DNA of 40,281 bases from Roseiflexus sp. (GTDB lineage Bacteria; Chloroflexota; Chloroflexia; Chloroflexales; Roseiflexaceae), in assembly GCA_025062325.1 (NCBI GenBank), contig JANXAL010000077.1, positions 1 to 40,281 of the forward strand, written 5' to 3'. Position 1 is the first letter of the stretch. Each line of letters begins with the position of its first letter. The notes under the pieces were generated by a model, which had not been told where the DNA came from, did no database searches, and saw only the letters and a list, made by a program, of their open reading frames with translations. The position numbers and the translations under genes are program-made. This document shows positions 1 to 40,281 of the stretch, piece by piece.

Positions 1-1941
1 CCGAATTTTCGGCTCGCAGAAGAGCACTGAAACTCCGGCAGTCGCGCAATGCCGCGCACGCCGGGCGCGAGATTTCCGAATTTTCGGCTCGCAGAAGAGC
101 ACTGAAACTCAGACCCAATCGCGGCGGTTGAGCGATTCGACGAATTTCCGAATTTTCGGCTCGCAGAAGAGCACTGAAACTGCCCGCCCGCTTCCCGGGC
201 GGCGGGGCGGGTCGAAGTATTTCCGAATTTTCGGCTCGCAGAAGAGCACTGAAACCTGACGCATCGGGATGCCGCAGGCGTCTTTCACGCAGATTTCCGA
301 ATTTTCGGCTCGCAGAAGAGCACTGAAACCTCGTAGCGCCCCGAAGCGGCCAATCGACCGATTTGAATTTCCGAATTTTCGGCTCGCAGAAGAGCACTGA
401 AACGGGGGCAGACAGAATACGAGAGCGTCGATTTGCACCCATTTCCGAATTTTCGGCTCGCAGAAGAGCACTGAAACTTGCATGATTGGAGGGAGACAAT
501 GGATGATGGCACAATTTCCGAATTTTCGGCTCGCAGAAGAGCACTGAAACGCGATTTTTGCGATTTTTATCGCAATTACCGCGGCGATTTCCGAATTTTC
601 GGCTCGCAGAAGAGCACTGAAACGATGGCGACAGTCGCGGCGCGGGCGGCAAGCAACCAGATTTCCGAATTTTCGGCTCGCAGAAGAGCACTGAAACCTC
701 GTGTTTTACTCGGCCACGGTCGTCATCGCTGCGATTTCCGAATTTTCGGCTCGCAGAAGAGCACTGAAACCTGACGCTTCGGGATGCCGCAAGCGTTTTT
801 CCCGAAATTTCCGAATTTTCGGCTCGCAGAAGAGCACTGAAACCAGCGGTATCTCCAGATTTCGCCAAACAGTGGCAAAATTTCCGAATTTTCGGCTCGC
901 AGAAGAGCACTGAAACTGGACTGCAGCGCGTACTTGCGCGCAATGCGCGCAAATTTCCGAATTTTCGGCTCGCAGAAGAGCACTGAAACGGGAAGGCTGG
1001 CAACTGGCGCTCTCGGCGGCTGGGATTTCCGAATTTTCGGCTCGCAGAAGAGCACTGAAACCTTCCAGGCAGGATATGCACACCCATCCGCATTCCGATT
1101 TCCGAATTTTCGGCTCGCAGAAGAGCACTGAAACGATTGTGAACTGGCAGGGGGGGATGATTGCGGATCGATTTCCGAATTTTCGGCTCGCAGAAGAGCA
1201 CTGAAACGTCAGGCAGAGGGATGAACTGGAGGAGGAACATGTTGAAATTTCCGAATTTTCGGCTCGCAGAAGAGCACTGAAACTTCACCCGAACGCGCCG
1301 CGTGTAGGTCTCCGCCCACCATTTCCGAATTTTCGGCTCGCAGAAGAGCACTGAAACTATGCGCGGTCGTTGTTCATGAATGTTCTCGCGTCAAATTTCC
1401 GAATTTTCGGCTCGCAGAAGAGCACTGAAACATTCTTGATCATCTTCCTGGAGCGCCGTCCACAGCATTTCCGAATTTTCGGCTCGCAGAAGAGCACTGA
1501 AACTTTCAGGGTCTCAATGGCGCACTGAAGCCGTTGACATTTCCGAATTTTCGGCTCGCAGAAGAGCACTGAAACTATAACGACGCCGCGCGTACTGATA
1601 GCGCCCCCAGAATTTCCGAATTTTCGGCTCGCAGAAGAGCACTGAAACCTCGTCATCCTCGTCTCCCTCCTCCTCCTCCGCGAGGATTTCCGAATTTTCG
1701 GCTCGCAGAAGAGCACTGAAACCTGCCGCAATCGCTGTGCGGCGACGAGATTGGGATATTTCCGAATTTTCGGCTCGCAGAAGAGCACTGAAACCTTGTG
1801 TTCTACGCGGCCACGGTCGTCATCGCGGCAGATTTCCGAATTTTCGGCTCGCAGAAGAGCACTGAAACGGGTAACGACCCTCGCTGATCACGATCTGGCG
1901 ACCCATTTCCGAATTTTCGGCTCGCAGAAGAGTACTAATGG
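1..1941 (+). CRISPR. CRISPR array, leader-distal part, 26 spacers
   Basis: A 37-nt direct repeat (begins ATTTCCGAATTTTCGG, ends GAGCACTGAAAC) recurs every 72-76 nt. The first copy is cut by the window edge (1-33); 25 intact copies start at 72, 144, 219, 293, 367, 441, 514, 587, 661, 734, 807, 880, 953, 1025, 1098, 1171, 1247, 1321, 1395, 1467, 1539, 1612, 1686, 1758 and 1832. A last copy at 1905-1941 is degenerate at its 3' end. The 26 spacers are 35-39 nt. Each repeat holds a CCGAA-TT-TTCGG stem and ends in ACTGAAAC, the usual form of a crRNA 5' handle. Decay at the right end and the GAAAC terminus say that transcription runs along the plus strand and that the leader lies left of the window. 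No cas gene is present, so the subtype cannot be assigned from here. Confidence 0.98.
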
Positions 1942-2325
1942 GACGGGCGCTGCGGCGCCGCGCCTCAACGTGAGCATCTCCTCGTTCTCGGCACGCAGCA
2001 GCGCCCTGAGGGGACAGGCGCAGCGCTGCTGCGTGCCAACGCGAGCATTTCCGATATTCGTGCGTCACGAATTGAACTGCCAGTTCCACCCACCTTCACA
2101 CGCGTATCATTTTCCAGTTCTCGGCTTGCAGAAGAGCATTGAAGCCTATCGTCGTCATCATCTTCATCATCGTTATCATCGTCACTTCTAAACTTTCGGC
2201 TCGCAGAAGAGCGCTGATGGGACGAGCGCGGCAGCGCCGCGCCCCGACGCGAGCATCTCCTCGCTCTCGCCTCGCAGAAGAGCGCTGATGGGACGAGCGC
2301 AGCGCCGCCGCGCCCCAATGCGATC
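1942..2325 (+). repeat. Decayed CRISPR tail with a recurring spacer-like unit
   Basis: Beyond the last good repeat the 37-nt spacing continues with diverged repeats at 1976-2012, 2109-2145, 2184-2220 and 2255-2291 (about 7-12 mismatches to the consensus) and a weaker one near 2047-2083. Most starts are 71 nt apart. Four of the intervening sequences (1942-1975, 2013-2046, 2221-2254, 2292-2325) are each exactly 34 nt and align without gaps: they start GAC, have a GC-rich GCGCCGCGCC core and mostly end CGAGC. A fifth interval (2146-2183) is an ATC/GTC-rich spacer. This looks like old array units that duplicated and then decayed. Reading frames across it have no recognisable protein. Confidence 0.8.
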
Positions 2326-2630
2326 CCTCGCCAAGCCCTCACGCGCCTCGACTGCGCTGAACCATATGCGCTCCATTTCTGCGCAGCGCCCAGGCGCCCT
2401 TTTGCGCCTTTCGGAGCGCCGTACAACCCGGGCGCGTTGCCGCTTTGCCCCAACCCTCTCGCTCCCTCGTGGCGACGATCATTGAGCAGCAACGCGGCAA
2501 CCGGACACACTGCTGTCAGGTTCTGCACTTGTTCATTCACTCCTCTCAATCAAAGCGTGAGAGGCGGATTTTTCCGGCAAGCTCTCGCCTTGAATTGCCC
2601 GCGATAGTGGACACCGCAATGCTCTCCTCT
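2326..2630. other. Intergenic, no recognised feature
   Basis: About 300 bases between the decayed CRISPR tail and the palindromic repeat cluster. Short open frames exist on both strands, but none has a ribosome binding site or a recognisable protein sequence. A possible further degenerate repeat around 2326-2362 (ends CTGAAC) is too weak to call. Confidence 0.5.
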
Positions 2631-3330
2631 CGCGCAGTACGGGATGAGGGGCAGGGGAATGAGGGGCAAAAGAGCGTCAGGACGCTCTTGCCCCCTTCTC
2701 CCCCGGTGAGAGCAGGGGACGGGGGGATGAGGGGGAAAAGAGCCTCAGGACGCTCACTTCCCCTTCTCCCCCGGTGGGAGCAGGGGGCGGGGGGATGAGC
2801 TCACAAGTGTAGTTTTTTCTAGCAATCCCCCCGTGCTGACTATCTGTTTCAGGCATCAGGGCGCCCTAACTCCCCCTTCTCCCCTTGTGGGAGAAGGGGG
2901 TAAGGGGGGATGAGGGGAAAAGGGCGTCAGGATGTGGCAAATCCGCCTCGCACGCCAAGAAGCCTACACGTGAGCGAGTGGGAGCAGAGGGCAGGGGGAA
3001 TGCTTAAAAGGGTAGATTTTTGGGGCAAACCCCTTGTTACATTGCCCTCTTGGAGCGCTGGGATGCGCAAACTCCCCCTTCTCCCCTGGTGGGAGCAGGG
3101 AGCCGGGGGATGAGGATGAAAAGAGCCTCAGGACGTTCGCTCCCCCTTCTCCCTTGGTGGGAGCAGGGGGTGGGGGGATGAGAGGGAAAGAGCCTCAGGG
3201 TGCCCTAACTCCCCCTTCTCCCCTGGTGGGGAAGGGGGTTAGGGGGGATGAGGGGGAACAAGGGCGTTGTAACGCGCAAAACACACACGTCTGTCCAACA
3301 AACCTACCCCTGCGAGGGGGAAACTCCTCC
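2631..3330. repeat. Cluster of MITE-like palindromic repeats
   Basis: At least four partial copies of one module lie here, around 2640-2715, 2716-2800, 2860-2935 and 3060-3260. The module has AAAAGAGCCTCAGGACGCTC at one side, a palindromic core of CCCCCTTCTCCC / GGGAGAAGGGGG, and a run of GGGGGGATGAGGGG. Fragments resembling the inverted ends of the element at 39917-40112 occur at 2802-2822 (CACAAGTGTAG), 3005-3022 (AAGGGTAGATTTTTGG) and 3301-3318 (CCTACCCCTGCGAGGG). No transposase is present, so this looks like a nest of non-autonomous elements or their remnants. It is noncoding. Confidence 0.75.
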
Positions 3331-3474
3331 TTCGTCCCATAGCGTGCGAGACAGGGGCAGGATTGATGCTCGACACTCTTTTTATGCTCCAGCCATCTCC
3401 CCAGCTACCCAGGAACAGGCGCCTAGTTTGGTTATGCAAAAATTCATCTTCCGCCCTCTCTCCGCTTCTCTGTG

Positions 3475-3522
3475 GTATACTGGTATGTGGGTGCGGCGCA
3501 AACCGCACCAACATTTTTGTTG
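3475..3522 (+). promoter_or_regulatory. Leader of the DUF512 gene: possible -10 and two small hairpins
   Basis: TATACT at 3475-3480 could be a -10 box, though no clear -35 precedes it. It is followed by a perfect six-base-pair inverted repeat (GTGCGG 3491-3496, CCGCAC 3503-3508) and then a five-base-pair one (CAACA 3509-3513, TGTTG 3518-3522), just before the start codon at 3539. The start has no strong Shine-Dalgarno sequence. Whether the hairpins regulate anything is unknown. Confidence 0.35.
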
Positions 3523-3538
3523 TGGTTTGTGAGCGTTC

Positions 3539-5044
3539 ATGGAATATCAACCCGATCTAAAACGGATCACCGGCGAAGGAGGCGAAATTGCATCGGTCGC
3601 CCCCGGCAGCATTGCCGCTGAAATCGGGCTGCAACCCGGAGATGTAGTGCTAGCTGTAGGCGATCTGCGCCTGCGCGACGTGATCGACTATCGCTTCGCC
3701 ATCGCCGAAGAACACATCGAACTGCTGGTGCGTCGCGGCGACGAGGAGTTCATCTACGAGATTGAAAAGGACGCCGATGAGGATCTCGGGATCGAATTCG
3801 TTGAACCGCTCTTCGACCGCCTGCGCACCTGTAACAACAAATGCCCTTTCTGCTTTCTGACTCAGATGCCGAAGGGGCTGCGCCGTTCGCTCTACCTGAA
3901 GGACGATGACTATCGCCTGGGATTCCTGTACGGCAATTTTGTGACCCTTACTAATCTGACCGAGGAAGACTGGCAGCGGATTGAGCAGCAGCGCCTCAGC
4001 CCGCAGTACATTTCGGTGCACGCGACCGATCGCGCGCTGCGCGCTGTGCTGCTGGGAAAACCCGACGTACCTGATGTGCTGGAACAGATCCGGCGCCTCG
4101 GGCGCATTGGCATTACCGTTCACACCCAGATCGTCGCGCTGCCGGAGATCAACGATGGCGCTGCGCTCCACCAGAGCATTCGCGACCTGGCGGATCTCTT
4201 TCCAATCGTGCAGACTATCGCGGTTGTACCGGTGGGGCTGACGAAGTACCGCTTCGACGGCAAACGTCCGCAGACGATCAAAGCCGCCATTCAGATCCAC
4301 GAAACGCCGGAGTGGATCGATGCCACGTGGGAGCGGCAGCCGCGCTGGGACGATGCCGTGCGCGCTTATGAAGCACAGGTGGCAAACCTGGGATACTGCG
4401 CACGCCAGATCGTCGCCGCTGACGTGCCAATGCGCTGCTATCGTCCTGATGAAGCGCCGCGCATCCTTGATGTGGTCGAGACATATCAGAAGGAGTTCCG
4501 TCGTCGCTACGGCATTGGCCTCGTGTATGCGTCCGACGAGTTCTACCTGCTGTGCGGGCGCGACCTGCCGCCTGCCGCCGATTACGACGGTATGCCGCAG
4601 TATTCCAATGGCGTCGGCATGACGCGCGATTTCCTTGATGGCTGGGCAAAGGCGCAGCGCCGGCTACCAGCCCGCCTGCCCCAGCCTGCCGAATTGACGA
4701 TCGTGTGCGGGACGCTAATTGCGCCAATCCTGCAGCGCATCGTCGACCGCCTGAATCGGATCGTCAACCTTGAGGCTCGTCTGCTGCCGGTCGTCAATCA
4801 GTTCTTCGGCGAAACGGTGACGGTCTCGGGATTGCTGATGGGTCAGGACGTTGTCCCTGCAATTCGCGCGGCTGGCGCGCGACGCGTGCTCCTGCCGCGG
4901 GTGATGTTCGATTATACCGGGACGCGCACCATCGACGAGTACACCGTCGAACGCCTCAGCGCCGAAAGCGGCGCTGCCGTCGCTGTCGCTGGCGAGCCGG
5001 AGGAGATCGTGCGATACGTGCGAGCATTAAGCGTCGAACGATGA
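3539..5044 (+). CDS. PDZ-containing DUF512 radical SAM-type protein
   Basis: Protein of 501 residues in the DUF512 family, which in cyanobacteria and Chloroflexota is described as a putative iron-sulfur oxidoreductase. The N-terminus (about 15-75) is PDZ-like: VAPGSIAAEIGLQPGD, then LAVGD. Next comes a cluster motif CNNKCPFC with Cys98, Cys102 and Cys105, the CX3CX2C spacing of radical SAM enzymes, followed by FLTQMPKGLRRSLY and the conserved DDDYRLGFLYGNFVTLTNL segment. The C-terminal half is the DUF512 domain, with DEFYLLCGRDLP and YSNGVGM. It has no signal peptide and is probably cytosolic. Its reaction is unknown. The HD-GYP gene follows after 39 bases on the same strand and the two may be co-transcribed. 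The ATG at 3539 gives the expected N-terminal PDZ segment but lacks a good ribosome binding site. Confidence 0.9.
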   Translation: MEYQPDLKRITGEGGEIASVAPGSIAAEIGLQPGDVVLAVGDLRLRDVIDYRFAIAEEHIELLVRRGDEEFIYEIEKDADEDLGIEFVEPLFDRLRTCNNKCPFCFLTQMPKGLRRSLYLKDDDYRLGFLYGNFVTLTNLTEEDWQRIEQQRLSPQYISVHATDRALRAVLLGKPDVPDVLEQIRRLGRIGITVHTQIVALPEINDGAALHQSIRDLADLFPIVQTIAVVPVGLTKYRFDGKRPQTIKAAIQIHETPEWIDATWERQPRWDDAVRAYEAQVANLGYCARQIVAADVPMRCYRPDEAPRILDVVETYQKEFRRRYGIGLVYASDEFYLLCGRDLPPAADYDGMPQYSNGVGMTRDFLDGWAKAQRRLPARLPQPAELTIVCGTLIAPILQRIVDRLNRIVNLEARLLPVVNQFFGETVTVSGLLMGQDVVPAIRAAGARRVLLPRVMFDYTGTRTIDEYTVERLSAESGAAVAVAGEPEEIVRYVRALSVER

Positions 5045-5083
5045 GGGGAAATTATTGCGCATTGGCGCAAGTGAGGTGACAGT

Positions 5084-6778
5084 GTGCATCACGACCTGAC
5101 TGTACGCCGCGTCCTGAGCGTCATTCAGCGCGCAACCCAAACGGCTGCACAGACAAACCTGGCTGCGTTGCTCGACCGCACGCTCGATCTGTTCGTCGAG
5201 GAAGCGCGTGCTGAAGCCGGGACGCTCTACCTGTACGACCCAGAGCGCGATGAACTCGTCGTCCACGTCGTCAAAGGCGATGAAACGAGCCAGCGACTGC
5301 TCGGCATGCGCATTCCGGCAAGCCGCGGCGTGGCAGGCGCTGCGCTGCGCGCGCGCGAGCCGATCTTCGTCAGCAATGTTGCTGACGATCCGCGCTGGGA
5401 CCGTAGCACCGGCGAGCTGGCGTCGCTTCAGTTGCGCACAATGTACTGTCTGCCGTTGATGATCGAGGATCGACCGGTTGGCGTGGTACAGGTCTTCAAT
5501 CCGCCTGCCGATGCCATTGACGCCGATGAAGAATTGACAGCGCTCCGCGTCCTTGGCGACGTGATGGTCAGTGTGATTGATAAGACACGTCTGCTCGAAG
5601 AGATATATCGCCGCGAACGGCGGCAGCGCGCGCTGGCAGATATTGCCGCGCGCCTGACGACGACGCTGGATCGCCAGCAACTATTGACCCTGATCATGGA
5701 CTACGCTCGTGAGCTGCTGAATTGTGAGGCGACATCGGTGTGGGAAATCGACGATGAAGACGAAGCCAACCCTGTGTTGCGCTCACACGTCGCCACCGGT
5801 TCGCGCGGCGAAAAAGTCGCTGGTATTACTGTGCCATTCGGACAGGGGATCATCGGGCATGTCGTTGCGACGGGCCAGGTCATCCGAGTGGACGATGTGC
5901 GCAATGACGCACGTCATTACCAGGCGGTTGATCAGCAGAGCGGTTTTGTCACGCGCTCTATTCTGTGCGTTCCGCTCCACGCACCAAGTATTCAGCTTGG
6001 CAAAGAGCGCGGGCGCGTGGAGGCGCGGATCATCGGCGGCGCACAGGCGCTTAACAAAATCGGCGGTCCATTCACCGACGATGACGTTGCGCTGTTTGAG
6101 TCGTTCGCCAGTCTTGCAGCAACTGTCCTGCAACTCTCGCGCCTGTACGCCGAGACGCAGAATCTGCTGCTCGGCATGATCAAGGCGTTGGTTGAGGCGG
6201 TGGACGCGCGTGATCGCAACAATCAGCATCATTCACGCCGCGTCTCCGATTTTTCAGTTGCGATCGCAGAAGAGTTGGGGCTGTCTGATGAGCAGATCTT
6301 CCACGTGCGCATTGGCAGTCTGCTGCACGATATTGGGAAGATTGGCGTGCCGGATGCGATCCTCGACAAGCCGGGTCGTCTGACCGACGAAGAACTGATC
6401 GAGATGCGCAGCCATACCATCAAAGGTTACGAGATCATGAGCCAGGAGGAGCTCAGGCGTCTCTTGCGCGTCGAACTGCCAGCGCTCCTGCAGCATCACG
6501 AGCGCCTCGATGGCAATGGCTATCCGCATCGCATCGCAGGCGACCAGATTTCATGGATCGCACGAATTGTCGCTGTTGCCGACGTGTTTGATGCACTGAC
6601 CAGCGCTCGGCCATACAAGGCGCCGTGGAGCGCCGAGCAGGCGATTGCATATCTGAACGAACGGAAGGGGATCGAGTTCGATGCTGCCTGCGTTGAGGCG
6701 CTCGCACGCGCACGCGCAAAGGGGCACCCGCTGGTCAAGACGCAGATCGAGCGCGCAGCACTAACGGAAAGGAGGTGA
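5084..6778 (+). CDS. GAF-GAF-HD-GYP domain protein (probable cyclic di-GMP phosphodiesterase)
   Basis: 564 residues with two GAF sensor domains (about 25-170 and 195-355) joined by a helical stretch (165-190), then an HD-GYP domain (365-555). The HD-GYP signatures are intact: HSRRVSDFS, LLHDIGKIG with His415-Asp416, and HHERLDGNGYP at 471-481. The domain is therefore predicted to bind metals and hydrolyse cyclic di-GMP, under control of a ligand or light signal sensed by the GAF domains. No bilin-binding cysteine could be assigned, so the signal is unknown. There is no membrane segment. The start is GTG at 5084 with GAGGTG at 5073-5078 at good spacing. The gene ends just before der; its last codons carry the der ribosome binding site. 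Confidence 0.93.
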   Translation: MHHDLTVRRVLSVIQRATQTAAQTNLAALLDRTLDLFVEEARAEAGTLYLYDPERDELVVHVVKGDETSQRLLGMRIPASRGVAGAALRAREPIFVSNVADDPRWDRSTGELASLQLRTMYCLPLMIEDRPVGVVQVFNPPADAIDADEELTALRVLGDVMVSVIDKTRLLEEIYRRERRQRALADIAARLTTTLDRQQLLTLIMDYARELLNCEATSVWEIDDEDEANPVLRSHVATGSRGEKVAGITVPFGQGIIGHVVATGQVIRVDDVRNDARHYQAVDQQSGFVTRSILCVPLHAPSIQLGKERGRVEARIIGGAQALNKIGGPFTDDDVALFESFASLAATVLQLSRLYAETQNLLLGMIKALVEAVDARDRNNQHHSRRVSDFSVAIAEELGLSDEQIFHVRIGSLLHDIGKIGVPDAILDKPGRLTDEELIEMRSHTIKGYEIMSQEELRRLLRVELPALLQHHERLDGNGYPHRIAGDQISWIARIVAVADVFDALTSARPYKAPWSAEQAIAYLNERKGIEFDAACVEALARARAKGHPLVKTQIERAALTERR

Positions 6779-6787
6779 GGGAATGCT

Positions 6788-8272
6788 ATGAAGCCGATCG
6801 TTGCGATTGTCGGGCGTCCGAATGTCGGCAAATCAACGCTGTTCAACCGACTGATCGGCGAGCGCCGCGCCATCGTGGAAGATATCCCCGGCACCACCCG
6901 CGACCGGCTCTACGGCGACACGGAGTGGAACGGTCGGGTATTTACCGTAGTCGATACTGCCGGGTTGCTGCTCGACGAAGACGACCTGACGCCAGGCACG
7001 CCGCAACTGGAAATTGCGCGGCGGGTGCGCGAGCAGGCAGAACTGGCGATTGCCGAAGCCGATGCCATCATCTTCATGGTCGACAGCCGCGAAGGGTTGA
7101 CCGCCGCCGACGCCGCCGTCGCCGAAGTGCTGCGCCGCGCCAACAAGCCAGTAGTGCTCGCCGCTAACAAAGCCGACAACCGCGAACGTGCGATGGACGC
7201 GGTGGAGTTCTATGCGCTGAATCTGGGCGAACCCATCCCAATCAGCGCCTACCACGGCATCGGCGTCGGCGACATGCTCGACCGGGTGACCGAAGCGCTG
7301 CCCGTCGTCGAGGCGGAAGAGGACGAGGCGGCTGTCAAGATTGCAATTGTCGGACGCCCAAATGTCGGCAAATCGTCGCTGCTCAACCGCCTGATCGGGC
7401 AGGAGCGCAGCGTCGTGAGCGAGATTCCCGGCACCACGCGCGACAGCATCGATACGCCAGTTGACATCGACGGCGTCAGAGCGCTGCTGATCGACACGGC
7501 TGGCATCCGACGCCGCGGCAAGATTGAGCGCGGGTTGGAGCGATACAGCGTGATGCGCGCCCTGCGTGCGATTGAACGCGCCGATGTCGCCCTGCTCCTG
7601 ATCGATGCAACCGAAGGCGTAACGGCGCAGGATACGCATATCGCCGGCATGATCCTCGATTCGTTGAAAGGCGTGGCGATTCTAGTCAACAAATGGGACC
7701 TGATTGTGAAGGACAACCACACCTTCGATGAATACAGTCGCCACGTCCGCGAGGCGTTCAAGTTCATGCCCTATGCGCCGCTGCTGTTCATTTCGGCAAA
7801 GACCGGTCAGCGCGTTGATAAAGTGTTGCCGCTGGCGCTGGAAATCGCACAGAACCGCCAGCGCCGCGTTCCGACGTCCGAACTCAATGCGCTGCTGCGC
7901 CGCGCCGTGTACGAACATCCGCCGACATCCGTTCACAAAGGCTTCCATCTGCGCATCTACTATGCAACGCAGCCACAGGTGGCGCCGCCGGTCTTTCTGT
8001 TCTTCGCCAATCAGGCCGAGGAGGTGCACTGGGGATATGCGCGCTACCTGGAAAACCGCATTCGGGAGCAGTACGACTTCACAGGCACGCCCATAAAGAT
8101 CGTCTTTAGAAGTCGTGCGAAGCGCGAGGAGCGCAGGCAACCATCGGTGATCCGAACGCGCGCCGCTCCTGCAACCCGCACAACCAGCGTTGCGTCGCCT
8201 GAAGAGCGCGTCGAGATCTGGGATCGGGACGATTTCGACGAAGAAGCCGAAGTGTACTGGACGAACGAGTAG
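6788..8272 (+). CDS. der: Ribosome-associated GTPase Der (EngA)
   Basis: 494 residues with the tandem GTPase domains unique to Der, a factor needed for assembly of the large ribosomal subunit. Both P-loops read GRPNVGKS (about residues 9-16 and 187-194). The G3 motifs are DTAGLL and DTAGIR, the G4 motifs NKAD and NKWD. A KH-like C-terminal domain (about 370-450) follows, with FHLRIYYATQPQVAPPVFLFF. The last 50 residues are an added tail that turns acidic at the end. The ribosome binding site GGAGGTG (6771-6777) overlaps the end of the HD-GYP gene, so the two are probably translated from one message. The ATG at 6783 is closer to that site but out of frame. The 3' end converges with the radical-SAM-like gene, 10 bases away. 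Confidence 0.97.
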   Translation: MKPIVAIVGRPNVGKSTLFNRLIGERRAIVEDIPGTTRDRLYGDTEWNGRVFTVVDTAGLLLDEDDLTPGTPQLEIARRVREQAELAIAEADAIIFMVDSREGLTAADAAVAEVLRRANKPVVLAANKADNRERAMDAVEFYALNLGEPIPISAYHGIGVGDMLDRVTEALPVVEAEEDEAAVKIAIVGRPNVGKSSLLNRLIGQERSVVSEIPGTTRDSIDTPVDIDGVRALLIDTAGIRRRGKIERGLERYSVMRALRAIERADVALLLIDATEGVTAQDTHIAGMILDSLKGVAILVNKWDLIVKDNHTFDEYSRHVREAFKFMPYAPLLFISAKTGQRVDKVLPLALEIAQNRQRRVPTSELNALLRRAVYEHPPTSVHKGFHLRIYYATQPQVAPPVFLFFANQAEEVHWGYARYLENRIREQYDFTGTPIKIVFRSRAKREERRQPSVIRTRAAPATRTTSVASPEERVEIWDRDDFDEEAEVYWTNE

Positions 8273-8282
8273 GCGCACTCTG

Positions 8283-9293
8283 CTACGGTCGCTTGAAAAT
8301 CGACATGCGCAGATGCAGATCCGCGCCACACGTGCGGCAGCGACCATCTTCAACGCCAGTGATGCGTGTGATGCCGCCGCTGCGCTCGATGACCACCGAC
8401 ATGCACACTGGGCAGACGGTTGCCTGCCCGGGTTCCGGCCCGTACACGTAGAACAACCCGGCCTCTGCACCTATTCGACGGGCGCGCGCAGCCGCCGCCG
8501 CTGCGGCAGCGCCAGCATCTCCGGGAATGACGTGCCAGGGCGTGAATGGACTGAGCGACGTCCGAATCCAGCTCACCAGTCTTTGTATCTGATCGGCCGA
8601 GTCATTGACGCCGGGATGAAGGCGAGTAACAACCTCAATATGGCAGTGCCAGCGGTGAAATGCGTGCACTGCCACCTCTAGAATGCCGCGCCATCGTTCC
8701 ACTCCGGCAAGGCGTCGATACGCAGCATCATCGAACGCGCGCAATTCCAGGCAGATGCCATCCAGATAGTGCCCGATCTGATCCAGTGCTTCCAGTGTAA
8801 GGAATCCGCTAGTCACCAGCGCAGTGTATCGGCTCGTCGCTCGTGCTGTGCGCAGCAGATCGAACACATACTCATGCGCTACCGAAGGGTCGCTGTAACT
8901 CCAGACAATACCCCGACATAGACGATCAAGGGCAAATGTTGCAGCGCGTTCTGGCGCAAGGCGCCGTCGCTGTCGCTCGTCGGCAGGCGTTAGGCTGTAC
9001 TGTCCGCGATGCTGATCCTCCGGAAACGCATACCCCCAGCCGCCAAGCGTCAGCACCTGCGTACCCGGAAAAAAGTGCCACAATCGATGTTCATCGATCG
9101 GTCCAATGGTTGCCACACTGATGAGTCCATCATTGCGCACGGCTATACCGTTCGCGTCGCGCACACGCACCCTGCAGCGCCCTTCCTGACGCGGCTTCAA
9201 TTCGCAGCGCCACTGGCAGACATTGCAGCGCAGCGTCTCATTATCGAGCGCCTCGACAAGACTGGTATAGCGTATGGACGGAGCTGCTGGCAT
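8283..9293 (-). CDS. Radical SAM-family protein lacking the cluster cysteines (AmmeMemoRadiSam/PflA-like)
   Basis: 336 residues from the ATG at 9293, which has AGGA just upstream; a longer frame starts at 9344 but adds 17 unlike residues. The architecture is that of the AmmeMemoRadiSam-type radical SAM proteins related to pyruvate-formate-lyase activase: an N-terminal CNVCQWRC...GRC knuckle (Cys23, 26, 30, 40), FFPGTQVLTLGGWG, IVWSYSDPSVAHEYV, LVTSGFLTLEALD, ELRAFDDAAYRRLAG, HPGVNDS and TPWHVIPGD, then a C-terminal zinc ribbon (Cys294, 297, 319, 322). Where the family has GCNxRCxFC this protein has GYAFPEDQH, so all three cysteines that hold the [4Fe-4S] cluster are replaced. It should not do radical chemistry in the usual way. 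A structural or binding role is possible but unproven. Confidence 0.85.
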   Translation of the reverse strand: MPAAPSIRYTSLVEALDNETLRCNVCQWRCELKPRQEGRCRVRVRDANGIAVRNDGLISVATIGPIDEHRLWHFFPGTQVLTLGGWGYAFPEDQHRGQYSLTPADERQRRRLAPERAATFALDRLCRGIVWSYSDPSVAHEYVFDLLRTARATSRYTALVTSGFLTLEALDQIGHYLDGICLELRAFDDAAYRRLAGVERWRGILEVAVHAFHRWHCHIEVVTRLHPGVNDSADQIQRLVSWIRTSLSPFTPWHVIPGDAGAAAAAAAARARRIGAEAGLFYVYGPEPGQATVCPVCMSVVIERSGGITRITGVEDGRCRTCGADLHLRMSIFKRP

Positions 9294-9316
9294 TCTTATT
9301 CCTGATCGAGTATAAT
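9287..9316 (+). promoter_or_regulatory. Sigma-70-like promoter for the signal peptidase gene
   Basis: CTGGCA (9287-9292), an 18-base spacer, then a perfect TATAAT (9311-9316). It points into the signal peptidase gene and overlaps the first codons of the divergent radical-SAM-like gene. The -10 is strong and the -35 is partial. Confidence 0.6.
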
Positions 9317-9352
9317 CCTGAATATGCTGTCTGAAGTGCAGCATTCGCCTGC

Positions 9353-10162
9353 ATGGATGGCATTATAATATCGTTAGAAGCCGGTTTTGTCGCTTCGCTA
9401 TTGAGCGCAACCGACGCAATAAAAAAGCGTATGGACGAAACACCGCTGCGTCGCCGACTTGGGCTAGACCGTCCTTCAATCGCCCGTCATCCGGTCGAAA
9501 CAGTTGACACATCTGCCGTCGCTCCCCATCCGGCGCCAACCGTCCGCAACATTGTGCGCGAGATGTTGGAAACTGCCCTCTTTATTCTGCTGATCTTCCT
9601 GATCGTGCGCGGCTCGATCCAGAACTTCAAGATCGAGGGCCAGAGCATGGAGCCAAACCTGCACAGCGGGCAGTATATCCTGGTCAACAAACTGATCTTC
9701 TTCCACTTTGATCTGAATGCGCCGCTCCGCCTGCTGCCGGGCAACGCCGATCTGCCGCCGCGTGTGGTCTATCCCTTCCGTACCCCGCGCCGGGGTGACG
9801 TGGTGGTGTTCGAGTATCCGCGCGATATGAGCAAGGATTATATCAAGCGCGTCATTGCGCTGCCAGGCGAAACGGTCGAAATTAAGGACGGACGCGTGTA
9901 CATCAACGGCGTGCTCCTCGACGAACCGTACCTTCAGGGCGCCACAACGACCTGCCGCGTCGAAGACCCATGCGCCCGCGGTCCTGTGGTGGTCGCTCCG
10001 GGAACAGTGTTCGTTATGGGAGATAATCGCGCTAACAGCAGCGACTCGCGCGAATGGGACGATCTGCCGCTGGATCGTATCATCGGACAGGCATGGATCT
10101 CATACTGGCCGCGTGAGCGTTGGGGTGTGATTCCTACGCCGACATATGCCGCGCTGCCGTAA
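9353..10162 (+). CDS. lepB: Signal peptidase I
   Basis: 269 residues. This is the membrane serine protease that removes signal peptides from exported proteins. One hydrophobic anchor (about 74-86, LETALFILLIFLIV) precedes the catalytic region. The serine box is IEGQSMEPNLHSGQYILVNK with Ser98, the lysine box is DYIKRVIALPGETVE with Lys165, and the S26-family box GDNRANSSDSR lies at 223-233. About 70 residues precede the anchor, which is long for the family; a start at the ATG at 9431 would shorten this, and neither start has a clear ribosome binding site. The TATAAT promoter upstream fits expression of this gene. A glycosyltransferase gene follows after about 20 bases, probably in the same transcript. 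Confidence 0.95.
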   Translation: MDGIIISLEAGFVASLLSATDAIKKRMDETPLRRRLGLDRPSIARHPVETVDTSAVAPHPAPTVRNIVREMLETALFILLIFLIVRGSIQNFKIEGQSMEPNLHSGQYILVNKLIFFHFDLNAPLRLLPGNADLPPRVVYPFRTPRRGDVVVFEYPRDMSKDYIKRVIALPGETVEIKDGRVYINGVLLDEPYLQGATTTCRVEDPCARGPVVVAPGTVFVMGDNRANSSDSREWDDLPLDRIIGQAWISYWPRERWGVIPTPTYAALP

Positions 10163-10183
10163 CCCATTATAAGTGAATTGCGC

Positions 10184-11341
10184 ATGCACGTCGCCATCAA
10201 TGCGCACCTTCTCGCCCATACGCGCACGTTCCGGCGCGCGGGGGTGTCGAACTATGTCGAGGCGCTGCTCATTCACCTGGGAGAGATCGACCAGCATAAC
10301 CAGTATACAGTGTATACCACGCGCGGTCTCGACAACGCAGCGCTTGGATTGCCGCCCAACTTCCGCGTCCGACCGAGTCGCTTTCCCACCATCAACCCGC
10401 GTGTGCGCGTTCCGTGGGAGCAAGCGCTTGCGCCAGCGCTGCTCCGTATCTCCCGCGCCGATGTGTACCACGGCGTGCTCAACGTCATACCTCTGGCTTG
10501 TCCGGTCCCTTCAGTCGTCACTATTCACGACCTGAGTGCATTTCTGTTTCCGCAGACATTTCGTCGCGTCAACCGGATCTATACCCGATGGGCAATCCGA
10601 GTCGCTGCGCGCCGCGCCCGCTACCTGCTGGCAGTGTCCGAGTTTACCAAGCGCGAAATTGTTCGCTGGCTCCACGTTTCGCCAGAGCGCATCGTGGTCA
10701 CGCCTAATGCGGCTGACGCACGCTTCGCGCCGCCTGATCCTGCAACGCTCGAGACGTTTCGCCGCCGCGCCGGGTTGCCCGAACGGTTCGTCCTCTTCCT
10801 TGGCACCCTTGAGCCGCGCAAGAATCTGACGACGCTCCTGGAAGCATATGCCCGGATTGCACGCGATGTCGATGCGCCGCTGATCATTGGCGGCGCAAAA
10901 GGATGGCTGTATGAGCCGATCCTGGCGCGCGCCGAGCAACTTGGCCTCGGCGACCGGCTTCGTTTCGTGGGATACATCGATCAGGAGGATCAGGCGCTCT
11001 GGTATGCCGCGGCTACCATTTTCGTCTTCCCTTCGCTGTACGAAGGGTTCGGCATGCCGCCGCTCGAAGCCATGGCATGCGGCACGCCGGTGATCGTCAG
11101 CAACAGCAGCAGTCTTCCCGAAGTTGTTGGGGCAACTGACGGAAGTGCTGATCAGGCGGCGGCGCTCATCGTTCCGCCAACTGACGCTGAGGCGCTGGCG
11201 GCAGCGATGCTGCGGCTGCTCTCCGATGCAGAGTTGCGCGCCGAACTGCGCGCCCGTGGGCTGGCGCGCGCGCGCTGTTTCTCCTGGCGCACTACCGCGG
11301 AGCGAACTCTGGACGTGTACCAGGCGGCGGCGCGTGGATAA
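10184..11341 (+). CDS. Glycosyltransferase family 4 (GT-B fold)
   Basis: About 385 residues. It transfers a sugar from a nucleotide-activated donor to an unknown acceptor, presumably an envelope polysaccharide or glycolipid. The N-terminal acceptor domain begins [10 protein letters not shown] and includes [13 protein letters not shown]. The donor domain has [37 protein letters not shown] and the EX7E signature in [20 protein letters not shown], with the two glutamates eight residues apart. This is the GT4 mannosyl/glucosyl-type pattern. The ATG at 10184 is preferred; an in-frame TTG two codons earlier is possible. It follows lepB by 21 bases on the same strand. There is no transmembrane segment, so it probably acts at the inner face of the membrane. 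Confidence 0.93.
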
Positions 11342-11585
11342 GGCAAGAGGCGAGAGGCAAGAGGATGACAGGGCGGTGCAATGTATGGGCGCAGCGGCGC
11401 TGCACCCCGACGGGTGGGGAGCGAGAGCGCATGGGTGGAAGGAGGGAAGGCGGTTCCGCTCTGTGTCCTCTGTGGCTCTGTGGTTCAACAATAGGTGCAA
11501 ACGTTGCAGGTGGAAGGCGGATAAAGGCGCAGGGCGTCACCCCGGTCATACGGGTATGTATCAAACACACGCGAAGCGTCCTAGT
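11342..11585. repeat. Intergenic dispersed repeats
   Basis: This stretch has no recognisable gene. It contains a GC-rich palindromic unit near 11388-11408 (GGGCGCAGCGGCGCTGCACC), the widespread bacterial intergenic sequence CTCTGTGTCCTCTGTGGCTC around 11459-11478, and an AGGCAAGAGGCGAGAGGCAA run right after the glycosyltransferase stop. Confidence 0.6.
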
Positions 11586-12677
11586 ATGAGCGAGTTCCAG
11601 CAAGCCCATCACAGGCTTCGTCCAATAGTATATGCCTGGGTTGCAGCATTCTGGCGCTATCGTTCAGGCATTCAACGATCACCTTTCATTGCATGGCTTT
11701 TCGCGCCTGCATCCTGGTTCTCGCAGCGCAGGCTGCGCATCCCGGTTCTCAATTCCCGGTTCTTAGTCCCTGGTTCCCCCGCATCCTTCATCCCTCGTCC
11801 CTCATCCCTCGTCACTCATCACTCATCACTTCTCATCACTCGCCTCCTCATCCTCGTTTCGCTCGCTATCGCGCTGTCGGGCGCATCCGCGCCGCCAAAT
11901 GCCGCCACAGCGCAAACCACGCCCTTTGTGCGCCCGACCTTCGCTGCACAAATGGAAACCTTGCGCCCGGTCATTCTTGCAGCAGCGGTGCGCCATAACG
12001 ATCCGGCGATTTCAGGGATGGATGATGCTGCATTTGCGGAGATCATCGCCTTGGTGCTCTACAATGAGCATTTCGGTTGGCTGGAAGAGGCGGTTCCGCC
12101 GTTGCGCCCATTGACGCCGTGGTATCAGGCGGCGCAGATGATGCTCAACGCCTTCGGCGCCAATCTGACCGTCTGGCCCAGCAACATTCGCCCCTCGGTG
12201 GCGCTTGAAATGCTGCGCGGCGAACTGCCGGTCAAAGGCGCAAACAGACCGGTTAGCATCGATCTGCGCATCGCCGGGAGCCGGATCGACCCGGCGCGCT
12301 ATCGCACCCAGGCGGAACTGTACGCCGCCATCAACAGCGAACTGATCCAGCCCGCGCTGGCAGTAGAGTATCTGGCAGCCAATCTGGAGCGCGGCGTCCA
12401 TCGCGCGCGCCACGAAGGCGTGCCGGTCACCTGGCAGGCGCTCGCTGCCTGGCACAACCAGGGAGTCGTCGCACCTGAGGATATTGCCGCCAACCCCACT
12501 GCCCGCGATTATGTGCGCCGCGCTGCGGTTTACCGCGACCTGGCGCGCGCCTTTATCGCCGCAGATCCGGCGGTACGGCATAATCGCGCACCGCCCAGTA
12601 GATCGCCTTCGGCGTCCCATCCGCCGCCACAAAGTTCCAGTTATCCTGATAGGTGCGCGCTTGCCATGGAGTGCTGA
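11586..12677 (+). CDS. Secreted protein, possible divergent lysozyme-like/transglycosylase fold
   Basis: The clear protein part starts with a signal-peptide-like core around 11845-11900 (LLILVSLAIALSGASA), followed by about 230 residues. I do not recognise a named family. The order of features resembles lytic transglycosylases: ILAAAVRHND, a helix with Glu in LVLYNEHFGW, SNIRPSVALEML where those enzymes have an IRPSTA-type motif, PALAVEYLAANL, and WQALAAWHNQG like their AAYNAG motif. This is inference. The nearest in-frame ATG (11586) lies before a stretch of simple ATCCCTC/CACTCAT repeats (11765-11840) that read through, so the true start is uncertain and may have been displaced. The last 40 residues are proline/serine-rich and overlap the convergent hydrolase gene by 125 bases. 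Confidence 0.6.
   Translation: MSEFQQAHHRLRPIVYAWVAAFWRYRSGIQRSPFIAWLFAPASWFSQRRLRIPVLNSRFLVPGSPASFIPRPSSLVTHHSSLLITRLLILVSLAIALSGASAPPNAATAQTTPFVRPTFAAQMETLRPVILAAAVRHNDPAISGMDDAAFAEIIALVLYNEHFGWLEEAVPPLRPLTPWYQAAQMMLNAFGANLTVWPSNIRPSVALEMLRGELPVKGANRPVSIDLRIAGSRIDPARYRTQAELYAAINSELIQPALAVEYLAANLERGVHRARHEGVPVTWQALAAWHNQGVVAPEDIAANPTARDYVRRAAVYRDLARAFIAADPAVRHNRAPPSRSPSASHPPPQSSSYPDRCALAMEC
11700..11845. repeat. Low-complexity ATCCCTC/CACTCAT repeat
   Basis: A run of short imperfect tandem units (CCCGGTTCT, then CATCCCTCGTCC, then CACTCATCACTCATCACT) sits directly upstream of the signal-peptide segment of the secreted protein. It reads through in frame but does not look like normal coding sequence. 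Confidence 0.65.
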
Positions 12678-13719
12678 ACTGCCAGAGGCACACCGCTTCG
12701 AGCCAGGGCCACTCTAGCGCCATCTGGTATGCGCCTATCGTCCAGCGCACCCGCTGCGCCGGACGCACTGCCGCCGACCAGCGCGGGTGGTCGTTCCATC
12801 CCCCTTCGGTAATGAAGATTGGCTTGTGCCCATCCCCCAGAGAGGTTAGCAGATCGTGGATGAGTTCAACGCGCCGAAAGTTGACCTCCTCCGGCGCTGG
12901 CGGCGCATCATGCGGTTGCTGGGCGCCATAGCTGTGGACGGCCCAGGCGTCGAACCAAGGCGCAGCCCCTGCGGCGTAGAGTTCGGTGATATAGCGCAGA
13001 TCTCCCATCCGCACTTCGGCATTATTGCCAAGATCGCCGCCGGGTGAGAGCGCTCCGGCAATGACGATGGCATCAGGCACGGCAGCTTTGACCCGCGGGT
13101 AAACCGCTTTCAGCAGTGCGGCATAGCCAGCCGGATCGGGTCGCCGCCGACCCCACTCGAACGCCAGATTTGGTTCGTTCCAGACGACAATATGCCGCAC
13201 GCCATCGGCGCGGTAGCGCTGCACAAATGCCGCTGCATACGCAGCAAAATCGGCGTAGTGCGCCTCGTCAAGGTAGCGGTCGTTCGAGTCGCGCGGACGC
13301 GCCCACTGCGGCACGATGTCGAGCCGGGCAATCACTTGCAACCCCTGGCGCGCCGCGTGGCGCACCACCATATCGGCGCCGGCCCAGTCGAACCCGAAGC
13401 GCGAGCGCGGTTGCACATACGCCCAGGGGAAGAGATCGACGATCCAGCGCGCGCCCATCTCGCGCACCTGTTCGAGCGTGCGCCGGATGTATCCCTCGTC
13501 GCCGACGCCTGTGAGACGGGTATGAATGCCGATCTTCGGGTTGATCGTGACGACCTGTTGCGGCGGAGGAAGGTGCAGCGACCGCGGGGCGCGTACTGCC
13601 CAGAACTCCGCCGCCGCTGCGGCGAGCGCCAGCGGCGCAGTGAGGAAGAGGCGGCGGTGGCGATGCCAGACGGCGTCGGTTGTGAATGATGCGCGATCTG
13701 ATGGGTTACTCTCAGTCAT
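12553..13719 (-). CDS. Clan-A glycoside hydrolase-like protein, membrane-anchored or exported
   Basis: 388 residues. A (beta/alpha)8-barrel hydrolase of the GH5/GH39 type acting on polysaccharide outside the cytoplasm. The N-terminus carries RHRR followed by LFLTAPLALAAAAAEFW, a signal peptide or anchor (about 20-42). Catalytic motifs are visible: WNEPN with the acid/base Glu182 and ITEGGW with the nucleophile Glu305. VHSYG (261-265) and the C-terminal DGTPKAIYWAV pattern also fit this clan. The substrate cannot be read from the sequence. The 3' end overlaps the convergent secreted-protein frame. No good ribosome binding site precedes the chosen start, so the N-terminus is less certain than the core. 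The DNA methyltransferase lies 45 bases upstream on the same strand. Confidence 0.85.
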   Translation of the reverse strand: MTESNPSDRASFTTDAVWHRHRRLFLTAPLALAAAAAEFWAVRAPRSLHLPPPQQVVTINPKIGIHTRLTGVGDEGYIRRTLEQVREMGARWIVDLFPWAYVQPRSRFGFDWAGADMVVRHAARQGLQVIARLDIVPQWARPRDSNDRYLDEAHYADFAAYAAAFVQRYRADGVRHIVVWNEPNLAFEWGRRRPDPAGYAALLKAVYPRVKAAVPDAIVIAGALSPGGDLGNNAEVRMGDLRYITELYAAGAAPWFDAWAVHSYGAQQPHDAPPAPEEVNFRRVELIHDLLTSLGDGHKPIFITEGGWNDHPRWSAAVRPAQRVRWTIGAYQMALEWPWLEAVCLWQFSTPWQARTYQDNWNFVAADGTPKAIYWAVRDYAVPPDLRR

Positions 13720-13764
13720 CTATTCGTAACGATTAGGCTCAGGCATATCGTCTTTCGCGATTGT

Positions 13765-15120
13765 TTAACCCCCGTCAGAACCAGGCCAGCGCAGGATCAC
13801 GACTTCCTCGCGCAACTGCTCCCTGGTCGCAGTTGCGATCCGGGTGCGAAAGAGATCAATGGTGACAACCTCGTACCCCAGAGAGCGAGCAATATCGGCG
13901 AGCAACTCGCCGGTGCGTATCAGCACGCGGAAATAGGACGCCTGATCGCCGACAACATACGCCAGGTGCGCTCCCGGTCGCAGCACAGTGCGGAGATCGG
14001 CGAGATGGCGAGCCATGCCGCCAAAGTAGAGCTTCGTGACCCGCGCATAGAGACGCTCAAATCCAGAGGTCTTTCCCAGTTCGATGCGTCGGGCTTCAAT
14101 CGTCGCCGCAAGGTGCTGAATAACCGGATGCGACGCAATCCATCGATCATCATCATCGGATGTATACACATTCCGCGTGTTCGAGCGGATAAGATGCTGC
14201 TTAAGCGCCCGAAGGTCGCCTTTGTTTCGGATGAATCCCAACAGAACGCTTTCGAGCCGTGTCGTCCTGGTATAATCTTTTTCGTTCGGGTAGGGCGGTG
14301 ATGTGATAACAGCATCTATCGAGCATGGTTCCGCCATGTCCAGAACACGCCGGGCATCGCCGCGATGAATAACCGCTTCGGTATGGTTCAATGCCCGCAA
14401 ATGACGGAGATCACGCGCCATTCTGGAGATTCCGTCTAACCAGACCGCGATCACGGGAGCATCGGCTTTCATCGGTCCAACGCCAACTTCCGGTCCGAAA
14501 TGGAGGTTGCTCACTGAAAACGCCAGCGCTTTCGCCAGGGCAAGAAGCTGGTGCTTCTCAAAGCGCGGATCGCCGTGCCGCTTCAGGCAATCAAGCAGCA
14601 CGAGCACTTTGTGCAGTGGCAGCGGGCTGATCGAGTTTGCCAGCAAGAGGTCCATCACCTCCGGCTCGAGCGTGCGCAGGTTTGGATGGGCCGGCGCGCG
14701 CTCGCAGATAAATACCGGATCGTCCTCGATGCCATCGGCTTCAAGCAGCGTTCTCGCCTGATCGGCGACATACTCGGAATGTCGGAGCAACTCATCCGGA
14801 TCAGGAGACCAGTCTGTTTTGACCTGTGCTGCGAAATGGGCGAAGGCGTTGGCTTCGATGCCCACACTGGGGATGCCCAATTTTTTGCACTCGACAAGCG
14901 TTGTCCCTGTACCGCAGAACGGATCGAGCACGCGATGCTGGCGCCGAATGCCGAAACGTTCGACGTAGTCACGCACCAGGTGCGGCGGGAAGGAAAGCAC
15001 AAATCGGTACCAGTCGTGCGCCGGACGATCCTGATCGAGCAGCCGGTTCATCTCGCCATTGCTTAGGCGACGGCTTGTTCGCTGACGAGCATTGGCGGCT
15101 GCGGGTTCACTGGCGTCCAT
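13765..15120 (-). CDS. Solitary site-specific DNA methyltransferase (TSPPY type)
   Basis: 451 residues. It transfers a methyl group from S-adenosylmethionine to an exocyclic amino group in DNA. The SAM-binding motif is VLDPFCGTGTT (66-74) with GIEAN after it; the catalytic motif is VITSPPYPNEKDYTR with TSPPY at 273-277. SPPY suggests N4-cytosine, though N6-adenine enzymes with this form exist. The SAM motif precedes the catalytic motif by about 200 residues, with a helical insert between that may hold the target-recognition part, which is not the beta-class order. C-terminal motifs GAHLAYVVGDQ and IRTGELLADIARSLGY fit the methylase fold. No restriction endonuclease is nearby, so it is an orphan here. 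The start has AAGGA close upstream. Confidence 0.88.
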   Translation of the reverse strand: MDASEPAAANARQRTSRRLSNGEMNRLLDQDRPAHDWYRFVLSFPPHLVRDYVERFGIRRQHRVLDPFCGTGTTLVECKKLGIPSVGIEANAFAHFAAQVKTDWSPDPDELLRHSEYVADQARTLLEADGIEDDPVFICERAPAHPNLRTLEPEVMDLLLANSISPLPLHKVLVLLDCLKRHGDPRFEKHQLLALAKALAFSVSNLHFGPEVGVGPMKADAPVIAVWLDGISRMARDLRHLRALNHTEAVIHRGDARRVLDMAEPCSIDAVITSPPYPNEKDYTRTTRLESVLLGFIRNKGDLRALKQHLIRSNTRNVYTSDDDDRWIASHPVIQHLAATIEARRIELGKTSGFERLYARVTKLYFGGMARHLADLRTVLRPGAHLAYVVGDQASYFRVLIRTGELLADIARSLGYEVVTIDLFRTRIATATREQLREEVVILRWPGSDGG

Positions 15121-15293
15121 TGTTTCCTTCCCTAAGAAGATGCCAGGATGTCCTCGTTCTGCAGAGTATAAACCATGCGGCGCGTGATTTCAATACGGCT
15201 GTAGAACGTGCGTTTCACGAATGATCGGGATCATACGCGCCTTCTCTCCGCCTTGCCTCCTCCCTTGCGAGACATTGACGTTCTCCTTTCCTC

Positions 15294-15322
15294 TTGACAA
15301 CTCCTCTGTCACCTGCTATATT
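15294..15322 (+). promoter_or_regulatory. Strong sigma-70 promoter of the gntR-hyu operon
   Basis: TTGACA at 15294-15299, a 17-base spacer and TATATT at 15317-15322. The expected transcription start falls inside the operator directly downstream, so a bound regulator would block initiation. Confidence 0.85.
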
Positions 15323-15336
15323 GATTGTATACAATC
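15323..15336. promoter_or_regulatory. GntR/FadR-type operator 1
   Basis: A perfect 14-base palindrome, GATTGTATACAATC, abutting the -10 box. The GTATAC centre is typical of operators for FadR-subfamily GntR regulators. Its 12-base core recurs exactly at 15462-15473, and the regulator is encoded directly downstream, so autoregulation is likely. Confidence 0.8.
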
Positions 15337-15350
15337 TCCGCAACGACAAT

Positions 15351-15365
15351 ATCTCTGATAGAGAT
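15351..15365. promoter_or_regulatory. Inverted repeat in the operon leader
   Basis: ATCTCT-GAT-AGAGAT, a perfect six-base inverted repeat with a three-base centre, between the two operators in the untranslated leader. It may be a second protein site or a small hairpin; its function is unknown. Confidence 0.4.
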
Positions 15366-15453
15366 GCAGGAAAATTCTCTCCGCTTTCTATGGCTAAAAA
15401 ATAGAAGTCAAGTTCGGTTGCTGCCGGTGCATCTGCTGTAATCGAACAAAGAA

Positions 15454-16164
15454 ATGAGTGAATTGTATACAATAGACGAGGCATCGCCCGCTGATCAGGT
15501 CTATCAGCGTTTGCGTCGCCTGCTGATCGAAGGCTACTACCCGCCGGGTTCGCGGTTGGTGGAAGAACGGTTGGCGCAGGACCTGGGTGTCAGCCGCACG
15601 CCGGTGCGGCAGGCGCTGGTACGGGCTGCCGCCGAAGGACTGGTTCACCTTTTTCCCAACCGCGGCGCAGTGGCGCGCAGCTTCACCATCGAGGACCTGA
15701 TGGAGATATACGACCTGCGCGCCTTGCTCGAGGGGCATGCGGCCTATCTGGCGGCGCAACGCATTACTGCCGAGCAGATCGCACGCATGGAAGCTGCGGC
15801 GACTGCGTTGGAAGAGTCGCTCACCCGCACATTCGAACGTCGCGAGGACGAGGTGCACTTTCTGGTCGAGCAGAACGCCATCTTTCATGGAACTATTGCC
15901 GCTGCCAGTGGCAATCAACGATTGGTGACAATGATCAATCAGATTGTCGCTGTGCCATTGCAGTTTCGCTCGTTTTACTGGTACCGCGCCGATGAGCGCC
16001 GCATCTCCAATTTTTTTCACCGCAGCATTCTGCATGCGTTGCGCCTTGGCGATGGGGATCGCGCCCGCGCCGTGATGCGCGAGCACATTTTGTATGGTCG
16101 AGATGTTCTTTTGCAGAGCCAGCGCGCAGAGTCATCCGCATCTCCCGCGCGCCGTGAGGAGTAA
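15454..16164 (+). CDS. GntR-family transcriptional regulator, FadR/FCD subfamily
   Basis: 236 residues. The N-terminal winged helix-turn-helix (about 12-78) contains YQRLRRLLIEGYYPPGSRLVEERLA and GVSRTPVRQALVRAAAEGLV, which is typical GntR. The C-terminal all-helical FCD ligand-binding domain (about 85-220) has YDLRALLEGHAAYLAA, then FHGTIAAASGN and FHRSILHALRLGDGDRARAVMREHI, which supply the usual metal/ligand-binding His and Asp residues. Regulators of this group sense small organic acids. It is the first gene of the operon, downstream of a strong promoter and two matching palindromes, so it most likely represses itself and the five enzymes behind it until an inducer, perhaps a pathway acid, binds. 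The next gene starts 6 bases after its stop. Confidence 0.93.
   Translation: MSELYTIDEASPADQVYQRLRRLLIEGYYPPGSRLVEERLAQDLGVSRTPVRQALVRAAAEGLVHLFPNRGAVARSFTIEDLMEIYDLRALLEGHAAYLAAQRITAEQIARMEAAATALEESLTRTFERREDEVHFLVEQNAIFHGTIAAASGNQRLVTMINQIVAVPLQFRSFYWYRADERRISNFFHRSILHALRLGDGDRARAVMREHILYGRDVLLQSQRAESSASPARREE
15462..15473. promoter_or_regulatory. GntR/FadR-type operator 2, inside the regulator's first codons
   Basis: ATTGTATACAAT, identical to the core of operator 1, lies within codons 3-7 of the regulator gene. The two centres are 138 bases apart, about 13 helical turns, so both sites face the same side of the DNA and a repression loop is possible. The loop is inference. Confidence 0.7.
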
Positions 16165-16170
16165 GTCATC

Positions 16171-17379
16171 GTGACCTCTCAACGTCCGCCGCGACCGCTC
16201 GATGACATCCGCGTATTGGAACTGGGTGCATTTCTGGCCGGGCCATTCTGTGGTCAGTTGCTGGCCGATTTCGGCGCTGAGGTGATCAAGGTCGAACCGC
16301 CCGGCAAGGGTGATCCGATGCGTGAGTGGGGTCGCCACCGCTATCGGGGTCGCGCGTTGTGGTGGCCAGTGCTGGCCCGCAACAAGAAGTCGGTCACAAT
16401 CGATCTGCGCACGGCCGAAGGGCAGGCGCTGGTGAAGCGATTGGTCCCTCACGTCGATATGGTGCTGGAAAACTTCCGCCCTGGTACGCTCGAAGCATGG
16501 GGATTGGGCTGGGAAGAACTGCGCGCACTCAACCCTGCTCTGATCATGATCCGCGTCAGCGGCTTCGGTCAGACCGGTCCCTACCGCGATAAGGCTGGCT
16601 TTGGCTCAATCGGCGAAGCAATGGGCGGGATCCGCGCGATTACCGGTTTTCCCGACCGTCCACCCAGCCGGATCGGTATCAGCATTGGCGATTCGCTTGC
16701 TGCTACTTTTGCCGCGCTTGGTGCGTTGGTTGCTCTCCACCAGCGTCAGCGTAGCGGGCAAGGGCAGATAGTCGATATCGGCATCTACGAAGGCGTGCTG
16801 GCGCTCATGGAGAGCATGATTCCAGAATTTCAATTGACCGGACACATCCGCGAACGCACCGGAACCATCCTGCCAAACGTGGCGCCTTCAAACATCTATC
16901 CTACTGCCGATGGCAGTTGGTTGGTAATCGGCGCTAACGCCGACACGGTTTTCGCGCGACTGGCACAGGCGATGGGTCAGCCTGAATTAGCGCACGATCC
17001 GCGCTTTGCTACCCATCAGGCTCGTGGCGACCACCAAACCGAACTCGATGACCTGATCGCAGCGTGGACAATTAACTACACTGCTGATCAGTTGCAGGCC
17101 ATAATGGACGAATACGGCGTTCCGGCCAGTCGCATCTACACGGCAAAAGAGATGTTGAGCGATCCGCATTTTATCGCGCGCCAGTCGATCATCGGCGTAC
17201 AGGATCCCGAATTGGGCGAGATCAAGATGCAAAATGTCGTGCCGCGTCTCTCAGCGACGCCTGGCGGCATCGATTGGACCGGGCCGGCGCTCGGTCAGCA
17301 CAACCGTGAGATCTTCGCCGGATTGCTTGGTCTGAGTGAGGAAGAAATCGCTGTGCTCCAGGCGAAACGGGTGATCTAA
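16171..17379 (+). CDS. Family III CoA-transferase (CaiB/BaiF type)
   Basis: 402 residues from a GTG start. The enzyme moves CoA from one acyl-CoA to a free acid through an aspartyl intermediate. Family marks are LDDIRVLELGAFLAGPFCGQ, LADFGAEVIKVEPPGKGDPMR, NKKSVTIDLRTAEG, VLENFRPGTLEAWGLG and SGFGQTGPYRDKAGF. Asp174 in ISIGDSLAATFAALGAL sits at the position of the catalytic aspartate. The length is normal for the family. The stop overlaps the ATG of the next gene (TAATG), an HMG-CoA-lyase-like enzyme, so the two are translationally coupled. This pairing suggests that the acid activated here is the substrate for carbon-carbon cleavage there, as in CoA-transferases that activate 3-hydroxy-3-methylglutarate. 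That substrate is inference. Confidence 0.92.
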   Translation: MTSQRPPRPLDDIRVLELGAFLAGPFCGQLLADFGAEVIKVEPPGKGDPMREWGRHRYRGRALWWPVLARNKKSVTIDLRTAEGQALVKRLVPHVDMVLENFRPGTLEAWGLGWEELRALNPALIMIRVSGFGQTGPYRDKAGFGSIGEAMGGIRAITGFPDRPPSRIGISIGDSLAATFAALGALVALHQRQRSGQGQIVDIGIYEGVLALMESMIPEFQLTGHIRERTGTILPNVAPSNIYPTADGSWLVIGANADTVFARLAQAMGQPELAHDPRFATHQARGDHQTELDDLIAAWTINYTADQLQAIMDEYGVPASRIYTAKEMLSDPHFIARQSIIGVQDPELGEIKMQNVVPRLSATPGGIDWTGPALGQHNREIFAGLLGLSEEEIAVLQAKRVI

Positions 17380-18332
17380 TGGAAGCTGTGACGATCATTG
17401 ATGTTGCTCCGCGTGACGGGTTACAGAACGAGCCAGAGACGATAGAGGTCGCCGCCCGCGTTGAGTTGATCGAGCGCCTGCTTGCTGCTGGCGTGCCACG
17501 CATCGAGATTGGCTCGTTCGTGGACCCGCGGCAGGTGCCGCAAATGGCCGGTACTGACGCCATCGCCCGCACGTTGACCCTGCGCGGGCACAATCTGGCC
17601 GCCCGCGCCGCCGACGACGCCTTTCGCTTTACCGCACTAGCGCCCAACGAGCGTGGCTACGAACGGGCTGTTGCCGCAGGACTGCGACACGTTCGGTTGG
17701 TATTGGCCGCCAGCGATGGTCTCAATCGGGCCAATTTCAAGCGCACTACCGCCGCGTCGCTGGCCGAATTCAGTCAACTAGCGCTGCGCTCCTATCAGGA
17801 GGGCATCGCCTTTGGCGTTGCAATCGGCGCAGCATTTGGCTGCCCGTTTGACGGCTATGTTTCGCCCGAACGGGTGCTTGCAATTGCTGAGTACGCCGCC
17901 GATCTAGGCGCAAACGAGATTATTCTGGCTGACACCACTGGGATGGCAGTTCCTACACAGGTGGCGACGCTATGTCGTCTGGCGTTGCAGCGACTTGAAC
18001 CTGTGACCATTACCGTTCATTTTCACAACACGCGCAATACCGGCTACGCTAACGCCTTCGCTGCGTGGCAGGTCGGCATCCGCTCGTTCGACGCGGCGCT
18101 GGGAGGGATCGGCGGCTGCCCCTTCGCCCCTCGCGCTGTCGGTAATGTCGCCAGCGAAGATCTGGTTCATATGTTCAATGGCATCGGGGCGCCAACCGGT
18201 ATCGACCTGCCAGCGCTGCTGGACGCATCCAACTGGCTCAGCACAATCCTTGGTCGACCATTGCCAGCGCTGGTCGGCAAGGCTGGCCCAGTCTATACGC
18301 AAGTGGCGACGACGATACGCCGTCTGTCATAG
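17379..18332 (+). CDS. Hydroxymethylglutaryl-CoA lyase-like enzyme
   Basis: 317 residues, a TIM-barrel of the HMG-CoA lyase/isopropylmalate synthase superfamily. It should cleave a 3-hydroxy-acyl-CoA such as HMG-CoA to acetyl-CoA and a keto acid. Catalytic positions are present: PRDGLQNE with Arg12-Asp13, HFHNTRNTGYAN with His214 and His216, and the lyase signature GGIGGCPFAPRAVGNVASED with Cys247 and Asn256. AAFGCPFDG (151-159) also matches the family. All residues expected for metal binding and acid/base chemistry seem intact. It overlaps the CoA-transferase stop by one base and is followed by hyuA after 42 bases. Other hydroxyacyl-CoA substrates, such as a citramalyl-type compound, are possible. 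Confidence 0.9.
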   Translation: MEAVTIIDVAPRDGLQNEPETIEVAARVELIERLLAAGVPRIEIGSFVDPRQVPQMAGTDAIARTLTLRGHNLAARAADDAFRFTALAPNERGYERAVAAGLRHVRLVLAASDGLNRANFKRTTAASLAEFSQLALRSYQEGIAFGVAIGAAFGCPFDGYVSPERVLAIAEYAADLGANEIILADTTGMAVPTQVATLCRLALQRLEPVTITVHFHNTRNTGYANAFAAWQVGIRSFDAALGGIGGCPFAPRAVGNVASEDLVHMFNGIGAPTGIDLPALLDASNWLSTILGRPLPALVGKAGPVYTQVATTIRRLS

Positions 18333-18374
18333 AGGTTCCGGGGAGCAATCGGTTTCGATAGGAGGAATGGAGCC

Positions 18375-20420
18375 ATGAGTTATCGTATCGGAGTCGATGT
18401 TGGTGGCACATTCACCGATCTTATGCTCTTCGATGAGGAGAGCGGACGCTACTGGCGCCACAAGATCCCTTCTACTCCACACGATCCATCAGAGGCGGTG
18501 TTGGCAGGGATCGCTGCAATCTGTCAGCAGGCCGGGATTGAACCATCTCAGGTGGCACAGATTATGCACGGCACTACCGTCGCCACGAACGTTATTCTCG
18601 AAGGCAAGGGAGCGCGGGTTGGCCTGATCACGACTGAAGGCTTTAAGCAGATTCTGCACCTTGCCCGCTCGCAGACGCCGGGTCCGCTGGCTGGCTGGAT
18701 GATCATGATCAAGCCGGAACCGCCAGCAACGCTGGCTGATACCCGCGAGGTGCGTGAACGTATGAGCGCCCGTGGCGAGGTGGTGCGCCCGCTTGATGAA
18801 GCGCAGGCTGAAGCGGTGATCCGTGAATTGGTCGATTCGGGCGTCGAGTCGCTCACCATCTCGTTGATCAACTCGTATGCCAACCCTGACCACGAGCGTC
18901 GGCTGAAAGCGATTGCCCAGCGCATCGCCCCGCATCTGCCGGTGACCATTTCCTATGACGTGCTGCCCGAATTCCGCGAGTATGAGCGCACGCTCACCGC
19001 AACCATGAACGCTTATGTCAAGCCAAAGGTCAAAACCTACGTCCACAATCTCGATCAAAGCCTGCGCCAGCAGGGCTTGCGGGCCAAGCTCAACATTCTG
19101 CGCTCAGACGCCGGCCTGATGACGGCCGAGACCACCGAAGAGAATCCGGTCTACACCCTGCTCTCCGGTCCCTCTGGCGGCGTGGCCGGCGCCCTGCATA
19201 TCGCCATCCGCGCTGGATATCCCAATGTCCTGACCTTCGACATGGGCGGCACTTCGACTGATGTGTCGCTCTGCATGGGCGAACCCAATATTGCTCGTGA
19301 GACGGTACTGGGCTACTTCCCGGTCAAGGTGCCTTCAGTCGATGTGCGCTCGGTTGGCGCTGGCGGCGGCTCAATTGCCCACGTCCCGGCGCTCACCCGC
19401 GCCCTCCGTGTTGGTCCGCAGAGCGCTGGCGCGGTGCCAGGACCAGCCTGCTACGCCAAGGGCGGCGTCGAGCCGACCGTCACCGACGCCAATCTGGTCT
19501 GTGGCTACCTGCCTCCCCGCCTCCTTGGTGGCGCGATGCAGCTCGACACAGCCGCAGCCAGAGCAGCCGTTCAGAAGATCGCCGACGCTACCGGCCTTAG
19601 CCTCCTAGATGCCGCTGAGGGCATTTTACGCATCGTCAACGAGAACATGTTCGGTGCACTGCGACTTGTCAGCGTGCAACGCGGCTTCGACCCGCGCCAG
19701 TTTGCGCTGATAGCCTTTGGCGGCGCAGGTCCGCTCCACGGCAACGCGCTAGCCGAACTGCTCGGCTGCTACCCGGTGATCGTTCCTCCCGCCCCTGGCC
19801 TGCTCTGCGCTCTCGGCGACCTTAGCGCCGATTATCGCGACGAGTTCGCCCGCACCTACATCCGCACCGTTGATCAGGTCGAACAGGAGGAGATGGTCGG
19901 CGTGCTGCGTGAACTAGGCCGCGAAGCCCGCGCTATGCTGACCGAAGAGGCCATTCCGCCCGCCCGTCAGGAGATTCGCTACTTTGTCGACATGCGCTAC
20001 TACCGGCAGGGCTATGAGATGCCTATCGCGGTAAGCGAGGCGGAGTTTGAGCAAGACCTGATCCCGGTGCTTGTGCGGCGTTTCAACGAACTGCACGACC
20101 GCACCTACGGCTTTATGCTCGACAGCAACGTCGAGGTTGTCAACCTGCGCGCTGTCGGCATCGGGCGGGTGACCAAGATTGAGTTTCCCGAAGCTGAACC
20201 AGGTGATCCTGACGCCAGCAGCGCCTATATCGGCGACCACCAGATCTACCGCCGCGGCGAATGGATCACTGCAAAGCTGTACGACCGCGGCAAGCTGTAC
20301 CCCGGCATGCAGGTTGAGGGACCAGCGATCATCACTGAGGTTGATAGCACCACAGTGGTCTTACCCGGACATACCGCAACCGTTGATCGCTACTTCAACC
20401 TGTTGATCAACCGGAGTTAG
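18375..20420 (+). CDS. Hydantoinase/oxoprolinase subunit A (HyuA family)
   Basis: 681 residues. The HyuA family forms complexes with HyuB and uses ATP to open cyclic imides (N-methylhydantoin, 5-oxoproline), or forms acetone/acetophenone carboxylases. The N-terminal actin-like ATPase start is MSYRIGVDVGGTFTDLMLFD and MHGTTVATNVILEGKGARVGLITTEGF follows. The second phosphate loop is LTFDMGGTSTDVSL (about 288-301). SVGAGGGSIAHV, GPQSAGAVPGPACYAKGG and ALIAFGGAGPLHG are further family marks. The C-terminal part (about 560-681) with MRYYRQGYEMPIAV is also typical. AGGAGG at 18360-18365 serves the ATG at 18375. HyuB follows after 126 bases. Confidence 0.93.
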   Translation: MSYRIGVDVGGTFTDLMLFDEESGRYWRHKIPSTPHDPSEAVLAGIAAICQQAGIEPSQVAQIMHGTTVATNVILEGKGARVGLITTEGFKQILHLARSQTPGPLAGWMIMIKPEPPATLADTREVRERMSARGEVVRPLDEAQAEAVIRELVDSGVESLTISLINSYANPDHERRLKAIAQRIAPHLPVTISYDVLPEFREYERTLTATMNAYVKPKVKTYVHNLDQSLRQQGLRAKLNILRSDAGLMTAETTEENPVYTLLSGPSGGVAGALHIAIRAGYPNVLTFDMGGTSTDVSLCMGEPNIARETVLGYFPVKVPSVDVRSVGAGGGSIAHVPALTRALRVGPQSAGAVPGPACYAKGGVEPTVTDANLVCGYLPPRLLGGAMQLDTAAARAAVQKIADATGLSLLDAAEGILRIVNENMFGALRLVSVQRGFDPRQFALIAFGGAGPLHGNALAELLGCYPVIVPPAPGLLCALGDLSADYRDEFARTYIRTVDQVEQEEMVGVLRELGREARAMLTEEAIPPARQEIRYFVDMRYYRQGYEMPIAVSEAEFEQDLIPVLVRRFNELHDRTYGFMLDSNVEVVNLRAVGIGRVTKIEFPEAEPGDPDASSAYIGDHQIYRRGEWITAKLYDRGKLYPGMQVEGPAIITEVDSTTVVLPGHTATVDRYFNLLINRS

Positions 20421-20546
20421 GCAAGGCTTAGATCGCACACGCCCGACGTCGCACACTGCATTCAGCCAGGCGCCTGCGCTGGACCGCCAGCCCAACACCA
20501 TACGCCTTCACGTCAATTCCCAGAACTGTCACAGTGAGGAGCAGCA

Positions 20547-22484
20547 ATGGCTACCAATCTCAGAGTCGCCGCTATCCCCCAGATTGAGATCGATCCGGTG
20601 ACGCTCGACATCATAGAGAACGCGCTCAAGAATACGCGCTATGAGATGGACGCCGTGCTCTACCGCACGGCGATGAGTCCGGTGATCCGCGAACAGCACG
20701 ACCATTTTCCGATGATTACCGATCCTTACGGGCGGATGATTGTCGGTCAGTTTGGTTCGTATATCGCTGGCTTACTTGATAACTGGAATCAGCCCATCGA
20801 ACCCGGCGACGTGATTCTGCTCTCGGATCCCTACCTCTGCGGCGGTGCGATTAGCCACATTAACGACCTGCTGGTGATGTTGCCGATCTTCTATGGCGAG
20901 GACGATCAGCGCGAACTGATCGGATGGGCCAGCATGTTCGGCCACGCCCAGGATGTCGGCGGGCCGCTACCCGGCTCGTTGCCGACCTCTGCTACCACTA
21001 TTTTCGGCGAAGGGATCCGGTTCCCCCCGGTCAAAATCTATGAACGCGGCAGGCTCAACCAGGCAGTGCTTGATATTATGCTCAACAACGTGCGTCAGCC
21101 TGAAATGAACCGTGCTGACTTGATGGCAATTATTGCAAGTTGCCGCACTGCCGAAAAACGAGTGCTCGAACTGTGTGATCGTTTCGGCAAAGACGTCTAT
21201 CTGGCTGCTACCCAAGCTTTGCTCGACCGCACCTACCGGGCGATGAAAGAGCTGATCGTACGCAACCTGCCCGAAGAGCCACAATCGTTCGAAGATTATG
21301 TCGATGACGACGGATTGGGCAACGGGCCATTCAAGATGAAACTGACCATCTGGCGCGAAGGCCACGAAGCCTACTTCGACTGGACGGGCACCGATCCGCA
21401 GGCGATGGGTCCGATCAACTTCTACCTCAACGAGTCGATGTTCAAGATGTTCATTGGCGTCTACCTGATCATGGTCTTCGATCCCCAGATCCTGTTCAAC
21501 GACGGCTTCTATCCGCTGCTCCACGTTACCATGCCCAAGGGCAGCCTGATTCAACCCGAGTTCCCCGCGGCGCTCGGCTGCCGTACTCATGCTCTCACCC
21601 GCCTGTTCGACGTACTGGGCGGCGCACTGGCTAAGCGAGCTCCAGAGTTCACTACTGCCGCCGGTTACGGCACTTCGCCCTATCTGCTCTATTCTGGCTA
21701 CGATAAAGATGGCGAGTTCTTCTACCTGATGGAGATCAACTACGGCGGCATTCCTGGTCGACCGATCGGCGATGGCATGGACGGACACTCGTGGTGGCCA
21801 CTCTTCACTAACATCCCAACCGAATACCTCGAGAGCTACTATCCAATCCGAATCGAACGCTACACTAGCATTATCGACTCGGGCGGAGCTGGCTTCCACC
21901 GTGGCGGCAACGGCATCGAGAAAGTTTACACGTTCCTGGAACCAGGTGAGATCTCGATACACGACGACCGCTGGCTGACACCGCCGTGGGGTATCGTTGG
22001 CGGCAAGCCGGGCAGCAGGTCGACAAAAATCCTGGTGCGCACTGACGGCACGCGCAAGGTGCTGCCCAGCAAGTGCGACCAGATTGCAGTCGAGCCGGGC
22101 GATCAACTGATCTATCGCACTGCTGGCGGCGGCGGCTGGAAAGATCCGCTCACCCGCCCGCCAGAGGCTGTGCAGCGTGACGTACGTTACGGGCTAGTTA
22201 GCCGTGAGAAGGCGTTGAACGATTACGGCGTCGTGCTAACCGACGATCTGACGATTGATTACGCTGCTACCGAAGCTAGACGAGCTGAGCTGGCTGCTAC
22301 CCGCAGCGAGATCAAGGACTTCGACTTCGGACCGCCGCTGGAAGAGTTGCTGGCCAACGCCGAGGCTGAAACCGGCCTGCCAGCGCCGCGCAAACCACAG
22401 CCGGTACGCTGGGCTACAGCTCGCGCTGCCCGCCGCGAACGCATCGTGCAGCCAGCCGAGCAACGCGAGGTTATGGCGGATTGA
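20547..22484 (+). CDS. Hydantoinase/oxoprolinase subunit B (HyuB family)
   Basis: 645 residues and the expected partner of the HyuA protein encoded just upstream. Family features are IDPVTLDIIENALKNTRYEMD near the start, SPVIREQHDHFPMITD, GDVILLSDPYLCGGAISHIND, then FDWTGTDPQAMGPINFYLN and the C-terminal YTSIIDSGGAGFHRGGNG and YRTAGGGGWKDPLTRP. Within the family, N-methylhydantoinase, oxoprolinase and acetophenone carboxylase subunits cannot be told apart from motifs alone. GAGGAGC precedes the ATG. The 126 bases before it hold no obvious promoter. The stop is followed by a perfect hairpin and then by the amidase gene. Confidence 0.93.
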   Translation: MATNLRVAAIPQIEIDPVTLDIIENALKNTRYEMDAVLYRTAMSPVIREQHDHFPMITDPYGRMIVGQFGSYIAGLLDNWNQPIEPGDVILLSDPYLCGGAISHINDLLVMLPIFYGEDDQRELIGWASMFGHAQDVGGPLPGSLPTSATTIFGEGIRFPPVKIYERGRLNQAVLDIMLNNVRQPEMNRADLMAIIASCRTAEKRVLELCDRFGKDVYLAATQALLDRTYRAMKELIVRNLPEEPQSFEDYVDDDGLGNGPFKMKLTIWREGHEAYFDWTGTDPQAMGPINFYLNESMFKMFIGVYLIMVFDPQILFNDGFYPLLHVTMPKGSLIQPEFPAALGCRTHALTRLFDVLGGALAKRAPEFTTAAGYGTSPYLLYSGYDKDGEFFYLMEINYGGIPGRPIGDGMDGHSWWPLFTNIPTEYLESYYPIRIERYTSIIDSGGAGFHRGGNGIEKVYTFLEPGEISIHDDRWLTPPWGIVGGKPGSRSTKILVRTDGTRKVLPSKCDQIAVEPGDQLIYRTAGGGGWKDPLTRPPEAVQRDVRYGLVSREKALNDYGVVLTDDLTIDYAATEARRAELAATRSEIKDFDFGPPLEELLANAEAETGLPAPRKPQPVRWATARAARRERIVQPAEQREVMAD

Positions 22485-22493
22485 GAGAATACG

Positions 22494-22521
22494 GGCAGGG
22501 GCAATGCGCACTGCCCCTGCC
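22494..22521 (+). terminator. Perfect hairpin between hyuB and the amidase gene
   Basis: GGCAGGGGCA (22494-22503) pairs fully with TGCCCCTGCC (22512-22521) across an 8-base loop, starting 9 bases after the hyuB stop. No run of T follows, so it is not a classical Rho-independent terminator. It may protect the upstream message or reduce expression of the amidase gene. The bases after it (CCTTTGCGTCTTCGCGTCAA) match a dispersed intergenic repeat. Confidence 0.5.
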
Positions 22522-22573
22522 ATCATCCTACCCTTTGCGTCTTCGCGTCAACTGGCCTGTAGAGCGAGAGAGT

Positions 22574-23218
22574 ATGACCCAATTCGACCATCTGACTGCT
22601 GATTACCGACGCCATGGGCTGGCCGGGCGGGTCGGCTTCGGCGAACGACCGGCGCTGCTGGTCACTGACTTCATCAAAGCCTACACCACCCCCGGCTCAC
22701 CGCTGTATGCCGCTCCCGGCGTACCGGACGCAATACGCGCCAGCCAACCGGTGCTAGCCGCCGCTCGCACTGCTGCCATTCTGATTATCTATACTACCGT
22801 CGCCTACGCGCCCGACGGTCGAGACGGCGGCATCTTTGTGCTGAAAGTACCAGCATTGCGCCAGCTTACTCACAACTCGCCGCTGACTGAGATCGTGGAT
22901 GAACTCCGCCCGCAACCAGACGAATTGGTGATCGAAAAAAAATATGCCAGCGCCTTCTTTGGCACTCACCTCGCCGCTACCCTGACCGCACTGCGTGTAG
23001 ATACCCTTATTCTGATCGGCTGTTCGACCAGCGGTTGTATCCGGGCCACTGCTGTCGATGGCATGCAACATGGCTTTCGGGTCATTGTACCGCGTGAGTG
23101 CGTCGGCGACCGCGCCCCTGAACCGCACTTCGCCAATCTGTTTGACATAGATGGCAAGTATGGCGATGTGGTGTCTGCAGCAGAGGTAATACACTACCTG
23201 GGAAGGTTTCGCAGGTGA
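22574..23218 (+). CDS. Isochorismatase-family amidase, N-carbamoylsarcosine amidase-like
   Basis: 214 residues from the ATG at 22574; an in-frame TTG at 22481 would only add repeat-derived sequence. These cysteine hydrolases cleave amides; N-carbamoylsarcosine amidase releases ammonia and CO2 from N-carbamoyl amino acids. The N-terminus TADYRRHGLAGRVGFGERPA resembles that enzyme closely. The family triad is visible: Asp32 in VTDFIKAY, Lys123 in EKKYASAFFGT and Cys155 in GCSTSGCIRATAVDG, at family-like spacings. In creatinine breakdown an ATP-dependent HyuA/HyuB hydantoinase makes the carbamoyl compound that this amidase hydrolyses, so the gene order makes biochemical sense. The precise substrate is inferred. 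Confidence 0.9.
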   Translation: MTQFDHLTADYRRHGLAGRVGFGERPALLVTDFIKAYTTPGSPLYAAPGVPDAIRASQPVLAAARTAAILIIYTTVAYAPDGRDGGIFVLKVPALRQLTHNSPLTEIVDELRPQPDELVIEKKYASAFFGTHLAATLTALRVDTLILIGCSTSGCIRATAVDGMQHGFRVIVPRECVGDRAPEPHFANLFDIDGKYGDVVSAAEVIHYLGRFRR

Positions 23219-23234
23219 TGATCATCAACGCCTC

Positions 23235-23262
23235 TTGACACGGCGCGCATCGGCGCTATAAT
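23235..23262 (+). promoter_or_regulatory. Strong sigma-70 promoter of the L,D-transpeptidase gene
   Basis: TTGACA at 23235-23240, a 16-base spacer and a perfect TATAAT at 23257-23262. The leader to the ATG at 23349 is about 80 bases and contains a six-base-pair hairpin, GCGTCT-CTGTC-AGACGC (23271-23287). Confidence 0.88.
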
Positions 23263-23348
23263 CGGCTCAGGCGTCTCTGTCAGACGCACATTCACGAGTC
23301 CGACTCCGCTGTCCATGTTGCCAGCAGAGCTTTCAGAAAGAGACTACG

Positions 23349-24560
23349 ATGCGCCGTGCTGCACGTCTGATTCTCACTGCACTGCTCATCACGATGGTGA
23401 TCTTCGCCTCTGCGGCGGTTCCCGTCCACGCCCAGGCAACGGCGCTCTACTTTCCTCGCACCGGGCATCATGTGACCGATGAGCACGGTTTCTTGAGCTT
23501 CTGGCGCAGCCACGATGGACCGCGCACACTTGGGTTCCCGGTCACGGAAGCGTTGATGATCGAAGGCGTCGGTCCGGCGCAGTACTTCGAGAAGGGCCGT
23601 CTTGAGCGGGTCACTGCTGCCGATGGCGCGCCGATTGTACGCACTGGCGCGGTCGCCGCCGAATACGTCGCCGCGCTCTATCGCACCTTCCCGCCACGCC
23701 CGGATCGCCCGCCGGTCGAGGGCGAACTGCTCTTCAGGGAAACTGGGTACAGCGTGCGTGAACCATTTCTGGGCTTCTGGCAGGCGGCTGGCGGCGTCGA
23801 CTTCTTCGGCATGCCGATCAGTGAACCGCTGTGGGAACAAACTGTTGCGGGATACCGCCAGGTGCAGTATTTCGAGCGCGCCCGGCTGGAGCGCGTTCCG
23901 ACGAACACCGGAACAGATGACATTCAGGTAGGCGACCTGGGACGCGCGCTGGCGGAACTGCGGGGACTGAACATCGCTCCGGTTCCCAACCGCGGCTTTG
24001 AGACGTTTGGACCGCCTGCGTCCGCTGCGCCCGACATTGCGCCGCTCCGCAGCGCACCTGCGACGCCTACCCTACGCCCTGCGGCGCCCCCCACTGCGCA
24101 ACCTGCCTCCCCGCCGCGCGCGACCGTAGCGCCGCGTTCGCTGGCGCCACCCCCGGCAAACCGCGCTCCTGCTGTCACGACGCGCGCAGCAAAGCGGATC
24201 GTCGTCAATCTGTCGAAACAGTGGCTCTACGCCTATGAAGATGATCGCCTCGTCTTCGATGCGCCGGTTGCCACCGGACGCGACGGTATGAACACGCCGA
24301 CCGGCACGTTCCAGATTTATGCCAAACTGCCGATGCAGACCATGGATGGCGTTACCGACGGCAAATACTGGGTCGTGCCAAATGTTCCGCATGTGATGTA
24401 TTTCTACGGCGGCGTCGCGTTGCACGGAACCTACTGGCACAACCTCTTCGGCACCGGCGCGCGCCCATCGCACGGCTGCGTCAACCTGCCGGTGAAATCA
24501 GCGGCATGGCTGTACGAATGGGCGCCAATCGGCACACCAGTGCATGTGACGTACCGATAG
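23349..24560 (+). CDS. Exported L,D-transpeptidase (YkuD domain) with two N-terminal repeats
   Basis: 403 residues. It cross-links peptidoglycan stem peptides or attaches proteins to them outside the membrane. A signal peptide spans 1-29 (LILTALLITMVIFASAAV, cleavage near VHAQA). Two related segments follow (about 34-87 and 128-183), each with LxFPRTG/LLFRETG, a GFLSFW/FLGFW core, GFPVTEAL/GMPISEPL and QYFEKGRLER/QYFERARLER, probably wall-binding or spacer repeats. A Pro/Ala-rich linker (220-275) leads to the YkuD domain (282-403). The catalytic pattern is intact: HGTYWHN with His359 and SHGCVNLP with His375 and Cys377. It has its own strong promoter. Confidence 0.95.
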   Translation: MRRAARLILTALLITMVIFASAAVPVHAQATALYFPRTGHHVTDEHGFLSFWRSHDGPRTLGFPVTEALMIEGVGPAQYFEKGRLERVTAADGAPIVRTGAVAAEYVAALYRTFPPRPDRPPVEGELLFRETGYSVREPFLGFWQAAGGVDFFGMPISEPLWEQTVAGYRQVQYFERARLERVPTNTGTDDIQVGDLGRALAELRGLNIAPVPNRGFETFGPPASAAPDIAPLRSAPATPTLRPAAPPTAQPASPPRATVAPRSLAPPPANRAPAVTTRAAKRIVVNLSKQWLYAYEDDRLVFDAPVATGRDGMNTPTGTFQIYAKLPMQTMDGVTDGKYWVVPNVPHVMYFYGGVALHGTYWHNLFGTGARPSHGCVNLPVKSAAWLYEWAPIGTPVHVTYR

Positions 24561-24670
24561 CTTATCGACGCGCGCAGTGTACAATCGCCTGCAAATAGCT
24601 AGGCCGCAGGGAGGATAGAGGAGCGATGGCGCGTTCTTTGCGTCTTTGCGCCGACCCTTGTGAGCAACTT

Positions 24671-27600
24671 CTACGATGAACCAGTGCGGGAAGCTGTGCG
24701 GTAAATGGTCACGCCCGCATCGCGGCCGGCAGCGGCAAGCTGGGCGCCATCAGGGCTGAACGCTAGCGCCAGAACGCCAAATTGCTGCTCGACGCGCGCC
24801 ACCTCCGTCCCGCTGGCCGGATCCCAGAACTGCATAACACCGGTAGGCGTACCGGTCGCAAGGAGTGCGCCATCAGGCGAAAATGCCAGAGCAGTAAACC
24901 AGCCATTTTCCGGCGCTGCCCGAAGATTCCGCTCAGAGACGCCCGTCCGATAATTCCACATCCGCAACATGCCATCAGTCCCTGTTGCGGCAAACAACGT
25001 TCCTTTCGGCTGAAATGCAATGCCGGTGATCGAGTTCCGTATGCCGCTTAGGGTCTGCACTCGCTGTTTATCGGTCACGCGCCAAATCTCAATACGCGGA
25101 TCGTTTGGCGTACCGGCGGCAGCTACAAATGCACCATCATCGCTGACAGCCACCAGAAACACTGCCGGAAGATCGGTTTTGAGCGACTGGATAAACTGGC
25201 CATTGGCGCCATTCCAGAGCGTTATCGTGCCATCGTTAGCGCCAACCGCGATCACCGTTCCGCCTAGATCAGTGGCAATGCAGAGCGGCGTCCCGGTCAC
25301 CCCGGTCAGATCGCTGGACGTTTCCCGAACAAAGTCCAGAATAACGACCGTATTCTGCTCAGTGATTGTCGCCAGACGGCCATTCGGCAGAAACGCCAGC
25401 GACTGCACTGATGCCGCCGAACCGGCAAACTGGCGGATCTGGTCGTTCGCCAGCAGGCGCAATTGAATAATACCATTGTACCCGACGGCGCCGAGCACTT
25501 CGCTGTCAGGCGAGAATAGCAGGGATGTCACCAGTCCCAGCCCGATCCGCAGGTTCATATCGGGGCGCCGCTGCGTCAGATCCCAGACGATCATACGCCC
25601 TTCCTGGTCGCTCACCGATGCCAGGCGCTCACCATTTGGACTGATCGCAATGCCGAAAATGTCGAGACGGTGAACGTCGAGCACACCGGTCTGGACGCCG
25701 CGCTCCACATCCCAGATGCGCACGGTTGCATCCAATCCCGCCGAGTAGAGGGTCTTCCCATCGGGAGAGAAGGCTAAACCGCGAATGACGATCCAATTCG
25801 TATGCCCGCGCAACTGATGAATAATCTGACCAGTCGCAGCATCGATCAGATAGACCACCCCCTCGGTCGAACCGACTGCCAGCGCTTTGCCATCGGGCGA
25901 AAATGCGACGCCGGTCGCCCAGTAGCGCAGGTTCGTGTCCGGATCGAGCGCGGTACGAAAACTGAAGCCGCTGATCTCGCGCCCGGACGTCACATCCCAC
26001 AATCGCACACTGCCATCGCGCGAAGCGGATGCCAGCGTGGCGCCGTCGGGCGAGAACGCCACACCGCCGATAAATCCAGCATGCCCGCTAAGGGTTGCCA
26101 GCAACTGACCGGTGGCCGCATCCCATATGCGCACTGTTTGATCGGTGCTTCCCGATGCTAGCAGCGTCCCGCTTGGAGCGAAGGCGAGGCTGCGGATCCA
26201 GCCCGTATGACCGCTCAGCCGCCGAACGACTCGCCCGGTCGCTGCTTCCCATATGCGGATCTCATTCTCATCGCTGGCGCCCGACGCCAGCAGAGTGCTA
26301 TCAGCAGACCAGGCGAGCGAGGTAATTTTGCCAGTATGGTCGAACCACGTTCCAAGATCAGCAAGGGTTGTAGCGTCGTGCAAGCTGACCGCCTCGCTGA
26401 CTCCCACCGCGAGCAATCGACCGTCGGGCGAGTAAGCGACGGGACCGAACACCGACATGGACAATTGACGAGTCGCCGTGATGGCGGCAACATTTCGCGG
26501 CGAGATAGCATCGGGGCTGAGCGCGGATGACCCATTGGCAGGTATTGGCGTGGGAGGCGACACGGTCGGCCCAACAGCCGCCGTGCTTGTCGCTGTTGGC
26601 GCAACTGTCGCCTCAGGCGATGCTGCCGCCGGCGCCGACGTCGGCGCACTTGAGACGCCGGTGATGCCGAGCATCTGGCGCAGCGGACTTCCAGGCAGAA
26701 AGACCGCAATCGCTAAACAGACCCCAATCGCGGCGACGGTCAACAGCACAGCAGACGTAATCAGGCAGCCAGTGCTCAATCCCTGGTGCTGCGGCGCGGG
26801 CGCATAGCCAGGCGGGTACGCGGGAGGATAGGGCGCGGGCGCAGCGTGCGGCGGAGCACCAGGCGCCGCGGGTGCAGGAACCGCTGGCGCAACAGGCGCA
26901 ACGCTCGCTGCAGGTTGCTGAGACTGCGCTTCAGCGGATGCCGCTGTTGTCTGCGTCAGCACATCAGGACCAAGACCAAGCGAACGCCCGCCCATCATTT
27001 GCGCAGTTTCCAGCGCAATGCGCATTTCACGCGCCTGCTGAAACCGGTTGACCGGACGCAATTGCAACGCACGCAGCAATACCTGTTCGACCAGCGGGGA
27101 AATCTGCGGATTCAGTGAGCGTGGACCCGTCAGCGGCATGCCGGCTTCCTGCTGCGCTGGCGTTGGCGGCGCCCAACCGGTCAGCGCGTGATACATCAGC
27201 GCGCCAATCGTATAAACATCGCTGACCGTTGTGGGTTCAGCGTCGGGGCGCGAGAGTTCCGGCGCGCGGTACGGCGACGGCGTCTGCCCGATCGGGGTCG
27301 CTAGCGTGAAAGGGGTGATCAGGAATGCGCCCTTATCATTGATCCAGACATCAACGACTGTCAGATCGCCAAGAAACAATGGCGGACGCTGGCTGTGCAG
27401 GTATTCCAGCAGCAGAAGCAACCGCGTCGCCTGCGTCAACACGTCGGCTTCCGGCAGCGGACCGCCGCGCGCGCGAATGGCTCGTTCGAAGTCCTGCCCG
27501 CCGGGGTCGGGGCATACCATATAGTAGTGTGCACCTTCGGCGAAATAGTCGCGCAGCGGCAGCAACGCTTCGTGACTCGTCGCGGCGATGTGTTTCGCAA

Positions 27601-27766
27601 GGATTTCCAAGTTGCCCAGCGCCCCTTCCGGCGCCACAAACTCGGCAACCAGCGTCAAGTCACCGCTCTGATCGTCGCGGCAGCGGTATATCCTTACGCC
27701 AGGTCGCTCATCGACGGCGTAGATCACACGGTAGCGATCCCGAATTACTTTTTCGCCCGAAGTCAT
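24671..27766 (-). CDS. Pseudokinase with membrane segment and 14 WD40 repeats
   Basis: 1031 residues. Residues 10-255 follow the bacterial Ser/Thr kinase fold (YRAPE at 166-170, SDVYTIGALMYHALTGW, RPVNRFQQAREM), but the key residues are gone. The glycine loop is absent, the VAIK lysine is replaced (LVAEF, 39-43), the HRDLKPxN segment reads LGDLTVVDV (132-140) and DFG reads TPF (151-153). A Pro/Ala-rich linker (270-330) precedes one membrane helix (about 334-356), then a second linker. From about 425 to the end there are 14 WD40-type repeats (LAFSPDG...LASGS...VRIWDAATG), enough for two seven-bladed propellers outside the membrane. It is probably a scaffold or sensor rather than an enzyme. It ends convergently with the L,D-transpeptidase and lies 64 bases downstream of crtI. 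Confidence 0.92.
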   Translation of the reverse strand: MTSGEKVIRDRYRVIYAVDERPGVRIYRCRDDQSGDLTLVAEFVAPEGALGNLEILAKHIAATSHEALLPLRDYFAEGAHYYMVCPDPGGQDFERAIRARGGPLPEADVLTQATRLLLLLEYLHSQRPPLFLGDLTVVDVWINDKGAFLITPFTLATPIGQTPSPYRAPELSRPDAEPTTVSDVYTIGALMYHALTGWAPPTPAQQEAGMPLTGPRSLNPQISPLVEQVLLRALQLRPVNRFQQAREMRIALETAQMMGGRSLGLGPDVLTQTTAASAEAQSQQPAASVAPVAPAVPAPAAPGAPPHAAPAPYPPAYPPGYAPAPQHQGLSTGCLITSAVLLTVAAIGVCLAIAVFLPGSPLRQMLGITGVSSAPTSAPAAASPEATVAPTATSTAAVGPTVSPPTPIPANGSSALSPDAISPRNVAAITATRQLSMSVFGPVAYSPDGRLLAVGVSEAVSLHDATTLADLGTWFDHTGKITSLAWSADSTLLASGASDENEIRIWEAATGRVVRRLSGHTGWIRSLAFAPSGTLLASGSTDQTVRIWDAATGQLLATLSGHAGFIGGVAFSPDGATLASASRDGSVRLWDVTSGREISGFSFRTALDPDTNLRYWATGVAFSPDGKALAVGSTEGVVYLIDAATGQIIHQLRGHTNWIVIRGLAFSPDGKTLYSAGLDATVRIWDVERGVQTGVLDVHRLDIFGIAISPNGERLASVSDQEGRMIVWDLTQRRPDMNLRIGLGLVTSLLFSPDSEVLGAVGYNGIIQLRLLANDQIRQFAGSAASVQSLAFLPNGRLATITEQNTVVILDFVRETSSDLTGVTGTPLCIATDLGGTVIAVGANDGTITLWNGANGQFIQSLKTDLPAVFLVAVSDDGAFVAAAGTPNDPRIEIWRVTDKQRVQTLSGIRNSITGIAFQPKGTLFAATGTDGMLRMWNYRTGVSERNLRAAPENGWFTALAFSPDGALLATGTPTGVMQFWDPASGTEVARVEQQFGVLALAFSPDGAQLAAAGRDAGVTIYRTASRTGSS

Positions 27767-27830
27767 GGAGTCCTCATCGATGTCAATCCGTCACCCGCAA
27801 TGCGTCGCGCCCGTCCTGCGGCGCGCACAG

Positions 27831-29489
27831 TCATACCATCTGAAGCGACTCCGGCGCGCGGCAGACGATCGAGTCGGGAATGCCATAATCCTTCGCGATG
27901 ACCCGCGCTGTCATCTTTGCTGACATCATGACCGATGGCGTGCCCCCGCCCGGTTGCACGCTTGCGCCGACCAGATAGAGCCGCTCAATGTCCTCACTCC
28001 GGTTGTGCGGGCGGAAGTATGCCGACTGGATCAACAACGGTTCGACGCCGAAACCGTTTCCCAGCCAGCTATTGAGCGTCCTCTCGAAATAATCGGGCGT
28101 AATATAACTCTTGTACACCAGGCGATCCATTAGACCTGGCAAATAGCCGCGTTCATCGAGAAAACGGAGCACTTTATCGACAAAGGGTTCCGCCAGTTGC
28201 GACCAGTTCAGCCCAGAACTGTTGTTCGGCACGGGTACGAGCGTGTATGCGGCATGGTGACCCGGAGGCGCCAGGCTCGGATCGGTAAGCGTCGGAATAT
28301 GCAGATATTGCGAAAAATCGTCTGCCAGCACCTTGCGATCAAAAATATCTTCCAGCAACCCCTCGTAGCGTGGCCCGAAAATGATGTTATGATGCCGCAA
28401 TTGCGCATCGCGCGGATCGGCGCGGAACCCGAAATAAATGACCACCAGCGACATCGACTGGCGCGCCAGGCGCACCCGCAGGTCGTTGTTGATCCGCCGA
28501 TATTTGCGGTCAATCAGGCGGAGATAGGTCGTTGCATAGTCGCCATTGGAGACCACTAGGTCCGCCTCGAGGCGCGTGCCATCGACCAGTTCGACGCCGC
28601 GTGCAATGCGGCGCGCACACAGACCGCGCGGTTCACGTCCACGCTCATCGGTTACAATAATCCGACGCACCTCGCTGTTATAGCGTATCGTCCCGCCCAG
28701 CTCCTCAAACTTCCGCACCAGCCCCCGCACCAACGCGCCGGTGCCGCCGAGCGCAAAGTGAACGCCCCAGGTCTTTTCAACAAAGTGAATCATGGCATAG
28801 ATCGCCGGAACCTGCAACGGGTTGCCGCCGATCAGCAATGGCTCAAAACTGAACACCTGCCGCATCTTGGGGTTGCGGAAGTAGCGCTTGACGAACGAGA
28901 AGAGTGGACGTACCGCATCAAGACGCACCAGATCGGGCACGACCCGCAGCATCGTGCCGATATCGCCGAAGTACGTATATCCGAGTTCAATAAATCCACG
29001 CTTGAAGATCGCTTCGGCTGCGGCGTGGAACCGTTCATACCCTTCGAGATCTTCTGGCGCCAGCGCGCGGATCTGCTCGCGGGTGTGCTCAGGATCGCCA
29101 TCATAGTCGAAGAAGGTCCCATCATCGAAATAGATGCGGTAGAAGGGCACGATTGGGATGAGAGTCACGTATTTCGAGGTGGCGGGACCGCTACTGACGC
29201 CGCTAGTGACGCGCGCACCAGGCGCAAGCACTTCCGGCGGGAAGTCGGGCGCGGCAAGATTCGCCGCGTCACGCTCCAGCGCAAACAGTTCCTCGATAAA
29301 ATGCGGCACCGTGATGACGGTCGGACCCATATCAAAGGTAAATCCATCGACTCGACGCACATACGCGCGACCACCCGGTCCGTCCAGTTTTTCGACAATC
29401 GTCGTATCAAACCCTAGGCTCTGGAGACGAATACCCATTGCCAGACCGCCAAATCCGGCGCCGATCACAATTGCACGTTTTCGTTCCAT
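27831..29489 (-). CDS. crtI: CrtI-type phytoene desaturase family protein
   Basis: 552 residues, a flavin-dependent carotenoid desaturase or related enzyme on the membrane surface. The N-terminal dinucleotide fold is [18 protein letters not shown] (GAGFGG at 10-15) with [25 protein letters not shown] is typical of CrtI. The C-terminal signature of bacterial-type phytoene dehydrogenases is present: [39 protein letters not shown]. The length is somewhat above the usual 490-510 residues because of an insert near 90-110 ([18 protein letters not shown]). Phytoene desaturase is the likeliest role; CrtD- or CrtN-like activities cannot be excluded. No other carotenoid gene is adjacent. It fits a pigmented phototroph. 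Confidence 0.88.
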
Positions 29490-29841
29490 AGGTGAGTGCG
29501 TTCTTTCAGCGACGAGACATTACACTGCGCGATGAGATAACCGGGCAATGCAGACACCCTCTTGCCAGCGCCCGGCGTCCATCTCGTCCCAGACGAAGAT
29601 GGATCCGAGAGTGGTCATCTCACCTATGTACGCGCCCTGACATGCCACGGATGCGACAGGTGCATCATACCACGAAACGCATCAGGCGCGCTGCGGCATC
29701 TGGTACAATACCGGTGCCATCAAGGCGTCTGTTTGCTCCTCACAGTCAGGCTTCCTATGAGCGCCCGATGTGCGTGTGAGGGAGCACGGATGCACACGGA
29801 TTGAGACAGATTCTTACGAAGCCGTGATAAGGAGGAAGATC
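29490..29841. other. Intergenic region between crtI and the thioredoxin-like gene
   Basis: This divergent intergenic region carries no recognisable gene. TACAAT around 29703-29708 could be a -10 box for the rightward gene, without a clear -35. One copy of a dispersed repeat lies at 29784-29822. Confidence 0.5.
29784..29822. repeat. Dispersed repeat copy 1
   Basis: GCACGGATGCACACGGATTG followed by AGACAGATTC. A second copy (30457-30495) has ACACGGATGCGCACGGGTCG and AGACAGATTC. The two lie in the same orientation on either side of the thioredoxin-like gene. Confidence 0.6.
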
Positions 29842-30405
29842 ATGCCCGCAACATCGGAAGGATCGACCACCCTGACATTGGGCGCCAGAGCGCCCGAGTT
29901 CACCCTAACCGACACAGTATCGGGCAGGACAATGTCGCTGAGTGAGCTGAAATCGCCAAAGGCGACAGTCATTATGTTCCTCTGCAATCATTGCCCCTAC
30001 GTCAAGCACGTTGATCAGGCGCTCGTTCGCCTGGCGCACGACTATATGCCGAAGGGAGTATCGTTTGTTGCTATTAGTTCGAACGATCCGATCCAGTACC
30101 CTGAAGACGCACCCGAGAAGATGCGTGAAGAGGCGTTGCGCGTCGGGTATCCCTTCCCCTATCTGTTTGACGAGACCCAGGACGTTGCACGCGCCTACGG
30201 CGCTGCCTGCACCCCCGACACGTTCATCTTCGACGGCGACCTGCGCCTGGTCTATCGCGGGCAGCTCGACGATACCCGCCCGAACAGCGGCAAGGAAGCG
30301 ACCGCTGCCGATGTACGCGCCGCGCTCGACGCCATTCTGGCTGGTCAACCGGTCAATCCGGTGCAAAAGCCGAGCGTCGGGTGCAGCATCAAGTGGAAGC
30401 GGTAG
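29842..30405 (+). CDS. Thioredoxin-like protein (AhpC/TSA-related, CNHCPYV type)
   Basis: 187 residues with a thioredoxin fold (FTLTDTVSGRTMSLSEL start) and the FLCNHCPYVKHV motif with Cys48 and Cys51 of a widespread bacterial subfamily of peroxiredoxin-like proteins. Cys123 in GAACTPDTFIFD lies before the cis-proline. VSFVAISSNDPIQYPEDAPEKM and LVYRGQLDDTRPNSGKE are further family marks. It probably reduces disulfides or peroxides in the cytosol; there is no signal peptide. GGAGG at 29831-29835 fixes the start at the ATG at 29842 over an in-frame GTG 24 codons upstream. It stands alone between two copies of a dispersed repeat. Confidence 0.9.
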   Translation: MPATSEGSTTLTLGARAPEFTLTDTVSGRTMSLSELKSPKATVIMFLCNHCPYVKHVDQALVRLAHDYMPKGVSFVAISSNDPIQYPEDAPEKMREEALRVGYPFPYLFDETQDVARAYGAACTPDTFIFDGDLRLVYRGQLDDTRPNSGKEATAADVRAALDAILAGQPVNPVQKPSVGCSIKWKR

Positions 30406-30456
30406 GCTGCTTAAGGTGACCGTCACTCCACCAGCGACATGGTACAGTTGTGATAG

Positions 30457-30495
30457 GACACGGATGCGCACGGGTCGAGACAGATTCGAACGGAT
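30457..30495. repeat. Dispersed repeat copy 2
   Basis: ACACGGATGCGCACGGGTCG followed by AGACAGATTC, matching the copy at 29784-29822 in the same orientation. Confidence 0.6.
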
Positions 30496-30527
30496 CGGGC
30501 TCCTGACATTCGCGCCGATGCCATAGA

Positions 30528-30769
30528 CGCGATCTGCGCCCGCCTCTGGTGGAAAGTGATCATCTCGTCTGCTACGACGAGCGCGGCGTAGCGTTCGGCG
30601 ACGATGCAACAGTCGTGCGGCAGGCGGCAGAAGCGGAAGTGCGGGCGCAGCGCGAATCGGAACGCGCGCCCGCGCAGTCGCAGCGCGCCAGTCTGCCGAG
30701 GACCAATGCGCGCTGCGAAACTCAGGCGCGTGGGTGCGTCTGCGCGCCCTCGAAGAAGAATTGCGCTGA
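30528..30769 (+). pseudogene. Remnant of a Uma2-family (DUF820) gene, C-terminal part with frameshift
   Basis: One frame gives LRPPLVESDHLVCYDERG, like the end of the nuclease-fold domain of Uma2 proteins, followed by a charged helix (RQAAEAEVRAQRESER). Near 30670-30690 the coding signal moves to another frame, which gives ARQSAEDQCALRNSG and ends WVRLRALEEELR with a stop at 30767. RLRALEEEL-type ends are usual for Uma2 proteins in this phylum. The upstream two thirds of the gene are missing, so this is a broken remnant. Confidence 0.65.
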
Positions 30770-30908
30770 CGGCGGAACGGAGCATAACAGAGGTGATCCG
30801 ACTCAGGCGGTGCGAAGGAGAGCGGCAGAATAGGGAGCGTTCGGGTAGAGCGTCATCATGCGAAAGCAGCGTAGATGAAAGAACGAATTCCTGGTCGGGA
30901 GATGGTCG

Positions 30909-31361
30909 ATGTCCTTCGAGCATGGCGCTTCGACGAACGAATTGGTACTGGGATTTGTGCCTTCTGCGCACCGCCGATCAGGCTTCTTGGGGCTGAAAGT
31001 AGAGAACTTCACGGTTATGCTGACCACGCATCGGCTCGTTATCATCCCGTTGAGCGCTGATGAAATGAAACAAGCCGTGAGTGAGTCGCTGCGACAGGCG
31101 AAGCAAGAGGGCAAAGGTTTCCTCGAGCAGTGGAACGCGCAACTCAACGCGATCAACCTGATCCTCGAGCGTTTTGCAGCGACTCCGGTCGGAACCATCC
31201 TCGCCACGCGACCGGGCAGCTTTGCAATACCGATAAACCACATTAGATGGATTAAGGTGGACACGCATCCACACCAGCAGCATAAGCGCATGCCCAACCA
31301 GCTCATCATCGAGACAGACAGCGGACGTTACACGTATGACATCCCATTTTTACGCGCATGA
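30909..31361 (+). CDS. Hypothetical protein, possible PH-like fold
   Basis: 150 residues with no signal peptide. GGGAG lies 7 bases before the ATG. The sequence has a beta-rich start (LVLGFVPSAHRRSGFLGLKVENFTVMLTTHRLVIIPL), a charged helix (ADEMKQAVSESLRQAKQEGKGFLEQWN) and a second beta part (FAIPINHIRWIKV, NQLIIETDSGRYTYDI). TTHRLVIIPL and the later strands recall bacterial PH-like domains, which is only a fold guess. I do not recognise a function. It stands alone between the Uma2 remnant and yjbQ. Confidence 0.65.
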   Translation: MSFEHGASTNELVLGFVPSAHRRSGFLGLKVENFTVMLTTHRLVIIPLSADEMKQAVSESLRQAKQEGKGFLEQWNAQLNAINLILERFAATPVGTILATRPGSFAIPINHIRWIKVDTHPHQQHKRMPNQLIIETDSGRYTYDIPFLRA

Positions 31362-31470
31362 AGTCCGCGAGACACTCAGACGGGCATATGGCGAAGGGCT
31401 GGCAAGGTAATAAATACAAGGTGCATCTGCTTGGAAACGGCTGAGATCAGCACACGTTGGAGAAGTGTTT

Positions 31471-31890
31471 ATGCGCTCATACCGTGAAGAACTCTGGTTC
31501 AACACTCCCACGCGGGTGGCATTTGTGCGCATTACCGATCAGGTCGCGGCAGCCGTGCGCAAATCGGGAGTGCGCGAGGGGTTGTGCCTGGTGAATGCCA
31601 TGCACATCACTGCCAGTGTGTTTGTCAATGATAATGAACCCGGCCTGTGGCACGACTTCGAGCGTTGGCTGGAAAAACTTGCGCCGCACGCGCCGATCTC
31701 ACAGTACCGCCACAACGACACGGGCGAGGACAATGCCGACGCGCACCTGAAACGCACTATCATGGGGCGCGAAGTGGTGCTGGCGATCACCAACGGCAAA
31801 CTCGACCTCGGTCCCTGGGAAGAAGTCTTCTACGGCGAGTTCGACGGTCAGCGGCGCAAGCGCGTGCTAATCAAGATTATCGGCGAGTAG
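31471..31890 (+). CDS. yjbQ: YjbQ/UPF0047 family protein
   Basis: 139 residues from the ATG at 31471 (GGAG just upstream; a GTG two codons earlier is too close to it). The family is small and widespread; some members show weak thiamine-phosphate-synthase activity, and the true role is unsettled. Conserved elements are present: [56 protein letters not shown] and [21 protein letters not shown], with the His and Asp/Glu residues that line the putative metal site. The 3' end meets the DUF1501 remnant tail to tail. Confidence 0.92.
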
Positions 31891-31896
31891 CGGCCG

Positions 31897-32220
31897 TCAC
31901 CGCGTCACCAGCGGCAGACTGACCCGGTTTGGCCGTTCGACCGTTTCGCCGGGGAGATAAGCGAGACCAAGCTGCGACCCGCGAAAGCCCGGGAAGACGT
32001 GATCGATCGCCTGATACCTGCAGCGCTTGACAAGGATCTCTGCTAGCACCGCACGATAGTCGGTGGTGATCGCCAGATCAACGCCGTTGTCCAACTGTTC
32101 GGTCGCCAGTCCGGGCCAGACGCCATACATCTTTCCACCCCGGATCCCCTCACCAAGCACCAGTATCACATTGCCATGCCCGTGGTCGATGCCGCTGCGT
32201 CTCTCACATTCGCTCAACAT
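31897..32220 (-). pseudogene. 3' remnant of a DUF1501 gene
   Basis: About 107 residues matching only the C-terminal end of DUF1501 proteins: LSECERRSGIDHGHGNVILV, GEGIRGGKMYGVWPGLATEQ, LDNGVDLAITTDYRAVLAEI. The family normally exceeds 380 residues and starts with a Tat signal, so about three quarters are missing. The DHGHGN metal-site motif is intact, but the SEFGRR-type stretch before it is shortened. It is joined directly to the 5' piece of another gene at about 32204-32220. Confidence 0.8.
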
Positions 32221-32407
32221 TAGCGGGGCGCGGGCCATACGCCATGCGATTGAGCGCAATCAGTTCCACAGGAGGCGCCGCAGAGGGGAAGGTCTGGGTG
32301 TGCGTCTGGTGTGCGGCGCTGCTGGCACGCTGTGTTGGAACGCCAGCCATCCCTGCGCCCGCAAATGTTGCGCTGGCGCCAAAGAAGCGACGCCGGGAAA
32401 ACGTCAT
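32204..32407 (-). pseudogene. 5' remnant of a DUF1800 gene
   Basis: 67 residues with an intact start region: AAGGAG upstream of the ATG, a Tat-type signal (SRRRFFGASATFAGAG), a short linker and ELIALNRMAYGPRPANVERM, which is the beginning of DUF1800 proteins. The frame stops there. DUF1800 and DUF1501 genes usually sit next to each other in that order, so one deletion that removed the rest of DUF1800 and most of DUF1501 explains both pieces. Confidence 0.75.
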
Positions 32408-32708
32408 AGCGTGTCTTCTCCTTGCCGTTCAGCTTGATGTCGTGAACGCGCCCATCCGACAGCGTGACGGCTCACTAGACACGGTCTGAAAGAATCGCCG
32501 TCACCGTCACTCGGGTGACACAATCAGTGTATGGGAAGACGTCGCCGCTGTGGATGACAGGTGTATCACAGCTTAGCGCCTGTTGAAGAAGATCTCAGAC
32601 CACATCGAGAGGCCGAAGAATCGAAGAACGCACTATGAGGGCTTGCCGGAAACCTTGTGAGCAGAGCGCTGCCCCAGACGCCCGTGCAATGTTCATCTCC
32701 GTTACTGG
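32408..32708. other. Intergenic, no recognised feature
   Basis: About 300 bases upstream of the DUF1800 remnant and downstream of the Coa1-like gene. I see no supported gene or clear promoter for either side. Confidence 0.5.
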
Positions 32709-33116
32709 CTACTGCTCGCGTAACACATCAATCCGCCGGTTGCCGACGGCGACGATCAGACGACTATAGCGCCACATCCCATTGCGGCGCACCGCTTCAA
32801 CAATCATCTCGCCCGACCCGCGGGGGCCTGAGATCGGCAGAGTGAGATTGGCATCCCCGCTGCCACTATTGAAACCGTTACTAAAACGGATGGAACCTGT
32901 GGGAAGCCAGCCAACCTCAAGCGGGGCGCCAAGCGCAGCTGCCACCTCTGGATCGCGCTCCGCGCGCGCCAGCGCTCCCTGCACTACATCCGAGGTGCGA
33001 ATGGACCCTATCACAGCGAAGAAAATGCCGCCGATACAGGCGCCGACAAGAACAACGATGGTTATGCCGACGAGGCACGACAACGGCGTACATCCCCGAA
33101 GACGCGCGCTCACCAC
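32709..33116 (-). CDS. Membrane protein of the cytochrome oxidase assembly factor Coa1-like family
   Basis: 135 residues. One membrane helix (about 14-37, CLVGITIVVLVGACIGGIFFAVIG) is followed by an outside domain: ALARAERDPEVAAALGAPLE, VGWLPTGSIRF, GDANLTLPISGPRGSGEMIV, MWRYSRLIVAVG. This pattern (AL..L..NP.V...LG.PI...G.... and then ISGP.G.G.......G.W....L) is that of Coa1/Tim21-like proteins, which include many bacterial members of unknown role. Cytochrome oxidase assembly is therefore only a family label. It overlaps the end of acpS by 7 bases and is probably translated with it. Confidence 0.75.
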   Translation of the reverse strand: MVSARLRGCTPLSCLVGITIVVLVGACIGGIFFAVIGSIRTSDVVQGALARAERDPEVAAALGAPLEVGWLPTGSIRFSNGFNSGSGDANLTLPISGPRGSGEMIVEAVRRNGMWRYSRLIVAVGNRRIDVLREQ

Positions 33117-33514
33117 GGCATTCTCCTCACCGCTGAACGAAGTGCGATAGCGACGGCGATAGCCAGACCATAGTCGTGGGAAAGGCTAAGGCTGATGCTG
33201 TCGATGCGTAACGCGCAGGCGCGCGCCTGGGCTGCGCCGTGAAGCGTTACGGTCGGTCGCCCGCAGGCATCGACCAGCGTCTCAATATCGTGAAACGCAA
33301 CGCCGCCTGCGCCGCCGACGACGCGCAGACCGACGCCGAGGAGTTTGGCGACAGCCTCCTTCGCTGCCCAGCGCGCCGCCAGCGACTCGGCGCGCCCGTG
33401 GCATAGCGCCGCCTCGGCAGGTGAAAAGATGCGCCGGACGAAGCCATCGCCCCAACGCTCAACCGCTCGCCGGATCCGTTCCACCTCAACAACGTCAATG
33501 CCGGTGTAGATCAT
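33110..33514 (-). CDS. acpS: Holo-[acyl-carrier-protein] synthase
   Basis: 134 residues from the ATG at 33514. It moves the phosphopantetheine arm of CoA to a serine of acyl carrier protein. Signatures: YTGIDVVEVERI with Asp7, RIFSPAEAALCHG, and ARWAAKEAVAKLLG with Glu53, the two magnesium-binding residues of the family. HDIETLVDACGRPTVTLHGAA and SISLSLSHDYGLAIAVAIA complete the fold. The ATG lies 4 bases after the stop of the FecR-like gene; a TTG start 7 codons upstream would overlap that gene. Length is normal. Confidence 0.96.
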   Translation of the reverse strand: MIYTGIDVVEVERIRRAVERWGDGFVRRIFSPAEAALCHGRAESLAARWAAKEAVAKLLGVGLRVVGGAGGVAFHDIETLVDACGRPTVTLHGAAQARACALRIDSISLSLSHDYGLAIAVAIALRSAVRRMPW

Positions 33515-33518
33515 GCCG

Positions 33519-34946
33519 CTACTGTCTGCCGACAAGCGAGATTGCTGTCACTTCCGAGAGATAATCGTGCCCGCGCGCTTCGATGCGAATGCTCTGGATG
33601 TAGCGCGCCTGACGCAAGAGCGAATCGTCGCGCAACTCGACGTTCAGCCGATACCATTGAAACTGCGGCACCTGGCGATAGCGGATTTCACCAGCGTCTT
33701 CGCTGTTCGACACCTCGCCGCTGCCGGTGTAAATGCAGAAATAGCGGTGCAACTCCTGATCGGTCGGGCTGGTGGGCTTGTACGTGATGCGCACCATCAC
33801 CGGGCACTCGGAGCCGGCCACTCCCGCGAGTTGCACCGTCTGAGTCAGCACCCGCACCCACATTGTCAGACGCAATGACGGAAACTCCGAGACATCGGCG
33901 TCGATGGTCTGCTCAATCCCGACAGTGAATGGGCGCGTTTGCGACCCATCGCGGCGAAACTGCCCAATGGATGTCTGATCGTCCGGTGTACAAAAATCAG
34001 GCGTTTCCGGGCGACAGGAGCGCACGACGGCGAACCGTCCGTTGTGCTCGCTGGGAGTCATGCCGGGAGCATTTGGAACAGCATATTTGCGCCAGGTTTT
34101 AGAGGTCTGATCGTACCGATTCTGCGCCAGGTAGTGCTCGAACCCGCCATCGCGGATCAATTCCCAGCGCGCTTCACTCGGTCCGGCAAGCGTGCCGACA
34201 GCATCGATCTGCGCCAGTTGTCCGGGGTGCACCTCAACCGACTCGCCCCGATGATCGATGACTACACGACCAGAACGTGTAGCGACCTCGATCCGGAGCG
34301 GCTTGCCGGTTACAGCAAGGGCTGGCAGTGGACGCGCCGCGCTGTTCAGCACATTGATCGAGTAGCTCCCGCCGGGATCAAGGCGAACGCGCGTCCCATC
34401 ACCGACTTCGACGATGTACTCGACCTGATCGTATGGCTGACCAGATGCAATGTCGTAGCGGAGGTACCCTGCATTCTGCCGCAGCACCACTTCCAATCGT
34501 CCGTTGTGCCAGGTCGTGGCGCGGTAACTGGCGAGCATCAGTTCCGCGCCATCGGGATGCGCCCAAAAATCAATCTGCGTCTGGTCAGCAAGAACCAGCG
34601 ACGCCACCGGACCATATCCCGCCTCGGCTTTAGTGCGGATCACGCTCCCTTCGGCAACCGTCGCACAGATATCGCGTTCGCCCGGGCAGGGATCGCGTTC
34701 GGGCGGTAAGCGTTCGATACTTTCAGCCGTCAGGCGACCGCGTGGCTGGATCGAAACGCCAGCATTCACGTGGCTGCGCAGGATCGCCCCCTCAACCGGC
34801 GTTGTCGCCGTGGTGTAGTATCGCCATCCACTGTATCCTCCGAAAGCGACAAGGACGCAGAACAGCCCGAAAAATGCTAGCATCCACGTCCACGCAACGC
34901 GCTGGTAGTACACCTGCTCTGGAGGTAAATTCGCAATCTGTGCCAT
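33519..34946 (-). CDS. Membrane-anchored FecR-like protein
   Basis: 475 residues from the ATG at 34946; the open frame extends upstream to 35018, but that part is a dispersed repeat. One membrane helix (about 19-42, WTWMLAFFGLFCVLVAFGG) anchors a large outside region. Residues about 90-270 are beta-rich and FecR-like: VAEGSVIRTKAEAGYGPVAS, VLRQNAGYLRYDI, VEVGDGTRVRLDPGGSY and RSGRVVIDHRGESVEVHPGQ. The last 190 residues (RWELIRDGGFE...) resemble a jelly-roll carbohydrate-binding module, with four cysteines that could pair outside the cell. No sigma-factor gene is nearby, so FecR signalling is not implied. It is followed closely by acpS. Confidence 0.7.
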   Translation of the reverse strand: MAQIANLPPEQVYYQRVAWTWMLAFFGLFCVLVAFGGYSGWRYYTTATTPVEGAILRSHVNAGVSIQPRGRLTAESIERLPPERDPCPGERDICATVAEGSVIRTKAEAGYGPVASLVLADQTQIDFWAHPDGAELMLASYRATTWHNGRLEVVLRQNAGYLRYDIASGQPYDQVEYIVEVGDGTRVRLDPGGSYSINVLNSAARPLPALAVTGKPLRIEVATRSGRVVIDHRGESVEVHPGQLAQIDAVGTLAGPSEARWELIRDGGFEHYLAQNRYDQTSKTWRKYAVPNAPGMTPSEHNGRFAVVRSCRPETPDFCTPDDQTSIGQFRRDGSQTRPFTVGIEQTIDADVSEFPSLRLTMWVRVLTQTVQLAGVAGSECPVMVRITYKPTSPTDQELHRYFCIYTGSGEVSNSEDAGEIRYRQVPQFQWYRLNVELRDDSLLRQARYIQSIRIEARGHDYLSEVTAISLVGRQ

Positions 34947-34984
34947 ACTGACGTTTTGCCGTTGCCACAACCCCTGCGCATTTC

Positions 34985-35075
34985 TCGAAAAGGTTAACGC
35001 GAAGACGCAAAGGCGCAATGCGTTGCGACCAACTCCCTCCCTTTGCGTCTCCGCGCCTTCGCGTCAGCCGAAAAT
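34985..35075. repeat. Imperfect inverted dispersed repeat between glnA and the FecR-like gene
   Basis: The left arm (ACGCGAAGACGCAAAGGCGC near 34996-35015) and the right arm (CTTTGCGTCTCCGCGCCTTC near 35040-35060, then GCGTC) are imperfect inverted copies. The same CTTTGCGTC...CGCGTC sequence occurs after hyuB (22532-22550) and near 24636-24655. It may act as a terminator of the ftsY-glnA operon. Confidence 0.55.
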
Positions 35076-35080
35076 GACCT

Positions 35081-36415
35081 CTAATACGTCGGCAGATACC
35101 GGTCGAGTTCCCACTGACTGATTGAATGGCTGTACTCTTCCCACTCGCGTGCGCGCGCTTCAATGAAACGCTCGAGAATGTGCGGACCGAGGGTTTCGGT
35201 GATCACCTCGTCGCGCTGCAACTCCTCAAGCGCCATACCGAGCGTCGATGGCAAAACATCATACTGGCGGGCGCGCAAATCAACCTCAAACAGATCCTCC
35301 TCAACCGGCGGCGGCAGCGGGAGTTCGCGTCGAATGCCGTCGAGACCGGCAGCTAGAATCACTGCCAGGGCCAGGTACGGATTGCACGACGGATCGGCGC
35401 AGCGCAGCTCAACCCGCGCCGACTGCGGACGGTTGGTGCTGATGCGCGGCACCCGCACCAACTGCGCGCGATTCGTGCGCCCCCAGATGAGGTAGACCGG
35501 CGCCTCGAAACCGGGCACCAGGCGCTTATACGAGTTCACAAGCGGCGCAAGAACAGCGATCATGCCGCGCGCGTGCGCCAGCAGCCCGGCGACGAAATGG
35601 CGCGCCAGCTTTGAAATGCAGTAGGGGTCGTGGGCGTCGAAAAAGAGGTTCTTGCCGCTCGTCGCATCCGCGAGACTCAGGTGCATGTGCAGACCGTTCC
35701 CGTTCAGATGGGCGATTGGCTTGGGCATGAACGTCGCATACAGATTATGCTGTTGCGCCACTGCCTTGAGCGTCGCGCGCGTTGTCACCAGGTGATCGGC
35801 AGCGCGCAGCCCTTCGGTATGCCGCAGGTCGATCTCGTGCTGACCGAGCGCGCCTTCGTGGTGTGTCGCCTCGACCTCAATGCCAAACGCGCTGAGCGCG
35901 CGCACCATGCGCCGGCGGATATGCGTTGCCGCATCGGTCGTCGCATCGAAATACCCGGCGACATCGTTCGGAATCAGCGCTGGACGACCATCGGGACCGA
36001 AGCGAAAGAGAAAGAACTCGACTTCCGGACCGACGTAGAAGGTCATACCCATACGGCGCGCCACATCAAGCGCACGCCGCAGCACATACCGCGGATCGCC
36101 TGCGAATGGTTTCCCCTCCGGCGTATGCACATCGCAGATCATGCGCGCCGTCACAAAACCTGCCGCCTCGTCCCACGGAATGATTGCAAAGGTTTCGAGA
36201 TCGGGGACGAGATACATGTCACTTTCAGCAACGCGGGCAAACCCTTCGAGCGACGAACCGTCGAACCAGACCCCGTGATCGAGGCAGTCGGGCAGTTCTG
36301 ACACCGGAATGGTGACATTCTTCACCATCCCGACGATGTCGGTATACTGAAGGCTGACGAACTCCACATTCCGTTCAGCAGCGTGTTTGAGAATAGTTTC
36401 ACGTGTGACAGTCAT
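35081..36415 (-). CDS. glnA: Glutamine synthetase type I (alpha-like)
   Basis: 444 residues. It makes glutamine from glutamate, ammonia and ATP in the cytosol as a dodecamer. Family marks: FVSLQYTDIVGMVKNVTIPV, VWFDGSSLEGFARVAESDMY, FYVGPEVEFFLF with the metal ligands, HHEGALGQHEIDLR, LNGNGLHMHLSL (ATP site) and then NRPQSARVELRCADPSCNPY. The size and the lack of a recognisable adenylylation motif fit the GSI-alpha form rather than the longer beta form. It is the last gene of ftsY - LysW-like - lipoprotein - glnA, overlapping the lipoprotein stop by 4 bases (ATGA), so it is translated by coupling. A specialised amide ligase of this family cannot be excluded. Confidence 0.94.
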   Translation of the reverse strand: MTVTRETILKHAAERNVEFVSLQYTDIVGMVKNVTIPVSELPDCLDHGVWFDGSSLEGFARVAESDMYLVPDLETFAIIPWDEAAGFVTARMICDVHTPEGKPFAGDPRYVLRRALDVARRMGMTFYVGPEVEFFLFRFGPDGRPALIPNDVAGYFDATTDAATHIRRRMVRALSAFGIEVEATHHEGALGQHEIDLRHTEGLRAADHLVTTRATLKAVAQQHNLYATFMPKPIAHLNGNGLHMHLSLADATSGKNLFFDAHDPYCISKLARHFVAGLLAHARGMIAVLAPLVNSYKRLVPGFEAPVYLIWGRTNRAQLVRVPRISTNRPQSARVELRCADPSCNPYLALAVILAAGLDGIRRELPLPPPVEEDLFEVDLRARQYDVLPSTLGMALEELQRDEVITETLGPHILERFIEARAREWEEYSHSISQWELDRYLPTY

Positions 36416-36852
36416 TGTCTATTCCCATTCTGCATTTGCTGATACAATATCTGATATCCGCCATCGCGTGCGCTGCGGGTGATCACGCGATACCGCAGCG
36501 TGCCAGTCTCATCGAGCCGCACCACGCCAGCCCGCGAGACTTGGTCGCCAGGACGACTCTGAACGGCAAAGGCGACGCTCCCGCCAGCATTCAGCATCTC
36601 AAGACGCATCTCACCCTGTTGCAGTTCAAGGATGACGATCGTCTGCAGCATTGTCGCGCCGCTACCGACAGGAATCGCGTACTCTTCTGACCCCTCGGCG
36701 CCAAGAAAGGTGCGAGTCACCATTCCCGCCTCGGGACGCACATCAGTCGAGATACGATCCCCGGAAACAAGCATGCATGCCGACATGAACAGCGGCGCCA
36801 GGACGCCAATCAGCGCTATGCGTATTGTAGAGGAAAACAACGACAACTGCAC
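36412..36852 (-). CDS. Small lipoprotein of unknown function
   Basis: 146 residues. A signal peptide with lipobox LFMSAC puts the lipidated cysteine at 26. The mature part is beta-rich with no cysteine: GMVTRTFLGAEGSEEYAIPV, MLQTIVILELQQGEMRLEML, GTLRYRVITRSARDGGYQIL. I do not recognise a family. Its stop overlaps the glnA start (ATGA), and its start lies 3 bases after the LysW-like stop, so these three genes are tightly packed. Confidence 0.85.
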   Translation of the reverse strand: MQLSLFSSTIRIALIGVLAPLFMSACMLVSGDRISTDVRPEAGMVTRTFLGAEGSEEYAIPVGSGATMLQTIVILELQQGEMRLEMLNAGGSVAFAVQSRPGDQVSRAGVVRLDETGTLRYRVITRSARDGGYQILYQQMQNGNRQ

Positions 36853-36855
36853 ACC

Positions 36856-37062
36856 CTACCCATACGACTCGGGACGATCATTGGCATTGTAGGTCGCCTC
36901 CTCCGGCACCAGTTTCAGACGTAGCGGACGACGCGCTTCAACATACAGGTTGCTTTCACAGTCGGTGCACACCAGGCGTGTGCCGGGCGTCACATACTCC
37001 TGCAACGCCAACTTTCGCCCGCATACTGGGCATTTCGTCACTTCAAGCGGCATAGCCAGCAT
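36856..37062 (-). CDS. LysW-like zinc-ribbon protein with altered C-terminus
   Basis: 68 residues (an alternative ATG lies three codons in). Two cysteine pairs, CPVC (11-14) and CTDC (32-35), form a zinc ribbon, followed by PLRLKLVPEEA, which resembles the amino-group carrier protein LysW/ArgW of lysine and arginine biosynthesis. Those carriers end in EDWGE, and the last glutamate holds the amino acid. Here the end is PESYG and the next codon is TAG, so the terminal glutamate is missing. It may be a paralogue with a different, perhaps structural, role. No lysine or arginine biosynthesis genes are nearby. It lies 21 bases after ftsY. Confidence 0.75.
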   Translation of the reverse strand: MLAMPLEVTKCPVCGRKLALQEYVTPGTRLVCTDCESNLYVEARRPLRLKLVPEEATYNANDRPESYG

Positions 37063-37083
37063 CGCAGTGCAGTGCTGAACGAC

Positions 37084-38064
37084 TCAATCCTGAGCAAACA
37101 ACGACTCAACAAACGTTTCTGCATCAAACAGCGCCAGGTCGGTCATCTTTTCGCCTGTGCCAACGTAGCGGATCGGGCGCTCGATATCCTGTGCAATTGC
37201 GAACGCGATCCCGCCTTTGGCGGTGCCGTCGAGTTTAGTCACGGCTACATCGGTCACATCGACCGCCTTCAGGAACGATTTCGCCTGCAGCACGCCATTC
37301 TGCCCGGTCGTCGCGTCGATCACCAGCAGCACTTCATGCGGCGCATCGGGGAATTTGCGCCGGATGATGTTGCGCAGTTTTTGCAGTTCCAGCATCAGGT
37401 TCGTTTTGGAGTGCAGGCGTCCCGCCGTGTCGACGATCAGCACATCGAAATCACCCTTGCTGACCGCTTCAATTGCATCGTACACGACTGCGCCAGGGTC
37501 AGCTCCCTGACCGCGTGAGATGACCGGCACGCCCACACGTTCCGCCCACGTTTCAAGCTGCTCAGTCGCAGCGGCGCGGAACGTATCGCCAGCGGCAAGC
37601 AGCACGCGCTTGCCAAACTGATTCTTTAGGCGATACGCCAGCTTGGCGATCAACGTCGTTTTGCCTGAGCCATTGACTCCAACCACCAGTATGATGTAAG
37701 GACGCGCATCGAGCGGTTGACGTCGCTCCTGTTCTTGCAACACACGCACCATTTCGGCCTTCAGCATCTCGCGCGCCTCACGCGCTCGTTTGACGCCATA
37801 ACGATTACAGCGGTCCTTGGTGCGATTGACCAGGTACATGGTGGTTTCGACGCCAACATCCGCCTGGATCAGCAGCGCCTCGAGGTCGTCCCACAGGTCA
37901 TCGGTAATCGGGTCGTCAGTGGCGAACAGACTGGCAATCTGACCGAAGAGGCCGCGCCGCGCTTTCGCGGTCGCCCGGTCGATCTTTTGCTCTTCCTGTC
38001 GGGCTTCTTCCTCGGTACGCGGTGCATCCTGTCCGCGCCCGAACATGCGCTTGAAAAATCCCAT
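37084..38064 (-). CDS. ftsY: Signal recognition particle receptor FtsY
   Basis: 326 residues. The SRP receptor delivers ribosomes making membrane proteins to the translocon. An N-terminal charged stretch (1-35) with MGFFKRMFGR can touch the membrane. The N domain (40-110) and the SRP GTPase domain follow: GVNGSGKTTLIAKLA (P-loop 129-137), AGDTFRAAATEQL, VDTAGRLHSKTNLMLEL, TKLDGTAKGG and PIRYVGTGEKMTDLALFD. The short acidic region fits a Chloroflexota or Gram-positive type rather than the long E. coli one. It is the first gene of the operon with the LysW-like protein, lipoprotein and glnA. GAGGGG lies upstream of the start. Confidence 0.97.
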   Translation of the reverse strand: MGFFKRMFGRGQDAPRTEEEARQEEQKIDRATAKARRGLFGQIASLFATDDPITDDLWDDLEALLIQADVGVETTMYLVNRTKDRCNRYGVKRAREAREMLKAEMVRVLQEQERRQPLDARPYIILVVGVNGSGKTTLIAKLAYRLKNQFGKRVLLAAGDTFRAAATEQLETWAERVGVPVISRGQGADPGAVVYDAIEAVSKGDFDVLIVDTAGRLHSKTNLMLELQKLRNIIRRKFPDAPHEVLLVIDATTGQNGVLQAKSFLKAVDVTDVAVTKLDGTAKGGIAFAIAQDIERPIRYVGTGEKMTDLALFDAETFVESLFAQD

Positions 38065-38621
38065 GCCATCCCCTCGATGTGCCGTGGCCAGCGCAACTCT
38101 CCTGCGCGGTATTGTACCACGCCGCTGCCAGAGAATGGCGGGATATGGTAGGATTCCGGGCGACCGTCGCTGTATGGGCGCGAGACTGTGCGCCTATCAA
38201 CCGTCGCAGGTCACAGAAGGGCAGGCAAGGGCAGGACTCAAGGCAACCGTCACTGCACGGGCGCGGGACCATCGCCTGTCAACTGTCACAGGTCATATGA
38301 GGATCAAAAAATATAGTCCGGTATTTCTGGGCGCTGCGGGCTGATGGTTTTTGAATAATTATTCCGCTATCTGCCTACTCGCCTGGCGACTGAAATCGTA
38401 GGCTACGGAAAGCGAAGCCCGCCTGCACGGGCTGCAACGGCCGACACCGGATTATTTTCTCAAACTCCAAAAGCCCCGGCTGAGATCTGAGCGAGGGCTT
38501 TAGCCTGCAGCTCAGAGGATGCGCAACCTGGCGGCACAGGTTTACCGAATTCACTATATACGAGACGGGCGTTCAGCGCAGGCAACGGCGGGAGGGACGG
38601 TCACCTAGGACGGGAGCAACC
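38065..38621. repeat. Intergenic repeats between ftsY and the amine oxidase
   Basis: No gene is supported. An imperfect direct repeat of about 56 bases lies at 38159-38214 and 38242-38297 (GGCGACCGTCGCTGTATGGG against GGCAACCGTCACTGCACGGG, both with GTCGCAGGTCA/GTCACAGGTCA later). Further on, 38396-38440 has a dispersed unit with AAGCCCGCCTGCACGGGCTG, which forms a six-base-pair hairpin, and 38490-38510 has GAGGGCTTTAGCCTGCAGCT. TATATA near 38554 could belong to the amine oxidase promoter, but no -35 is clear. Confidence 0.6.
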
Positions 38622-39866
38622 ATGGATGCAGATGTCCTGATCATCGGCGCGGGGGCTGCCGGGCTTGCTGCTGGACGTGCGCTCACCGACGCCGGAAAGC
38701 GAGTGGTCCTGCTTGAAGCGCGCAATCGCATTGGCGGACGGGTATGGACCGACCATGCCTTCGCGCGCGTGCCAGTTGAGCGCGGCGCAGAGTTCATCCA
38801 CGGTACACGGGGTGTCACGTGGGAATGGGTGCGTCGTGCAGGACTGACGACATTGCTGGCGGAACGCTGGGCAGGGCGACTCATCCTCGATGAAGCGGGG
38901 CGGCCGGCAGGCGCTGAACTGCTGGATCGACCGGACATGCAGCGCCTTCTGACGCTTGAAGAAGAAATTGCCGCATACGAGGGCGACGACATTTCTTTCG
39001 CAGAATGGCTGATGATGCAAGGGTTCAGCCCGCTGGCAGCGCACGTTGCGGACCTGCGCATAGCTCACGCGGCATGTGCCACGCCGGCAACCCTCAGCAT
39101 GCACGCGCTGCGCGCCGAAGCGCGCGGTGAATACGCCAAAGGCGGCGATTTCCACATTCTTGAAGGATATGATCGAGTGATGGCAGCGATTGGCAATGGC
39201 CTCGATACACGGTTGGCCACGCCGGTTGAGGTGATTCGCTGGTCAGACCGGCGTGTTGAAGTCGGCACAGGGCAGGGAGTCTTCCGCGCGCCGGTTGCAA
39301 TTGTCACACTGCCGCTGGCCGTGCTGCAGGCGGGAGCTGTGCGTTTTGAGCCAGCCCTGCCGCTGGCTAAGACAAATGCAATTGCAGCGCTGGCGATGGC
39401 GCCAGCTATGAAAATCCTCTTCCGTTTTGATGAGCCATTCTGGGACGAGTCGCTGACCTTCCTCAGCCTGCGCGATCCTGCGCCAGTCTGGTGGACAGTG
39501 CGCCCTAGCGAACCGCTCCTGACTGCGCTGCTCACCGGGCCGCGCGCTGCGCACCTGGCGATGCGCGGTTTGGAAGGCGCTGTGGAAGGCGGGTTGCAGA
39601 GCCTGAGCCTGGCGTTCGGCGATGAGCCCCGGCGGCGACTAGTCGACTGGCAGATCATCAATTGGGGCGCTGACCCATGGACGCGCGGCGGTTACAGTTC
39701 GACCCCGCCTGGCGCATACAACGCGCGCACTGTGCTCGCAGCGCCCTGCGGCGCGCTCCACTTCGCCGGAGAAGCCACGGTCACCGACGACAGCCCGGCG
39801 ACCGTCCACGGTGCGCTGCACAGCGGCATGCGCGCCGCCGCCGAAATCCTTGACGGCGGGAGATAG
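38622..39866 (+). CDS. Flavin-containing amine oxidase family protein
   Basis: 414 residues. FAD-dependent oxidation of an amine, perhaps a polyamine, or a related desaturation. The FAD fold opens with VLIIGAGAAGLAAGRALTDAG, then LLEARNRIGGRVWTDHAF, ERGAEFIHG (substrate side), VAIVTLPLAVLQ, and the closing ALHFAGEATVTDDSPATVHG with LHSGMRAAAEIL. The length fits bacterial amine oxidases. There is no signal peptide. GGGAG lies just before the ATG. The substrate is unknown. The gene stands alone between repeat regions. Confidence 0.9.
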   Translation: MDADVLIIGAGAAGLAAGRALTDAGKRVVLLEARNRIGGRVWTDHAFARVPVERGAEFIHGTRGVTWEWVRRAGLTTLLAERWAGRLILDEAGRPAGAELLDRPDMQRLLTLEEEIAAYEGDDISFAEWLMMQGFSPLAAHVADLRIAHAACATPATLSMHALRAEARGEYAKGGDFHILEGYDRVMAAIGNGLDTRLATPVEVIRWSDRRVEVGTGQGVFRAPVAIVTLPLAVLQAGAVRFEPALPLAKTNAIAALAMAPAMKILFRFDEPFWDESLTFLSLRDPAPVWWTVRPSEPLLTALLTGPRAAHLAMRGLEGAVEGGLQSLSLAFGDEPRRRLVDWQIINWGADPWTRGGYSSTPPGAYNARTVLAAPCGALHFAGEATVTDDSPATVHGALHSGMRAAAEILDGGR

Positions 39867-39916
39867 TAGGGGCGCGGTGGCGCCGCGCCCCCGGCAGCAT
39901 ACGCCGCCGCGCCCCC
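39867..39916. repeat. GC-rich palindromic repeat after the amine oxidase
   Basis: GGGGCGCGGTGGCGCCGCGC near 39869-39888 is a near-perfect hairpin and could end amine oxidase transcription, although no T-run follows. GCCGCCGCGCCCCCGGCA-type copies occur here and at 40180-40240. Confidence 0.6.
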
Positions 39917-40112
39917 GGCAACATCCCCTCACGAGTGTAGAGTTTTTGAGAGGAATGGATGTAGTCCGTGTCCTGACGCTTTTTCCCCCTCATCCCCCCT
40001 GCCCCCTTCTCCCACCAGGGGAGAAGGGGGAGTTAGGGCGTCCTGACGCTCAAAACGGGCGATGCGACGTAAGGGCTTACCAAAACTCTACCCTTGCGAG
40101 GGCAACATCCCC
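39917..40112. mobile_element. MITE-like element with inverted ends and flanking direct repeats
   Basis: The left end CTCACGAGTGTAGAGTTTTT (39928-39947) and the right end CCAAAACTCTACCCTTGCGA (40080-40099) are inverted copies with few mismatches. Outside them GGCAACATCCCC is repeated exactly (39917-39928 and 40101-40112), as a target duplication would be. The interior has GTCCTGACGCTTTTTCCCCC, a CCCCCTTCTCCC/GGGAGAAGGGGG palindrome and a second CGTCCTGACGCTC. There is no transposase, so it is non-autonomous. Related fragments make up 2631-3330. Confidence 0.65.
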
Positions 40113-40281
40113 CGCCGCGCCCCTGACAGGTAGGGGCGCGCCGCCGCCGCGCCCGCACACCGCCTCCGGGCACTCACCTCCGTGCCCGCCGCCGCGCCCC
40201 CGGCAGCATACGCCGCCGCGCCCGCACACTGCCTCTGGGCACGTCATCTTCGGGCGCAGCGCCGCCTCGCTCTCTGCCAAT
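40113..40281. repeat. GC-rich repeat array at the right edge
   Basis: Several copies of CGCCGCCGCGCCC-type units, with GCACACCGCCTCCGGGCAC (about 40154-40172) and GCACACTGCCTCTGGGCAC (about 40223-40241) as two similar blocks. Open frames here are products of the repeats and show no protein likeness. The region continues past the window. Confidence 0.6.

What the first reader, a model, noticed from the sequence alone, without database searches (positions are those of the whole stretch)
698..1831. Spacers 10 and 25 are two alleles of one protospacer
Spacer 10 (698-733) and spacer 25 (1795-1831) differ at only 5 of 36 aligned positions (3, 9, 13, 33, 36). In one frame both encode LVFY(S/A)ATVVIAA, and four of the five changes are at third codon positions. 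This means that both came from diverged copies of a protein-coding viral or plasmid gene, possibly a membrane segment, and that the host took up the same site twice. The copy nearer the presumed leader (10) would be the later one, as in an arms race with an evolving virus.
Basis: partly seen in the sequence, partly recalled or inferred. Interest (0 to 1): 0.72.

Follow-up and report, generated by a model that had tools for sequence, protein, structure and literature searches.

The report
Same viral site sampled twice
A hot-spring bacterium's immune memory holds two near-identical spacers cut from exactly the same spot in two diverged relatives of one virus or plasmid; a sister species does the same thing with known phages, so this is a clear example of ordinary CRISPR behaviour rather than a new one.

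Summary
Spacers 10 and 25 match at 31 of 36 positions, in register, far above chance. A second pair, spacers 4 and 11, is also 31/36 in register.

The leader and repeat place the array with type I-B CRISPR. The leader is on the low-coordinate side, so spacer 10 is newer than 25. The source element was not found in IMG/VR, GTDB r220, phage or plasmid collections, or 158 class-level genomes.

A sister genome (probably Roseiflexus sp. RS-1) supplied the missing test. Of its 222 I-B spacers, 102 match 17 IMG/VR tailed-phage contigs at 4 or fewer mismatches, about four in five with a 5' CCN PAM. Its allelic spacers match the same site in different phages exactly, share the PAM, and differ inside the site (6/36) about as much as in the flanks (about 18%). 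The coding frame inferred from spacer differences was an open gene frame in both cases checked.

Two PAM-anchored captures from diverged lineages is therefore strongly supported. A coding source is likely, although this pair alone gives only P about 0.15. The arms-race ordering and the "membrane segment" are not supported. New member of a known kind.

The parts
698..733 (+). Spacer 10 (36 nt), the newer allele; frame 1 LVFYSATVVIAA
   Evidence: polarity
1795..1831 (+). Spacer 25 (37 nt), the older allele; frame 1 LVFYAATVVIAA
   Evidence: polarity
256..292 (+). Spacer 4 (37 nt), newer member of a second in-register pair (31/36)
771..806 (+). Spacer 11 (36 nt), older member of the second pair
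1..1904 (+). CRISPR array, truncated by the contig start: 26 spacers of 35-39 nt, 37-nt repeat ATTTCCGAATTTTCGGCTCGCAGAAGAGCACTGAAAC (25 complete identical copies); leader side is beyond coordinate 1 (contig C63)
1905..2294 (+). Trailer end: decayed repeats spaced about 71-75 nt (one interval 133), marking the old end of the array
   Evidence: families D2 and D3

Best explanation
The array belongs to the type I-B CRISPR lineage of the genus. Its adaptation machinery cuts prespacers with a fixed 5' end set by a PAM (CCN in the sister species) and a slack 3' end. The host met two lineages of one mobile element, most likely a phage, about 14% diverged at this site, and captured the same PAM-defined site from each, storing first spacer 25 and later spacer 10. 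Spacers 4 and 11 record the same kind of event at a second site. Shown here: same-site identity, common 5' ends, array polarity, and the whole mechanism in a sister species. Inferred: that the source is a coding region of a phage, that the window's host uses the CCN PAM, and that the two lineages coexisted.
For: 31/36 in register for two pairs against a shuffled maximum of 6 in score. Leader shared with a Cas8b/Cas7b/Cas5b (I-B) locus of a sister genome. In 260 I-B spacers of the genus nine pairs are in register or off by one; eight share the exact 5' end and seven of those eight differ at the 3' end. Sister spacers: 102 of 222 match one tailed-phage group, 82 of the 102 with CCN. Alleles A19 and B59 are exact matches to the same DNA polymerase site in different phage contigs behind the same CCC; likewise B5 and B43. 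Divergence inside the A19/B59 site equals that of its flanks. Predicted and real frames agree in two of two cases checked. Pooled codon-phase clustering P=0.0018.
Against: No protospacer for 10/25 or 4/11 was found anywhere. Cas8b and Cas3 were not found in the window's own assembly. Two same-site pairs in 26 spacers is more than uniform choice of CC sites on a 30-kb phage predicts (P about 0.003). The inferred orientation is sense to the gene, the minority orientation among the sister's spacers.
Confidence: 0.86

Rival explanations
1. Arms race in one virus lineage: spacer 25 was taken first, the virus escaped by mutation in the protospacer, and primed adaptation re-captured the mutated site as spacer 10.
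For: Spacer 10 is on the leader side; one difference of each pair falls in the first 8 positions, the usual type I seed. Escape by protospacer mutation is documented in hot-spring viruses (PMC6452263, PMC2612747).
Against: Differences are spread over the whole spacer and mostly silent; with five changes a seed change is expected about two times in three. In the sister species both alleles match phages in the collection and the site is no more diverged than its flanks.
Confidence: 0.09
2. Duplication of a repeat-spacer unit inside the array followed by mutation.
For: Exact duplicates do occur in the sister's array B, for example B72/B74.
Against: All 25 complete repeats (925 nt) are identical while the two pairs carry 10 changes in 72 nt; neighbours 9/24 and 11/26 are unrelated; the pairs differ in spacer length.
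Confidence: 0.02
3. Both spacers come from two paralogous or repeated copies within one element.
For: Not excluded, since the source is unknown.
Against: No copy in the host's own genome at three mismatches apart from the array; two separate sites show the same divergence, which two lineages explain more simply.
Confidence: 0.02
4. Errors during spacer capture, for example by the reverse transcriptase encoded next to a cas1 gene on contig C7.
For: The genome has an RT gene beside cas1.
Against: That cas1 is a different one from the I-B cas1; five errors in 36 bases with phase clustering is not expected of copying errors; the sister's alleles match existing phages exactly.
Confidence: 0.01

Closest known systems
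Type I-B arrays of a sister genome (G009, 5,801,598 bp; by size Roseiflexus sp. RS-1), arrays A (98 spacers) and B (124 spacers)
   Same: Leader, related repeat, 35-40 nt spacers, several allelic same-site pairs with a common 5' end
   Different: Its phages are in IMG/VR and its PAM is readable; the window's spacers match none of them
Hot-spring mat spacers and silent viral variants (Heidelberg et al. 2009, PMC2612747)
   Same: One protospacer of a hot-spring phage gene exists in many variants that are silent or conservative
   Different: There the variants were found in a virome against one spacer; here two variants are stored in one array, and the virome side is missing
Clostridioides difficile type I-B adaptation (PMC8406132)
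   Same: 5' CCN motif at acquired protospacers; uneven acquisition along the target
   Different: Experimental, another phylum; the PAM of the window's own array was not observed

Membership tests
Type I-B CRISPR array | Repeat and leader of a Cas8b-linked I-B array | tested here: met
   Leader aligns with the Cas8b-linked array of the sister genome; repeats 30/37 identical
Type I-B CRISPR array | I-B effector genes (Cas8b, Cas3) in the same genome | tested here: inconclusive
   Not found in the 96.8% complete, 143-contig assembly; contig C29 begins inside the related cas1, where sisters carry the effector genes
Type I-B CRISPR array | 5' PAM next to protospacers | tested here: inconclusive
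   Met in the sister (CCN in 82 of 102); no protospacer known for the window's spacers. Common 5' ends and slack 3' ends of both window pairs fit
Allelic spacers from one protospacer site | In-register similarity above chance | tested here: met
   31/36 twice, score 21 against shuffled maximum 6
Allelic spacers from one protospacer site | Homologous source sites in diverged elements | tested here: inconclusive
   Found for sister pairs; no source found for the window's pairs
Primed (mismatch-triggered) re-acquisition | New spacers cluster near the site of an imperfectly matching older spacer | not testable with these tools
   Needs the target genome to place the other 22 spacers

The most novel reading that the evidence does not exclude
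The I-B system preferentially updates its memory at exactly the site of an older, mismatched spacer, so that same-site pairs arise more often than PAM-limited random sampling allows. Two pairs in 26 spacers (P about 0.003 for about 4000 sites) and three seen against 1.1 expected on a sister phage lean that way, but uneven acquisition or a small target would give the same.
Probability: 0.07. Interest if true: 0.7.

Novelty: new member of a known kind. Interest (0 to 1): 0.36.

Why it matters
Allelic spacer pairs are readable without knowing the virus: they give the fixed end of the spacer, a hint of the reading frame, and an estimate of the divergence among the elements a host meets. In the sister species a peptide inferred from such spacers led straight to a group of 17 phage contigs that nearly half of its I-B spacers match, and to the PAM. 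The same route could find the unknown element behind the window's spacers once suitable viromes are searched.

Tried and rejected
Exact and peptide-degenerate scans of IMG/VR for 10/25 and 4/11: nothing. A 19-base core gave one contig, rejected as a GC-rich repetitive stretch matching only 24 and 26 bases. A peptide pattern in GTDB r220 gave one gene in three Microcella/Yonghaparkia chromosomes, a hydrophobic protein segment with CAG, not CCN, in front: rejected as coincidence. BLAST of single spacers to phages and plasmids: only partial, chance-level matches. Up to three mismatches in 158 class-level genomes: only the arrays themselves. A 27/37 match of spacer 25 in phage contig G170 is in frame but has no CCN and is within chance. 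Peptide-level comparison of all window spacers with the sister's phages was no better than shuffled codons. One paper search was malformed and one found nothing; one family search failed on a stop codon in the chosen frame.

Full report
THE OBSERVATION. The window begins inside a CRISPR array of 26 spacers (35-39 nt) with a 37-nt repeat, Rfam CRISPR-DR19, 25 complete copies of which are identical. The score of 21 compares with a maximum of 6 in 40 shuffled sets. A second pair, spacers 4 and 11, has the same score, also without offset, with differences at 8, 22, 27, 32 and 35.

CODING SIGNAL OF THE PAIR ITSELF. In frame 1 the pair reads LVFY(S/A)ATVVIAA and four of five changes are third positions. 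This is weaker than it looks: random placement of five changes gives at most one amino-acid change in the best of six open frames in 17% of trials, and the two window pairs together give P=0.11 for phase clustering. Pair 4/11 has two frames with two conservative changes each and cannot be assigned.

WHAT SYSTEM. Contig C63 of the same assembly ends in one copy of the identical repeat, preceded by a leader; the window's other end decays into degenerate repeats, so low-numbered spacers are newer. That C63 joins this array is inferred from the identical repeat. The leader aligns with leaders of arrays in three sister genomes, including one next to a cas locus. That locus (L051) holds Cas8b, Cas7b and Cas5b, with Cas3 and Cas1 found by genome search; a second sister (L055) adds Cas6 and Cas4: subtype I-B. 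The repeats are 30/37 identical. In the window's own assembly contig C29 starts inside the related cas1 and continues into cas4, but Cas8b and Cas3 were not found; an assembly gap is likely but not proven. The genome also has a type III-A locus on C81 and an RT gene beside another cas1 on C7.

ALLELIC PAIRS ARE A HABIT OF THIS ARRAY TYPE. In 260 spacers (26 of the window, 222 from the sister genome G009, 12 from G012) nine pairs overlap in register or off by one: B72/B74, B69/B75, B5/B43, A5/B16, W4/W11, W10/W25, A59/B2 (off by one), A19/B59 and B12/B62 (A and B are the two arrays of G009, W the window). Eight share the exact 5' end; 3' ends differ by 1-3 nt in seven of those eight. So the 5' end is the anchored end, as expected for a 5' PAM. 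For the five diverged pairs, changes cluster in one codon phase (20 of 28, P=0.0018; the three sister pairs alone P=0.007).

FINDING REAL SOURCES IN THE SISTER SPECIES. Spacers A59, B2 and B114 share a peptide, GHLTRFGV, with only silent differences. A degenerate pattern for it drew 17 contigs out of IMG/VR. One of them (G173), annotated as an example, is a tailed phage (terminase, portal, major head protein, tape measure, DNA polymerase by PHROGs). With the full contigs, 49 of 98 array A and 53 of 124 array B spacers have a protospacer with at most four mismatches, 82 of these 102 with 5' CCN; in the first partial set C stood at -3 and at -2 in 73 of 80 each. CCN is a known I-B PAM, for example in Clostridium (PMC8406132, PMC8482600).

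THE MECHANISM SEEN DIRECTLY THERE. A19 is exact in contig G169, and B59 is exact in G166, G167 and G173, at one site in the DNA polymerase gene, each behind ACCC. B5 is exact in G173, B43 in G167, with the same flank. The frames that the spacer differences predicted for A19/B59 and for A59/B2 are those of a 765-codon and a 167-codon open frame in the phage; the second frame has longer open frames on the other strand, so it is the weaker case. Divergence inside the A19/B59 site (6/36, 17%) equals that of 800 flanking bases (identity 0.82-0.83). So those alleles reflect diverged phage lineages, not escape mutations concentrated on the protospacer. On one 32-kb phage with 4149 CC sites, 95 sister spacers can be placed; 1.1 same-site pairs are expected under uniform choice, three are seen.

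BACK TO SPACERS 10 AND 25. By analogy the best reading is two captures of one PAM-defined site from two lineages about 14% apart; pair 4/11 shows the same divergence at another site. The source was not found: IMG/VR exact, peptide-degenerate and relaxed patterns, GTDB r220, phages and plasmids, 158 genomes of the class with three mismatches, the 17 phage records and the genus with a PAM-bearing peptide pattern. None of the 26 spacers matches the sister's phages beyond chance, so this host meets other elements. If the PAM is CCN, it would be an in-frame proline codon, and the source protein should read PLVFYxATVVIAA: a prediction, not a finding.

LIMITS. Two same-site pairs in only 26 spacers is more than uniform sampling of a 30-kb phage predicts (P about 0.003 for 4000 sites, 0.04 for 1000), so acquisition is uneven, the target is small, or old spacers guide new ones. 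The sister genome's name rests on its length (my knowledge of RS-1), not on a database label, and the sampling sites of the phage contigs were not checked.

VERDICT. Observation confirmed, interpretation partly supported: ordinary CRISPR-virus population biology recorded in one array, a new member of a known kind.

Noticed in passing
L059-L105 (IMG/VR contigs, handles G158-G174): Seventeen contigs of one phage group carry protospacers (at most 4 mismatches) for 102 of 222 type I-B spacers of the sister genome, with a 5' CCN PAM.
   Followed up: partly
G173 (L091, L104): Sister spacers fall about 2:1 on one strand of each phage (61 against 31 sites on G173, whose genes lie mostly on the other strand), so most crRNAs would also pair with mRNA; this fits spacers shared with a type III system.
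   Followed up: no
window 256-292 and 771-806: Spacers 4 and 11 are a second in-register pair with the same 31/36 identity as 10 and 25.
   Followed up: yes
window 478-513 and 1208-1246: Spacers 7 and 17 each contain a purine-rich ribosome-binding-like stretch followed by ATG, as if cut across gene starts in sense orientation.
   Followed up: no
L034:5212-7560 (G000:C7): A reverse transcriptase gene lies directly beside a cas1 gene; its RT profile match is split, with about 110 residues between the two parts.
   Followed up: no
window 2623-3250: Intergenic family of degenerate repeats around CCCCCTTCTCCCCTGGTGGGAGCAGGGGG follows the array; similar copies follow the array remnant on contig C116.
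   Followed up: no
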